Notes: generated by a model not told the origin, from the letters alone. Shown: positions 1 to 64,000, counted from the stretch's first letter. The stretch is 64,000 bases of DNA from an uncultured Pelagibacteraceae bacterium (GCA_902520335.1 CABYNS010000003.1:62001-126000); one strand, 5' to 3'. Numbers and translations: made by a program.

Positions 1-60
1 AAACCTCTTCTAAATTAAAATAAACGTTGTTAAATATAACCAAAATTAGTATATTTAAAT

Positions 61-663
61 ATGGATAAATTGTTAGCCTCCCTACCAAGAACAATACATG
101 CCTCATTAGCATTAGCTGTTGTAGTCTTCATTGGATTGTTTTATCAAAATGATGGATTTAGTTTCGATAGACTTTTCTGGTCTTGGTTGACAAGATTTTT
201 TCACGTTGTTGTAGCAATAATGTGGATAGGACTTTTGTGGTATTTCAATTTCGTGCAGATCCCTAACATGATTAAAATTCCTGATGAGCAAAAACCAGCT
301 ATAGGTAAAGTTATTGCTCCAGCTGCTCTTTTTTATTTTAGATGGGCAGCAGCGCTTACTATTCTATCAGGATTTATATTAGCATGGTTAAATGGATATC
401 TTCACGACGCTATGACTTTAAGCATAGGCTCAGGAGTACCGAAACATACTGCCATCGGAATTGGTATGTGGTTAGGTGTTGTTATGGCTTTTAATGTATG
501 GTTCGTAATTTGGCCAAATCAGAAAAAAGCTTTAGGTATAGTTGAATGTGAACCTGAGGTGAAAGCAAAATCCGCTAAGACTGCTATGCTGTTCTCAAGA
601 ACTAATACTTTGTTATCTTTGCCAATGCTACTTTCAATGGTAGCTGCCCAAAATTTATATTAA
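61..663 (+). CDS. PuuD-like membrane protein (urate oxidase N-terminal-type domain)
   Basis: ORF; multiple TM segments, 'HVVVAIMWIGLLWYFNFVQIP' resembles the PuuD N-terminal membrane domain; no cytochrome c domain. Confidence 0.6.
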   Translation: MDKLLASLPRTIHASLALAVVVFIGLFYQNDGFSFDRLFWSWLTRFFHVVVAIMWIGLLWYFNFVQIPNMIKIPDEQKPAIGKVIAPAALFYFRWAAALTILSGFILAWLNGYLHDAMTLSIGSGVPKHTAIGIGMWLGVVMAFNVWFVIWPNQKKALGIVECEPEVKAKSAKTAMLFSRTNTLLSLPMLLSMVAAQNLY

Positions 664-1544
664 TTTTTATCTTCTCTAAGAACTGTTTTTTGAGATACAT
701 TTAGTCTTACTAACACTGTGTTTGCAATGTAAATTGATGAATAAGTACCAAAAATTACACCGAATATCATTGCTAAAGAAAAACCCTTCAAAACTTCACC
801 ACCAAAAAAGAATATTGAAAGTAAAGCTAAAAGTGTTGTAATAGAAGTTATCAAAGTTCTAGATAAAGTTTCATTTATAGAAATGTTTGTTAATTCAAAA
901 ATTTTAATATCTGAATATTTTCTTAAATTCTCTCTAACTCTATCAAAAATAACGACTGTATCATTCATTGAATAACCTACTATTGTTAATACAGCAGCAA
1001 TTATTGAAAGATTGATCTCAAGACCCAACAATGAGAAAACACCAAGTGTAACAATTACATCATGAAATAAAGCAACTATAGCACCTAAGCTAAACTGCCA
1101 TTCAAATCTTATCCAAATGTAAACAAGCATTAAAAACAAAGCAACCGATATTGCAATTACACCTGATTTTAATAATTCAGCACTAACTTTAGGACCAACA
1201 TTTTCCACACGTCTAAAATTGAAGTTATTTCCAAATGATTTATCCAAATTCTTTTTAATTTCTTCAATTACGTTTTTATTTTCATTATTTTCAAACTTAA
1301 TCAAATAATCAGTCTCATTACCAAAATTTTTAACAGATACATCACCTAAATTCATTTGACTTAAATTATCTCTAAGCGAAGAAACATTAATTTTTGAATC
1401 TGAAGATCTTAATTCAATAAGAGTTCCACCTTTGAAATCTATTCCAAAATTTAAACCTTTAAATGTAAGTAATAATAAGGAAATTATTACTAAGGATACT
1501 GAAAGAATATTAAATTTATTGTAATATCTATTAAAAGCTATCAT
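660..1544 (-). CDS. secF: Protein translocase subunit SecF
   Basis: ORF; 'GIDFKGGTLIELR', 'GYSMNDTVVIFDRVREN' motifs; adjacent to secD. Confidence 0.97.
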   Translation of the reverse strand: MIAFNRYYNKFNILSVSLVIISLLLLTFKGLNFGIDFKGGTLIELRSSDSKINVSSLRDNLSQMNLGDVSVKNFGNETDYLIKFENNENKNVIEEIKKNLDKSFGNNFNFRRVENVGPKVSAELLKSGVIAISVALFLMLVYIWIRFEWQFSLGAIVALFHDVIVTLGVFSLLGLEINLSIIAAVLTIVGYSMNDTVVIFDRVRENLRKYSDIKIFELTNISINETLSRTLITSITTLLALLSIFFFGGEVLKGFSLAMIFGVIFGTYSSIYIANTVLVRLNVSQKTVLREDKN

Positions 1545-3098
1545 TTAAATCAGTCCCTGTTTTTCTTTATTTTTTGATACATATAAAACAGTTAATAATC
1601 TTGCTATAAAGTAGACTGTAAATAGTGTTGTAAATATCCCAATTCCTAAAGTTAATGAAAATCCTTTAATTGGACCTGATCCCATGAAAAATAAAATTAT
1701 TGCTGCTAATAAAGTTGTTATATTAGCATCTAATATAGCAGTTCTTGATTTTGTATAGCCACTGTCAAATGCTATCAAATTATTTTTTTCATTCTTGAGT
1801 TCTTCTCTAATTCTTTCAAAAATAAGAACATTTGCATCAACAGCCATACCAACGGTAAGAATTATTCCTGCTATACCAGGTAAAGTTAGGGTTGCTTCAA
1901 ATAAAGTAAGTACACCAACCAATATAAAAAGGTTTAACACTAAAGCAATATTAGTGATAATCCCAAAAATTTTATATTTAACTAAAATAAAAAGGATAAC
2001 CAATATAAAACCAATCAAGAGTGCAAGCATACCCGCATTTATAGAATCTTGTCCTAAATCAGGGCCAACAGTTCTTTCTTCAATTATATTTAGAGGTGCA
2101 GGTAATGCACCTGATCTTAAAAGTAACGCAAGGTCAGTGGCTGATTGAAATGTAAATCCACCACTAATTTGACCAGATCCAGTTGCAATTGTATCTCTTA
2201 TCACCGGAGCACTGATTATTTTTCCATCTAAAACGATAGCTAATCTTTTGCCAATACCAGTTGATGTAGCTTTACCGAATCTTTTTGCACCTACCCTATC
2301 CAAAGAAAAATTTACGATAGTTTCGTTAGTTTCACTATTCATTCTTGGCTGAGCGTCCAAAAGATTATCACCACTTAATATAATTCTTTTACTAACTATT
2401 GCTTCCTCAGAACCATCTTCAAATACTAATTTTTCTGCTCCAAATGAATCTTCAGTATCGTTCGTAACAAATCTAAATGTTAAATTGGCAGTCTTACCTA
2501 ATAAAGATTTTATTCTCATTGGATCATCTAAACCTGGTAATTCAACTAAAATTCTGTCATTGCCTCTTTTAAGAATATTGGGCTCGTTTGTACCGATTTC
2601 ATCAATTCTTCTTCTAACTATTTCTAGTGCTTGATCTTGAGAGGAAGTTTTTAGATTAATAATACCTTGCTTAGAGTAAGAAACTTTAAAAGAATTATTT
2701 TCTTCTATTATGTCTAATTGATGTGATTTAAATCTTTGGTAATAAGGATTTATTCTACTTTCCTCTGATTTAAATTCATCCAAAATAGCTTGTTTAGAAT
2801 TTTCATCTGAAGTGAAAAAAAGATTTTGATCTAAAAGTTTGAAATTTGTTATTTTTATATTTTTATCTTTAAAATAATTTCTTATTGTAACAGTTAAATT
2901 TTGAAGTTTTTGTTCAATTACTGGATCGTTATCAATTTCAAGCAACAGATAAGATCCGCCTTGTAAATCTAGTCCTAAATTTATCTTTTTATCTAACAAC
3001 TTATTATCAAATTTAAAAAGATTTGATGAAGCGATGATGATAAAAAAAATAGAAATTAACGTAATGAAAATAATTCTTAGTTTTGAAAAATATAACAC
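1545..3098 (-). CDS. secD: Protein translocase subunit SecD
   Basis: ORF; 'LGLDLQGGSYLLLEID', 'GMAVDANVLIFERIREE' motifs. Confidence 0.97.
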   Translation of the reverse strand: MLYFSKLRIIFITLISIFFIIIASSNLFKFDNKLLDKKINLGLDLQGGSYLLLEIDNDPVIEQKLQNLTVTIRNYFKDKNIKITNFKLLDQNLFFTSDENSKQAILDEFKSEESRINPYYQRFKSHQLDIIEENNSFKVSYSKQGIINLKTSSQDQALEIVRRRIDEIGTNEPNILKRGNDRILVELPGLDDPMRIKSLLGKTANLTFRFVTNDTEDSFGAEKLVFEDGSEEAIVSKRIILSGDNLLDAQPRMNSETNETIVNFSLDRVGAKRFGKATSTGIGKRLAIVLDGKIISAPVIRDTIATGSGQISGGFTFQSATDLALLLRSGALPAPLNIIEERTVGPDLGQDSINAGMLALLIGFILVILFILVKYKIFGIITNIALVLNLFILVGVLTLFEATLTLPGIAGIILTVGMAVDANVLIFERIREELKNEKNNLIAFDSGYTKSRTAILDANITTLLAAIILFFMGSGPIKGFSLTLGIGIFTTLFTVYFIARLLTVLYVSKNKEKQGLI

Positions 3099-3114
3099 TT
3101 TATTTTAACAAAAA

Positions 3115-3402
3115 TTATTTTTTAACTTCTTGGGAATTCATTAGACTTTGAACACCGGTACCTCTAATTACTTCAACTGTTACGTTATCAGCAATTTCTA
3201 CTTCAATCTTATCATTATCGATAACTCTTGAAATTGTCCCAGTAATACCACCAGAAGTTACAATCTTGTCACCTTTTTTCAAACTCTCAACCATAGCTTT
3301 ATGTTCTTTAACTTTCTTTTGCTGAGGTCTTATTAAGAAAAAATAAAAAATAACAAAAATTAAAATTAACGGTATAAATTGACCTATTCCTGCACTATCC
3401 AT
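3115..3402 (-). CDS. yajC: Preprotein translocase subunit YajC
   Basis: ORF; 'FYFFLIRPQQKKVKEHK'; next to secD. Confidence 0.95.
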   Translation of the reverse strand: MDSAGIGQFIPLILIFVIFYFFLIRPQQKKVKEHKAMVESLKKGDKIVTSGGITGTISRVIDNDKIEVEIADNVTVEVIRGTGVQSLMNSQEVKK

Positions 3403-3456
3403 AAAACTCCTTAACTAAAATTGATTATTTATACTATATAAAAGATTAAAACAACT

Positions 3457-4716
3457 TTATTTGACAGAAATTTTTTCCAAATTGTCCATATACGGTCTTA
3501 AAACTTTTGGAATTATTATCGAACCATCTTTTTGCTGATAATTTTCTAAAATTGCTATCAAAGTTCTACCTACGGCTAGACCACTCCCGTTCAAAGTACC
3601 AACATAAAGAGTTTCTTTTTTTTGATTCTTATATCTTGTTTTCATTCTCACTGCTTGAAAAGTTGAACAAGATGAACAAGAGGAAATTTCTCTGTATTTT
3701 TTCTCTGAGGGTAGCCAAACTTCAATGTCATAGGTTTTCTCAGCACTAAAGCCCATATCACCACTACAAAGAATCATTTTTCTATATGGCAATTCCAATA
3801 GATCTAAAATTGATGTTGCACATTTCGTCATTCGCTCAAGTTCCTCTAGGCATTTTTCTTGTTCAACAATACTGACCATCTCAACTTTATAAAACTGATG
3901 TTGTCTAATCATCCCTTTTGTATCTTTGCCATAACTACCCGCCTCTTTTCTAAAGCAAGGCGTGGATGCAACAAATCTCATTGGTAGATCTTTTTGATTA
4001 ATAATCTTATCTTTAACAATATTGGTTAAAATTACCTCTGCAGTGGGTATTAAAAATTTCCTTTCACCATTATCTTCAAGTTTAATTTCAAATTGATCAT
4101 TTTCAAATTTAGGAAGTTGACCAGTACCAAACATTGTACTTTCGGAAGCGAATAAAGGTGGTGAAATTTCTTCATAACCATTTTTTATTATGTGCGTATC
4201 TAACATAAAATTTGAAATAGCTCTCTCTAGTAATGCCAGTTTATTTTTAACAAATACAAAACGTGAACCCGTAGTTTTTGTCGCTAAATCAAAATCAAGC
4301 ATTCCAAGTTTTTCACCCAATTCATAATGTGATAAAGGATTAAAATCAAATTTTGGTATTTGTCCTGACTTCATTATTTCTACATTATCATTTTCATCTT
4401 TACCGTTAGGAACATCCTTGTGAGGAATATTTGGGATAAATGATAAAATTTTATCTAGTTGGTCTTTTATTTTTTTTTGCTGTTTTGATATTTCGTCTAT
4501 TTCATTTGAAATTTCTTTTGATTTTTTAAATAATTTTTCATCTTTAGATTTTGAAATTTCTTTCTTTTCATTCTCTAAAGACTCTTTTTTTTGAATAAAA
4601 TTTCTATTTTTGACATCTAAATCTTCAAGTTCCTTAAAATCTATCTTAAGAAATCTATTCTTCAAAGCATTTTTAAAATCATCAAAATTTTTTCTTATTT
4701 CCTTTAAGTTATGCAT
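3457..4716 (-). CDS. serS: Seryl-tRNA synthetase
   Basis: ORF; class II aaRS motifs ('FRKEAGSYGKDTKGMIRQHQFYKVE', 'NGSGLAVGRTLIAILENYQ'). Confidence 0.97.
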   Translation of the reverse strand: MHNLKEIRKNFDDFKNALKNRFLKIDFKELEDLDVKNRNFIQKKESLENEKKEISKSKDEKLFKKSKEISNEIDEISKQQKKIKDQLDKILSFIPNIPHKDVPNGKDENDNVEIMKSGQIPKFDFNPLSHYELGEKLGMLDFDLATKTTGSRFVFVKNKLALLERAISNFMLDTHIIKNGYEEISPPLFASESTMFGTGQLPKFENDQFEIKLEDNGERKFLIPTAEVILTNIVKDKIINQKDLPMRFVASTPCFRKEAGSYGKDTKGMIRQHQFYKVEMVSIVEQEKCLEELERMTKCATSILDLLELPYRKMILCSGDMGFSAEKTYDIEVWLPSEKKYREISSCSSCSTFQAVRMKTRYKNQKKETLYVGTLNGSGLAVGRTLIAILENYQQKDGSIIIPKVLRPYMDNLEKISVK

Positions 4717-5479
4717 TAGAATCTTTAAATTTCTTATCCTCTATAAACTTTACAGAAAAAATTGATAATTCATATAAAATTAATAAAGGAATTGCTAAAC
4801 CAATTTGTGTGATAGGGTCAGGTGGTGTTAATAATGCTGCTGCAGCAAAAATTATAACTACAACATATTTTCTTCTTTTCTTTAGAAATTCAGAATCAAC
4901 AACACCAATTCTTGCTAGCAAACTTAAGACCACAGGTAATTGAAAACTTATACCAAAAGCGAAAATAAGTTTCATGACTAGTGATAAATATTCATTTACC
5001 TTAGCTTCTAGTTGAATCGGTAAATTTGTAGATAAACCTGTACTTTCAAACGATAAAAAAAACTTTATCGCTAATGGCATTATCAAATAATAAACTAACA
5101 TCCCCCCAAGAAAAAAAAGCACTGGAGTTAATATTAGATAAGGTAGTATTGCATGCTTTTCATGTTTATATAAACCAGGCGCTATAAATTTCCAAATTTG
5201 CATCAGTATAAACGGGCAAGTGACAAAGAATGCTGTAAAGAAAGAAATCTTTAGATATGTTAAAAAAGTTTCCTGGAGAGCGGTAAATATTAATCTTCTG
5301 TCTGTTCCATCGTCTTTAACAGCTTGGGCAAAAGGATCTACTAAAAAACCATATAAATGTTCTGCAAAAAAATAACATCCAATAAAAAAAACAATTAGAA
5401 AAATAAAACTATGTATAAGTCTTTTTCTTAGTTCAGCTAAATGGCTTACAAAACCACCTTCTTTATCATTCTGACTCAT
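4709..5479 (-). CDS. tatC: Sec-independent translocase TatC
   Basis: ORF; 'HLAELRKRLIHS', 'FGISFQLPVVLSLLARIGVV'. Confidence 0.97.
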   Translation of the reverse strand: MSQNDKEGGFVSHLAELRKRLIHSFIFLIVFFIGCYFFAEHLYGFLVDPFAQAVKDDGTDRRLIFTALQETFLTYLKISFFTAFFVTCPFILMQIWKFIAPGLYKHEKHAILPYLILTPVLFFLGGMLVYYLIMPLAIKFFLSFESTGLSTNLPIQLEAKVNEYLSLVMKLIFAFGISFQLPVVLSLLARIGVVDSEFLKKRRKYVVVIIFAAAALLTPPDPITQIGLAIPLLILYELSIFSVKFIEDKKFKDSNA

Positions 5480-5681
5480 GCTTTTTTTCTTCTTTTTTTT
5501 CTATTTTATCATTTTCAATATCAATATTTGAAATTTCATTTTGGACGTTATTTATATAATTCTTAATTGTACCAATCCATGAGCCAACTTTTTTTAACAT
5601 TATTGGAAAATCTTTTGGTCCAAGAACAACAATAGCTATTGCTACGATAATTAAAATCTCAAACCAACCAATAGTAGGCAT
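5466..5681 (-). CDS. tatB: Sec-independent translocase TatB
   Basis: ORF; 'IGWFEILIIVAIAIVVLGPKDFP'. Confidence 0.9.
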   Translation of the reverse strand: MPTIGWFEILIIVAIAIVVLGPKDFPIMLKKVGSWIGTIKNYINNVQNEISNIDIENDKIEKKEEKKHESE

Positions 5682-5686
5682 GTGAT

Positions 5687-5887
5687 TTAATCTTTTTTGT
5701 TATTATCTTGATTATCTTCGGAAATATTTTTAGGTTCGTTGTCATCAGTAACATCTGATGCCATACCTTTTTTGAAGCTCTTAATTCCTTTAGCAACATC
5801 TCCCATCAAACTTGAAATCTTACCTCTTCCAAAAAGTAACACCACAAGTATAACAACAATTGCTATCTGCCAAATTCCTATGCTCAT
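5687..5887 (-). CDS. tatA: Sec-independent translocase TatA
   Basis: ORF; '[40 protein letters not shown]'. Confidence 0.95.
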
Positions 5888-5942
5888 AGAAAAGTTATAT
5901 ATCTTTTATTCTCAATTTTAAAGTGACTTTTTTTAACCTAAA

Positions 5943-6650
5943 TTATGAATTCTTATTTTTCTCCTCAGAGCCTAAAGTGCTGCTTAGCATTTCATCAATA
6001 TTCGAATAAATATCCTCTTTTTTACCATCTTGTTTCTCTTTATAAAATTTACCAGTTCCAAAAATAGCATTATCGATATTTGTACTATCGATGAGACCAG
6101 CGGCACCCAATTCATCAACAGTTGGTAAATCAGATAACTTTTGAAGATTAAAATGACTTAAAAAATCGTCAGTTGTAACATATTGAATTGGTTTTCCGGG
6201 GACATCTTTTCTACCACCTGGTTTTACCCAGTTTAGCTCCATCAAAATTTCAAGAGTATTTGTGCCAAATGCAACACCTCTAATTTCTTCAATTTCAGCA
6301 CGCGTTACTGGTTGATGATAAACAATGATTGCAAGTGTTTCAATTGCAGCTCTTGATAATTTTTTTTCAACAGTTTTTTCTTGTTTCATAATTTCAGAAA
6401 GATTTGGAGATGTTCTAAATGACCATTTTTTTGAGATACATACTAAGTTAATACCACGATCTTTATATTCATTCTGTAATTTTAATAAAATTTTTTCAAC
6501 ATTAGTTTTTTTTGAAATCTTATTTTCTATAGTTTCAATATCAAGAGGCTCCGCAGCTGCAAAAACTATTGCTTCAATTTCTTTTTCAATTGAAGATAAC
6601 TTTTTAGGAAAATCAATAATATTATTCTTTTTTATATTTTTTTTGTCCAT
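5943..6650 (-). CDS. scpB: Segregation and condensation protein ScpB
   Basis: ORF; 'ETLAIIVYHQPVTRAEIEEIRGV'. Confidence 0.95.
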   Translation of the reverse strand: MDKKNIKKNNIIDFPKKLSSIEKEIEAIVFAAAEPLDIETIENKISKKTNVEKILLKLQNEYKDRGINLVCISKKWSFRTSPNLSEIMKQEKTVEKKLSRAAIETLAIIVYHQPVTRAEIEEIRGVAFGTNTLEILMELNWVKPGGRKDVPGKPIQYVTTDDFLSHFNLQKLSDLPTVDELGAAGLIDSTNIDNAIFGTGKFYKEKQDGKKEDIYSNIDEMLSSTLGSEEKNKNS

Positions 6651-7387
6651 TACTTTTCCTTAATAAAAATGTCATCAAATAAACTTTCTTGTTTAATTCT
6701 TAAATTACCTTCTTTAACAAGTTCAAGTGATCCAGCAAATATACCTGCAGTACCGGTTTTCTTATATTTAGTAACACTTTTGAAATTTTTAGGTATTAAG
6801 TCCTCTAATTTTTTCCAATCTGTTAATTTTCCAAAAAAATCTCTAATTGTTTTAATCCCCTCTTCAGTTGTGAAGACAGGTAGTTTTGGAATATTTATTT
6901 TTTGAAAATCTTTGGTCATAATGATTGTTGAATATGTCTTTAATAATTCAAATAAATTTACTTTAATTTCACTATTGTAGATGGGTCTAATGCCTGATTT
7001 GACACCTCTTGTTCTAATTTCACGACCTAACCTTTTACGTTTTAACATTTGTTCTGATAGTAGTCTTATTAACTCTAATTTTTTGAGTTGGAGTTTTAAT
7101 TTTTCTGCTACTTCTTGAACTTTAAACTCCTCTTCTGGTGTTCCTGGTAAAAGAAGTTTAGATTTCAAATAAGCGAGCCATGTGGCCATAAGTAAATACT
7201 CAGAGGCGGACTCTAAATTTAGATTTTTTTGATTTGTTATAAAATCATGAAATTGATCTGCAAGTTTTGTAATAGAAATATTTTCTAAATTCACCTTTTG
7301 AGATTTTGCAAGGTCTAATAATATATCTAATGGACCATTATAATTTTCAATATCAACACTAAAAGGTGAGGAATCATTTTCTGTCAT
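6650..7387 (-). CDS. scpA: Segregation and condensation protein ScpA
   Basis: ORF; 'YNGPLDILLDLAKSQKVNLENISI', 'YLLMATWLAYLKSKLLLP'. Confidence 0.95.
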   Translation of the reverse strand: MTENDSSPFSVDIENYNGPLDILLDLAKSQKVNLENISITKLADQFHDFITNQKNLNLESASEYLLMATWLAYLKSKLLLPGTPEEEFKVQEVAEKLKLQLKKLELIRLLSEQMLKRKRLGREIRTRGVKSGIRPIYNSEIKVNLFELLKTYSTIIMTKDFQKINIPKLPVFTTEEGIKTIRDFFGKLTDWKKLEDLIPKNFKSVTKYKKTGTAGIFAGSLELVKEGNLRIKQESLFDDIFIKEK

Positions 7388-7396
7388 AAATGAATA

Positions 7397-8362
7397 CTAG
7401 CTTATTATCTTATAAAATTGTGATGTTTTTTTTATTACAAATTTGCTTATGAAAGGTGAATTTTGAGCAACAATTTCCATCTCCTTTTCTTTCGCATTAC
7501 AATGTAAAACAAGATCACAACCAGCTTTAAACGCATTGATTGTATTTTCTTTAATTTTACCTTTCAAACTTTTCATTGATATATCGTCAGAAATCAGAAT
7601 ATTCTTAAAACCTATTTTATTTCTTATCAATTTTATCATTTTTTTAGAATGCGTTACTGTATTTTCTAAATCGATCTTTTTGAATATGATGTGTGCTGTC
7701 ATTGCAAAAAAAGAATTTTTCCTTTTGAAAGGAAAAAAATCATTTTTTAATAAGTAATCTAAATTTTTACTAATTACGGGTGTAAAATGGTGGCTATCAA
7801 CTTTTGCTAAACCATGTCCTGGTATATGTTTAATAACAGCTCCTATGCCATTATTATGGTGATAGTTGATACAATAATCGCCAATTATAGAAACTATTTT
7901 GGGATTACTAGAAAAAGATCTGTCTCCAATAATTGATGATGAACCTTTCTTTCTAAGATCTAAAACAGGACAAGTATTAATATTAACTCCTATCAATTTT
8001 AATAAATATGAAGTTTTATCAATAAATAATTTATAGAAAAATTTAAACTCCTTAGGTTTTTTTATAAATTTTTTGCCAAAAAATTCAGATGTCAAATTTT
8101 CAAAAGATATAATATTTTTAAGTCGGTTAACTCTACCACCTTCTTGATCGATCAAGATTGGATATTTATTGTCATTAAAGATCTTGCGTATAGACGTAGT
8201 TAATTGTTTTGCCTGTTTAATATCTTTTATGTTTCTAGTAAATAAAATTACTCCCCATGGCTTATATTTTCTAAGAAAATTCTTTTCTCTAAGGTTAAGT
8301 TTTGTTGATTTAATACCGGTAATAAAAGATCTTCGATTATTCATTAATCTAGAAGTTTCCAA
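7397..8362 (-). CDS. nagZ: Beta-N-acetylhexosaminidase (GH3)
   Basis: ORF; 'LIDQEGGRVNRL', 'VIKHIPGHGLAKVDSHH'; likely true start MNNRRSF at about 8344. Confidence 0.92.
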   Translation of the reverse strand: METSRLMNNRRSFITGIKSTKLNLREKNFLRKYKPWGVILFTRNIKDIKQAKQLTTSIRKIFNDNKYPILIDQEGGRVNRLKNIISFENLTSEFFGKKFIKKPKEFKFFYKLFIDKTSYLLKLIGVNINTCPVLDLRKKGSSSIIGDRSFSSNPKIVSIIGDYCINYHHNNGIGAVIKHIPGHGLAKVDSHHFTPVISKNLDYLLKNDFFPFKRKNSFFAMTAHIIFKKIDLENTVTHSKKMIKLIRNKIGFKNILISDDISMKSLKGKIKENTINAFKAGCDLVLHCNAKEKEMEIVAQNSPFISKFVIKKTSQFYKIIS

Positions 8363-8601
8363 AAGTTAAATTTTTTCTTTTTATCTTTATTAGATTTCTC
8401 TACATATTGAATGATATCTTTAGTATCATTTTCTAAAACTGGCAATTTTTTGGAATAAATATCAATTTTTTTGTCAATATTACTCAAAGATCTAAAAGAA
8501 TTTTTTTTATTATCATCTGAAAAATAATACTTACCTGTAAAAAATATAAAAAAACCGATGAGTAATAAAAATATTAAATATTTAATCTCTTTTAGCATCA
8601 C
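8344..8601 (-). CDS. Hypothetical protein with one N-terminal TM; in the slot usually held by a SPOR-domain protein
   Basis: ORF between argS and nagZ, overlapping argS by 4 nt; no recognisable SPOR domain. Confidence 0.7.
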   Translation of the reverse strand: MMLKEIKYLIFLLLIGFFIFFTGKYYFSDDNKKNSFRSLSNIDKKIDIYSKKLPVLENDTKDIIQYVEKSNKDKKKKFNFWKLLD

Positions 8602-10328
8602 ATATTATCTGGAGTAGATACTCCAACTATATTCATTCCAGATTTTACTACATTGGAAATAGCCTTAAGAAAAATCAATTTATCATCGGTTATTTTTTTT
8701 TGATCATTGATAAATCTTTTGTCTGGATTTTCCTTACCTAAATTCCAATATGAATGAAATAAAGAGGCTAATTCATATAAATAAGTCGGTATTCTATGCG
8801 GCTCAAGTTTATTACAAGATACATCAATACACTTGGGCCATTCAGATAATTTTTTTAAGATTTTTATTTCATCTTTTGAATATTCAAAATCGTACTTAGT
8901 AATATCTAGATCTGAATTTAAATTTTTACCAAGATGTCTATATACTGAACATATTCTTGCGTAACAGTATTGAACGTAATAAAGGGGGTTATCTTTTGAT
9001 TTTTCTATAACGTTATCAAAATCAAAATCAAGTTCAACATCACTACTTCGATTTAGCATTATGAATCTTGTTGCATCTTTTCCTACCTCATTAATTAAAT
9101 CATCTATAGTTATATAGTCCCCTTTTCTTTTAGACATTTTAAAGGGTTTCCTATCTTTAATAAGTTTAACAAGTTGGCTAACTTTACAAATTAATCTATC
9201 TTTAGAGTTTGTTAAAGCTTCAACAGATGATGAAATTCTTTTTATATAACCAGCATGATCTGCACCTAAAATATTAATAAGCCTATCAAATTTTCTGTCT
9301 AATTTATTTTTGTGGTATGCAACATCACTTGCAAAATAAGTCCAAGCACCATCAGATTTTTGTAACGCTCTATCTTTGTCATCTCCAAAATCGGTTGATC
9401 GAAAAAGCAACTGCTCTCGCTCAACCCAATTACTGTCATCTTCACCTGCGGGTGCCTTTATTTTTCCTTTATAAACAAATTTGTTTTTTTGAAGAAACTC
9501 AACAACTTTTTCCACTTCTTGATTTTCAACTAATTTCTTTTCACTGACAAAGTTATCATGATTAATACCAAGACTTTTAAGATTACTTTTGATTAATTTT
9601 AATGCCTCGTTAATAGCTAAAGAGGTCAATTCTTGAGATATTTTGTCAAAATTTTTAAAATCAATGTTTTTATTTGAGTTTAAAATATTTTGAGCAAAGT
9701 CAATTAGATAGTCTCCAGGATATAAATCTTCATTATCTATTGGAAAAGGTTCATTAAAAGAAATCTCTCTTATTCTATAATAAACTGACTTTGTAAAATT
9801 TATAATCTGATTACCATAATCGTTTATATAATACTCTTTTGTAACTTTATTATTATTAAATAATAAAAGATTAGCCATCACATCGCCTAATATTGCTCCT
9901 CTGCAATGACCAACATGTAAAGGACCAGTTGGATTAGCAGATACAAATTCTATTAGGTAATTTCTTTTAATATTTTTATTTGTTCCAAAAGATTTAGAAT
10001 TTTTAATCACCTCTTTAATAAAATTTGTCCAAAAAATAGGTTTAAATTTAATGTTAATAAAACCAGGTTTTACAACTGATATGTCCTCAATAAACTTATC
10101 TTCTTTTTTGATTTTTTCTGCCAAAATTGAAGCCAGATCTGATGGAGATTTATTATTAATCTTAGAAAGGACCATGGCTACATTAGTAGAAATATCACTA
10201 TCAAATTTTGAAGGTGGAATTTCTGCAGTTATCCCGTTAAGTGAATCTGGTAGAATTAAATCTCCGTTTGAGGAGAGTGTTGAAAGAATTTCTTTTATTT
10301 TATCTAAATACTGTTCAAAAATATTCAT
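8598..10328 (-). CDS. argS: Arginyl-tRNA synthetase
   Basis: ORF; 'EFVSANPTGPLHVGHCRGAILGD', 'FKMSKRKGDYITIDDL'. Confidence 0.97.
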   Translation of the reverse strand: MNIFEQYLDKIKEILSTLSSNGDLILPDSLNGITAEIPPSKFDSDISTNVAMVLSKINNKSPSDLASILAEKIKKEDKFIEDISVVKPGFINIKFKPIFWTNFIKEVIKNSKSFGTNKNIKRNYLIEFVSANPTGPLHVGHCRGAILGDVMANLLLFNNNKVTKEYYINDYGNQIINFTKSVYYRIREISFNEPFPIDNEDLYPGDYLIDFAQNILNSNKNIDFKNFDKISQELTSLAINEALKLIKSNLKSLGINHDNFVSEKKLVENQEVEKVVEFLQKNKFVYKGKIKAPAGEDDSNWVEREQLLFRSTDFGDDKDRALQKSDGAWTYFASDVAYHKNKLDRKFDRLINILGADHAGYIKRISSSVEALTNSKDRLICKVSQLVKLIKDRKPFKMSKRKGDYITIDDLINEVGKDATRFIMLNRSSDVELDFDFDNVIEKSKDNPLYYVQYCYARICSVYRHLGKNLNSDLDITKYDFEYSKDEIKILKKLSEWPKCIDVSCNKLEPHRIPTYLYELASLFHSYWNLGKENPDKRFINDQKKITDDKLIFLKAISNVVKSGMNIVGVSTPDNM

Positions 10329-11443
10329 TTAAAATTTTTGTGAAGGTTAATTGCATATCTGTCAGTCATTCCTGATATAAAATCTGAAATTGCTCTGTAT
10401 TTATTCTTTGAGAGATGATTTTTTGAAATAAATTTTTTAGGGTTTTTTTGTATTTTATTAAACAGTTTTTTAATTATTAATTTGCCATTATCATTTTTTT
10501 TTAGAACTAATTTATTATTATACATCTTTGTTTTTAAAAAAAATCTTATTTCATTTACAGAATCTTTGACTTTTTCAGAAAAATCTACCATTGTTAGATT
10601 TGCTTTAGTAATATCTTTATAATTTTTTATTTTGTTAATCTTCAAATTGGTTTTGGTATTTTTAATTAAATCTCTAATCATTTGATCAATAGAATCTCTT
10701 ATAATCTGATATGTTGCAATTTTATAGTTTTGTTTGTTTATCTTTTTTTTATATTTTTTGTAAATATCTTTAAAAAAGTTAATTTCAATTAACTCCTCTA
10801 GTTTAAATAAATTTGCATTTATACCATCTTGAATGTCATGATTGTTATAAGCTATATCATCTGAAATAGCTGATACTTGAGCCTCTAATGATGGATAAGT
10901 CTGAAAATTAATCTTATTATTGAACTTTTTTACACCAATTAGACTGTCAACCAAATCTAATTCGTAAATTGGACCATTATGCTTAAGCAATCCCTCTAAG
11001 GTTTCAATTGAAAGATTTAATCCACTATACTTAAGATATTTATTCTCCAAAAACATAACCACACGAAGAGTTTGTAAATTATGATCAAAGCCTCCATAAT
11101 CTTCCATACATTCATTAAGAGAGTCCTCACCAGCATGACCAAAAGGTGGGTGACCCAAATCATGTGCCAAACTTAAGGTCTCAGCTAGATCTTCATTTAA
11201 TTCAAGATATCTTGCAATAGATCTTGCAATTTGAGCAACTTCCATAGAATGAGTTAATCTTGTTCTGTAATGATCACCTTCTGTATTAACAAATACTTGT
11301 GTCTTGTGTTTGAGCCTTCGAAATGAGGCGCTGTGAACTATTCGATCTCTATCTCTTTGAAATGGCGGTCTATATTTTGATACAGATTCTTTGAATATTC
11401 TTCCTTTACTTTTGTTAAGAGCAATCTTTAAGTATTTTTTCAT
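10325..11443 (-). CDS. dgt: dGTP triphosphohydrolase-like protein
   Basis: ORF; HD motif region 'RTRLTHSMEVAQIARSIAR...SLAHDLGHPPFGHAGE'. Confidence 0.95.
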   Translation of the reverse strand: MKKYLKIALNKSKGRIFKESVSKYRPPFQRDRDRIVHSASFRRLKHKTQVFVNTEGDHYRTRLTHSMEVAQIARSIARYLELNEDLAETLSLAHDLGHPPFGHAGEDSLNECMEDYGGFDHNLQTLRVVMFLENKYLKYSGLNLSIETLEGLLKHNGPIYELDLVDSLIGVKKFNNKINFQTYPSLEAQVSAISDDIAYNNHDIQDGINANLFKLEELIEINFFKDIYKKYKKKINKQNYKIATYQIIRDSIDQMIRDLIKNTKTNLKINKIKNYKDITKANLTMVDFSEKVKDSVNEIRFFLKTKMYNNKLVLKKNDNGKLIIKKLFNKIQKNPKKFISKNHLSKNKYRAISDFISGMTDRYAINLHKNFK

Positions 11444-11493
11444 CCTTTAAAATTAAAATTTAAGTATTATATTAGTAATACCAGTGATCAATA

Positions 11494-11811
11494 ATGATTA
11501 AAGAAATTAAATTTACTGATAAGGCTCTAAAACAGATCAATGTTTTGCTGTCTAAAAAAGACAAAGGGTCGTTTTTTAGAATCGCTATCAAAGGTGGTGG
11601 TTGCTCAGGCTTTCAATATGAATTTACTTTTGATCAAGAAAAAGCAGCAGATGATTTAAATTATGAAAATATATTGATAGATAAAACGTCTGCAGATTTA
11701 TTAAAAGGATCAGAAATAGACTATGTTTCTGAATTAATTGGTGAACAATTCAAAATAACTAATCCGCAAACCAAATCTTCTTGTGGTTGTGGTGTTTCGT
11801 TTTCTCTTTAA
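11494..11811 (+). CDS. erpA: Iron-sulfur cluster insertion protein (HesB/IscA family, ErpA-like)
   Basis: ORF; 'GGGCSGFQYEF', C-terminal 'SCGCG'. Confidence 0.92.
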   Translation: MIKEIKFTDKALKQINVLLSKKDKGSFFRIAIKGGGCSGFQYEFTFDQEKAADDLNYENILIDKTSADLLKGSEIDYVSELIGEQFKITNPQTKSSCGCGVSFSL

Positions 11812-12587
11812 TGATTATTTCCTCGTGGAATGTAAATTCTGTTCGAGCACGTATTGAAAATATCAAAAGTTATCTTCTCAAGTACAAACCTGATGTTGTG
11901 ATGATGCAAGAAATTAAAACCGAGGATGTAAACTTTCCCTATGACGATTTTTCCTCAATGGACTATGAAAGTCATGTATTTGGTCAAAAAAGTTATAATG
12001 GTGTTGCTATTATTTCAAAAGGAAAATTAAAAAATATCAAAACAGACTTAATCAAAGATAAGTTAAAACAATCAAGAATAATCTCAGCTGAACTTGAACA
12101 CAAAAAGAAAAATATTCAATTAATCAATATTTATACGCCAAATGGTAATCCTGTTGATACTGAAAAATACGATTACAAAAAAAAATGGCTCAATGATTTA
12201 ATTAAACAATTAAAAGCTTTAACTAAAAAAAATCAAAATATAATTCTTGGTGGTGATTTTAACATTATTCCTGCAGCCGAGGATGTCTATAATCCAAAAA
12301 GCTTTGAAGATGATGCTCTATTTAGATTAGAAATAAGAAAAAAATTAAGAGAAATGATTAATCTAGGATTTAATGATGTGTATAGACATTTTAATGAAAC
12401 CAAAGAAGGATATACTTTTTGGGATTACATGAGAGGTGCATGGCAAAAAAATAATGGAATGAGAATAGATCACTTTTTAGTTTCAAATTCTTTAATAGAC
12501 CAAGTTAAAGGAATTAATATTAATAAAGATCCAAGAGGCCGTGAAAAACCATCAGACCATACCCCAATAGAAATTACTTTAGCTTAA
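11811..12587 (+). CDS. xth: Exodeoxyribonuclease III
   Basis: ORF trimmed to ATG at 11811 (MIISSWNVNSVRARI); 'MMQEIK', 'GGDFNIIPAAEDVYNP', 'RIDHFLVS'. Confidence 0.95.
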   Translation: MIISSWNVNSVRARIENIKSYLLKYKPDVVMMQEIKTEDVNFPYDDFSSMDYESHVFGQKSYNGVAIISKGKLKNIKTDLIKDKLKQSRIISAELEHKKKNIQLINIYTPNGNPVDTEKYDYKKKWLNDLIKQLKALTKKNQNIILGGDFNIIPAAEDVYNPKSFEDDALFRLEIRKKLREMINLGFNDVYRHFNETKEGYTFWDYMRGAWQKNNGMRIDHFLVSNSLIDQVKGININKDPRGREKPSDHTPIEITLA

Positions 12588-13577
12588 AGATTTTATTTTA
12601 TTAACCAACTCTTCATTAATATTTCGAGGGCCCTTATCTAATCTATTTTTATGTCTTCTCTCTCCTGGAAGTCTAACTCCTTCGAATGATTTCATTTTAT
12701 TAAAAAATTCATCAGCGTGTTTTTGCCAATCGGTTCCTGAAGTTTTGTCAGGTGAGATTGCGAGAATGAATTCTCCACCACTAGGAGGTCCGCCGTCATT
12801 ATTATCTTTTGCAGCTGTCTCAAAGCTAAAATTATCACCAACTAATGCGCCAGCCATTAATTCTACCATCATTGCTATTGCAGAACCTTTATATCCCCCA
12901 AAAGGAAGTAGCACACCACCATCAGCTATTGCTCCTGGATCGGTTGTTTCTTTACCATCTTTAGTTAAACCAGTTCCAAGTGGAACTTTATGCCCTTCTC
13001 TTTTAGCAACTTGAACTTCACCCATGGCCATTGATGCAGTTGCCATATCGTAAACTACAGGAGTTTTTCCTGGTCGTGGCCAGGCAAAAGAAATTGGATT
13101 TGTTCCAAACAATGGTTTGATAGCTCCAGCGGGTGCTACAGCAGGCTTGTAGGATGTGCAAGCAAAGGCAACTAAACCTTCCTCTGCTAATTTTTCAGTC
13201 TCCGGCCACATCGCAGCCATATGATGAGAATTATTTATAGCAAGTACGGCCACTCCATTTTCTTTTGCAGCTTTTGCTAATTCAGGTAATCCTTTATTTA
13301 AAACTAAAGGGGCTAAACAATTATTCCCTTGAACTTTTATTACTGATGCTGAAATTTTTTTTACTTCAGGTTTTCCTTTACCATTAATTTTTCCGCTTTT
13401 TAAACCATTTACATATGCAGGCAACCTAAACAAACCATGAGATAAAGATCCATCTCTTTCAGCATTTCTTATTAAATCAGAGAGAATAGATGCTGTTTCA
13501 TCATCACAGCCATTAGCTAGTAAAGTCTTTTTAGCTAAATCAAAAATTTCATCTAATGTAAGGGAAACTGTACTCAT
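12579..13577 (-). CDS. Malate/L-lactate dehydrogenase family oxidoreductase (Ldh2-type)
   Basis: ORF; 'RDGSLSHGLFRLPAYV', 'INNSHHMAAMWPETEKLAEEGLV', 'GTNPISFAWP'. Confidence 0.9.
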   Translation of the reverse strand: MSTVSLTLDEIFDLAKKTLLANGCDDETASILSDLIRNAERDGSLSHGLFRLPAYVNGLKSGKINGKGKPEVKKISASVIKVQGNNCLAPLVLNKGLPELAKAAKENGVAVLAINNSHHMAAMWPETEKLAEEGLVAFACTSYKPAVAPAGAIKPLFGTNPISFAWPRPGKTPVVYDMATASMAMGEVQVAKREGHKVPLGTGLTKDGKETTDPGAIADGGVLLPFGGYKGSAIAMMVELMAGALVGDNFSFETAAKDNNDGGPPSGGEFILAISPDKTSGTDWQKHADEFFNKMKSFEGVRLPGERRHKNRLDKGPRNINEELVNKIKSLS

Positions 13578-13591
13578 CCCATTATTAGATA

Positions 13592-14056
13592 CTATCTATG
13601 TTTTTTTTTCAAATCTTTTTTTAGATCTTCGTGGTCACCAACTACTGTGTGATATCTGCTTTTTGTGACATATTTTTCTAAAAAAGGAACTGCTAATAAT
13701 GGAAGAAAACCACCTATAACAATTCCATATGCAGCACTTTTTAAATCTGGGTCAGCTAAAGCTGCTATAAAGTCTGCAATGATATGAGCTAAAACTATTC
13801 CAACGATACCAGCGATTGCACCATTAGAGAGAATTTTAAGAAATCTATTGATACTCCATCCAGTATAAAATCCAATTAAGGGTATTAATGTATGAATAAA
13901 ACCAAAAGTTGCTCCTCTTAAAATACTATGTTCTTCTATTAGTTCTTGCATAAAATGAAGAAACTCTGGTAATTCATGAGAATGACCTTCTGCTGCTCTT
14001 ACAAATGTAAAACCAAAAATACACATTGCTAAAGTAAAAAAACTTATTTTTTTCAT
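13592..14056 (-). CDS. Uncharacterised multi-TM protein with His-containing N-terminus, co-operonic with Zur-like regulator
   Basis: ORF; signal/TM N-term then 'AEGHSHELPEFLHFMQELIEEHS'; start overlaps stop of upstream regulator. Confidence 0.75.
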   Translation of the reverse strand: MKKISFFTLAMCIFGFTFVRAAEGHSHELPEFLHFMQELIEEHSILRGATFGFIHTLIPLIGFYTGWSINRFLKILSNGAIAGIVGIVLAHIIADFIAALADPDLKSAAYGIVIGGFLPLLAVPFLEKYVTKSRYHTVVGDHEDLKKDLKKKHR

Positions 14057-14421
14057 TAATTACACTCCTTACAAGTAGTTAAAACTTCCATATTAAACGT
14101 ATTAAAATCGTATTTTTTTAGGTTGTTTTTCTTAAATAAACTTTCAAAAAGACTTGATTTTAACTCTTCTGTATCCCCACATTTTTTACATATGGCGATT
14201 GCGGTGCTGTGATTTTTTGAATGTATATGATTGCACAGCATAAAAGTTTTTGTTTGATTAGATTTATGAATTCGTTCTTCCTCTATTAGGCTATCAAGAG
14301 CTCTATAAACCGTCATTGGTTGTGTTTTTTTAACTTTTTGAAGTTTATCTAATATCTCATATGCAGTTAAATGTTTTGATGATTTTTTAATAATATTAAA
14401 GACTAATTCCTTATTTGACAT
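14056..14421 (-). CDS. zur: Fur-family regulator, Zur-like
   Basis: ORF; 'TVYRALDSLIEEERIHKS', 'AICKKCGDTEEL', C-terminal 'CKECN'. Confidence 0.82.
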   Translation of the reverse strand: MSNKELVFNIIKKSSKHLTAYEILDKLQKVKKTQPMTVYRALDSLIEEERIHKSNQTKTFMLCNHIHSKNHSTAIAICKKCGDTEELKSSLFESLFKKNNLKKYDFNTFNMEVLTTCKECN

Positions 14422-14423
14422 AT

Positions 14424-14443
14424 TGTTATGTTATAACATCACA
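14424..14443. promoter_or_regulatory. Putative Zur operator
   Basis: TGTTATGTTATAACATCACA; central ATGTTATAACAT is a perfect 12-bp palindrome just upstream of the regulator start; between divergent genes. Confidence 0.65.
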
Positions 14444-14478
14444 ACATTTTGTCAAGAATAATGATATAATTAATAACT

Positions 14479-14817
14479 GTGATTCTATTCATTACTAAAG
14501 TTGTTGGTGCTGCTCTAATTATTGCCTTTACAAGCTGGTTATCCGGGCAAAATCCGAAATTAGCTGGATTTATTATAGCTCTTCCACTTGTATCACTCAT
14601 AGCTATAGCTTTTTCCTACTATGAGCATAATGATATAGAAAAAACAATTATATTTACTAAAAGTATATTATTTGCTGTACCTGTAAGTTATTTATTTTTT
14701 TTACCCTTCTTTTTTGCAAAATCTTTAAATATGAATTTCTTGATGATTTATGGCGCAGGCATAGGATTATTAATTATTGGTTTCTTTATCCATAAATATA
14801 TAACTAATTTTCTCTGA
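14479..14817 (+). CDS. DUF3147-like small membrane protein
   Basis: ORF; 3-4 TM, 'FTSWLSGQNPKLAGFIIALPLVSLIAI'. Confidence 0.75.
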   Translation: MILFITKVVGAALIIAFTSWLSGQNPKLAGFIIALPLVSLIAIAFSYYEHNDIEKTIIFTKSILFAVPVSYLFFLPFFFAKSLNMNFLMIYGAGIGLLIIGFFIHKYITNFL

Positions 14818-14827
14818 TACTGTTACT

Positions 14828-14856
14828 TTTTAATATATTTGTAACATTAGTGTAAT
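14828..14856 (+). promoter_or_regulatory. Putative Pho box upstream of arsC/aquaporin operon
   Basis: TTTTAAT-ATAT-TTGTAAC-ATTA-GTGTAAT: 7-mers at 11-bp period, matching the arrangement upstream of pstS in this window. Confidence 0.55.
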
Positions 14857-14877
14857 AATTAATAAAAAGGATAAAAT

Positions 14878-15099
14878 ATGTTTATAAAAAAATATCTAAA
14901 GTGGATTAGTACGTTTTTAGTTTTAGTAGGAATACTTCTTACAAATTTAAATATATATCCATTAAATATATATTTTCATGGATTAGGAGTTGTTGGATGG
15001 ACTATAGCTGGATTTATGAGCAAAGATAAAGCGATACTAACAAACTTTGGATTACAAATTCCATTATTTGTTATTGGAATTTATAAGATTATTTTTTAA
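14878..15099 (+). CDS. Small uncharacterised membrane protein, first gene of arsC operon
   Basis: 73-aa ORF with hydrophobic segments; stop directly abuts arsC start. Confidence 0.7.
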   Translation: MFIKKYLKWISTFLVLVGILLTNLNIYPLNIYFHGLGVVGWTIAGFMSKDKAILTNFGLQIPLFVIGIYKIIF

Positions 15100-15531
15100 A
15101 TGAAGAATATATTGTTTGTTTGCACAGGTAATTCAGCAAGAAGTATTATTGCTGAAAGTATAATAAATAACGAGTATGACGATATGTATAAAGGTTTTAG
15201 TGCTGGGAGTAATCCAACGGGAAAAGTTAATGAAGATGTGAAGAATTATTTATTATCAAAACATTATGATATTTCAAACTATAGTTCTAAAAATTTTAAT
15301 GTATTTATTAATAATCAGATAAAAATGGATTATGTTGTTACAGTTTGTAATAATGCCAATAACGAAGTCTGCCCTATTTGGCCAAATAAAGATCAGATAA
15401 TTCATTGGGATATAGAGGATCCTGTTAAATTACTTAATGAAACAAATGATTTAAATAAAAAAGACGAAATAATTGAAAAAGTTTACAATAATATTCATAA
15501 TAAAATAAAGGAACTAATGAATGAAAAATAA
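15100..15531 (+). CDS. arsC: Arsenate reductase, LMW-phosphatase-like (ArsC)
   Basis: ORF; 'FVCTGNSARSIIAE' P-loop and 'VVTVCNNANNEVCPIWP'. Confidence 0.9.
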   Translation: MKNILFVCTGNSARSIIAESIINNEYDDMYKGFSAGSNPTGKVNEDVKNYLLSKHYDISNYSSKNFNVFINNQIKMDYVVTVCNNANNEVCPIWPNKDQIIHWDIEDPVKLLNETNDLNKKDEIIEKVYNNIHNKIKELMNEK

Positions 15532-16180
15532 AAGTCGTTATTTTCTTGCTGAACTATTAGGCAGTTGTTTTTTAGTAATGATTATTGTTGGTTCAGGTTT
15601 AATGGCAGAAAACTTAACTGATGATATTGCTGTGATGTTAATTGCAAACACAATAGCAACAGGAGCAGGTTTATTTGTTCTTATAACAGTTTTTGCTGAT
15701 GTATCAGGAGCTCATTTTAATCCATTTGTAAGTATCGCAATGACAATAACAGGCAAATTAAAAAGGAAACTATTACCCTTTTATATTATTGCTCAATTGG
15801 TTGGTTGCTTGATTGGTGTTGGTTTAGCTAATTTCTTTTTTGAACATGAAATTTATGAATTATCTACTAAGTCAAGAGATGGGATTTATATACTAACATC
15901 TGAAGTGATAGCAACATTAGGACTTATAGTGATAATTTTTGGGTCTATGAAGTCAGGTAAAATTGCTGTTGCTGCTAGTGTTGGGCTTTATATTACTGCT
16001 GGTTATTGGTTTACCTCTTCAACTTCTTTTGCAAATCCAGCTGTTGCAATTGCTAGAACATTTACAGAGTCTTTTACAGGTATTAGTTATCTAAATACTC
16101 CTTATTATATTATAGCTGAGCTTGTAGGAATGTTAATTGCTGTATTTATTGCTAAAAAGTTATTTTTAGAGAAAAATTGA
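15521..16180 (+). CDS. MIP/aquaporin family channel (AqpS-like, putative arsenite channel)
   Basis: ORF; 'SGAHFNPFVS' and 'SFANPAVAIART' NPx motifs; overlaps arsC. Confidence 0.88.
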   Translation: MKNKSRYFLAELLGSCFLVMIIVGSGLMAENLTDDIAVMLIANTIATGAGLFVLITVFADVSGAHFNPFVSIAMTITGKLKRKLLPFYIIAQLVGCLIGVGLANFFFEHEIYELSTKSRDGIYILTSEVIATLGLIVIIFGSMKSGKIAVAASVGLYITAGYWFTSSTSFANPAVAIARTFTESFTGISYLNTPYYIIAELVGMLIAVFIAKKLFLEKN

Positions 16181-16668
16181 AGAATATAAAACTTACCAAT
16201 CGAATAAGTTTAATTAACAAAAAATTTAGGAAAAAAGAATTTTATCATTATCTCAAAACTTCTAATCTTTCATTAGTAATACCTAAGATTAAAGACAAAT
16301 ATATAGTAGTTTCCCAAAAAAGAGTTCCAATTAATAAAATTAATTATGAGTTTCCTTCTGGCATAGTAGAAAAAAAAGAAACAACTCTGCAATCAGCTCA
16401 TAAAGAATTAAAAGAAGAAACAGGATATAAATCAAGATCAAAATTGAGTAAAATTATAACTTTTTATACTGAGCCTGGACGACTAACCACTAAAATAACT
16501 GGTTATTACACAAAAAACTTAATTAAAATTTCGACTCCAGAAAAAGGTATTAAAATTCATCTATTTAATCAAAGAGACATATTTAAATTAATATTAAACC
16601 AAAAATTCAATAATAGTTCTCATATAGCAATGTTTTTATATCTAATAACAAATATTAAAAATCGATAA
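16177..16668 (+). CDS. NUDIX hydrolase
   Basis: ORF; 'GIVEKKETTLQSAHKELKEETGYKS' Nudix box. Confidence 0.88.
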   Translation: MKNIKLTNRISLINKKFRKKEFYHYLKTSNLSLVIPKIKDKYIVVSQKRVPINKINYEFPSGIVEKKETTLQSAHKELKEETGYKSRSKLSKIITFYTEPGRLTTKITGYYTKNLIKISTPEKGIKIHLFNQRDIFKLILNQKFNNSSHIAMFLYLITNIKNR

Positions 16669-16747
16669 ACTACAGGTTGTATCAAATTAACTTTCAGATT
16701 TATGAATTATGTGATTAAATTAATCATCTAAAAATTTGGAGGTAGAA

Positions 16748-16957
16748 ATGGGAAAAAAATTAAAAAAAAATGAGAAGAAAAAAACAAAAATCTTAAAAGC
16801 AATTGATAGACTGAAAAATAAAATCACGGCTAAAGAAAAAAAATTGTCAAAAGTTAATATTAAAATTGCGGGTTTAGAAAAAAAGGTTGCAGAAAAAAAA
16901 GCAAAAAGACATGCTAAGAAGGATGCAGAGCAGTCTCCTGCATCTATAAATAATTAA
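16748..16957 (+). CDS. Small Lys-rich coiled-coil protein, unknown function
   Basis: ORF trimmed to ATG at 16748 (track start at 16736 is TTG); GGAGGT Shine-Dalgarno 5 nt upstream; MGKKLKKNEKKKTKILKAIDRLKNKI... Confidence 0.7.
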   Translation: MGKKLKKNEKKKTKILKAIDRLKNKITAKEKKLSKVNIKIAGLEKKVAEKKAKRHAKKDAEQSPASINN

Positions 16958-16975
16958 TTCCAGATAATCTTACTC

Positions 16976-16995
16976 CCTTCTCATTTAAGAGAAGG
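16976..16995 (+). terminator. Possible stem-loop after Lys-rich ORF
   Basis: CCTTCTC-atttaa-GAGAAGG; no clear T tract follows. Confidence 0.35.
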
Positions 16996-17122
16996 AAGAA
17001 AGTAGTTAATTAACAAAATTTAAACAAAAGAAGAGAATAAAGTACGCTTAAATTTATAACTACTCTATAAAGATTAAGTTACAGAAATATTTACTTATTA
17101 TTAAAATTTAATTAATTTAAGT

Positions 17123-18634
17123 TTATTTTGAATTATTTGAATAAATTACTCTTGGTTCTAAAAATAATTCTCTAGCAAGAGCTTTAAATCTTTTAGTAAC
17201 TTGTTTTGAGATTATTTCTTGATGTTGTGATGGAATTTTTAGAAATACGGCATTACCTCTTTTATACAATTTAAACTCTTCAAGAAATATCGTAGATATT
17301 GAGGTCAATGATTGTGAAAATCTCAATGCTGCTCCAACTTGTTTGCTTGAAAAAATTTCATTATTATTCAAAAAAGTTAGATACTCCATCTTTGGATTAT
17401 ACTTGATACTACAGTACCGCCAATAGCATGACAAAGCTAATTGTATTCTTTCTTTATGAGTCAATCTAAGTAAAGGAGTATTTATCGTTTCTTGAAATAC
17501 CAATTCAGCTTTTTGAAATGCTCCCAATCCCCAATCCATATGACTTAATACACATGCCAGATATAATAATTTCTTATTAAAGTGCTCATTACCTTCAAAA
17601 ACTGGCTGAATAAAATCATAATATTTTTTATAATTTGATCCTAAATCACCTCTTTTTTGCGCAAACTTCTCAATTGCTTTGTAAAAGATTTCAGATTCTT
17701 TTACATCTTTAAAATGGTCAATTGATAAAGATCCTTCACGCAAACCACTGATAGAACAAATAATTTTTTTTGGATTTGAAACTTTCATAATTTCATCAAG
17801 TATAATACAGCTATAAGGTAAATATGGTGTTCTAGATTTTGAAATATACTCAACTGTTTTAAGTTTGGATTTATTAAAAGAAGAAATTTTTTCAACAAAC
17901 TTAGATAAAACATTATTATCAATACTATATTGATGAATTATATGTACTGGATGATTATTTTGAAAAAGATGTAATTTAAATAATGCACGCCAAGTACCTC
18001 CAACTAAATATAAATTATTAAACTTCTTTTTTGAGAGCCATTTTTCATCTCTTAATAATTTTTTAATATATTTTGCTAAATTTCTTTTTTTAACTATAGG
18101 ATTATTCATTAATCTTAAAACACCAACAGGTAATGAAGTTTTATTGCTTACTATATTGTTTTCAACTCGGGCTAACTCCAAACTACCACCCCCAAGGTCA
18201 GCAACTAATCCATCAACATTTTCAAAACCTATTTTTACTCCCTCAGCTGTGCATTTAGCTTCTTCTTCGCCTGATAATATATTAATCTTAGTTTTAAAAA
18301 GTTTTTCAACTTCATCAATAAATGGTTTTGTATCAGTTGCTTCTCTTATAACTGCTGTTGCAATAATCTTTAGATTTGTGATTTTTGAAACATTTAAAAT
18401 TTCAGAAAATCTTTTTAAAACTTTTAAAGCATATTCGGTACCAGATCTGTGAAGTTTTTTTGATTTATCCAAGTTTTTTCCAAGTTCACAAACTGCTTTT
18501 TCATTAAAAAAAGGCACACGAGAAGAACTGAAATCCTCATAAATTAGCATTCTTATAGAGTTTGATCCAATGTCTATTATAGCTAATTTTGCCTGTTTTA
18601 ATTTTAAACTATTTTTACTTTTAATTACTTCCAC
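17123..18634 (-). CDS. ppx: Ppx/GppA exopolyphosphatase
   Basis: ORF; 'LAIIDIGSNSIRMLIYE', 'GLVADLGGGSLELARV'. Confidence 0.93.
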   Translation of the reverse strand: MEVIKSKNSLKLKQAKLAIIDIGSNSIRMLIYEDFSSSRVPFFNEKAVCELGKNLDKSKKLHRSGTEYALKVLKRFSEILNVSKITNLKIIATAVIREATDTKPFIDEVEKLFKTKINILSGEEEAKCTAEGVKIGFENVDGLVADLGGGSLELARVENNIVSNKTSLPVGVLRLMNNPIVKKRNLAKYIKKLLRDEKWLSKKKFNNLYLVGGTWRALFKLHLFQNNHPVHIIHQYSIDNNVLSKFVEKISSFNKSKLKTVEYISKSRTPYLPYSCIILDEIMKVSNPKKIICSISGLREGSLSIDHFKDVKESEIFYKAIEKFAQKRGDLGSNYKKYYDFIQPVFEGNEHFNKKLLYLACVLSHMDWGLGAFQKAELVFQETINTPLLRLTHKERIQLALSCYWRYCSIKYNPKMEYLTFLNNNEIFSSKQVGAALRFSQSLTSISTIFLEEFKLYKRGNAVFLKIPSQHQEIISKQVTKRFKALARELFLEPRVIYSNNSK

Positions 18635-20777
18635 TTTTTATCAATCTTAAGTGCAGTTGTTTAGGCTGCATTTTTAATTTAGCTTTACCCCTTCCAGATA
18701 AGCTCGGATTATTCATAAAATATTCATGAGCTGAAAAGGAATCGCTCTTACTATATTTAATTTTTTTATAATTACCATCAGCTTCAAGTTCCCAGCTCTG
18801 ATTAGTATCAAGATAGTTTGCTAACATTATTTGATCTAAAATCTGTTCATGAACAGTCTCATTTTCAATTGGGACTAGAAGTTCTACTCTTCGATTTAAA
18901 TTTCTCGGCATTAAATCAGCTGACGAAATATATACTTTTGCATTTCTATTAGGCATCTTTTTAGTACCGTTACTAAAACAATAAATTCTGGAATGCTCTA
19001 AAAATCTTCCTATGATACTTTTTACAACTATGTTTTCTGATCTATTTTTAATTCCTGGTCTTAAACAACAAACACCTCTCACAAATAGATGAATTTTTAC
19101 ACCAGCATTTGAAGCCTCATAAAATTTATCAATAATTTCTGGATCTACTAATGAATTCATTTTTGCCCAAATAGCTGCAAATTTCCCATTTTTAGAATTT
19201 CTAATTTCGGCATCAATATTTTCATTTAAAGTTTGCCTCATATTAATTGGCGAAATAGAAATTTTATTTAGATTTTTTGGTTTTGCGTATCCGGTTACAT
19301 AATTAAAAAATTTCTCAACATCAGAGGCCATCTTTTTATCACAACTAAATAAAGATAAATCAGTATAAATTTTAGCATTTACAGGATGATAATTGCCGGT
19401 TCCCAAATGAAAATAAGTTTGTATTTTTCCTTGTTCTCTTCTTAAAACTAATGATGATTTTGCATGGGTTTTATATTTAGCAAAACCATAAACAATTTGG
19501 ACACCTACTTTTTCTAAACTTCTTGATAGTTGAATATTAGCTTCCTCATCAAATCTAGCTTTAATTTCAATTAAGGCAGTTACTGTTTTTCCATTTTCTG
19601 CAGCGGTTATTAAAGCTTTAACAATAGGTGAGTCTAGAGTTGTTCTATATAGAGTTTGTTTTATAGCTATAACTTTTTTATCATTTGCTGCTTGGTTTAA
19701 AAATTCAATTACTGAGTCAAATGTTTCAAAAGGATGATGAACAACTAAATCTTTTTTTTTAATAGTTTCAAAAAAATTATCATTATATTCTTTAAATCTT
19801 TCAACCTCTCTAGGCGTAAAATGTTTAAATCTTAATTTTGGATTTTTTACTTTACATATTTGATCTATATCTTGAATTCCAACAAGGCCAACAACATCAT
19901 AAATATAGTCAGGATTTATATCTAATTTATTAGTTATAAATCTTATCAATTCATTATCACTATTTTCAAGAACCTCTAAACGAACAATATCACCCGTTCT
20001 ACGTCTTTTTAAAGCCAATTCAAAAGATCTAACTAAATCTTCTGCTTCCTCTTGAATCTCTACATCACTATCTCTTATTACTCTAAAAATCATTTTCTTT
20101 TCTAAATCATGATCTGGAAAAATTTCATTAGCAAAAAAATTTATTACATCATCGATAATAACAAACTTCTTATGATTTTTTGAAGACTCTATTTCGATAA
20201 ATCTAGATAATGCTTTTGGTATAACAATTATTGAGTTTAAAATCCTTTTTTTATTTTTTTTTCTTAACTTCATTACAATTGCTCTTCCTTGATTGATTAT
20301 AAATGGAAATGGATGTGCAGGGTCAATTGCTGATGGTGTTAATAAAGGGTAAATCTCTTCTTTAAATATTTCTAGAAGTTTTTTTTTATTCTTAGTATTT
20401 AAATTAACTGGTTTAACTAAACTGATATTGTTTTTTTTTAATTCCATAATCAGTTGCATAAAAATTTTGTTCTGTTTTTTTAATAGATTCTTGGTTTCAA
20501 GAACTACCTCATCCATTTGTTCCTCGGGTGTCAAACCATCAGAACTTAGTGAGTCAACTTCTTGTTTTATTTGACTAAATAATCCTGCAACACGGACCAT
20601 AAAAAATTCATCTAGATTAGACCCAGCAATTGATAAAAATTTTACTCTTTCATAAAGAGGATTTTCAGTATTTTGTGCCTCTAGAAGTACTCTATCGTTG
20701 AATTTTAACCAAGAAAGCTCTCTATTTATATATTTAGATTTCAACTCTTCTTTATGTTGTTTTTTTAAAGCAGTCAT
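18621..20777 (-). CDS. ppk1: Polyphosphate kinase 1
   Basis: ORF; 'YINRELSWLKFNDRVLLEA', 'IEIKARFDEEANI', 'THAKSSLVLRRE'. Confidence 0.97.
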   Translation of the reverse strand: MTALKKQHKEELKSKYINRELSWLKFNDRVLLEAQNTENPLYERVKFLSIAGSNLDEFFMVRVAGLFSQIKQEVDSLSSDGLTPEEQMDEVVLETKNLLKKQNKIFMQLIMELKKNNISLVKPVNLNTKNKKKLLEIFKEEIYPLLTPSAIDPAHPFPFIINQGRAIVMKLRKKNKKRILNSIIVIPKALSRFIEIESSKNHKKFVIIDDVINFFANEIFPDHDLEKKMIFRVIRDSDVEIQEEAEDLVRSFELALKRRRTGDIVRLEVLENSDNELIRFITNKLDINPDYIYDVVGLVGIQDIDQICKVKNPKLRFKHFTPREVERFKEYNDNFFETIKKKDLVVHHPFETFDSVIEFLNQAANDKKVIAIKQTLYRTTLDSPIVKALITAAENGKTVTALIEIKARFDEEANIQLSRSLEKVGVQIVYGFAKYKTHAKSSLVLRREQGKIQTYFHLGTGNYHPVNAKIYTDLSLFSCDKKMASDVEKFFNYVTGYAKPKNLNKISISPINMRQTLNENIDAEIRNSKNGKFAAIWAKMNSLVDPEIIDKFYEASNAGVKIHLFVRGVCCLRPGIKNRSENIVVKSIIGRFLEHSRIYCFSNGTKKMPNRNAKVYISSADLMPRNLNRRVELLVPIENETVHEQILDQIMLANYLDTNQSWELEADGNYKKIKYSKSDSFSAHEYFMNNPSLSGRGKAKLKMQPKQLHLRLIKSGSN

Positions 20778-20790
20778 ATATTTAGATTTT

Positions 20791-21315
20791 ATGTATCAAT
20801 TATACGTCATGAGACACGCTAAATCCAGTTGGGAAGATTTAAGTATTAATGATTTTGATAGACCACTTAGTAAAAGAGGCAAGAAAAACGCAAAAATAAT
20901 GTGTGAATTTTTTGTTAAAAAAAAATTTAAATTTGATTATGCATTAATTTCATCATCAAAAAGAACAAAAAAAACTTTTCAAATTTTATCCAAGAAAATT
21001 AGTAAACCAAAAAAGGTTAATTTTTCAAAAGATTTATATTTAGTTGATGAGAATGTAATTACAAAAAAAATTAAAGAAATATCCAGTGAATATAAATCAA
21101 TTTTGATTATAAATCATGAACCATCAGTGAAAAATTTAGTACGAAATCTTATAAAAAATCATAATACGAATAATTTTAAACTAATGGATTATAAATTCCC
21201 AACTGCAGCCTTTGCTAAAATTGAGTTTGATATTAAATCCTGGAATGAAGTTGAAAAAAAAGGAGTATTAAAAGAATTTATAAGACCCAAAGATCTTCAA
21301 GACTCTAAAGAATAA
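20791..21315 (+). CDS. sixA: SixA-like phosphohistidine phosphatase
   Basis: ORF trimmed to MYQLYVMRHAKSSW; RHG motif 'MRHAKSSWED', 'INHEPSVKNLVRNL'. Confidence 0.88.
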   Translation: MYQLYVMRHAKSSWEDLSINDFDRPLSKRGKKNAKIMCEFFVKKKFKFDYALISSSKRTKKTFQILSKKISKPKKVNFSKDLYLVDENVITKKIKEISSEYKSILIINHEPSVKNLVRNLIKNHNTNNFKLMDYKFPTAAFAKIEFDIKSWNEVEKKGVLKEFIRPKDLQDSKE

Positions 21316-21980
21316 CCAGCTGATCTCACTGTTCTAATTAAAGGTTTTGCATTTTGGATGTTAATTGCTTGTCTTAATCTTCTAATATGAACATCTACTG
21401 TTCTAGACTCAACATATATATTTTCCCCCCAAACATTGTTTAAAAGTTGTTCTCTTGAATAAACTCTTTTTGGATTTTTGATAAAAAAATCTAAGAGTTT
21501 AAATTCAGTCGGGCCTAAATTAATTTCTTTATCTTTTCTATAAACTCTTTTTGTAACTCGGTCTATTCTTAAATCAGTAAATTCTACAATGTCTGATGAT
21601 GATTGAGGCTTAGATCTTCTTAATAAAGATCTAATTCTAGCATTTAATTCTTTTTGACTAAACGGTTTAGTTACATAGTCATCTGCACCAGTATCAAATG
21701 CTTTTAATTTATCTTCCTCTTCCCCTTTTGCAGTTAACATAATGATGGGAATATCATTAAACTTATTATCTTTTTTTAAATTTTTACAAATTTCAACACC
21801 AGATAATTCAGGTAACATCCAATCCATTAATATTAAATCTGGCTGTTTTGATTTTATTTGTTTAAGAGCATCTTCTCCATTTTCTGAATAACTAACTTTG
21901 TAACCTTCTTTTTCAAGATTGTACTTTAACAAACTAATAATTGATGCTTCATCTTCAGCTATGAAAACATGAGCTGACAT
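21297..21980 (-). CDS. phoB: Phosphate regulon response regulator PhoB
   Basis: ORF; receiver + winged-helix; 'TAKGEEEDKLKAFDTGADDYVTKPFSQKEL'; adjacent to phoU-pst. Confidence 0.95.
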   Translation of the reverse strand: MSAHVFIAEDEASIISLLKYNLEKEGYKVSYSENGEDALKQIKSKQPDLILMDWMLPELSGVEICKNLKKDNKFNDIPIIMLTAKGEEEDKLKAFDTGADDYVTKPFSQKELNARIRSLLRRSKPQSSSDIVEFTDLRIDRVTKRVYRKDKEINLGPTEFKLLDFFIKNPKRVYSREQLLNNVWGENIYVESRTVDVHIRRLRQAINIQNAKPLIRTVRSAGYSLES

Positions 21981-21983
21981 AGA

Positions 21984-22691
21984 TTATTTTTCTCCAGTTA
22001 CAATCGGCTCCGTACCTTTGGGTCTTTCTCCTTCTAAGTATTCACCTTTAACTAAATAATAAATTTGTTCTGCAACATTTGTAGTGTGATCACCAATACG
22101 CTCAACGTTTTTGGTCACAAACAACAAATGAGTTCCATCCTCTAAATTTTTTTCATGATCTTTAAGATATTTTATAACTTCTTGCATACAAAGATTTGTT
22201 AGATCATCTATTTGCTCATCACCTTCCCAAACATTTACTGCCATTGGCGCAGATCTTTCCAGATAAGCGTCTAATGTTGATTTTAATTGTTTTTGAACAT
22301 TGGAAGATACTCTATTTAATGCATCCATTAAATTTTTGGGAAGATTTTCATTAAGCAAAAGTGTTCTCTTTGATATATTTTTTGCTAAATCACCTATTCT
22401 TTCTAAATCTGATGATATTTTCAAAGCTGTTACTGTCTCTCTTAAATCAATTGCCATAGGTTGTCTCAAAGCAATTAAATTTACAACTTGTTGTTCAATC
22501 AAAGATTCATATTTATCTATTTTTTCATCATCTTGGATTACTGCTTCCGCAAAGTCACTATTTCTTGTTGTGATGGCTTGAATGGCTTTACCTAAAGCAT
22601 CCTCACATGCACTTCCCATTTTAATGATATTAGCATTAAGATTTTTTAGTTCTTCTTCGTAAGATTTAACTGTATGTGGTGCTTCAGACAT
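21984..22691 (-). CDS. phoU: Phosphate transport regulator PhoU
   Basis: ORF; 'SDLERIGDLAKNISKR', 'KNVERIGDHTTNVAEQIYYLV'. Confidence 0.96.
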   Translation of the reverse strand: MSEAPHTVKSYEEELKNLNANIIKMGSACEDALGKAIQAITTRNSDFAEAVIQDDEKIDKYESLIEQQVVNLIALRQPMAIDLRETVTALKISSDLERIGDLAKNISKRTLLLNENLPKNLMDALNRVSSNVQKQLKSTLDAYLERSAPMAVNVWEGDEQIDDLTNLCMQEVIKYLKDHEKNLEDGTHLLFVTKNVERIGDHTTNVAEQIYYLVKGEYLEGERPKGTEPIVTGEK

Positions 22692-23446
22692 TATCCAAAC
22701 CTCCCGGTTATATAGTCCTGCGTTTTTGTATTATCAGGATTCTTAAATATTTTATCAGTAGATCCATGTTCTATCAATTGTCCTAAGTGAAAAAAACCTG
22801 TATTTTGAGAGACACGTGCAGCTTGAGCCATAGAATGAGTTACAATTATTATTGTGTGCTCTTTTTTTAACTCATCAATTAACTCTTCAATTTGTGCTGT
22901 CGCTATCGGATCTAATGCTGAACAAGGCTCGTCCATCAATATAACTTCTGGTCTTACAGAAATTGCTCTAGCAATACAAAGTCTTTGTTGTTGTCCTCCA
23001 GATAATCCAGTTCCAGGTTCATGCAATCTATCTTTTACCTCTTCCCACAGTGCAGCCTTTTTTAAGCTAGTTTCAACAATTTCATCCATTTCTTGTTTTG
23101 ATTGAGCCATACCATGAATTGTTGGACCGTAAGATACATTTTCGTATAAAGTTTTTGGGAAAGGATTAGGTTTTTGAAAAACCATACCAATTTTTTCTCT
23201 AAGTCTTACGACATCGCAACTTTTATCATTGATATTAAAGTCATTAATTAAAATTTCTCCTTTAACACTACAGATATCAATTACATCATTCATTCTATTA
23301 AGACATCTTAGGAAAGTTGATTTACCACAACCAGAGGGACCAATTAGTGCTGTTACTTGATTTTCCTCAATATCTAAACTTATATTATAGAGCGCTTGTT
23401 TTTTTCCATAAAAAACATCAACGTCTTTTGCTTTTATCTTTATCAT
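22691..23446 (-). CDS. pstB: Phosphate ABC transporter ATPase PstB
   Basis: ORF (start set to [14 protein letters not shown]); Walker A 'GPSGCGKST', '[15 protein letters not shown]'. Confidence 0.97.
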
Positions 23447-23447
23447 T

Positions 23448-24716
23448 TTAACTCCATTTTTTTTCAAACTTATGTCTAATTATTTGAGCAAATAAATTCA
23501 TTGTTATTAAAAAACCAAGTAAGACCATTATACATGCCGAAACTTTTTCTACAAATCCTCTTTCAGCACTTTCGGCCCAAATATAAATTTGAACTGGTAA
23601 ACTTGCTGCAGGATCCATAGGTGATCCAGGTATCGTGTTAACAAAAGCAACCATTCCAATTAAAATTAGGGGTGCAGTTTCTCCTAAAGCTTGAGCTAAA
23701 CCAATTATTGTTCCTGATAATGTACCAGGCATTGAAAGAGGAACAGTATGATGCATTGTGGTTTGCATTCGACTTGCTCCCATAGCAAGTGCTGCCTCTC
23801 TTATACTTGGAGGAACCGCTTTTAAAGATGCTCTAGCAGCTATAATTATTGTTGGTAAAGTCATCAAAGACAAAGTGATACCTCCAACTAATGGGGTAGA
23901 TCTTGGTAGTTGAAATATAGCTAATAAGACACCTAATCCTAAAAGACCGAAAACAATTGATGGAACTGCTGCTAAGTTATTTATATTTACTTCAATAAAA
24001 TCAGTAAATTTATTTTTAGGGGCAAATTCTTCAAGATAGATTGCTGCTAGAACCGCTACAGGAAAAGCTATCATTAAACAAACAAGTATAGAAAAAATTG
24101 AGCCCATAAATGAACTTGCTATTCCAGCTAGCTCTGCTTCTCTTGAGTCAGCATTTGTAAAAAAACTTATATTAAATTTACTTTCAACCTTACCATTTGC
24201 AACAAGTTGATCAAAAATTTTTAATTGATAATCGCTTACTCTTCTTTGGTCTTCAGGTAAATCTCTTGGATAATTTCCTTTAAAGACTTGGTCTAAATCA
24301 TCTGAAGCAGTTAGATAAACTTCTTTTGTTTTTCCTATTAAATTAGGTTCATTTAAAAGTTCATTTTTAATTTCTTTTTCAAAAAAATAAGACACCATTC
24401 TCTTCAATTCATTTTCTTGATCTTCATTGGCGTTTGGATCTAAATTAGCCATTGATTTTAATGCTATATCGTAATAATCAGCATCCTGTAAATCCTCATT
24501 AGAAGGGTTTTGTTCTAACATCATTATTTCAGCATCAAAAGTTACTGGAACAATGAGCCACGTTTTTTGAAAAGCAGAATACCCAGTTGAAAAAATTTTA
24601 AAAATAAAGATTGTTAAAAATAAAAGTGCCATAAAAATCGCACTTTGACCGTATAAGCGAAATCTCTGTTCAGCTTTGTATCTTTTATTTAATAATTGTT
24701 CTTTATTTTTATTCAT
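23448..24716 (-). CDS. pstA: Phosphate ABC transporter permease PstA
   Basis: ORF; '[44 protein letters not shown]'. Confidence 0.95.
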
Positions 24717-26094
24717 ATTTCTCTCTATATTTTTTAACTACTCTTAAGGCCACAATATTTAAACAGAGTGTTACTAAAAATAATGACATACCTAAAGCAA
24801 AAGCAGCTTGCGTTTTTGGGTCGCCAAAAGCTTGATCACCAATTAGAATGACCACAATTTGTGCTGTAATTGTTGAAGTAGATTCTAATGGATTTAAAGT
24901 TAAATTAGCAGCTAAACCTGAGGCCATAACAACTATCATTGTTTCTCCAATAGCTCTTGAAACGCCAAGTAAAATGGATCCAACTATACCTGGTAATGCT
25001 GCAGGAAAAACAACTCTCTTGATTGTTTCTGATTTAGTTGCTCCCATAGCGTAACTTCCATCTCTTAAACTTTGAGGCACACTAGTAATTACATCGTCAC
25101 TTAAACTTGAAATAAATGGAATGATCATGATACCCATTACCCCTCCTGCTGCTAAAGCACTTTCAGCTGAAACTTCAAGACCCATTGAGGTTCCTAATTC
25201 TTTCAAAAATGGTCCAACAGTTAGTGCAGCAAAAAAACCATAAACAACTGTTGGTATACCAGCTAAAATTTCAATTAAAGGTTTTGCGTATTGTCTAACT
25301 TTAGTTGATGCATATTCAGCTAAATAAATTCCACTCATTAATCCAATTGGGATGGCAACGCACATAGCAATAAATGCAATAAAAAAAGTACCTGCAAAAA
25401 TTGGGACTGCTCCAAAAGTATCAGAATACATTGTAGGATCTAAAGCCTCAGAAGAATCTCTTACAAAAGCTTTTGCTGGATACCAGTGAGTTCCAAAGAC
25501 AAAATCAAATAATGGAATTACTTTAAAAAAATCTATAGTTTGAAATATAAGTGAGAAAACTATTCCAACAGTAGTTAATATTGCAGCTAAAGAAGCTGTA
25601 AATAAAACTGCATTCAAAAATTTTTCAACTGGTTCTCTTGTTCTAGAATTAGATGAAATTCTTTTATACGCATAAGCAACAGAGGCAATAATTGCAGATA
25701 ATACTATAACAACTTTTGAACTTTGAGCTATTGATCGTAGACTAAAATATTTTTCAGCTGAAGCCTCAATAAAAGGTGTAATTTCTCCAGTGAATTGACC
25801 TCGAGATAATGCTTTTGTTTTTTCATATATTAAATTTAATTCATCATCAAGATAACCTTGATTTGAATAATCACTTAAAATTAATAGTTTTACAATTGTG
25901 GGCTCAAAAATTGCCCATAAAGAAAAAATTATAAAGGCTGGTATTGCGCACCAAATTGAAAGATAATAACCATAAAATTGTGGTAATGCAGTTAATCTTT
26001 TATTTGAAGATTGAATTGTATATGCTTTTCTCCGTCCAAAATAATAACTTGTGAAACCTAGAAGAACAATAAATGTAAACAATATTAAGTTCAA
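24709..26094 (-). CDS. pstC: Phosphate ABC transporter permease PstC
   Basis: ORF; 'SYAMGATKSETIKRVVFPAALPGIVGSILLGVSRAIGETMIV'. Confidence 0.95.
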   Translation of the reverse strand: MNLILFTFIVLLGFTSYYFGRRKAYTIQSSNKRLTALPQFYGYYLSIWCAIPAFIIFSLWAIFEPTIVKLLILSDYSNQGYLDDELNLIYEKTKALSRGQFTGEITPFIEASAEKYFSLRSIAQSSKVVIVLSAIIASVAYAYKRISSNSRTREPVEKFLNAVLFTASLAAILTTVGIVFSLIFQTIDFFKVIPLFDFVFGTHWYPAKAFVRDSSEALDPTMYSDTFGAVPIFAGTFFIAFIAMCVAIPIGLMSGIYLAEYASTKVRQYAKPLIEILAGIPTVVYGFFAALTVGPFLKELGTSMGLEVSAESALAAGGVMGIMIIPFISSLSDDVITSVPQSLRDGSYAMGATKSETIKRVVFPAALPGIVGSILLGVSRAIGETMIVVMASGLAANLTLNPLESTSTITAQIVVILIGDQAFGDPKTQAAFALGMSLFLVTLCLNIVALRVVKKYREKYE

Positions 26095-26130
26095 ACAATC
26101 TCCTTTATTGAGGACTTTACTCTTATTTCA

Positions 26131-26161
26131 AAAAAAAGGGGTCTAAAAAGACCCCCTTTTT
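26131..26161 (-). terminator. Terminator-like hairpin between pstS and pstC
   Basis: GGGGTCT-AAAA-AGACCCC perfect 7-bp stem flanked by A/T tracts (bidirectional form). Confidence 0.85.
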
Positions 26162-26185
26162 AATTATTTGTTAACTGAGGAATAA

Positions 26186-27217
26186 TTAATTACCCATAGC
26201 AACTAGCTTCGTAGCATTAGTTCTAGTTGTTTTATACAACTTAGAATCTAATGGCACTAAACCAATGTCTGCTAAGTAACCACCTTTTCCAATAGCTTTC
26301 TTCGTTGTGAATTCTTTCACAAACTCATGTAAGCCTGGAATTACTCCAACGTGAGCTTTTTTCACGTAGAAGAATAAAGGTCTAGCAACTGCATAACTGT
26401 AGTCTTGAATAGACGACAATGATGGTTGTCCACCATCAATACTTGCAGCTTGTAATTTATCTTTTGCAGCTAAGAAATAACTGAAACCAAAGAAACCAAA
26501 CATATCTTTATCTTGAGTTAACTTTTGGATGATTAAACTATCGTTTTCTCCTACTTCAATAGCAGCACCATCTTCTCTGTAAAGTTTTTGAGGTTTTTTG
26601 TATTTTTTATTTCCAGCTTTAAAACCAGCTTTATAAAGAGCTTTAGCTTCTTTAGTCATACCTTTTTTCATTACTAAAGAATTCCAAGCATCTCTAGTTC
26701 CTGATGTTCCTGGTGGGATCATCACTGAAATTTTTTGTTTTGGTAAGCTAGGGTCAATTTGGTCCCAAGTTTTGTAAATATTTGGAACTAATTTACCATC
26801 AACAACTGTATGAGCAGCAAGTGCTAAATATAATTGTTCTTTAGTAAAGTTTACTGGTTTTGCATCTTTGCTGTAAGCCAATGTAATACCATCGTTACCA
26901 ATTACGATCTCAACGATATCATTAACACCATTTTTCTTACATAGAGCTTTTTCTTTATCTTTCATAGCTCTTGATGCATTTGTAATATCTGGATGTTGTT
27001 CACCTACACCAGCACAGAATAGTTTAGCTCCACCACCAGTACCAGTAGATTCGATTACAGGAGTTTTAAATCCTGAACCACCAAATCTTTCAGCAACAAC
27101 TGTTGCGTAAGGGAATACCGTAGAAGAACCAACTATCTTAATTTGATCTCTTGCTTGAGCAACAGTTGCTATTGATAAAGCAACTAGAGAAGCGATCACT
27201 ATAGTTAGTTTTTTCAT
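26186..27217 (-). CDS. pstS: Phosphate-binding protein PstS
   Basis: ORF; signal peptide, 'QIKIVGSSTVFPYATVVAERFG', 'PPGTSGTRDAWNSLV'. Confidence 0.96.
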   Translation of the reverse strand: MKKLTIVIASLVALSIATVAQARDQIKIVGSSTVFPYATVVAERFGGSGFKTPVIESTGTGGGAKLFCAGVGEQHPDITNASRAMKDKEKALCKKNGVNDIVEIVIGNDGITLAYSKDAKPVNFTKEQLYLALAAHTVVDGKLVPNIYKTWDQIDPSLPKQKISVMIPPGTSGTRDAWNSLVMKKGMTKEAKALYKAGFKAGNKKYKKPQKLYREDGAAIEVGENDSLIIQKLTQDKDMFGFFGFSYFLAAKDKLQAASIDGGQPSLSSIQDYSYAVARPLFFYVKKAHVGVIPGLHEFVKEFTTKKAIGKGGYLADIGLVPLDSKLYKTTRTNATKLVAMGN

Positions 27218-27287
27218 TATCTTTAATCCTTTCGTTATTAATTAATATAAAGATGACAGACTCGTATAAATTAATTGAATCTTTAAT

Positions 27288-27305
27288 ATTACAGAATTGT
27301 TACAC
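27288..27305 (-). promoter_or_regulatory. Putative Pho box upstream of pstS
   Basis: minus strand GTGTAAC-AATT-CTGTAAT (11-bp period), preceded by TTTTAAC-AAAA; 71 bp upstream of pstS. Confidence 0.7.
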
Positions 27306-27326
27306 TTTTGTTAAAAAGATAACTTT

Positions 27327-27935
27327 TTAGTTGTATTTCATTGAGATTATAATCTCATCATTTTCTGTTTCTAAACCACCTTTACAAGAAACAGGGTTAA
27401 CTTTATCTTTAAAAGCAAGCTCAGTTGTAGGTCTCAAAATAACTTCAAGTTTCACTAAATTAACTAATTCTTCTAAGACGCTTTGATCGTATCGCCATCT
27501 TGGCCATGTGCTTGGAGTAGAAAAAACAGATGTTAAATAACTAGTTGCCATAGTAAACCTATAATTACTTAAATTTTCGTTTCTCAACAAATGATCTCTT
27601 ACTGAATTAAATATATTTCTACATCTAAATGAGTCTGACATATAATTCTCTTTTTTTAAATTTTCATTTACTGGGATTGAAACAATTAAATCTACTGTAT
27701 TTCTCCAATAGGAAGTGACAACATCCATATATATATCTTCATAAGACACATCTTTATGTTTCTTTACAGCGGGATAAGAACTCTTTAAGTCCTCTTCTAA
27801 TCTAAAAATACCTATGTCAAAAACTGTTAATTGCTGAGTACGTAAAAGAGTAGAAAGGTCTTTTGAATATACACTAGTTGTGAAAAACAAAATTAAATAA
27901 AAAAATATTAAAATATTTTTGAGTATTTTAATCAT
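27327..27935 (-). CDS. Uncharacterised secreted protein between phoR and pstS
   Basis: ORF; N-terminal signal peptide; position inside the phosphate cluster. Confidence 0.75.
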   Translation of the reverse strand: MIKILKNILIFFYLILFFTTSVYSKDLSTLLRTQQLTVFDIGIFRLEEDLKSSYPAVKKHKDVSYEDIYMDVVTSYWRNTVDLIVSIPVNENLKKENYMSDSFRCRNIFNSVRDHLLRNENLSNYRFTMATSYLTSVFSTPSTWPRWRYDQSVLEELVNLVKLEVILRPTTELAFKDKVNPVSCKGGLETENDEIIISMKYN

Positions 27936-28030
27936 TATAAAATTTTAAATAAAATCTATACACGAATCAATCAAAGAAATGTTAAAGTTTTCTCAAATAA
28001 AGGTTGTAAAATGAAGTTTTTTTTAAATTT

Positions 28031-29173
28031 TTATTTCGAAGGCAAATATATTCTAATTTCAGTACCTTTACCAACCTCTGAAAGAATCTCAAAATCACCT
28101 CTGTGTTGGGTAATTATGTGTTTAACAATAGCTAATCCTAAACCAGTTCCACCAACTTTTTTACTTTGTTCTATGTCAACCCTGTAAAATCTTTCTGTAA
28201 CACGTGAAATGTGTGCATGGGGAATGCCATAACCTTCATCTTTAATACTAATCATTATGTTCTTTTCTAATAGTTTGTTATTGTTTTCATTTTTAGAAAT
28301 ATATATATTTTTATTTTCTGGAGAATATTTTATTGAATTATCTAAAAGATTAGAAAAAACTGTATTTAATCTTTTTTCATCACCTATAACAATTGATGTA
28401 TCTGTTAATTGATTTTTAACAGTTATATTTTTCTTTTTTAAAACAATTTCAAAATTACTAATAATAGTCTCAAAGAGTTCATTAATATTTACTATTGAAG
28501 TAGGTCTTATATGTTCATCAAGTTCAATCCGCGTAAGAATTAATAGATCATTAATTAAACTTTCCATCCTTGTTGATTGCTCAAATAAAATTTTCATAAA
28601 TTTTTTTTTAGCTTTTTCATCATCAGACGCTGGGCCTTCAATTGTTTCTAATGATCCTTTTATTGCCATTAAAGGAGTTTTTAATTCGTGACTTACATTT
28701 GCTACAAAATCAGTTTTAAATTTTTGTGCTTTTGTAATTTCAGTAAAATCTTTTAAAAATAACACAACAGAATCTGGTTCAGTAAATAAATGAGTTGGGC
28801 CAGGAATAATATAAATTTTATAAAACTGATATGATGGCAGGTCTATTTCAACATCGATATTTTTGGTTTTATTTTCTACGATGGCTTTTTCAATATTTTC
28901 TATTAATTCTGGCTTACGAATTACAGAAGATATGTTTTTATCAATTAAACTACTTCCAAATCTTTTTAATGCACTTGGATTAGCATATTTAATTATATTA
29001 AATTTATTTAATGCAAAAAACTGATCTTCAAGCTCATCAATAATTACTCTTTTGGTTTTTTCTTCTCTTTTATTAATTATTGTAGCGGTATTTATTAATT
29101 TATTTTTTTTTTGATTAAGTAAATATAGAAGATAAATTATAACAACTATAAGTAGAATGACGAAATATTCCAT
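28031..29173 (-). CDS. phoR: Phosphate regulon sensor histidine kinase PhoR
   Basis: ORF; H-box 'FVANVSHELKTPLMAIKGSLETIEG', 'VGGTGLGLAIVKHI'; genomic context. Confidence 0.93.
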   Translation of the reverse strand: MEYFVILLIVVIIYLLYLLNQKKNKLINTATIINKREEKTKRVIIDELEDQFFALNKFNIIKYANPSALKRFGSSLIDKNISSVIRKPELIENIEKAIVENKTKNIDVEIDLPSYQFYKIYIIPGPTHLFTEPDSVVLFLKDFTEITKAQKFKTDFVANVSHELKTPLMAIKGSLETIEGPASDDEKAKKKFMKILFEQSTRMESLINDLLILTRIELDEHIRPTSIVNINELFETIISNFEIVLKKKNITVKNQLTDTSIVIGDEKRLNTVFSNLLDNSIKYSPENKNIYISKNENNNKLLEKNIMISIKDEGYGIPHAHISRVTERFYRVDIEQSKKVGGTGLGLAIVKHIITQHRGDFEILSEVGKGTEIRIYLPSK

Positions 29174-29237
29174 AAATTTAGATAGGTTAATTTTGCATTA
29201 TTACACTTTTTAATGCAAACAAATTAAGAAAAATTAA

Positions 29238-30245
29238 CTAATGATTTGGTGAAATATTATTAAAAAATATTTTTGCTGTTTCTTCCCAAGTGAATTTTTT
29301 TGCAAATTCAAGACAATCATTTCGATCAACTTTCAAAGCTTTATGGGCTGAAACTTTAAGATCATCATCTAAACAATTTATTTTGGATCCTTCAAATATA
29401 TCTTTAGGACCTGGAACAGGATATGCAGCAACAGGTGTTCCACAATTTAAAGCTTCTGTAACTACAATTCCAAATGTATCTGTTTTACTTGGAAATACAA
29501 AAACATCAGAAGATGCAAAATGTGATGCTAATTCACCATTTGTTTTTTCTCCTAAAAAAATATCTTTAGGAAATTCTTTTTTTAATTTTTTTAAATCAGG
29601 TCCTTTTCCTATTATTAATTTTGTACCTTCTAAATCACATTCTAAAAAAGCTCTTATGTTTTTTTCAACTGCAACTCTTCCAACATAAATCCAAATAGGT
29701 CTTTTATGAGGTAAATCAATTTTTTTCGGGTTCTTAAAAGCTCCATGATTTCCTCCTCTAGTCCAAGTAATCATTTTATTATCATCTATACCTATATCGA
29801 TTAATTCTTTTCTCATAGATTCTGTTGTTACTAAAATTCTCTCAGCCTTATTATGAAAATTTGCTAAAAATTTTTCGGCCCATTTTGCTGGTATAATAGG
29901 AAAGTAAAGTTTTAGATATTTATCAAATCTTGTATGAAAGCTCGTAGTAAACTTTAGATTATTTTTTAAACAATATCTTCTTGCCATAGTCCCTATCGGG
30001 CCTTCGGTAGCGATATGAATTGCATCTGGATTGATTTTCTTTATTAAACTACCAACTCTTGGCCATACATTAATAGATAGTCTTATTTCATTATATTTCG
30101 GCATCGGAAAAGTAAAAAATAAGTCAGGTGTAATATATTCTATTCTATGACCTTGTTCTTTTAATACATTGCCTGTTTCATGTAAGGTTCTTACAACACC
30201 ATTTACTTGTGGAAAATATGCATCTGTAGCAATTAAAATTTTCAT
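29238..30245 (-). CDS. GT4-family glycosyltransferase, putative Agt/SqdX-like glycolipid synthase
   Basis: ORF; 'TDAYFPQVNGVVRTLHET', 'SDVFVFPSKTDTFGIVVTEALNCGTPVAAYPVPGP'; paired with PlcP-like gene. Confidence 0.82.
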   Translation of the reverse strand: MKILIATDAYFPQVNGVVRTLHETGNVLKEQGHRIEYITPDLFFTFPMPKYNEIRLSINVWPRVGSLIKKINPDAIHIATEGPIGTMARRYCLKNNLKFTTSFHTRFDKYLKLYFPIIPAKWAEKFLANFHNKAERILVTTESMRKELIDIGIDDNKMITWTRGGNHGAFKNPKKIDLPHKRPIWIYVGRVAVEKNIRAFLECDLEGTKLIIGKGPDLKKLKKEFPKDIFLGEKTNGELASHFASSDVFVFPSKTDTFGIVVTEALNCGTPVAAYPVPGPKDIFEGSKINCLDDDLKVSAHKALKVDRNDCLEFAKKFTWEETAKIFFNNISPNH

Positions 30246-30247
30246 AA

Positions 30248-31069
30248 CTAAGAGGCAACTTTGAGATCTTTGGTGCCTATTTCTTCTAAATTTTTTTCAG
30301 AAATTAAATAATTTTTCCTTAATTTATCCCAATATAATATTTCAAAAGTACCATCATAATTCTCAACAAGTGCAGTACAAGACTCAACCCAATCTCCACA
30401 ATTCAAATAATTTACACCATCGAAATCTTGATCTTCAGCATGATGAATGTGTCCACAAATTATACCATCGTATTTTTTTCTTTTAGCATATTCAGAAACT
30501 GTTTTTTCATATTCACCAATATATTTTACAGCGTTTTTAACTTTGTATTTTAAAAATTTTGCAAGAGACCAATATTCTTTACCTCTTAATTTTCTAAAAA
30601 AATTAATTAGATTGTTGAATTTTAAAAGTAATTCATAAGCAATCGAACCTAATTTTGAGAGCCATTTAGCATGTTTCATAACACCATCCCAAGCATCACC
30701 ATGAACTACTAGGTATTTTTTTCCTAAATTGGTCTCATGCACAACTCTATTTATTAAATGAATGTCACCAAAATTCATTGGGATAAATTTTCTAAACATT
30801 TCGTCATGATTACCCATTATGTAAAAAACTTTAGTACCATGTCTAGCTTTTCTTAAAATTTTTTGAATGACGTCATTGTGTTCTTGAGGCCAATAAAAAT
30901 TCTTTTGCATAGCCCAAACATCAACAATATCTCCAACTAAGAATAAATTTTCAGACCTTGAGTTTTTAAAAAACTCTAAAATTTTATTAGCTTGGCAACC
31001 TTTTGTTCCAAGGTGTAAGTCTGAAATAAAAATGCTTTTGTATTTTAATAAAGGCGCGCTATTTTTCAT
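30248..31069 (-). CDS. plcP: Metallophosphoesterase, putative PlcP-type phospholipase C
   Basis: ORF; 'ISDLHLGTKGCQANKILEF', 'VGDIVDVW', 'IMGNHDEMFRKF', 'ICGHIHHAE'; adjacent to GT4 and phoR. Confidence 0.8.
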   Translation of the reverse strand: MKNSAPLLKYKSIFISDLHLGTKGCQANKILEFFKNSRSENLFLVGDIVDVWAMQKNFYWPQEHNDVIQKILRKARHGTKVFYIMGNHDEMFRKFIPMNFGDIHLINRVVHETNLGKKYLVVHGDAWDGVMKHAKWLSKLGSIAYELLLKFNNLINFFRKLRGKEYWSLAKFLKYKVKNAVKYIGEYEKTVSEYAKRKKYDGIICGHIHHAEDQDFDGVNYLNCGDWVESCTALVENYDGTFEILYWDKLRKNYLISEKNLEEIGTKDLKVAS

Positions 31070-31134
31070 ATATACTTGTTTTTATAATTGATTCGCTTAT
31101 AACTAGAATCATTAAATTATTTGTACACTTTAAT

Positions 31135-31152
31135 GTTACAGAATTATTAAAA
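31135..31152 (-). promoter_or_regulatory. Putative Pho box between plcP and dagK-like gene
   Basis: minus strand TTTTAAT-AATT-CTGTAAC; shares AATTCTGTAA(C/T)ATTAAAG with the pstS upstream region. Confidence 0.6.
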
Positions 31153-31153
31153 T

Positions 31154-32041
31154 ATGAAGTTTTGTCTAATATATAATAAGAAATCTGCTGGTGGAAGAAA
31201 GTCGAATTTTATTAAAAAAATTTATAAAGAAATTCAAAAACAACACTCAGTTGATTTTTACGAAACTAAAAATGAGACTCATGCATCAAAAATTATAAAA
31301 GATTTATCGAATCGTGGATATAACAGGCTGTTATTAGCTGGAGGTGACGGATCTGTTTCATTTGCAATTAATGAATTAATAAAAAATAATTTTGATTTAA
31401 ATAAAGATTTTGCAATTGGATATATTCCTGCAGGTACAGCTAATATTTTACAAGCAGAATTAGGTATGACTAAAAATATTAAACAAATTGCAAAAACTTT
31501 AACATCAAACAATTTTGATAAATCTAATTTAATCAAAATAAATGAGAAATATTTTGTTTTAATGGCAGGTTTAGGATGGGATGCTCAAATAGTACAATCG
31601 ATTGATTCTTCAATTAAGAGGATAATGGGAAAGTTAATTTTTGCAATAAAAGGTTTTGAGAAATTTTTATTTATGAGGAACAAAAAAATCAAAACATCAA
31701 TAAATAATGAAACTTTTTTGGCAGATTGGATAATATGTTCTAATAGTAAATACTATGCGGGCCACCATACAATAGCGAAAACAAATATTTTTGATGATAA
31801 AATTGTTACCTATATTTTTAGAGACTTAACTCGGTTAAAATTATTATATTACATATACTTAATAGCTATTTATGGAAATCTTGAAAAATCAAAATCAGTA
31901 ATTACAAAATATAATAATGATATTAAATTTGAAAGTGTCGATGATAAAATACCCGTTCAGATAGATGGTGATAATTTTGGTAATTTTGAAGAAATAAAAA
32001 TTTCAAAATCAAATAAAAAAATTAATTTTTTAGTAAAATAA
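31154..32041 (+). CDS. Diacylglycerol kinase catalytic-domain lipid kinase
   Basis: ORF; 'LLAGGDGSVSFAINELI', 'GYIPAGTANILQAELGM'. Confidence 0.88.
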   Translation: MKFCLIYNKKSAGGRKSNFIKKIYKEIQKQHSVDFYETKNETHASKIIKDLSNRGYNRLLLAGGDGSVSFAINELIKNNFDLNKDFAIGYIPAGTANILQAELGMTKNIKQIAKTLTSNNFDKSNLIKINEKYFVLMAGLGWDAQIVQSIDSSIKRIMGKLIFAIKGFEKFLFMRNKKIKTSINNETFLADWIICSNSKYYAGHHTIAKTNIFDDKIVTYIFRDLTRLKLLYYIYLIAIYGNLEKSKSVITKYNNDIKFESVDDKIPVQIDGDNFGNFEEIKISKSNKKINFLVK

Positions 32042-33235
32042 TCATTTTATTCTGCCGTAAACATCTTGATATCTAACTATATCAGTTTCTTTTAAAATTG
32101 AGCCTAGTTGAGCTTCAATAATTTTTACTGGTTTTTTATAAGGGTTTTCTATTCGATGAATTGCACCTAAGGGAATAAAAATTGTTTCATCTCGTTTCAT
32201 AGTAAAATATTTTTTATTTAAAGTAATTTTAGGTTTACCATGAGTAACTACCCAGTGTTCAGCTCTATGATGATGTTTCTGAAGACTTAATATACCTTTG
32301 GGTTTTACATATAATTCTTTAATCAAAAATTCCTTACCATTAAATAGATTTACATAACTACCCCAAGGTCTATGAAATACATTCTTCTTTTTATAATAAT
32401 GTCTTTTATTTCGTCCATACATCTTACAAATTTCTTTCCAAGATCCTAAATCAGACCAAGGAATATCTAATTTGATCACATTTATATCTTTAGTTTTTTC
32501 TAATATTGCATAGTCAAAAGACTTAGCTGTTACTTTGGTAAATGTTTGTTTGTTTAAATAATACACATTACTTTTATATTTTGCTTTTGTTACAGCTTTG
32601 TCACAATTTCGGTAAATATTTGGTTGGTATTTCTTGAAATTATTAATTATTGAATCTTTTCTCAAATAAAACATTCCAGAATTCCAATAACCTTTTTTAC
32701 TAATTATTTGTTTAGCTTTAGCCTCTTTTGGTTTTTCTATAAATCTAGTTACCTTGGTATTTTTTGTTAAAAAATATCCAAATTCACTAGAGGGCATTGT
32801 AGGTTTAATTCCAAAGATAAAGATATTATTATGAGTAAGTTTTTTTTGGTTTTTTTTGATAGCTTTATTAAATAATGCAACCTTCTCTATCAAATGATCA
32901 GCAGCTAAGAACATTAATGGTTGTTCATTTGGAATATCTTTAATTAAAGCAGTACTTAAAATAGCTGGTGCTGTATTTCTTTTAGCAGGTTCTAAAACTA
33001 TTTTAAATTTTCTTATTTTGTGTTTTTTTAGGTGTTGTTTTACTTGTCTTAAATATTTTTTATTAGTGCTTATAATTGGAGCATCATATATCGATGCTTT
33101 AACTCTCTCTAAAGTTTTACCTAGTAAAGTCCAATTACCAAAATCTATAAATTGTTTTGCTTGATGTTTTTTAGCGTTAGGCCAAAGTCTCGTTCCCGCT
33201 CCACCACATAAAATGACTGGGCGAATTTTCATCAA
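32042..33235 (-). CDS. manC: Mannose-1-phosphate guanylyltransferase
   Basis: ORF; '[14 protein letters not shown]', '[14 protein letters not shown]', C-terminal '[16 protein letters not shown]' cupin. Confidence 0.88.
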
Positions 33236-34950
33236 ATTTTTGAGTAATCCTTTACTTCTTTTTTCTTACCTGGGTGAGTTGGTGCTCCTAAAAATGCCGG
33301 TCCAACAGTTTGAGCATATTTCCAAAGAGTTCCTGATCCAAAATCAGATTTTCTAGCTTTCCATTTTCGTCTTCTTGAAGCTAATTGTGCTCGTGTTAAT
33401 CGAACATTTATAGTTCCTTTTTTAGCATCTATATCAATAACATCACCATTACGTAATAAAGCGATTGGACCACCTAAAGCTGCCTCAGGTCCAACATGGC
33501 CTACACAAAATCCTCTAGTTGCTCCAGAAAATCTTCCATCAGTTATTAAGGCAACCTTCTCTCCTTTACCTTGTCCATAAATTGCACCTGTTGTTGAGAG
33601 CATTTCTCTCATACCTGGTCCACCAACTGGTCCTTCATATCTGATAATAATTACATCGCCGTCTTTATATTTTCTGCTTTGAACTGCTTTCATCGCACTT
33701 TCTTCGTTATCAAAACATCTTGCTATTCCAGTAAATTGTAATTTTTTAAGTCCAGCAATTTTAACAATTCCTCCTTCAGGAGCTAAGTTTCCTTTTAAAC
33801 CAACCACTCCACCCGTTGGTGATAAAGGGTTTTTAAATGATCTCATTACTTTTTGTTTAGGATTAAATTTAATTCCCTTTAAATTTTCTTTCATTGTTTT
33901 ACCTGTAACGGTCATACAATCACCGTGTATATATCCACCTTCATAAAGAGTTTTTAAAAGCATTGGCACTCCACCTGCTAACCACATATCTTTAGCAACA
34001 TATTTTCCACCTGGTTTTAAGTCGGCAAGATATGGAGTTCTTTTAAATATTTTTGCAACATCCATTAAATCAAATTTAATACCAGCTTCATTTGCTATTG
34101 CCGGTAAATGTAACCCTGCATTGGTAGATCCACCTGTTGCAGCAACAATTGTTGCAGCATTTTCTAAAGCTTTTCTTGTAACAATATCTCTAGGTTTAAT
34201 TTTTTTAGCTAATAATTCCATTACCATTCGCCCACTTGCTTTTGCATATTTATCTCTTTCTTCGTATGGTGCTGGTGTTCCAGCAGAGTAAGGTAATGCT
34301 AAACCAATCGCTTCAGATACACAGGCCATAGTGTTAGCAGTAAATTGTCCACCACAAGCTCCAGCTGTTGGACATGCAACTAATTCTAATTTTCTTAATT
34401 CTTTTGCAGACATTTGTCCTGATGAATGTTTTCCAACTGCCTCAAAAACATCTACAACAGTCACGTCTTTACCTTTGTATTTTCCTGGTAATATTGAACC
34501 ACCATATATAAATACACTTGGAACGTTTAATCTAACCATTGACATCATCAAACCAGGTAAAGACTTATCACAACCTGCAATACCTACTAAAGCATCATAA
34601 CAGTGCCCTCTTACAGTTAATTCAGCACTATCAGCAATAACTTCTCTTGATATTAATGAAGATTTCATTCCCTCATGACCCATAGCAATACCGTCTGTTA
34701 CGGTAATTGTACAAAACTCTCGTGGTGTTCCACCTGATGCTCTTACACCCTTTTTAACAGACTGGGCTTGTCTCATTAAGGCTATATTACAAGGTGCCGC
34801 CTCATTCCATGTTGATACAACTCCAACAAAAGGCTTAGCAACATCCTTTTCTGTTTCTCCCATTGCATAATAAAATGACCTATGAGGAGCTCTATCGGGT
34901 CCTAAAGATGTATGTCGACTTGGCAATTTTTTCTTATTAAATTTCCGCAT
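33232..34950 (-). CDS. ilvD: Dihydroxy-acid dehydratase
   Basis: ORF; '[17 protein letters not shown]', '[17 protein letters not shown]', '[23 protein letters not shown]'. Confidence 0.97.
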
Positions 34951-37574
34951 TATAAACTTTCAATTGTTAAAAATATTTTTTTGATATCATTTTTTAAGTT
35001 ATTATAGTTAGTTTTTTCTTGTTCAACAATATTTTTTGGCGCCCTATCGATAAATCCTTTGTTTGATAATCGTTGTGAAATCTTATCTAATTCATCTTGA
35101 TATTTTGTTTGTCTTTTTTGTAAATTTTCTTTGATTAAACTTAAATCAATATTTTCATCAAAATAAATCTTAAAAATATCACCCGAAATTAAAAGAGTTG
35201 CAGAAGGTCTATCTTGATCTTTTTCAAAAAAATTATTGATGCGACCAAGTTTTTTTAAGATTATTTCATTATTATCCATCAAAGAACGATTTTTTTTAGC
35301 TATTTTGTTCATGGAAAGATCTACAAAAGAACCTGGACTAATATTTAACTCATTTTTAAAAGATCTAAGTTCTGAGATAATATTGATGATTTTCTCCACA
35401 TCTTTTTGAGATTTATCTTTTTTGACTTTCCCCGAAGGCCAGTTTTTGTACATAAGAAAATTCTTATTCGATTTATCAAACTTATTTTTTAACCATATTT
35501 CCTCAGTAACAAATGGGATAAATGGATGAAGCATAATAAGTATTTGTTTAAAAACATAAGCTGATACCTCTTTTACCTCTTTTTTTGATTTCTCATCATC
35601 TGAATATAGGATTGTTTTTGAAAGTTCGATATACCAATCACAGTATGAATGCCAAGCAAATTGATAAGCATTTTTGGCTGCCTCATCAAATCGATAGTCT
35701 TTTATATTCTTTTGGATTTTATCTTTTATTTCTATCAATTCAGAATAAATCCATTTATTGATATTTAAAGTAGTTTTGGGAACTTTATCAGTCTTTTTAA
35801 AATCACAATTATTTGTGATCAAAAAATTATTTGCATTCCACAATTTATTTAAAAAATTTCTATAACCTTTAACTCTATCCTCTGAAAGTTTTACATCGGT
35901 TCCAGGTGAAGCCATTGAAAGCAAAGTAAATCTTAGAGCATCTGCACTATATTTTTCAATTAAGTCTAATGGATCTATTACATTACCTTTAGATTTAGAC
36001 ATTTTTTGTCCTTTTTCATCTCTTACTAAAGCGTGAACATAAATATCTTTGAAAGGTTCTTTGTTAAGAAATTCCATTCCAAACATGATCATTCGTGCAA
36101 CCCAGAAAAAAATTATATCAAAGCCAGTTACTAAAACTGTTGTTGGATAAAATTTCTTTACAAAATCTTTTTTATCTGGCCATCCTAAAGTTGCAAACGG
36201 CCATAAACCAGAGGAAAACCAAGTATCTAATACGTCAGGATCCCTAACTAATTTTACATCTTTTTTGTAATGTTTCTTAGCTTGCTTACTTGCTTCTTTT
36301 TCATTTAAAGCAACAAATATTTTATTGTCAGGTCCATACCACGCTGGTATTTGATGGCCCCACCACAACTGTCTAGAAACACACCAAGGCTCAATATTAT
36401 TCATCCATTGAAAATAAGTTTTAGACCAGTTATTTGGAAAAAAATTTGTTTTTTTTGTTTTAACAATCTTTTTAGCTTTAATTGCTAATTTTTTTGCATC
36501 AACAAACCATTGCTCAGTCAAAAAAGGTTCGATAACAGAGTTAGATCTATCTCCATAAGGAACTTTATTTTTTATATTTTCTTCCTTAACAAAAAAATCT
36601 TTTTCTTTAAGCTCATTTAATATTTTTTTACGAGCATCAAATCTATCCAAACCTACATAATCTTTTGGTGCATTTTCATTTATTTTACCCTCTTCTGTAA
36701 ACACATTAATTATTTCAAGTTTATTTCTCTGTCCTACATCATAATCATTAAAATCATGTGCTGGAGTAATTTTTAGTGCTCCAGTTCCTTGTTCTGGATC
36801 CGCATAATTGTCTTTTATTATTTTAATTTTTCTTCCTACAATAGGTATAGTGACTGTTTTGCCGACAAAACTTTTATATCTTTTATCTTTTGGATTAACT
36901 GCAATCGCTGTATCTCCAAGCATAGTCTCAGGTCTTGTGGTAGCTATTGTGATAAATTCTGATGATTTATCTATTGGATACCTAATATAGTAAATCTTAG
37001 AGTTCATTTCTCTTTGATCTACCTCTAAATCTGAAATTGCGGTTTTTAATACTGTGTCCCAATTTACTAATTTTTCTGCTTTATAAATTAGTTTTTTTTT
37101 ATGTAAATCAACAAATACCTTAATTACAGATTTAGATAAATTTTCATCCATAGTGAAAGCATTTCTGGACCAATCACATGAACAACCTAGTTTTTTTAAT
37201 TGATTGATAATTATATCACCATACTGATTTTTCCAATCCCAAACCTTTTCAATAAATTTTTCTCTTCCTAATGTATTTTTATTTTGATTTTCTTTTTCAA
37301 GTTTTCTTTCAACAAGTGCCTGAGTTGCAATACCAGCATGATCTGTGCCTGGTTGCCATAAAGTTTCATAATTATTCATTCTGTAATATCGAACAAGCAT
37401 GTCTTGTATTGAGTTATTTAAAGCATGACCCATATGTAAACTTCCCGTTACATTAGGTGGTGGAATTACAACTGAAAATTTTTTAGAGTTTTTTTGTGGT
37501 TTAAATAGTTTATTTTTTTCCCAATATGAATAAATCTTATCTTCTACATTGGAATGTATATATTTATCATTCAT
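34950..37574 (-). CDS. valS: Valyl-tRNA synthetase
   Basis: ORF; '[21 protein letters not shown]', '[12 protein letters not shown]'. Confidence 0.98.
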
Positions 37575-37697
37575 ATTGGATATGATTAGTTTATAATTTA
37601 TTAATCTAAATTAACAATAATCAAATTAAAACGTTATTTAATAGACTAATCCTAATAATTTTATATAAAACTGAAGTAGCTAAAAGCTAAAACATAA

Positions 37698-37771
37698 GGC
37701 AACGTGGCGGAATGGTTACGCAGAGGATTGCAAATCCTTGTATCCCGGTTCGATTCCGGGCGTTGCCTCCA
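37698..37771 (+). tRNA. tRNA-Cys (GCA)
   Basis: Cloverleaf: GGCAACG/CGTTGCC acceptor, anticodon loop ..TTGCAAA.., GGTTCGATTCC T-arm, encoded CCA. Confidence 0.95.
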
Positions 37772-37820
37772 AAAAAAATCTTGTTTTAGTTAAAAAAAAA
37801 AGTAAGTTTGCTTTTTATAT

Positions 37821-37896
37821 TCCTCGGTAGCTCAGTTGGTAGAGCAGTTGACTGTTAATCAATTGGTCGCAGGTTCGAGTCCTGCCCGAGGAGCCA
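37821..37896 (+). tRNA. tRNA-Asn (GTT)
   Basis: TCCTCGG/CCGAGGA acceptor, ..CTGTTAA.. anticodon loop, GGTTCGAGTCC T-arm, encoded CCA. Confidence 0.96.
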
Positions 37897-37900
37897 AATT

Positions 37901-38269
37901 TTATCCAACTTTTGAAATATTATTTGAAACTTGTAACGATTTGTTAAATTTCAATTTTTGATCAGCATTAAGTTCAGAATATAATTTAACTAAAAAATTA
38001 TAATTCACATTCATATGACCTTCTTGAGATTTTTCTAAATTAACTAAGTATTCTGAAAAATCTTCAAAAAAATAGTTTATTGGAACTTTAAGATAATTTG
38101 ATAATTGTAATAATCTTATCGAACTAACTCCGTTAGTTCCCTTTTCATATTTTTGTATTTGTTGAAATGTTACGTTGATTGCTTTTGCTACTTTTGTTTG
38201 TGTTAAACCTAAGGCTAACCTTCTAAGCTTAAGCTTATTGCCTAAATGCTTATTAAAATTATCTTCCAT
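37901..38269 (-). CDS. XRE-family HTH transcriptional regulator
   Basis: ORF; 'LGNKLKLRRLALGLTQTKVAKAINVTFQQIQKYEKGTNGVSSIRL'. Confidence 0.9.
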   Translation of the reverse strand: MEDNFNKHLGNKLKLRRLALGLTQTKVAKAINVTFQQIQKYEKGTNGVSSIRLLQLSNYLKVPINYFFEDFSEYLVNLEKSQEGHMNVNYNFLVKLYSELNADQKLKFNKSLQVSNNISKVG

Positions 38270-38434
38270 TAAGACCCCTCTTAATTTTTTATTAAAAAAC
38301 TAATTCAACAAGTTTTTAATCTTTACTGCAAGAATATTATTTTTTTATTTTTTTGGAAATACCTGTTATGTAGAAAATATGTCAAGTAATTCTTAGGGTA
38401 TAATTTGAGAAAAATTCCTTGAAATTACTGGTAT

Positions 38435-39169
38435 CTATAGTATCTGGCTAAGGAAAAGTTTGGTCCTATCGCTCTTAGGATTAGCAAAAAATTCCTTAGT
38501 ATCCGCTTTTTCTACTATCATTCCCTCATCCATAAATATCATTTGATCAGCAACTTCTTTCGCAAAACCCATTTCATGAGTTACAACAATCATAGTCATA
38601 CCTTGTTTTGCAAGATTAACCATTACATCAAGCACTTCTTTAATCATTTCTGGATCTAAAGCAGATGTAGGTTCATCAAAAAGCATTATTTTTGGTTCCA
38701 TGCATAAAGCACGAGCAATAGCTACTCTTTGTTGTTGACCACCTGACAGTTGCCCTGGATATTTTTGAGCTTGATCTAATATTTGAACTCTTTCTAAATG
38801 TTTTAGTGCTAATTCTTCTGCATCTTTTTTTGGCATTTTTTTAACCCAAATTGGAGCTAATGTGCAATTATCTAATATTGACAAATGCGGAAACAAATTA
38901 AACTGTTGAAAAACCATACCAACTTCTGCTCTAATTTGCTCTATATTCTTAGTGTCTTCGGTTAATGTAGTTCCATCAACTACAATCTCACCCTCTTGAT
39001 GTTCCTCTAGTCTATTAATACATCTAATTAAAGTTGACTTACCAGATCCTGAAGGGCCACAAACAACAATTTTTTGTTTTGCTTTTACTTCTAAATTAAT
39101 TCCTTTTAGAACTTGAAAATCTCCAAACCATTTGTTCATATTATTTATTTGGATAATGCTATCTGACAT
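38435..39169 (-). CDS. aapP: General L-amino acid ABC transporter ATPase
   Basis: ORF; Walker A 'GPSGSGKST', '[15 protein letters not shown]'; operon with AapJQM. Confidence 0.95.
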
Positions 39170-39173
39170 ATTT

Positions 39174-40616
39174 CTATCTATCTGTTTTATATTTTTGTTC
39201 TAAATTATAACTATATTTACTCATTGCATAACAAATAATCCAGAAAATTATTGCAGCAAAAACATAACCTTCCATAGCAAAACCTAACCATTCTGGATTA
39301 GTTTTGGCTAAATTTAACATTCCAACTATTTCTAATAAACCCACAACAAATATTAATGGTGTATCTTTAACTAAAGCAAGGAATGTATTAGCAATTCCTG
39401 GGATAACTAATTTTAAAGCTTGAGGTAAAATTACAAATATGTGCATTTTCCAATATCCCATTCCTAATGATTTTGCAGCTTCATACTGACCTCTGGGTAA
39501 TGCTTGTAATCCACCCCGAATAACCTCTGCAACATAAGCGGCTTCAAATAGCGAAATTGCTATTATTGCTCGAACCAATTTATCAATAAAAAAATCTTCG
39601 GGTAAAAACATTGGAAACATTACAGCAGACATGAATAAAACAGTTATGAGAGGAACACCTCTCCAAAATTCAATGAAACCTACTGAAATGTATCTAATTA
39701 AAGGAAATCCTGATCTTCTCCCAAGAGCAAATGCCATACCAATTGGAAAACAAAATATTAAGCAGAAAAAAGAGATTATAAAAGTTAAAGATAAACCACC
39801 CCAAGCTCCAGTTTCTACCCAGTTTAAACCATCTAATTTTCCTAATTCGATTAATTCCTCATAAAATATGAAATATTTTAATAACACGTAAAGAGCAAAA
39901 GGAACTATTAAGAAGTAATAAAACTTAAATTTACTAGGGATAAAGAAACCAATAATAATAGATAGAATTGCAGCAATTATTCCATATGAAAAATCAAAAA
40001 ATACTGGGCCACCTGAGATAAAGAAAAATATAAATAAGAATGCAATAAAAGGATAAATAACAACATAATAAAGAGTTAAATATTTTTTAAATCTATCAGT
40101 TGCAAAATAACCAACTGAACCAAGTAAGGCTAAAGCTATAAAAGATAAATTTATTCTCCATTGTTCTCCATTTGGATACATTCCATACATGAATCTTCTC
40201 ATCCAAACTTTTATATAAGTCCAACAAGCACCTGTACCGGTACAAACATCTTTTGAATCACCAGCAAAACTAGCATCTATAACAAACCAACTTAATATAG
40301 GTGGAATTGATTTAAGAATTATGAATATGATTAATAAAGATAAAACAGCATTAAAATTATTAGTGTTAATATGCTTATTTAATAGATCTAGTTGCTTAAT
40401 ACCACTTAATTCAATTCTTATAAAATAAAGACCAATAAAACCAAGAATTAACGGCAATAAAAAACTTAGAAAACCAGGTAAAAAACCTGTTAAATTTAAA
40501 CTAAAAAAAGAGTTTAAAAGAACATCCAAGACACTAACAAAAAACAAAAAAGAACCTAAATATAAAAAAGTATAAAGATTAGATTTATCTGGTTTTAAAA
40601 AATTAATTTTAGACAT
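39174..40616 (-). CDS. aapM: General L-amino acid ABC transporter permease
   Basis: ORF; '[16 protein letters not shown]', '[28 protein letters not shown]'. Confidence 0.94.
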
Positions 40617-41767
40617 TATTTTTCTGTTATTGCTATTTTATTATTGTACCAATTCATAAATAATGAAATTGAAATACTTAATGATAAGTAAGTAAACATT
40701 GTAATAGATACTATTTCAATTGCCTTACCAGTCTGCATTAAAGCTGTTCCAGCAAAAACTAATACTAAATCAGGGTATGCAATAGCAGCTGCTAATGAGG
40801 AATTTTTTGTAAGATTAAGGTATTGGTTTGTAGTAGGTGGAATTATTATTCTTAAAGCTTGGGGCATTACTACCAGTTTAAGTACTTGATTTTGTGTAAG
40901 ACCAATAGATGCTGCAGCTTCTTTTTGGCCTTTACCAACACCTTGAATTCCAGCTCTTACACATTCAGCTATAAAAGTTGCAGTATATAAAGATAAAGAT
41001 AATGCTAAGGCAATTAATTCTGGTGGTAAGCTTACACCACCTTCATAAATAAATGATGTTGTTGCTAATTGTTTTAAAACAGGAACTTCGAATGATAATC
41101 TTACACCACCAATTAAAAAACTTAAAAGGGGTAAGATAAAAATTAAACCAATTGATATTAATAAAACTGGTGTTTGTTTACCTTGAGTTTCTTGTACCTT
41201 TTTAGCATGAGCGCGAATAACGATTATTGCAACAATTGCTGCAACTATTGAATAAAAGAAAATATTAAAGTTTTCCCAAATAAAAGCTGGAACAAATAGA
41301 CCTTTTATTGTCAAAAATGAAATTCCAAACATTGCTTCAGCATCTTGTGGCAGTGGCAAAGCTCTTAAAGCTGCGAAATACCAAAAAAATATTTGCAAGA
41401 GTAATGGTATGTTTCTAAAAAATTCTACGTAAAAGGCAGCAAATTTATTAATCAAATAATTAGGAGATAATCTTGCAATACCAACTAATACTCCAAGTAT
41501 TGTAGCAAGAAAAATTCCTATAACTGAAACAAGTATAGTATTTAAGAGGCCAACTAAATAAGCTCTAAAATATGAATGTGAACCATCGTACTCTATCAGA
41601 GAAAATTGAACATCAAATGAAGACTCTTGAGATAAAAATCCATAACCAAAATCAATACCTCTATTTTCCATATTGACTTGGGCGTTGTAAGTAAAAAAAC
41701 CAAATACTAAGACAACAGCTAATACTGTAATTAATTGTGGACCTATATCTTTAAGTTTAAAATTCAC
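40616..41767 (-). CDS. aapQ: General L-amino acid ABC transporter permease
   Basis: ORF; 'FVEFFRNIPLLLQIFFWYFA', 'AAASIGLTQNQVLKLVVMPQALRIIIPP'. Confidence 0.94.
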   Translation of the reverse strand: MNFKLKDIGPQLITVLAVVLVFGFFTYNAQVNMENRGIDFGYGFLSQESSFDVQFSLIEYDGSHSYFRAYLVGLLNTILVSVIGIFLATILGVLVGIARLSPNYLINKFAAFYVEFFRNIPLLLQIFFWYFAALRALPLPQDAEAMFGISFLTIKGLFVPAFIWENFNIFFYSIVAAIVAIIVIRAHAKKVQETQGKQTPVLLISIGLIFILPLLSFLIGGVRLSFEVPVLKQLATTSFIYEGGVSLPPELIALALSLSLYTATFIAECVRAGIQGVGKGQKEAAASIGLTQNQVLKLVVMPQALRIIIPPTTNQYLNLTKNSSLAAAIAYPDLVLVFAGTALMQTGKAIEIVSITMFTYLSLSISISLFMNWYNNKIAITEK

Positions 41768-41790
41768 AGTGTGGATAATATATGAGTTTA

Positions 41791-41824
41791 AAAAAAAAGG
41801 GCTAGAAAAATCTAGCCCTTTTTA
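41791..41824 (-). terminator. Terminator-like hairpin between aapJ and aapQ
   Basis: GGGCTAGA-AAAA-TCTAGCCC perfect 8-bp stem flanked by A/T tracts. Confidence 0.87.
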
Positions 41825-41842
41825 ATTAATTTATGACTTAAA

Positions 41843-42883
41843 TTATCTTGATGGCGGAACGTATAAAATACCACCTTTAGTCCATAATTCATTTGGACCT
41901 CTGTCAGGTAAGATACCAGTGTCAGCTATATTTCTCTTATAACTTTCACCATAGTTTCCAACTTGTTTGATAATCCTTAAGTTCCACTCGTTATCTAAAC
42001 CGAATGCTGCACCCATTTCACCTTCAGCACCAACAAGTCTTTTGATTTGTGGATTGTCAGAAGTTTTCATCATGTCTGCATTAGCTGAAGTAATACCGTA
42101 CTCCTCTGCTTCGATCATAGTGTTCAAAGACCATCTTACGATATCTTCCCAAACTGAGTCACCTTGTCTAACAACTGGTCCTAAAGGTTCTTTAGAAATA
42201 GTTTCTGGTAGAACAATGTGTTCATCAGGGTTCTTCATTTTAGTTCTTTGAGCAGCTAAACCAGATTTATCAGTAGTATAAGTATCACATCTACCTGCAT
42301 CATAAGCAGCTACAACCTCATCAGCTTTTTCAAAAGCAACTGGCTCATAAGAAATTCCTCTAGAATTAAAGAAGTCTCTCATGTTTAACTCAGTTGTTGT
42401 ACCAATGTTTGTACAAGCTGAGATACCATTTTTGAATTGACTAGTTGAAGTAATACCTGAACTTTTTCTTACCATGAAACCTTGTCCATCGTAAAAGTTC
42501 ACACCTACGAAAGTAAGTCCGATATCAGCATCTCTAGAAAGAGTCCAAGTTGTGTTTCTTGATAAGATATCAATCTCACCAGAAGTTAAAGCTGTAAATC
42601 TCTCTTTAGCACTTAGTGGTGTAAACTTAACTTTGTTTGCATCACCTAATACTGCAGCAGCTACCGCTCTACATACGTCAACATCAACACCAGTCCAATT
42701 TCCCGCAGCATCAGCATTAGAAAATCCTGGAAGACCTTGAGATACTCCACATCTTACAAAACCCTTTTTTTGAGTGTTTTTAAGTGTTTTAGATTTTTTA
42801 GCAGCCATAGACTCTGTTGTAAAAGTGAACAACACAGCTACCATAGCAACTAAAGAAGTTAATTGTTTTAAGTATTTAAACAT
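41843..42883 (-). CDS. aapJ: General L-amino acid-binding periplasmic protein
   Basis: ORF; signal peptide; 'RCGVSQGLPGFSNADAAGNWTGVDVDVCRAVAAAVLGD'. Confidence 0.95.
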   Translation of the reverse strand: MFKYLKQLTSLVAMVAVLFTFTTESMAAKKSKTLKNTQKKGFVRCGVSQGLPGFSNADAAGNWTGVDVDVCRAVAAAVLGDANKVKFTPLSAKERFTALTSGEIDILSRNTTWTLSRDADIGLTFVGVNFYDGQGFMVRKSSGITSTSQFKNGISACTNIGTTTELNMRDFFNSRGISYEPVAFEKADEVVAAYDAGRCDTYTTDKSGLAAQRTKMKNPDEHIVLPETISKEPLGPVVRQGDSVWEDIVRWSLNTMIEAEEYGITSANADMMKTSDNPQIKRLVGAEGEMGAAFGLDNEWNLRIIKQVGNYGESYKRNIADTGILPDRGPNELWTKGGILYVPPSR

Positions 42884-42902
42884 ATTTCTTCCTATTGTTT
42901 AT

Positions 42903-42938
42903 TTATTTGTTAACAAATAATTCAAAATTACTTTTGAA
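42903..42938. promoter_or_regulatory. Tandem palindromes upstream of aapJ
   Basis: TTATTTGTTAACAAATAA (perfect 18-bp palindrome) followed directly by TTCAAAA-TTAC-TTTTGAA hairpin. Confidence 0.55.
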
Positions 42939-43056
42939 TATTCTTAATTTAAGCATGTTCAAAAATACTGTTCAAGAGGAATTTATTAGATTTTTTGACC
43001 CGATGAAATTCTAGTCAAGATAATAATTATTTAAAATATCAGCGAAAAATGATGTC

Positions 43057-43101
43057 TGGCGCGCCCTGGAGGATTCGAACCTCCGACCCTCGGTTTAGAA
43101 A
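43057..43101 (-). repeat. att-like partial tRNA-Arg copy (distal end of element)
   Basis: TGGCGCGCCCTGGAGGATTCGAACCTCCGACCCTCGGTTTAGAAA, exact match to the 3' CCA-to-anticodon-loop segment of the tRNA at 46218. Confidence 0.93.
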
Positions 43102-43172
43102 TTTGATGCGTGATCAAACTGCAAGAAATAGCAATAATTAATCATTCAAAAAATATCAACTTTTAGATTTCA

Positions 43173-43192
43173 TTTCGTCATCTGGTCGTCAA
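43173..43192 (+). repeat. Left subterminal repeat of element
   Basis: tttcgtcatctggtcgtcaa, 18/20 identical to 46142-46161. Confidence 0.75.
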
Positions 43193-43213
43193 GAGAATTT
43201 AGTTAATTTTTGA

Positions 43214-43612
43214 TTAAATCTTATTATCTTTTTGTACTGCATCTAAAAGCTGTTGGGACTCTTTTTCCAACTTATTTCTAATGTTAAATTTGATAACTTT
43301 ACATCTTGATCCGTCTTTTTTTTTAAGAGTCTTACGATTAATTGTATGAGAAATTAGAGTGCCTCCCCATAATAATTCTATCTTTGTAGGATATTCTTTA
43401 TAATCAAAGATAAACTCTCTTACTTTTAAACTCTCATTATGTATCCAAAAGCTCTTAACTTCTTTATTATTTATAAATTTAAAATATTGAACAGCTCCCA
43501 ACATATAATCAGTTTTTGATCCACACTGGAGTTGTGTGCCTACAAGACTTTTTGCAAAAACATTGCCACTCCACAATAAAACCAGAACTATAATTGCTAA
43601 AAGTTTTTTCAT
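43214..43612 (-). CDS. Uncharacterised secreted protein (element cargo)
   Basis: ORF; signal peptide MKKLLAIIVLVLLWSGNVFA. Confidence 0.7.
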   Translation of the reverse strand: MKKLLAIIVLVLLWSGNVFAKSLVGTQLQCGSKTDYMLGAVQYFKFINNKEVKSFWIHNESLKVREFIFDYKEYPTKIELLWGGTLISHTINRKTLKKKDGSRCKVIKFNIRNKLEKESQQLLDAVQKDNKI

Positions 43613-43614
43613 AT

Positions 43615-43974
43615 TTAAAATACTGGATATTTGTTACATTGAAAGCTTTTAGCTTCTATTACTTCCCATTTTATATCGCCTCTTTTAGTGGTGATTAAAT
43701 GCTTCTTTCCGTAATAACGATCTAGAAATATTGTCTCAATATATTTTTTATTATCTATATTAATTATTCTCTCTGCTTTTATGGAGTTTTCTTTTATTTC
43801 AACTATCTTATATAAAGCTTCTGCTTTTTCTAAAGTTTTATTGTCTAAATCAATAGTAATAAAATATCTGGGTTCACTATTTTCCGTATTTTTGCAGGTC
43901 AATAGAAGAGGTTCAGATTTAGCTATATTAAAATATAAACTTATAAAAACGATAATATAAAAAACTGTTTTCAT
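43615..43974 (-). CDS. Uncharacterised secreted protein (element cargo)
   Basis: ORF trimmed to MKTVFYIIVF start at 43974, removing overlap with neighbour; signal peptide. Confidence 0.65.
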   Translation of the reverse strand: MKTVFYIIVFISLYFNIAKSEPLLLTCKNTENSEPRYFITIDLDNKTLEKAEALYKIVEIKENSIKAERIINIDNKKYIETIFLDRYYGKKHLITTKRGDIKWEVIEAKSFQCNKYPVF

Positions 43975-43978
43975 AGTG

Positions 43979-44131
43979 TTAAAAACTTTTGCATTTATTA
44001 TATTCATTTTCAGCCTCTACACCAGTCAGTTTCAAATCTTCAACGTGGTTTCTACAAGATGCTGACTCGTACGCTTGACCTAAAAATCCTAGCACAACTA
44101 GAACAAAGATTATCACTAAAAATTTTTTCAT
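43979..44131 (-). CDS. 50-aa secreted small protein, absent from supplied ORF track
   Basis: Manual translation: MKKFLVIIFVLVVLGFLGQAYESASCRNHVEDLKLTGVEAENEYNKCKSF*. Confidence 0.6.
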   Translation of the reverse strand: MKKFLVIIFVLVVLGFLGQAYESASCRNHVEDLKLTGVEAENEYNKCKSF

Positions 44132-44599
44132 TTAATTAGCACCTTCTTCAACATTAACTTTATAATATTCATTCTGCAATTCTTCTTTAGATTTACTGAA
44201 ATATTCGTTCAAGTTTTTAGATGAAGGTATGTCTTTTATTTTATCAAATTTATTTGGATAGATATGCTGAAGATATGACAAACGATATATAACAATTAAA
44301 TGAAGTATTTGTTTATCATCTAATGAGTGTTCCATTATTAACCAGCCATCTTTCCATAGATCCGATCCGATATGTTCAGTGATTTCAGGTTTGCCTACAG
44401 GATTAATTCTAATAGATCCTTTACTTATATTTTCCTCAAACTCAGCTGGCAAAACTCTATTTTTTAATGATTGATAAAAACACATTCCTAAATTTGTTTT
44501 TTCTGTTCCAGGAACAATTTCATCTACTCCATTTACATTTTTAACATCATCACTAAGAATAGTATCTAAAAAATTGTCTATTGTTAAATTTATATCCAT
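44132..44599 (-). CDS. Uncharacterised protein (element cargo)
   Basis: 155-aa ORF directly downstream of the T5orf172-like gene. Confidence 0.7.
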   Translation of the reverse strand: MDINLTIDNFLDTILSDDVKNVNGVDEIVPGTEKTNLGMCFYQSLKNRVLPAEFEENISKGSIRINPVGKPEITEHIGSDLWKDGWLIMEHSLDDKQILHLIVIYRLSYLQHIYPNKFDKIKDIPSSKNLNEYFSKSKEELQNEYYKVNVEEGAN

Positions 44600-44601
44600 A
44601 T

Positions 44602-45990
44602 TTAACTAATCTTAATTTCTTTTTCTAATTCATTAAACTTAATCTTTTTTTCACCTTTGTTGCTATATTGGGAAACATCTTTTAAACATTTTGTTATGAT
44701 ACTTAAGTCTAACTTAAAAAACTCTCTTCCTTTTCTATATCTAAAATTTTTAAGAAGTTTATGAATTTGCTTTTCATAATATTCAGCATCTTTTATCTTT
44801 ATTTGAGATACAACAGTCCATGGGTCTGGTACATTTGTTCCACTTAATTCTTCAGCTCTTTCTTCGGGGAGCCCATATGTTGATCCAATTTTATATACCC
44901 CAGGATAACCAATGCTCTCTAGAACATATACATATCCAAGGTTAGTTTGTTTTTCTTTGCTTTTTAAACGCGTTCTCTCAATTAACGTGATTTTTCTTAA
45001 GACACGATTTAATGCTTCTTTGGCTAGAGGGAGAAATTTTTTATAAAAATCTCTATCTACTAACGTTCCTTCATTTACATAGATACCATTTCTAATTTTA
45101 TCACAGTATTTTGATAGTTTTGCTTCATCTATTAATTTTGAATAATTAATTTCATCAAATCTTAAAACAAGAGCAGCTTTTTTATGATCTTGGCTAGAAC
45201 ACCATGAAAATTTACTAAATGAATTATTCCAACTTGATTCATTTCCATGACTACCCCAATCGGGTACTTTGCCTTTTTTGATAAATTCATCGTATGTACT
45301 CTTGGGTTTAAAAAGATATCCTCCATTTGTTCCTTCTGGTTGTTTATTCATTATCTCATCGACTACTCCCTCAAAAGAGGTTGGTGGGTTTTTATCTATC
45401 ACTGTGAAATTATCATAAGCAAAATTCTTTTTAATTTTGCTATCTACCACTGAACTCCAAGGGTAGAATTTACCTTTAAATAAATTAAGCTCAAAAACCA
45501 AATAATATCTAGGGATTAAGCTTGAAATTTTATAAAAATAATAGTTCAAATCTTGATACTCTTTTGACTCCAATTCCTGGAATATTTCTTTTTCGGCTTT
45601 TATGAGTTCTTTGAGATTACCTGAACATGAAACACGTTGAATAGTTAAACAATCTGAAAAAAAGATTGCTTCTTCTAAATAGTGCGAAATTGTGATTCTA
45701 ATTAAATCTCTATTTTTTTTAATTAAAACCTCAAGATTTTTGCACAACTTACTTATCTTGTTTATTTTGTTGCTTATTTTTTTTAATTTTTCATCAAAAG
45801 AGGATAATGAATAATCTTTATCTAATTCTTTAATGTCATCTAAAAATAGTTGTTTTTGTTCCTCAAGTTCTTTGTTACTTAATTTAGATAATTGAGCCTG
45901 TGAGATTATTCTTCCGTAGTCTTTAAAAGCTGCCTGTTTTTCAATAGTTATTCTTGATTTTTGTTTAATAGGAAAACGGTAATAAGGCAT
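44602..45990 (-). CDS. T5orf172/GIY-YIG-like domain protein with long N-terminal region (element cargo)
   Basis: ORF; C-terminal 'GYVYVLESIGYPGVYKIGSTYGLPEERAEELSGTNVPDPWTVVSQIKIKDAEYYEKQIHKLLKNFRYRKGREFFKL'. Confidence 0.78.
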   Translation of the reverse strand: MPYYRFPIKQKSRITIEKQAAFKDYGRIISQAQLSKLSNKELEEQKQLFLDDIKELDKDYSLSSFDEKLKKISNKINKISKLCKNLEVLIKKNRDLIRITISHYLEEAIFFSDCLTIQRVSCSGNLKELIKAEKEIFQELESKEYQDLNYYFYKISSLIPRYYLVFELNLFKGKFYPWSSVVDSKIKKNFAYDNFTVIDKNPPTSFEGVVDEIMNKQPEGTNGGYLFKPKSTYDEFIKKGKVPDWGSHGNESSWNNSFSKFSWCSSQDHKKAALVLRFDEINYSKLIDEAKLSKYCDKIRNGIYVNEGTLVDRDFYKKFLPLAKEALNRVLRKITLIERTRLKSKEKQTNLGYVYVLESIGYPGVYKIGSTYGLPEERAEELSGTNVPDPWTVVSQIKIKDAEYYEKQIHKLLKNFRYRKGREFFKLDLSIITKCLKDVSQYSNKGEKKIKFNELEKEIKIS

Positions 45991-46068
45991 CGTTAATAAT
46001 CATAGCATTAGGCATATAATCCAACCAGATTAAAAATCGATGTAATTTATGCTAAACGTATATATAGC

Positions 46069-46112
46069 TGTCGTACTGTCGTACCTATATAGACACAACG
46101 ACAACTACGACA
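46069..46112. promoter_or_regulatory. Cluster of inverted TGTCGT/ACGACA motifs around CTATATAG
   Basis: TGTCGTAcTGTCGTAcCTATATAGacacaACGACAacTACGACA, between cargo operon start and att site. Confidence 0.5.
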
Positions 46113-46141
46113 TACATTTCTTAGTATATTTAACACTTTCG

Positions 46142-46161
46142 TTTCGTCATCAGATCGTCAA
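46142..46161 (+). repeat. Right subterminal repeat of element
   Basis: tttcgtcatcagatcgtcaa, 18/20 identical to 43173-43192, same orientation. Confidence 0.75.
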
Positions 46162-46217
46162 TGGCATATTTTAGAAGGTAGGAACGTTGCTTATGGTTAA
46201 ATAAGCATTGATTTTAA

Positions 46218-46294
46218 TGGCGCGCCCTGGAGGATTCGAACCTCCGACCCTCGGTTTAGAAAACCGATGCTCTATCCAGCTGAGCTAAGGGCGC
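46218..46294 (-). tRNA. tRNA-Arg (TCT), integration target
   Basis: minus strand GCGCCCTTAGCTCAGCTGGATAGAGCATCGGTTTTCTAAACCGAGGGTCGGAGGTTCGAATCCTCCAGGGCGCGCCA; full cloverleaf with CCA. Confidence 0.96.
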
Positions 46295-46327
46295 AGCAAA
46301 AATTAATCTTACATATACAATAATAAG

Positions 46328-47734
46328 TTAATTTTTAAAAAGGAATTTTTTTATTAAAAGTAAAATTGTTAATAACTCAATCCTACCTACAATCATAAAG
46401 AAAATAAGACAATATTTACTAAATAATTGAAGATTATAAAAATCAAATTCCTCTAAACCATAGATTGAGGAGTTGACAGTATTCATTAAAGTTAAAATTG
46501 CTAACTTGAAAGAGTTAACAAATGTTATTCCACTTAAGCTTAGTAATGAAGTTAATATAAATAAAGATAAAATAAATATTATTATTGTTAGAAAATATTT
46601 ATTTATTTCATCAAGATTAAAATTAATTTTTGTGAAAATTAACTTGTTCATAAAAACATTTTTAGGCCTACTAAAAGATAAAATTTGATTTAGAGAAAAT
46701 TTAAATAGTGAATAGATTTTAATAAATCTTAAACCAGAACTTGTTGAAAAGAAAGATCCACCTATAATTACTAAGATCAGATATAAAAAGTTTAAATTTT
46801 CTTGGCCAGAACTTAATGAAAAACCGATATTAGACATACTGCTAATTATTGCAAAAAGATTTATCAAAAAATCATAATTAAAACTAAAAAAAAGAAAAAA
46901 AATAGTTGTTACAATTACTAAATAAACAAATAAGTGTAGATCCTCATAAAAGAAATTAACATTTTTTTTTCTTAAAAGTATTAAATTATACGAGAAGAAA
47001 AGACTAAAAAAAGAAAAGAGCATCAACAACGAAAATATGATTATTTGAGTATTTTCTTTAATTATTGTCGACAATTCATTGACAGGTAAAAAGCCACCTG
47101 ATGAAATTATTGTTAAAGACAAATTTAATGAGTCAAATGTTCTTATTGAAAAAATATTTAAAATTATAAATATCAATATTGTCAATAATGAATATAAAAT
47201 AAAAATTTTAGTTGCTTGTTTTAAAATTTCTAAACTATTAAAAGATATAAAATTTGTTAAAGTTTTTTTAAAACTGTCATCGTAAATGTCAATTAAATAA
47301 ATTATAGAGAATAGAAAATAAAGACCACCTATCCATTGAGTTGTTGATCTCCAGATAATTAGACTTTGATCAATAAGTTTTATATTTTCAAAAATTGTAA
47401 AACCAGTAGATGTAAATCCTGATATTGCTTCAAAAAAAGAATTTGAAAAAGTTAAATTATAAATACTGAAATAAAACGGAATTGATAAAACTAAAGGTAT
47501 TAATAAATAACCTAAAAAAATGGTTAATACTCTTTGAAAAATATTAGATTTGATATCATATTTTCCAAATTTAAAAAAAGTTATAAATAAAGTAGATGAT
47601 GCTAGTAAAGTAAAATAATAAGTATCTAAATTTAAATATAGATTAAAATAGTAAGAATAAAGAATATTAAAAAAAGAAAGTATTGAAACAATACCAAAAA
47701 AAAAACTCAAATATTTAATCTGTAGTTTAAACAT
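46328..47734 (-). CDS. trkH: TrkH-family potassium uptake permease
   Basis: ORF; 'EAISGFTSTGFTIFENI', 'RSTTQWIGGLYFLF', adjacent to trkA. Confidence 0.92.
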   Translation of the reverse strand: MFKLQIKYLSFFFGIVSILSFFNILYSYYFNLYLNLDTYYFTLLASSTLFITFFKFGKYDIKSNIFQRVLTIFLGYLLIPLVLSIPFYFSIYNLTFSNSFFEAISGFTSTGFTIFENIKLIDQSLIIWRSTTQWIGGLYFLFSIIYLIDIYDDSFKKTLTNFISFNSLEILKQATKIFILYSLLTILIFIILNIFSIRTFDSLNLSLTIISSGGFLPVNELSTIIKENTQIIIFSLLMLFSFFSLFFSYNLILLRKKNVNFFYEDLHLFVYLVIVTTIFFLFFSFNYDFLINLFAIISSMSNIGFSLSSGQENLNFLYLILVIIGGSFFSTSSGLRFIKIYSLFKFSLNQILSFSRPKNVFMNKLIFTKINFNLDEINKYFLTIIIFILSLFILTSLLSLSGITFVNSFKLAILTLMNTVNSSIYGLEEFDFYNLQLFSKYCLIFFMIVGRIELLTILLLIKKFLFKN

Positions 47735-47738
47735 TCAA

Positions 47739-49130
47739 TTAAACAGAGCTAAGTCTAAAAAGATTTTCTACGACCCCAATTGCATCTTTTTTCACAATTA
47801 AAACAATTTGATCATCCTTTTTAAAAACAAAATCAGATTTTGGGATAATTACCTTCTTGTTTCTTAAAACAGCTCCAATTCTTATTTCATCTGGTAAGTT
47901 TGAATTTTTTAATTCTTTATTAATTAATTCTGAAGACTCAATTATTTCTGCCTCAATTACTTCATATTCACCATTTGAAATTGTATAAGCATTTTCAATT
48001 GTACCTTTGTGAATATGTTTTAAAATACTTGAAACTGTATTCATTCTTGGATCAATTAAATCATCAATTTTTAATGAAGACTGTAAAAGAGAATAGTTTG
48101 GTTTATTAATGAGAGCCATTGTTCTTTTATCCTCAATATCTTTTTGATCTTTAGCGAATTTTTCAACAAGAACACTTACCATCAAATTATCTTCATCATC
48201 ATTTGTAAGTGCTAGAACAGTTTCTGCCTCATCAAGATTTGCCTCTGATAAGACTTCTTCATCTAATCCATTACCATTAATGACAATTGTATTATTGAGT
48301 TCATTAGCAAGGTATTCTGATCGTAATTTATCTTTTTCTACAATTTTTACTCTCACACCCTCCAGTGTATCCTCAATGTTTTTAGCAAGATTATAACCAA
48401 TATTACCTCCACCAATTATCAAAATCTTTTTAGATATTTTTTCAGTATGACCAAAGGCCTCTAAAGTTTCTGCCATTTGCGATGAATTTATTATCACATA
48501 AATTTTATCATTTTCTTTTATTTGGTCGGTTTTTTTTGGAATAAAAGATTTATCCTCTCTAATAATTGCAATTATGTTTGCATCCAAATTTGGAAATTTA
48601 TTTGTTAACTCATTTAACTTTAAACCTATTAATTTACAATTATCTTTAATTAGTATCTCCAAAAGTCTGATTTGTTTTTCTGCAAATGGAACACTATCTA
48701 GAGCCCCTGGTGCTTCTAATTTCCTTTGTATTGATCTTGCAATTTCAATTTCCGGTGAAATTATTACGTCTATTGGTAAATTTTCTTTATTATAAACTCT
48801 AGTAAATTTTGGATTTAAATAATCTTGGGATCTAATTCTGGCAATTTTTTTTGGAATATTAAAAATAGAGTATGCTATTTGACAAATTAACATATTAATT
48901 TCGTCATTTCTAGTAACTGCTATTATCATATCAGTTTCAGCTGCATTAGCTTTTTCAAGTATTGAAGGATAGGTTGCTTTTCCAACTATTGCTTTTACAT
49001 CAAGTGAGTCATTAATTTTTTGTATATCTTCACTTGATTGATCAATTACAGTAATAGAATGACCCTGTTCACTAAGTAATTTGGCAATAGTAAAACCTAC
49101 TCTACCAGCACCACAAATAATAATATTCAT
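47739..49130 (-). CDS. trkA: Trk potassium transporter NAD-binding subunit TrkA
   Basis: ORF; two Rossmann motifs 'IICGAGRVGFTIAKLLSEQG', 'ILIIGGGNIGYNLAKNIE'. Confidence 0.95.
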   Translation of the reverse strand: MNIIICGAGRVGFTIAKLLSEQGHSITVIDQSSEDIQKINDSLDVKAIVGKATYPSILEKANAAETDMIIAVTRNDEINMLICQIAYSIFNIPKKIARIRSQDYLNPKFTRVYNKENLPIDVIISPEIEIARSIQRKLEAPGALDSVPFAEKQIRLLEILIKDNCKLIGLKLNELTNKFPNLDANIIAIIREDKSFIPKKTDQIKENDKIYVIINSSQMAETLEAFGHTEKISKKILIIGGGNIGYNLAKNIEDTLEGVRVKIVEKDKLRSEYLANELNNTIVINGNGLDEEVLSEANLDEAETVLALTNDDEDNLMVSVLVEKFAKDQKDIEDKRTMALINKPNYSLLQSSLKIDDLIDPRMNTVSSILKHIHKGTIENAYTISNGEYEVIEAEIIESSELINKELKNSNLPDEIRIGAVLRNKKVIIPKSDFVFKKDDQIVLIVKKDAIGVVENLFRLSSV

Positions 49131-49131
49131 T

Positions 49132-50487
49132 TTAATTAAATTCTTTTATTCCCAGACCCTTCAATTTTCTATGAAGAGCACTTCTCTCCATACCAACAAA
49201 AGTGGCTGTTTTAGATATATTTCCATTAAACTTTTTAAGCTGAAGACTTAAATACTCTTTTTCAAACTTTTCTCTAGCCTCTTTTAAAGGCACAGACAAA
49301 CTATTTTCATTAAATCTGCTGCTATTTACTCCAGACTTTAATGATTCTTTGATGATATTAGAAACTTTTTCTTGTGTATTGGGTTGTAATATTGCGATTC
49401 TTTCGATTAAATTTCTTAATTCTCTTACATTTCCATGCCAATCATGATTCAAAATGTAACTATTGTTTTCATCAATTTCCAAATTTTTGATATTATAACT
49501 TTCAGAAATTTTATTTGAAAAATACTTAATAAGTAATGGTATATCTGAAACTCTTTCACTTAATGGTTTTATATTAATTTCGAATACATTTAATCTGTGG
49601 AATAAATCTTCTCTAAAATTTCCCAATTCTATCTCTTGTTTAAGATCTTTACTAGATGAACAAATTAGTCTTACATCTACATTTATATCATTATTACCGT
49701 TTACTCTTTTAAATTTCTGATCTGTTAAAACTCTCAAAATTTTTGATTGTATTGCAAGTGGTATTTCTGAAACTTGATCTACTAGAAGTGTTCCTTTATT
49801 TGCTTTCTCCAATGCACCGTAAGATATAGATCCATCATTTTTTTCTTCACCAAATAACTCTAAATCATATTTATCATTATCTAATAAAGCACCATTAATT
49901 ATTATAAAAGGTTTATTCTTTCTTTTGGAATTTTTGTGTATTTTTCGTGCAATCAGTTCCTTTCCAGAACCTGAAGGACCATTAATAAAGATCCTACTTT
50001 CAGTAATTGAAATTTTTTCAATTTGGTCTTTTATATTTATGATATTTTTACTGTCACCGATTAATTCGTAAGAAGAAAAAAGTTTATTTTCATATTCTTT
50101 GTTCTGTATTTTTAAACTTAAATTTTCAACAGCTCTACTTATAAAATTTAATAACCTTGTTTTATCAAAAGGTTTTTCAACAAATTCAAATGCCCCATGT
50201 TTTAATGAGTTAACCGCCATCTCTATATTTGCGTGTCCTGAAATCATAATTACAGGCACATCATTATTTTTTGATTTTATATGTGCTAGAAGTTGTATAC
50301 CATCATTGTCACCTTTATCTAATTTAACATCAAGTATTGCAACATCTGGCATTTTTTTATCAATTTCATTTAACGCCTGATTATAATTTGCAGCTAATCG
50401 CGTTTTATAGCCTGCATCTTCAATAAGATCATTTAAAATATTTCTTATGTCTGAGTTATCGTCAACAATTAATATTTCTACACTCAT
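49132..50487 (-). CDS. ntrX: NtrX-type sigma54-family response regulator
   Basis: ORF; receiver + AAA+ 'INGPSGSGKELIARKIH' + Fis HTH; follows ntrY. Confidence 0.92.
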   Translation of the reverse strand: MSVEILIVDDNSDIRNILNDLIEDAGYKTRLAANYNQALNEIDKKMPDVAILDVKLDKGDNDGIQLLAHIKSKNNDVPVIMISGHANIEMAVNSLKHGAFEFVEKPFDKTRLLNFISRAVENLSLKIQNKEYENKLFSSYELIGDSKNIINIKDQIEKISITESRIFINGPSGSGKELIARKIHKNSKRKNKPFIIINGALLDNDKYDLELFGEEKNDGSISYGALEKANKGTLLVDQVSEIPLAIQSKILRVLTDQKFKRVNGNNDINVDVRLICSSSKDLKQEIELGNFREDLFHRLNVFEINIKPLSERVSDIPLLIKYFSNKISESYNIKNLEIDENNSYILNHDWHGNVRELRNLIERIAILQPNTQEKVSNIIKESLKSGVNSSRFNENSLSVPLKEAREKFEKEYLSLQLKKFNGNISKTATFVGMERSALHRKLKGLGIKEFN

Positions 50488-52266
50488 TTAATTAAATATA
50501 ATTTCTATTTTTGCTCCATTTGGAATAGAAACAAAATTTATTTCACCGTTATGATCATTAATAATCTTATTTACTATTGAAAGACCTAATCCTGTACCAT
50601 TTTTTTTTGTAGTAAAGTAAGGGTTTAAAATATCTTTAATATTATTTTTTATATTTTCAAAACCTAACCCACTATCTTTAATTATGATATAGATTTGGTT
50701 ATTTCTCTCAAAAATTTCAATAGTAATAATTTTATCGAAATTACTGGTATTTTCAGCTTTTTGTTGAATACTTTCAATAGAATTTTTAATTAAATTAAAT
50801 ATTACTCTACTAATTTGCTCTTTATCACACTCTAATAAGATTGTGGGTTTTTTATTATCAAAATTAATTTTTATCGAAGGGTCCATTTCAGACAATAATT
50901 TAATATTTTCATGAATTATCTTAATTAAATCATTTCTTTTTAAAACAGGTTTAGGCATTCTAGCAAAATCAGAAAATTCATTAACCAAATTACCTATTTG
51001 TTTAATCTGATTATTTATGATTTTTAAATTTTCCTCAAAGTTATTTTTCTCATTTTTATCAACTTGCTGAATATATTTTTCTTTTATTCTATCGATTGAT
51101 AATTGAATTGGAGTAAGAGGATTCTTTATTTCATGGGCTAATTTTCTTGCAAGATTACCCCAAGCTTCATATCTTTCATTTATAATTAATTTATCTTGCT
51201 GATTTTTTAATCTAAAAATCATTGAGTTGAAATTCTTATTTAAAATTTCTAAGTCTTTGTCTGTTTTTATCTCAGGAACTTTTGTAGTTAAGTCACCCTC
51301 TCCTATTGCGGTAGATGCAGAAATTAGATTATTTATAGACCTAAAAAATCTTGAAGAAAATCTAATAGCAATAGTAATTGATATGAAAAGCAAAAGGGTA
51401 ACTATAATTATATATATTATTGCAAAGGAAATTTTTATACCTGTGCTTCTTTCCTCAACAGTATAATAAAAATTAATTGCCTCCTGAGACTCATTTAGAT
51501 ATTTTGATATATCTTTATCAAGGTATTTTATAATATATAAAAATCTATTTTCAAAAGCTTGAAGTCGCATTATTGCAGCAGAAATGTTTTCAGGAGCATT
51601 TATTATCTTGAGAGGTCTATCATCATCTAATACAAGTTTTAGTGTTTTATCAATTGGAGGAACATATTTTGTACGATCGTCTAAATTGGTAAATAGTAAT
51701 TTTTTATTTTGATCAATGATATGTATTTCATCAATATCTCTAATTAATCTTTGAGTTTTTAAAAACCTTATATATTCATTTTTATTGTCATTTAAAAATT
51801 TAGAACTTTTGTTGGTATCAAAAGCAATTAATATAATATCAGATTCAATCTTATTTCTAACTTCATCAACATAACTTTTGGCAAGTTCATAGGAATTATT
51901 TACGACAGTCGTAACTTTTTTATCAAAATATTTTTCAAGTGCAAAAGAAAATAAAAAAAGTGAAAAAATTGAAATTAATATTGAAGGTATTAATGTAAAA
52001 AGTGAAAAATAAGTAATATATTTTTTATTCGATTTTAAACCATCTTTATCAATATCATTTCGAATAGATTTTTTAACCTCTAAGAAAACTAATACGAGTA
52101 ATGATAAAAGTAATAAAATATTTACAAGCAATAAATATTGTAAATTATTTTGATTTAATTCAATAAAACTTCTGTCTATAAATGTTAAAAAAGTTAAAAA
52201 TCCTAAAAATAGTGTAATACTAGATAGGAAAATTATGAAAATATTTTTTTTCAAAAATTCAACCAT
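50488..52266 (-). CDS. ntrY: NtrY-type sensor histidine kinase
   Basis: ORF; TM, HAMP, 'RKLAHEIKNPLTPIQLSIDRIKEKY', 'KKNGTGLGLSIVNKII'. Confidence 0.92.
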   Translation of the reverse strand: MVEFLKKNIFIIFLSSITLFLGFLTFLTFIDRSFIELNQNNLQYLLLVNILLLLSLLVLVFLEVKKSIRNDIDKDGLKSNKKYITYFSLFTLIPSILISIFSLFLFSFALEKYFDKKVTTVVNNSYELAKSYVDEVRNKIESDIILIAFDTNKSSKFLNDNKNEYIRFLKTQRLIRDIDEIHIIDQNKKLLFTNLDDRTKYVPPIDKTLKLVLDDDRPLKIINAPENISAAIMRLQAFENRFLYIIKYLDKDISKYLNESQEAINFYYTVEERSTGIKISFAIIYIIIVTLLLFISITIAIRFSSRFFRSINNLISASTAIGEGDLTTKVPEIKTDKDLEILNKNFNSMIFRLKNQQDKLIINERYEAWGNLARKLAHEIKNPLTPIQLSIDRIKEKYIQQVDKNEKNNFEENLKIINNQIKQIGNLVNEFSDFARMPKPVLKRNDLIKIIHENIKLLSEMDPSIKINFDNKKPTILLECDKEQISRVIFNLIKNSIESIQQKAENTSNFDKIITIEIFERNNQIYIIIKDSGLGFENIKNNIKDILNPYFTTKKNGTGLGLSIVNKIINDHNGEINFVSIPNGAKIEIIFN

Positions 52267-52292
52267 ATTTAAGAATTATAGTATTTAAAGGA

Positions 52293-53399
52293 ATGAACAA
52301 CTATTTTGTAATTTTAGCTGCTGGAAAAAGTAAGAGATTTCATAAAAAAATACCTAAGCAATTCTATAATTATAAAAATAAAGAAATTATTGATCACTCT
52401 ATTGAAAAATCAGTTAATTCTAAGCTATTTAAAAAAATTTTAGTTGTAACTAACAACATTAAACATCTTAAAAAAAAACAAATTCATAACTCAGTCAAAA
52501 TAATAAAAGGGGGTAAAGAAAGATCTGATTCATCTTTAATAGCTTTAAAATATCTTAAAAAGTACAAACCTAACAACGTTCTTATTCATGATGCTGCAAG
52601 ACCAGATTTTACTATAAGATTGTTAAAACAACTATTAAATCATTTAAAAAAAAACATTGCTGTAATTCCATATATAAATTCTAAAGATACAATAAAATAT
52701 AAAGTTAAAAATAAATTATATAATCTTAATAGAGAAAACACTTATCTAACTCAAACACCACAAGCATTTAAATTTAAAAAATTATACGAACTTGCTATTA
52801 ATGAAAAAAATAAAATTACAGATGAGGCAACTTTATTTATCAATAAAAATAGAAAAATAAAATTTATAAAAGGAGAAAATAATAATAATAAGATCACTTT
52901 TAAAAGTGATGTAAAATTAAATAAAACTTTTTTTGGAATTGGTTTTGATATTCATAGACTAATTAGAAACAAAAAGCTTTATCTGGGTGGTGCCAAGATA
53001 CCTTTTCACTCAGGATTAAAGGGGCATTCAGATGGAGATGTAATCTTGCATTCTATTATAGATGCCATATTAGGTGCAATGAGAAATAAAGATATTGGGT
53101 CCCTTTTTCCTAATACAAAAAAATATAAAAATATTAGATCTCCCAAAATATTAAAACCTGTCATTGAAAATCTTTATAAATCAGATTTTTTTATAAATAA
53201 TTTAGATATAAATTTGATTTGTGAACAACCTAAGGTATCAAAATACAGAGATAGTATAATTAACTCTTTATCCAAACTCATGATGTTGAAAAAAGATTTA
53301 ATAAATTTAAAAGGTAAAACAGTTGAAAAACTTGGTTTAATTGGAAAGGAAAAAGCTATTGCATGTGAAGTAATTATTTCAATAACAAAATATGATTAA
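52293..53399 (+). CDS. ispDF: Bifunctional IspD/IspF
   Basis: ORF; 'ILAAGKSKRFHKKIPKQF' plus 'GIGFDIHRL...GLKGHSDGDVILHSIIDAILGA'. Confidence 0.96.
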   Translation: MNNYFVILAAGKSKRFHKKIPKQFYNYKNKEIIDHSIEKSVNSKLFKKILVVTNNIKHLKKKQIHNSVKIIKGGKERSDSSLIALKYLKKYKPNNVLIHDAARPDFTIRLLKQLLNHLKKNIAVIPYINSKDTIKYKVKNKLYNLNRENTYLTQTPQAFKFKKLYELAINEKNKITDEATLFINKNRKIKFIKGENNNNKITFKSDVKLNKTFFGIGFDIHRLIRNKKLYLGGAKIPFHSGLKGHSDGDVILHSIIDAILGAMRNKDIGSLFPNTKKYKNIRSPKILKPVIENLYKSDFFINNLDINLICEQPKVSKYRDSIINSLSKLMMLKKDLINLKGKTVEKLGLIGKEKAIACEVIISITKYD

Positions 53400-53895
53400 A
53401 AATATTAATACTTTGTTCGTTACAATGTTTGGCTTGGGCAAAGTTCCAAAAATTCCAGGTACTTTTGGATCTTTAGCCACAGTAATTATTCTCTATCTTT
53501 TTTTTCACATATTTAATTTATCTTCAAACTTAATATTAATATTTTTAATAGTTGTTTTCATTTTATCTTTTTTAGCTGTAGCACATCATATTAAAGATAA
53601 TGAAAATAAGGATCCCAAAGAAGTAATTATTGATGAGTTTATTGGTCAATCGATTCCGATTTATCTTTATGAAATTTCACATGGCACAGAAAAATCACCA
53701 GATGAAGCTTTAATTTTTTACGGTATTTGTTTTGTTTTATTCAGATTTTTTGATATTACAAAACCATTTCCTGTAAGTTTTTTTGATAAAAACTTTAAAA
53801 ATAGTTTTGGTGTAATTATGGATGATGTAATTGCAGGTTTTTATGTTGTTTTATCTTTAATTTGTTTTATGATTTTAAGCACTTATTTTGTGTAA
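53392..53895 (+). CDS. pgpA: Phosphatidylglycerophosphatase A
   Basis: ORF; 'GLGKVPKIPGTFGSLATV', 'IDEFIGQSIPI', 'FDITKPFPVSFFD'. Confidence 0.93.
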   Translation: MIKNINTLFVTMFGLGKVPKIPGTFGSLATVIILYLFFHIFNLSSNLILIFLIVVFILSFLAVAHHIKDNENKDPKEVIIDEFIGQSIPIYLYEISHGTEKSPDEALIFYGICFVLFRFFDITKPFPVSFFDKNFKNSFGVIMDDVIAGFYVVLSLICFMILSTYFV

Positions 53896-54356
53896 TGAAA
53901 TCATTAGTCAACTTATTAATCAGAAAAAAATTAAAAATATCGGTTGCGGAATCATGCACTGGTGGATTATTAGCAAGTGATATAACTTCAATAAGTGGTG
54001 CATCAAAAATATTTAACTTAGGTTTGATCACCTACTCCAATCAAGCAAAAATTAAGATTTTAAAAGTTAATAAAAATATTATTGAGAGGTTTGGATCTGT
54101 GAGCTACGAATGTTGTTATGCAATGGTTAATAATTTATCTAGAATTTCAAAAGCTAATATTAATATTTCAGTTACTGGTATAGCGGGACCTAGAGGTGGC
54201 ACCAAAAAAAAACCTGTAGGCTTAGTTTATATTGGGCTTAAAAAAGGAAATAAAATCCAAATAATTAAATGTTTATTCAAAAGTAAAAAAAGATCCTCAA
54301 TACAAAAAGCTACTGTAAAAAAGGCCTTAAATCTAGTTCTTAGAGCTGCTAAATAA
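53895..54356 (+). CDS. CinA C-terminal domain protein (nicotinamide-nucleotide amidase type)
   Basis: ORF trimmed to ATG 53895; 'SVAESCTGGLLASDITSISGASKIF', 'VTGIAGPRGGTKKKPVGLVY'. Confidence 0.92.
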   Translation: MKSLVNLLIRKKLKISVAESCTGGLLASDITSISGASKIFNLGLITYSNQAKIKILKVNKNIIERFGSVSYECCYAMVNNLSRISKANINISVTGIAGPRGGTKKKPVGLVYIGLKKGNKIQIIKCLFKSKKRSSIQKATVKKALNLVLRAAK

Positions 54357-54791
54357 CTTTTCTGCTCTTTGTTGAAATGCATCAGCTATTTTTTCTAATC
54401 CAAATTGAAAAGATACAGCCATTAAAGAATTTAAAAATTTATTTTTGATTTCAAAATCAATATCGAAAGTAACTTCGGTAATTCCATTCTCTTTATCTAC
54501 AAAAATCCAATTATTGGATAAATGATTCAGAGGGCCCTCTATATTCTTAACAAATATTGAGTCTTCCTTTCTATTAAAAACCACATCGCTTTTATAAGTA
54601 TCTTTAAATGCTCCTTTACCTATTGTTAAATCTGCAATTATTTTTGTTAAATCGCCTTCATTTTTATTTTCATATATTTTTGCATTAAAACAGAATGGGA
54701 CAAATTCTGGATATTTTTCAATATCTAAAACTAAATCAATTAGATCTTTTTTTTTACATTCAATTAATCGCTTAACTGAAGCTTTTGGCAT
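54333..54791 (-). CDS. Coenzyme Q-binding COQ10/RatA-like START-domain protein
   Basis: ORF; 'LVLDIEKYPEFVPFCFNAKI', 'FQFGLEKIADAFQQRAEKLF'. Confidence 0.88.
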   Translation of the reverse strand: MPKASVKRLIECKKKDLIDLVLDIEKYPEFVPFCFNAKIYENKNEGDLTKIIADLTIGKGAFKDTYKSDVVFNRKEDSIFVKNIEGPLNHLSNNWIFVDKENGITEVTFDIDFEIKNKFLNSLMAVSFQFGLEKIADAFQQRAEKLFSSSKN

Positions 54792-55723
54792 TAATGACTT
54801 TTTAATCTATTATGTTGAAGTTTTGCGAAGTCTTCATCTGCATGATAAGAAGATCTTGTTAAAGGCGATGAAGAAACTAATAAAAAACCTTTTGCTTTTG
54901 CAATATCACCCAATTCTTTAAATTCATCAGGTTTATAATATCTATATAGTGGAAAGTGTTTTACAGATGGTTGTAAATATTGTCCGATTGTTAAAAAATC
55001 CACATCAGCAGATTTTAAGTCATCCATCACTTGTAATATTTCATCTCTAGTTTCACCTAAACCAACCATTATTCCTGATTTTGTAAAAATCTTCTTATTC
55101 ATTTTTTTTGCATTTTTTAAAAGTTCAAGAGATGCAAAATATCTTGAGCCAGGTCTTACTTTTAAATAAAGACTAGGAACAGTTTCAATATTATGATTAA
55201 AAACATCTGGATTAGCTTCTAGTACTTTCTTATAAGCATCACCTTTTCTTAAGAAATCAGGTGTTAAAACTTCGATAGTTGTATTAGGATTAGTTTTTCT
55301 TGTTTGATTTATAACTTCATAAAAATGATTTGAGCCACCATCATCCAAATCATCTCTATCAACTGAAGTAATTACAACATGTTTTAGGTCTAATTTTTTA
55401 ACTGCTTGAGATATTTTAATTGGTTCTAACTTATCTAATTTTTCTGGTTTACCAGTTTTTACATCACAAAAAGCACATGCCCTTGTACATGTATCACCCA
55501 TTATCATAAAGGTTGCATGTCTTTTACTCCAACACTCGGTTATATTTGGACAATTTGCTTCCTGACAAACTGTTACGAGATTATTTTTATTTACAATTGA
55601 TTTTGTTAAAAAAAATTCTCTACTATTATTTAATTTAGATCTAATCCATTCAGGTTTTTTCTTAATAGGATTAATTGGATTTTTTATTTTTTCAGGATGT
55701 CTTGGTTTAATTTTTTGTGTCAT
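54791..55723 (-). CDS. lipA: Lipoyl synthase
   Basis: ORF; '[41 protein letters not shown]'. Confidence 0.97.
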
Positions 55724-56015
55724 CTTTTTTTATAATATAGATTTTTTCATTTTTTTTACCAAATAAGAATCTTTCTCTAATTAAAGTTTCAATATAATCA
55801 AGATCTAGATTGTCACTTAATAATGAATTCTTAAAATCCAAGTCATTTATTTGATTTTTTAATGATAATTCCTTAATTTTTAAATCATTTAAAATTTGTT
55901 TTTTTTCATAGTAGGAAATTAATCCTCTTTCACCTGATAAAAGATTGAAGAAAAAATATATAATCAGAAAAACTGATATAAGTAGAAAATAATTTCTTTT
56001 TAATCTTTGAAGCAT
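55707..56015 (-). CDS. ftsB: FtsB/DivIC-like septum formation initiator
   Basis: ORF; N-terminal TM, coiled coil, '[13 protein letters not shown]'; next to eno. Confidence 0.85.
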
Positions 56016-57271
56016 TAATGAATCTTATTCATTCTAGCTTTTTTTCCAAGTTCTTCTTCTATACGTAATAATTGGTTATATTTAGCAACTCTTTCTGATC
56101 TAGCTAAAGATCCTGTTTTAATTTGATTAGAATTAGTACCCACAGCTAGATCAGCAATAAATGTATCTTCACTATCACCAGATCTATGCGAAATGATTGT
56201 CTTAAATCCTATAGCTTGAGCGAATCTAATTACATCTAAAGTCTCTGAAACAGTGCCAATTTGATTAAGTTTAATTAAAATTGCATTTGATGATAAGTTT
56301 AAAAATCCTTTCTTAAGTCGCTCAAGATTAGTGACATAAAGATCATCACCTACTATCTGCACTTTTTGAAGAGATTTCATTAACTTGCTCCATGAAATCC
56401 AATCATTCTCTGCGAAAGGATCTTCGATTGATTTAATCTTATATTTATTAATTATTTTTTTATATTCTTGAATAGATTTTTCTGCAGAAATATAGCTTTT
56501 AGAATGAATAGAATACTTATCTTTTTTATACAATTCATTTGCAGCTACATCCAAACAAATTGAAACATCTTTACCATTTACAAAACCTGACTTCTTTATA
56601 GCTGAAACAATTAAATCTAAAGCCTGATTATTGTTGCTAATCATTGGTGCAAATCCACCTTCATCCCCAACAGATGTTGAAAATCCTTTGTTCTCAATAA
56701 TCTTACTCAAATTTTTTATCACTAAAAAACAGATCCTCATTGCATCCGAGAAATTTTTTGCACGATCTGGTCTAATCATAAATTCTTGAATTCTCAAACC
56801 ATTATTAGCATGTGCTCCACCATTAATTATATTCATAAGTGGAAAAGGTAATTTATAATTATTTTTTACTAGGAAAGTTTTATACAATGGTAGTTTGTTA
56901 ATTTTTGCTGAAAGTTTTTTTGCTGCCATCGATACAGCTAATATAGAGTTAGCTCCTAACTTTGTTTTTTGTCTAGTTCCATCTAAGTTAATCATTATAG
57001 AGTCTATTCTCTCTTGATTATGTATGCTTTGACCTTTAAGTTTATTTGAAATTTTAGTGTTGACTAAACTAATTGCATTCAGAACACTTTTTCCCAAGTA
57101 TCTTTTATTTTTTTTGTCTCTTTTTTCGAAAGCTTCATAAGTTCCTGTTGATGCGCCTGAGGGGCAAATTGCTATTGCACTTTGATTTTTGACAAAAACC
57201 TCAGCTTCAATTGTTGGATTTCCTCTACTATCAAAAACTTGTCGGGCTTTTACTTTTGAAATTTTACTCAC
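56015..57271 (-). CDS. eno: Enolase
   Basis: ORF; 'ARQVFDSRGNPTIEAEV', 'ILIKLNQIGTVSETLDVI', 'ISHRSGDSEDTFIADLAV'. Confidence 0.98.
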   Translation of the reverse strand: MSKISKVKARQVFDSRGNPTIEAEVFVKNQSAIAICPSGASTGTYEAFEKRDKKNKRYLGKSVLNAISLVNTKISNKLKGQSIHNQERIDSIMINLDGTRQKTKLGANSILAVSMAAKKLSAKINKLPLYKTFLVKNNYKLPFPLMNIINGGAHANNGLRIQEFMIRPDRAKNFSDAMRICFLVIKNLSKIIENKGFSTSVGDEGGFAPMISNNNQALDLIVSAIKKSGFVNGKDVSICLDVAANELYKKDKYSIHSKSYISAEKSIQEYKKIINKYKIKSIEDPFAENDWISWSKLMKSLQKVQIVGDDLYVTNLERLKKGFLNLSSNAILIKLNQIGTVSETLDVIRFAQAIGFKTIISHRSGDSEDTFIADLAVGTNSNQIKTGSLARSERVAKYNQLLRIEEELGKKARMNKIH

Positions 57272-59715
<2,444 letters not shown>

Positions 59716-59746
59716 TTATAGCTAATAAAAAAGTAAATGAAAAGTA

Positions 59747-60040
59747 TTAATTATTATTTTCTGGGATCGTTGGTGTATCTTCTTCAACTTGATCTAAAAC
59801 TGAGCTAGAGGGTGTTAAATCACCTCTAGATACGATCGTTAAAGCTAAACTGCATATGATAAACAGAGTTGCAACAACACCTGTTGCTTTTGTCATGAAA
59901 TTTCCTGCTGACTTTGAAAACATCATGTTTTCCTGAGAAACTCCGATACCAAGAGCTCCACCTTCAGATTTTTGCATTAAAACTAACAAAACTAAAACTA
60001 AAGCTAGGATGATATTTAACACTAACAATATGTTTTCCAT
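59747..60040 (-). CDS. secG: Preprotein translocase subunit SecG
   Basis: ORF; 'LVLLVLMQKSEGGALGIGVSQENMMFSKSAGNFMTKATG'. Confidence 0.93.
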   Translation of the reverse strand: MENILLVLNIILALVLVLLVLMQKSEGGALGIGVSQENMMFSKSAGNFMTKATGVVATLFIICSLALTIVSRGDLTPSSSVLDQVEEDTPTIPENNN

Positions 60041-60045
60041 GAGGG

Positions 60046-60783
60046 TTAATTATATGTTTTTTTGATTATATCAATAAATTTTTTGGGATCTTGTGAAGCT
60101 CCTCCTATTAGAAATCCATCAATATTTTTTATTAATTTTAATTCATTTATATTTTTTGGATTTACCGAACCACCATATAAAACTTTGATATTTTTAACTT
60201 TCTTTTTAATAAAATTAATAGTTCTAAATAAGTCATCTGATTTAGGTATAACACCTGTCCCAATTGACCACACAGGTTCATAAGCAATAACAATATTTTC
60301 TCTTCTCTTAACTTCTTGCAGACCTAATGTAATTTGTTTTAATAAAATTTTGTTGGTAATTTTTTTTCTTTTTTGACCTAAAGTTTCACCGATACAAAAA
60401 ATAACTTTTAAACCTGATTTAGTTGCTGCTTTAATCTTAGTATTAATTAATTTATCTGTCTCACCAGACTCACGATTTTCTGAATGACCTAGAATAACAT
60501 ATTTAGCTCCAACATTCTTTAACATCATAGAATTTATAGAACTGGTTGAAGCACCATATGTAAGACTTTCATGACAATTTTGAGCACCAACTTGAATTTT
60601 AGAATTCATAACCTTCTTAAACATTGGGTGAATTAATGTATTTGGTGGGCAATAAATTATTTTAGTATTTTTTGACTTTTTAAAAATTTTCAAAAATTTA
60701 ATTACTTTAGTAAGTGAATTTAATGTACTTAATCCACCAAACATTTTCCAATTTGCGATAAAATACATATATTTATTTGTCAT
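60046..60783 (-). CDS. tpiA: Triosephosphate isomerase
   Basis: ORF; 'FIANWKMFGG', 'YVILGHSENRESGETD', 'VIAYEPVWSIGTG'. Confidence 0.97.
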   Translation of the reverse strand: MTNKYMYFIANWKMFGGLSTLNSLTKVIKFLKIFKKSKNTKIIYCPPNTLIHPMFKKVMNSKIQVGAQNCHESLTYGASTSSINSMMLKNVGAKYVILGHSENRESGETDKLINTKIKAATKSGLKVIFCIGETLGQKRKKITNKILLKQITLGLQEVKRRENIVIAYEPVWSIGTGVIPKSDDLFRTINFIKKKVKNIKVLYGGSVNPKNINELKLIKNIDGFLIGGASQDPKKFIDIIKKTYN

Positions 60784-60839
60784 TCACTGAAATTTAATCT
60801 ATAGGTTTGCTTTTTATAGATCAATAAATTTATATAGTA

Positions 60840-62255
60840 ATGATAGGTAGTTTTAGAAATTTTGCCAAAACAAAGTTTGCTGGGATATTAGTTTTCATAA
60901 TGATCATTCCTTTTGTTTTTTGGGGTATGGGAAGTATGTTCAGTAGTGGAAATACAAACTCAATTGTTAAAATAAATGAGTCTAACGTTTCTACGGAAGA
61001 ATTTATTGATTACTTAAATAATTCTGGAATTCCTCAGAAGACAATAAGAGAAAACTTAAATAATAATATTATTGAGGAATTATTGTCTGGATTGGTTTCG
61101 ACAAAAATTTTAGATCTAGAAATTAGGGAATATGATTTAATTATTTCAAAAGAAATACTACTTAAAATGATTAAAAAAAATAAAAATTTTCTAGATGATC
61201 AAGGAAATTTTCAAAGGCTTAAATATGAAAAGTTTTTACTTGAAAATAATCAATCAGCACCGCAGTTTGAGTTACGTCTTAAAAATCGTGAATTACAAAA
61301 AAACTTGTTCAGTTTTGTAGGTGCCGGAACTATTTCACCAAAGTTTTTAGTAAAAAAGCTTTATGAAGAGGAAAATAAAAAATTAGAAATAGATTTCATT
61401 AACTTGGATAAATTCTATAAAAAAAAAGGTGATTTTACTGATAATGATTTAGAAAAATTCCTAGAGGAAAATAAAGAGAATTTAAAAGTTGATTATCTTG
61501 ATTTTGAATACTCAATAATTAATCCAAAAAATTTAATAGGTGTAGATGAATTTAATCAATCTTTTTTTGATAAAATTGATCAAATTGAGATTGATATTTC
61601 TAACGAAGTTCCATTCAACTCGATTGTTTCAAATCTAAATCTTAAATCCACAAAAGTTAAAGATTTTTTATTTTCATCTGATAAAAATGAAGTTGAAAAA
61701 AAAATTTTTGAATTAAAAGGAACTGATTTTGATATTTTTGAATTAGGTGATGATTATGTTTTATACAAAATTCAAAAAAACGAAAGTAGAGAACCCGATA
61801 TAACAAACAGTCAAACTAAAGAAGAAATTTTAGATTTAATTTTTCAGAAGAATAAATTTGATTACAATACTAATTTAATAGAAAAAATTAAGAATAATGA
61901 ATTTAATGATAACGAATTTATACAAATGGGCCAACAAAATATCAAAACAGCAAAATTAAATTCAATAAGAGACAACAAAAAATTTGATATTAACGCAGTT
62001 AAAATTTTATATTCTTTACCAATTAATTCATTCACTTTAATAAATGATGAAAAAGAAAATATTTACTTGGCTAAAGTCAAAGATTACCAAGTTGAACTAA
62101 TTGATAATAACAATGAAATTATAGATTATACAAATAAACAAAATTCGAATTTAAAAAATAATATGTTAAAGTCTTATGATCTATATCTTAATAGTAGATA
62201 TAATGTTACTTTAAACCAAAAAACAATAGAACGAGTTAAGAATTTCTTTCAATGA
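60840..62255 (+). CDS. PpiD/SurA-N-like membrane-anchored folding factor
   Basis: ORF; N-terminal TM 'GILVFIMIIPFVFWGMGSMFSSG' and SurA_N-like region; syntenic with tpiA-trpE. Confidence 0.8.
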   Translation: MIGSFRNFAKTKFAGILVFIMIIPFVFWGMGSMFSSGNTNSIVKINESNVSTEEFIDYLNNSGIPQKTIRENLNNNIIEELLSGLVSTKILDLEIREYDLIISKEILLKMIKKNKNFLDDQGNFQRLKYEKFLLENNQSAPQFELRLKNRELQKNLFSFVGAGTISPKFLVKKLYEEENKKLEIDFINLDKFYKKKGDFTDNDLEKFLEENKENLKVDYLDFEYSIINPKNLIGVDEFNQSFFDKIDQIEIDISNEVPFNSIVSNLNLKSTKVKDFLFSSDKNEVEKKIFELKGTDFDIFELGDDYVLYKIQKNESREPDITNSQTKEEILDLIFQKNKFDYNTNLIEKIKNNEFNDNEFIQMGQQNIKTAKLNSIRDNKKFDINAVKILYSLPINSFTLINDEKENIYLAKVKDYQVELIDNNNEIIDYTNKQNSNLKNNMLKSYDLYLNSRYNVTLNQKTIERVKNFFQ

Positions 62256-63712
62256 ACATAAATCGAAGCTTCAAAGATTTTAAGTTTCGACATAGAAGCA
62301 ATAAAAATCAGATTATATATACTTCAAAAAAAATCAAAGGTGATGAAGAGATCTCAAATTTAATAGATAATTTTTTAAATGAAAAAAATAGCTTTATATT
62401 TGAGTCAGTAGAAAAAGGTAAAATCAAAGGAAGATACACTATATTTGGAAAAAATCCTGATAAGATATGGGAATTTAAGAATAATAATTCTTATTTGATT
62501 CAAAATAAAAAAAAAGTCAAACTTAAAGATAAACCAGAAAATTTAATCGAAAAAATTATTGAGGAATTTAAATTTGAAACACCTAAAAGTTTACCAAAAA
62601 TTTGTTCTTTAATTTCGGGATATTTTTCTTATGACTCTATAAGATATATCGAGAAAATTCCGAACAATTGTAAGGATGATCTTAGTATACCTGATGTAAG
62701 ACTTCTAAGACCAAGAATACTTGTAATTCATGATAATTTAAAAAAAGAAATTTTCTATATAAGAAATATCTATAAAGATGAAAAAATTAGAGATTATCAA
62801 AAAAAATATGATGAGGTAAGATCAGATCTTTTTAGATTGCTTATTCAATCATCAATTAAGAATTTACATAATAGAACTGACCTTAAATCAAGAAATATTA
62901 AAGTTAAATCAAACACTTCTAAAAATAGATTTTTGCAAATGGTCAATAAAGCAAAAGAATATATTAAATTAGGAGATATATTTCAGGTAGTTTTAAGTCA
63001 AAGATTTGAAGCTAAGCTAACAAAAAAACCAATTGATATTTATAAAAAACTTAGAGTGACTAACCCTTCACCTTTTATGTTTTTTTTCAATTTCAATGAT
63101 TTTCAAATTATTGGTGCTAGCCCAGAAATACTGGTGAGACTAAGGGATAACAAAATCACTGTAAGACCAATCGCTGGAACAAGACCTAGAGGTAAAACAT
63201 TGAGCGAGGATCGTTTTTATGAAAAAGATCTTCTTCAAGATAAAAAGGAACTTTCAGAGCATTTAATGTTATTGGATTTAGGCAGAAATGATGCTGGTAA
63301 AGTTTCAAAAATTAATACTGTAAAAGTAACTGAGAGTTTTATTATTGAGAAATATTCTCATGTAATGCACATAGTATCTAATGTCATCGGTGAGTATGAT
63401 AAGAAATTTTCAAAATTTAAATCACTTCTCGCTGGTTTTCCTGCAGGAACTGTTTCTGGCGCACCAAAAATTAGAGCTATGGAAATAATTGATGAATTAG
63501 AAACAACTAAGAGAAAAGTTTACGCTGGTGGTATTGGCTATTTTTCAGCAAATGGTGAATTTGATACTTGTATAGCTTTAAGAACAGCTGTAGCTAAAAA
63601 AGATAAATTCTATGTTCAAGCTGGTGCTGGAATTGTTGCTGATAGCAAACCTTTAAAAGAGTATGAAGAAACTGTAAATAAAGCGAAAGCTTTGATTAAT
63701 GCTTTAAAATGA
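62252..63712 (+). CDS. trpE: Anthranilate synthase component I
   Basis: ORF; 'GDIFQVVLSQRFEA', 'RPIAGTRPRGKTLSEDR', 'AGFPAGTVSGAPKIRAMEIIDELE'. Confidence 0.96.
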   Translation: MNINRSFKDFKFRHRSNKNQIIYTSKKIKGDEEISNLIDNFLNEKNSFIFESVEKGKIKGRYTIFGKNPDKIWEFKNNNSYLIQNKKKVKLKDKPENLIEKIIEEFKFETPKSLPKICSLISGYFSYDSIRYIEKIPNNCKDDLSIPDVRLLRPRILVIHDNLKKEIFYIRNIYKDEKIRDYQKKYDEVRSDLFRLLIQSSIKNLHNRTDLKSRNIKVKSNTSKNRFLQMVNKAKEYIKLGDIFQVVLSQRFEAKLTKKPIDIYKKLRVTNPSPFMFFFNFNDFQIIGASPEILVRLRDNKITVRPIAGTRPRGKTLSEDRFYEKDLLQDKKELSEHLMLLDLGRNDAGKVSKINTVKVTESFIIEKYSHVMHIVSNVIGEYDKKFSKFKSLLAGFPAGTVSGAPKIRAMEIIDELETTKRKVYAGGIGYFSANGEFDTCIALRTAVAKKDKFYVQAGAGIVADSKPLKEYEETVNKAKALINALK

Positions 63713-64000
63713 AAAAAATAATTCTTATAGATAATTACGATAGTTTTACTTTCAATCTTTATCATTACTTATCATCATTGAAAGTGAAGGTAGATGTTAT
63801 AAGAAATGATCAGATTACATCTAATCAAATATTAAAAAAAAAATATAATAAAATTGTAATATCACCAGGTCCAGGTAATCCTAATCAATCAGGTAATTGT
63901 TTAAAGATAGTAAAATCTTTATATAAAAAAATGCCAATACTTGGAGTTTGTCTTGGACATCAAATAATAGGACAAGTATTTGGTTCTAAAATTGTTCAAG
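63709..64000 (+). CDS. trpG: Anthranilate synthase component II (partial, runs off window)
   Basis: ATG at 63709 overlapping trpE stop; MKKIILIDNYDSFTFNLYHYL...ISPGPGNP...LGVCLGHQIIGQVFG. Confidence 0.93.
   Translation, partial: MKKIILIDNYDSFTFNLYHYLSSLKVKVDVIRNDQITSNQILKKKYNKIVISPGPGNPNQSGNCLKIVKSLYKKMPILGVCLGHQIIGQVFGSKIVQ

Follow-up and report, generated by a model that had tools for sequence, protein, structure and literature searches.

An integrase-less mini-element at tRNA-Arg(TCT), probably mobilised in trans, with a tRNA-derived core and a putative paired CGTCA arm-type site on each side

We have identified a 3.2-kb mini-element that lacks an integrase and is inserted at the tRNA-Arg(TCT) gene of a bacterium which we take to be SAR11. 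A core derived from the tRNA gene and a pair of CGTCA boxes, resembling the arm-type site of a tyrosine integrase, occur on each side of the insert, and we consider it likely that the element is mobilised in trans, although movement was not observed. Integrase-less CIME and hitcher elements are already known; the novelty here lies in an arm module conserved while cargo is swapped, in the existence of several box dialects, and in a named putative helper at the same site. In SAR11, whose genomes are small and streamlined, the routes of gene uptake are poorly known.

The window analysed was a stretch of 64,000 nt (G000:C3:62001-126000), in which positions are counted from the first letter. ARAGORN confirmed a complete tRNA-Arg gene on the minus strand and a repeat finder confirmed an exact copy of its 3' part some 3 kb away (Table 1), both of which a first-pass annotation had described. 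The two core copies are identical at 45/45 positions, lie in the same orientation at a spacing of 3161 bp, and diverge thereafter. Only two copies of the tRNA tail occur in the 1.06-Mb genome, both at this locus (41-mer, up to 3 mismatches), so the repeat is not a product of chance. As had been annotated, the repeats enclose approximately 3.1 kb of non-core ORFs and leave aapJ (SBP_bac_3) and trkH outside. ORF listing and searches of PHROGs and Pfam revealed no integrase, capsid, replication, relaxase, structural or lysis gene inside the element, in agreement with the earlier impression that no integrase, capsid or replication ORF was visible. That annotation did not contain a second repeat pair, formed by the two CGTCA sites, which is the key feature of the element.

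Table 1. Coordinates of the element, its end modules and its cargo in the window
Feature	Position	Strand	Basis or comment
tRNA-Arg(TCT) target gene, intact	46218-46294	-	ARAGORN; tRNA-side att core is the last 45 nt, 46218-46262
Distal att core, matching the last 45 nt of the tRNA gene exactly, from CCA end to anticodon loop	43057-43101	-	Repeat finder; outer flank corresponds to the empty site of G212
Insert of 3116 bp, bounded by the core copies	43102-46217		Repeats and occupied/empty comparison
Junction segment TTTGATGCGTGATCAAACTGCAAGAAA	43102-43128		Shared without change by the integrase-bearing G479 element (72 nt when the core is included)
Putative distal arm-type site CGTCATCTGGTCGTCA, two CGTCA boxes, 11-bp period	43176-43191	+	Lies 74 nt inward of the core, as in G015 and AG-333-P14
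Putative tRNA-side arm-type site CGTCATCAGATCGTCA, two CGTCA boxes 11 bp apart	46145-46160	+	Lies 57 nt from the 3' end of the tRNA, as in G015, G335 and G479
462-aa protein, C-terminal T5orf172 (GIY-YIG nuclease-like) domain, aa 352-439	44602-45990	-	Homologue is the main cargo of the G011 tRNA-Glu element
155-aa protein, no family match	44132-44599	-	ORF listing, family searches
50-aa ORF, hydrophobic N-terminus, no significant match	43979-44131	-	ORF listing, family searches
Probable secreted protein, ~119 aa	43615-43974	-	Start placed by inference inside a listed 130-aa ORF
Probable secreted protein, 132 aa, no family match	43214-43612	-	ORF listing, family search

Site-specific integration at the tRNA 3' end, as originally proposed, is supported by the exact repeat and by a polymorphism between occupied and empty sites. 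The first-pass annotation had suggested comparing the aapJ-trkH interval across relatives, and 120 other genomes of the genus had trkH-tRNA-aapJ readable at both ends. The locus was empty in 115 of these, with 124-200 bp (median 166) from the tRNA end to aapJ. In one such relative, G212, whose TrkH is 96% identical to that of the window, the sequence just downstream of the tRNA corresponds almost base for base to the outer flank of the distal core, providing a clean empty site. The insertion is clean and polymorphic. Two alternatives that had been named as refuting it, an ancestral segment without polymorphism and a remnant of tandem tRNA duplication, are contradicted by this comparison and by the end modules shared with other elements. 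One of the 120 relatives, G015, has another element of this kind at the locus, 0.9 kb long and distinct from that of the window, with a second 45-mer. The members in AG-333-P14 and G335 are only partly visible because the contigs end, and the frequencies are rough because the sampled genomes are often incomplete.

Four of the 120 loci contain ordinary genes between tRNA-Arg and aapJ, without the tail repeat or arm boxes, which indicates that the site gains genes by another route as well. Insertions in G143, G009, G017 and G209 were considered as possible members and rejected for want of tail repeat and arms. A glycosyltransferase-like gene (three times) and a histidinol-dehydrogenase-like gene (once) were noted without repeats in the tRNA-Arg to aapJ interval of L477, L481, L484 and L507. 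The tRNA-Arg alleles designated A, B and C occur intermixed within the genus.

The tRNA-side box begins 58 nt after the tRNA 3' end, a spacing of 57 nt, in 4/4 tRNA-Arg elements (window, G015, G335 and G479), and the corresponding spacing is 48 nt (box start 49 nt after the tRNA) in all three tRNA-Ser elements. At the other end, the distance between the core's outer edge and the start of the distal box is 120 nt in each of the three integrase-less tRNA-Arg elements (window, G015 and AG-333-P14). In a sample of 399 genomes of the genus, exact matches to the 16-mer pattern were confined to the elements of the window and G015. Matches with one mismatch (n = 7) are no commoner than with a reversed-pattern control, so their number is uninformative; five of the seven lie in or beside elements anchored at a tRNA or tmRNA gene, namely tRNA-Arg in G335, tRNA-Ser(GGA) in G356, G313 and G376, and tmRNA in G399. 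Pairwise identity of the distal modules from core edge to box is 91% (window and AG-333-P14), 69% and 66%, and falls to ~30% just past the box. Local alignment scores of the modules exceeded those of all 200 shuffles, whereas scores of the adjacent cargo did not; the attachment module has been kept while the cargo was exchanged. Just inside the tRNA-side arm, at 46065-46115, GTCGTA/TACGACA words occur in both orientations within TATATAG repeats, and this cluster is possibly an origin, a promoter or a factor-binding site.

The interior consists of five minus-strand ORFs separated by gaps of a few bases. The T5orf172 domain of the largest product suggests, by its family assignment, a GIY-YIG nuclease, and the function of the cargo is not settled. 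Defence-system models matched the T5orf172 domain only, and for this reason we claim no defence role.

Integrase-less elements of the CGTCA type were also found at tRNA-Ser, tmRNA and tRNA-Met genes. The same plan, with different boxes at a period of 11 or 12, recurs at tRNA-Glu (G011), tRNA-Met (G144, two in tandem) and tRNA-Thr (G071), where the box words are GGGCACC, GGTACTCAC, TTGTATACC and TGTGTAT. A joint score of the four boxes exceeded all 200 shuffles in 7/8 elements tested, and that of the eighth, the second tRNA-Met element, was reached by 4/200. Since the main cargo of G011 is homologous to the 462-aa protein of the window, the same cargo gene is associated with two dialects. A sister family too has integrase-less elements with CGTCA boxes, at tRNA-Met, which extends the kind beyond a single genus. 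The tRNA-Thr element (L160, G071:C24, 4284-5978) contains an Mrr-type restriction endonuclease gene (Mrr_cat, Mrr_N).

Paired boxes with a period of 11-12 were also observed in integrase-bearing elements of the same genus, between the tRNA core and the start of the integrase gene. Their words are TGTCACA (G106, G308, G327 and G239), GATCACA (G211), GGGATGCA (G148) and GTACTCA (G010); weaker pairs occur in G204 and in G185, the latter seen by eye and not flagged by the automatic scan. G010 shares its box word, in opposite orientation, and its tRNA-Met target with the first integrase-less element of G144. Relatives of the integrases found in IMG/VR by integrase alignment have paired boxes by the tRNA core as well, most clearly in L234 and L236. 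An AlphaFold model of one SAR11 element integrase (mean pLDDT 86) has an N-terminus of three strands and a helix, the fold described for arm-binding domains (PMC8138268), and its best structural match is full-length lambda Int. Because the boxes stand beside the integrase gene in these elements, and because the modelled integrase has an N-terminus of the arm-binding type and resembles lambda Int, we read the boxes as putative arm-type sites. By position and analogy this is the most likely interpretation, and no binding data are available.

A second genome sample, at order level, yielded a counterpart at the very same gene. G479, a genome of the same genus that is 95% complete, has a 6.39-kb element at tRNA-Arg(TCT) between trkH and aapJ, and it is the sole integrase-bearing element found at this tRNA gene. 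CGTCATCAGGTCGTCA lies 57 nt from the tRNA, and a 332-aa integrase starts directly behind the box; the other end has a second box (CGTCATTCAGTCGTCA) and a distal copy of the tail. At the distal junction a run of 72 nt, made up of the core and the 27 nt that follow it, matches the window without a difference, whereas the distal arm is 131 nt from the core in G479 as against 74 nt in the integrase-less elements. The G479 integrase is likely to be the helper of the window element, an inference in which compatibility is judged from sequence alone. Other genes of the G479 element include one for a 603-aa primase/helicase-like protein, and no capsid gene was recognised; the helper therefore looks like a satellite or a replicating integrative element. 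The alleles of the two core copies did not fix the crossover point, as both copies are A in the window, and the G479 pattern (tRNA copy B, distal copy A) fits either end. The G479 core copies (L529, 2353-2397 and 8743-8787) differ at two T-arm positions.

The window's own genome, which is ~90% complete, yielded no protein related to the element integrases. The same contig encodes, outside the window, a Xer-like tyrosine recombinase of 304 aa (G000:C3:30320-30826, L084) that falls well below the XerC/XerD cut-offs and is not clearly a chromosomal Xer; similar proteins are common in the genus. With only this recombinase and no integrase of the element type, the element in this cell is probably at rest and may be stranded. 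A viral scan for the core junction gave no matches, and no virus carrying the CGTCA end module was found in the viral scans; CGTCA pairs that did match viral sequences were not beside an integrase and tRNA and were judged to be chance. Peptide-pattern searches of IMG/VR recovered no homologue of the 462-aa protein or of single integrases, and a phage collection contained only distant integrases and T5orf172 domains.

On the mechanism we propose, a cell would receive or already carry an element that makes an arm-binding tyrosine integrase of the G479 type. The integrase would bridge the arm boxes and the core on the excised circle and join the circle to the end of tRNA-Arg, and the tRNA gene would be left intact after integration. 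Excision would be the reverse reaction, probably with an excision factor. The cargo, a T5orf172 gene and small, partly secreted proteins, would ride along. Packaging with a helper or virus, vesicles and DNA uptake are all possible means of transfer between cells, a passage that is itself inferred, as are binding of the boxes by an integrase and action of the G479 integrase on the window element.

The first-pass annotation had left two readings side by side, a decayed prophage and a minimal element mobilised in trans; the shared modules and the G479 element favour the second, with movement still unobserved and neither a circular form nor an excision junction seen. A remnant immobilised when its integrase was lost by deletion (a fossil CIME) remains conceivable, given that the window's own genome lacks a helper and that integrase loss is the standard view of how CIMEs originate (PMC5704250). 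Independent decay would not, however, be expected to spare arms at both ends, nor to leave the same modules and spacings in four tRNA-Arg elements with unrelated cargo and similar elements at other tRNAs and in a sister family. The interiors of the window element and of G479, moreover, have no gene in common, and we regard such a fossil as unlikely. The boxes could, in the absence of binding data, be shared sites of another kind (for an excision factor, replication initiator or packaging protein), and the pair does occur at different tRNA genes with differing cores. Their presence at both ends, their fixed distance from the core, their position directly before the integrase gene and the change of box word between integrase lineages all speak against this, as does the predicted arm-binding-type N-terminus of the integrases, and we give this reading little credence.

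Elements that exploit Xer recombinases target dif and are not known to require arm sites. Mobilisation by a host Xer-type recombinase, rather than by the integrase of another element, could draw on the 304-aa protein of the same contig and its common relatives, but dif targeting without arms would then be expected, and the matching attachment module adjoins a phage-type integrase in G479; we find this very improbable. That the structure arose from tandem tRNA duplication, gene gain by homologous recombination or misassembly is scarcely tenable: four relatives did gain ordinary genes between tRNA-Arg and aapJ without repeats, whereas in the window the cores are exact, arms are present, the empty-site comparison is clean and the architecture recurs in independent genomes. 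Trans-mobilisation of an integrase-less element thus remains our preferred reading.

Like CIMEs, the window element has attL and attR flanks and no genes for integration or transfer, and the tandem accretion known for CIMEs is likewise seen in SAR11 relatives. The usual view of CIMEs is that they have decayed and move in cis together with an adjacent element (review of IMEs, PMC5704250), and 15 ssrA islands lacking an integration module have been described in Dehalococcoides (PMC3146451). The window copy, in contrast, is solitary, its end modules are conserved across swapped cargo, and its integrase-bearing match is in another genome, which together imply action in trans. Three features of an integrase-less integrated element (CIME-like or hitcher) are present, namely attL and attR, the lack of a recombinase or transfer gene, and a helper module whose sequence appears compatible, while mobilisation itself is inferred. 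As regards a strict CIME, one that arose from an ICE/IME by decay and moves through accretion in cis, we saw a solitary window copy, cargo not shared with G479 and tandems elsewhere (G313, G144 and G478). Tycheposons, described in Prochlorococcus as 4-200 kb with a tyrosine recombinase and also reported in Methylophilaceae (PMC10872708), resemble the element in their streamlined marine hosts, tRNA anchoring (their tRNA-integration criterion is satisfied) and carriage of cargo, but the window element is only 3.2 kb and has no tyrosine recombinase. Phage satellites (PICI, PICMI and VEIME) depend on another element, as ours would, yet PHROGs and Pfam searches revealed in it no hallmark packaging, capsid-remodelling or replication gene; it is the G479 helper, with integrase and primase/helicase and no recognised capsid gene, that invites the comparison with satellites. 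The evidence does not establish that the element belongs to the tycheposons or to the phage satellites. The same searches set the element apart from a prophage, by the lack of structural and lysis genes, and from an IME, by the lack of its own integrase or relaxase. MITEs and CALINs are similarly reduced to the DNA sites needed by a trans-acting recombinase, and CALINs also carry cargo, but they use other recombinases, and the window has tRNA att sites and arms in place of terminal inverted repeats or attC. Hitcher elements were the subject of a 2024 review that deals with MITEs, CALINs and phage satellites (PMC11389934); a term search of that review returned neither CIMEs nor integrase-less tRNA cassettes. 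No description of such elements in SAR11 was found in the open-access papers searched, subscription journals being outside the scope of the search.

More tentatively, and with slightly more doubt than belief, we suggest that SAR11 maintains a standing pool of integrase-less cassettes with a tRNA or tmRNA core and paired arms in several dialects, whose cargo is freely exchanged and whose movement depends on integrases supplied in trans by separate satellite-like elements. If true, this pool would be a distributed system anchored at tRNA genes, with a logic comparable to that of integron cassettes. Our findings offer a concrete and testable route of gene uptake, in which cassettes of 1-3 kb with intact putative integrase docking sites sit harmlessly behind tRNA genes and a helper integrase can be named (G479). 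The known cargo ranges from T5orf172 genes in two box dialects and the Mrr-type gene of the tRNA-Thr element to many small secreted proteins. Gene finders and island finders based on integrases would miss such elements because nothing inside them looks mobile; the arm boxes provide a search key.

Several further observations concern integrase-bearing elements at other targets. The G479 and G185 elements, which have different targets, have in common a protein of 141/145 aa (64% identical; L529, 2931-3356, and L201, 7226-7663) without a family match. At tRNA-Met in G010:C2 (L222, 7527-16000), the cargo, named by eye, appears to comprise a DNA cytosine methyltransferase, an HNH protein and a large protein of ATPase/helicase-like type, and is possibly a defence island. 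Integrases of ~440 aa lie beside tRNA-Leu(TAG) in G080, G088 and G213 (L199, L200 and L224), accompanied in G080 and G088 by a 555-aa protein that by eye is terminase-like, making these two probable prophages. At tRNA-Gly in G148 and G204 (L221 and L223), the tRNA 5' part remains on the integrase side and an intact tRNA-Gly lies ~5-8 kb away, an arrangement indicating that these elements displace the tRNA 5' part.
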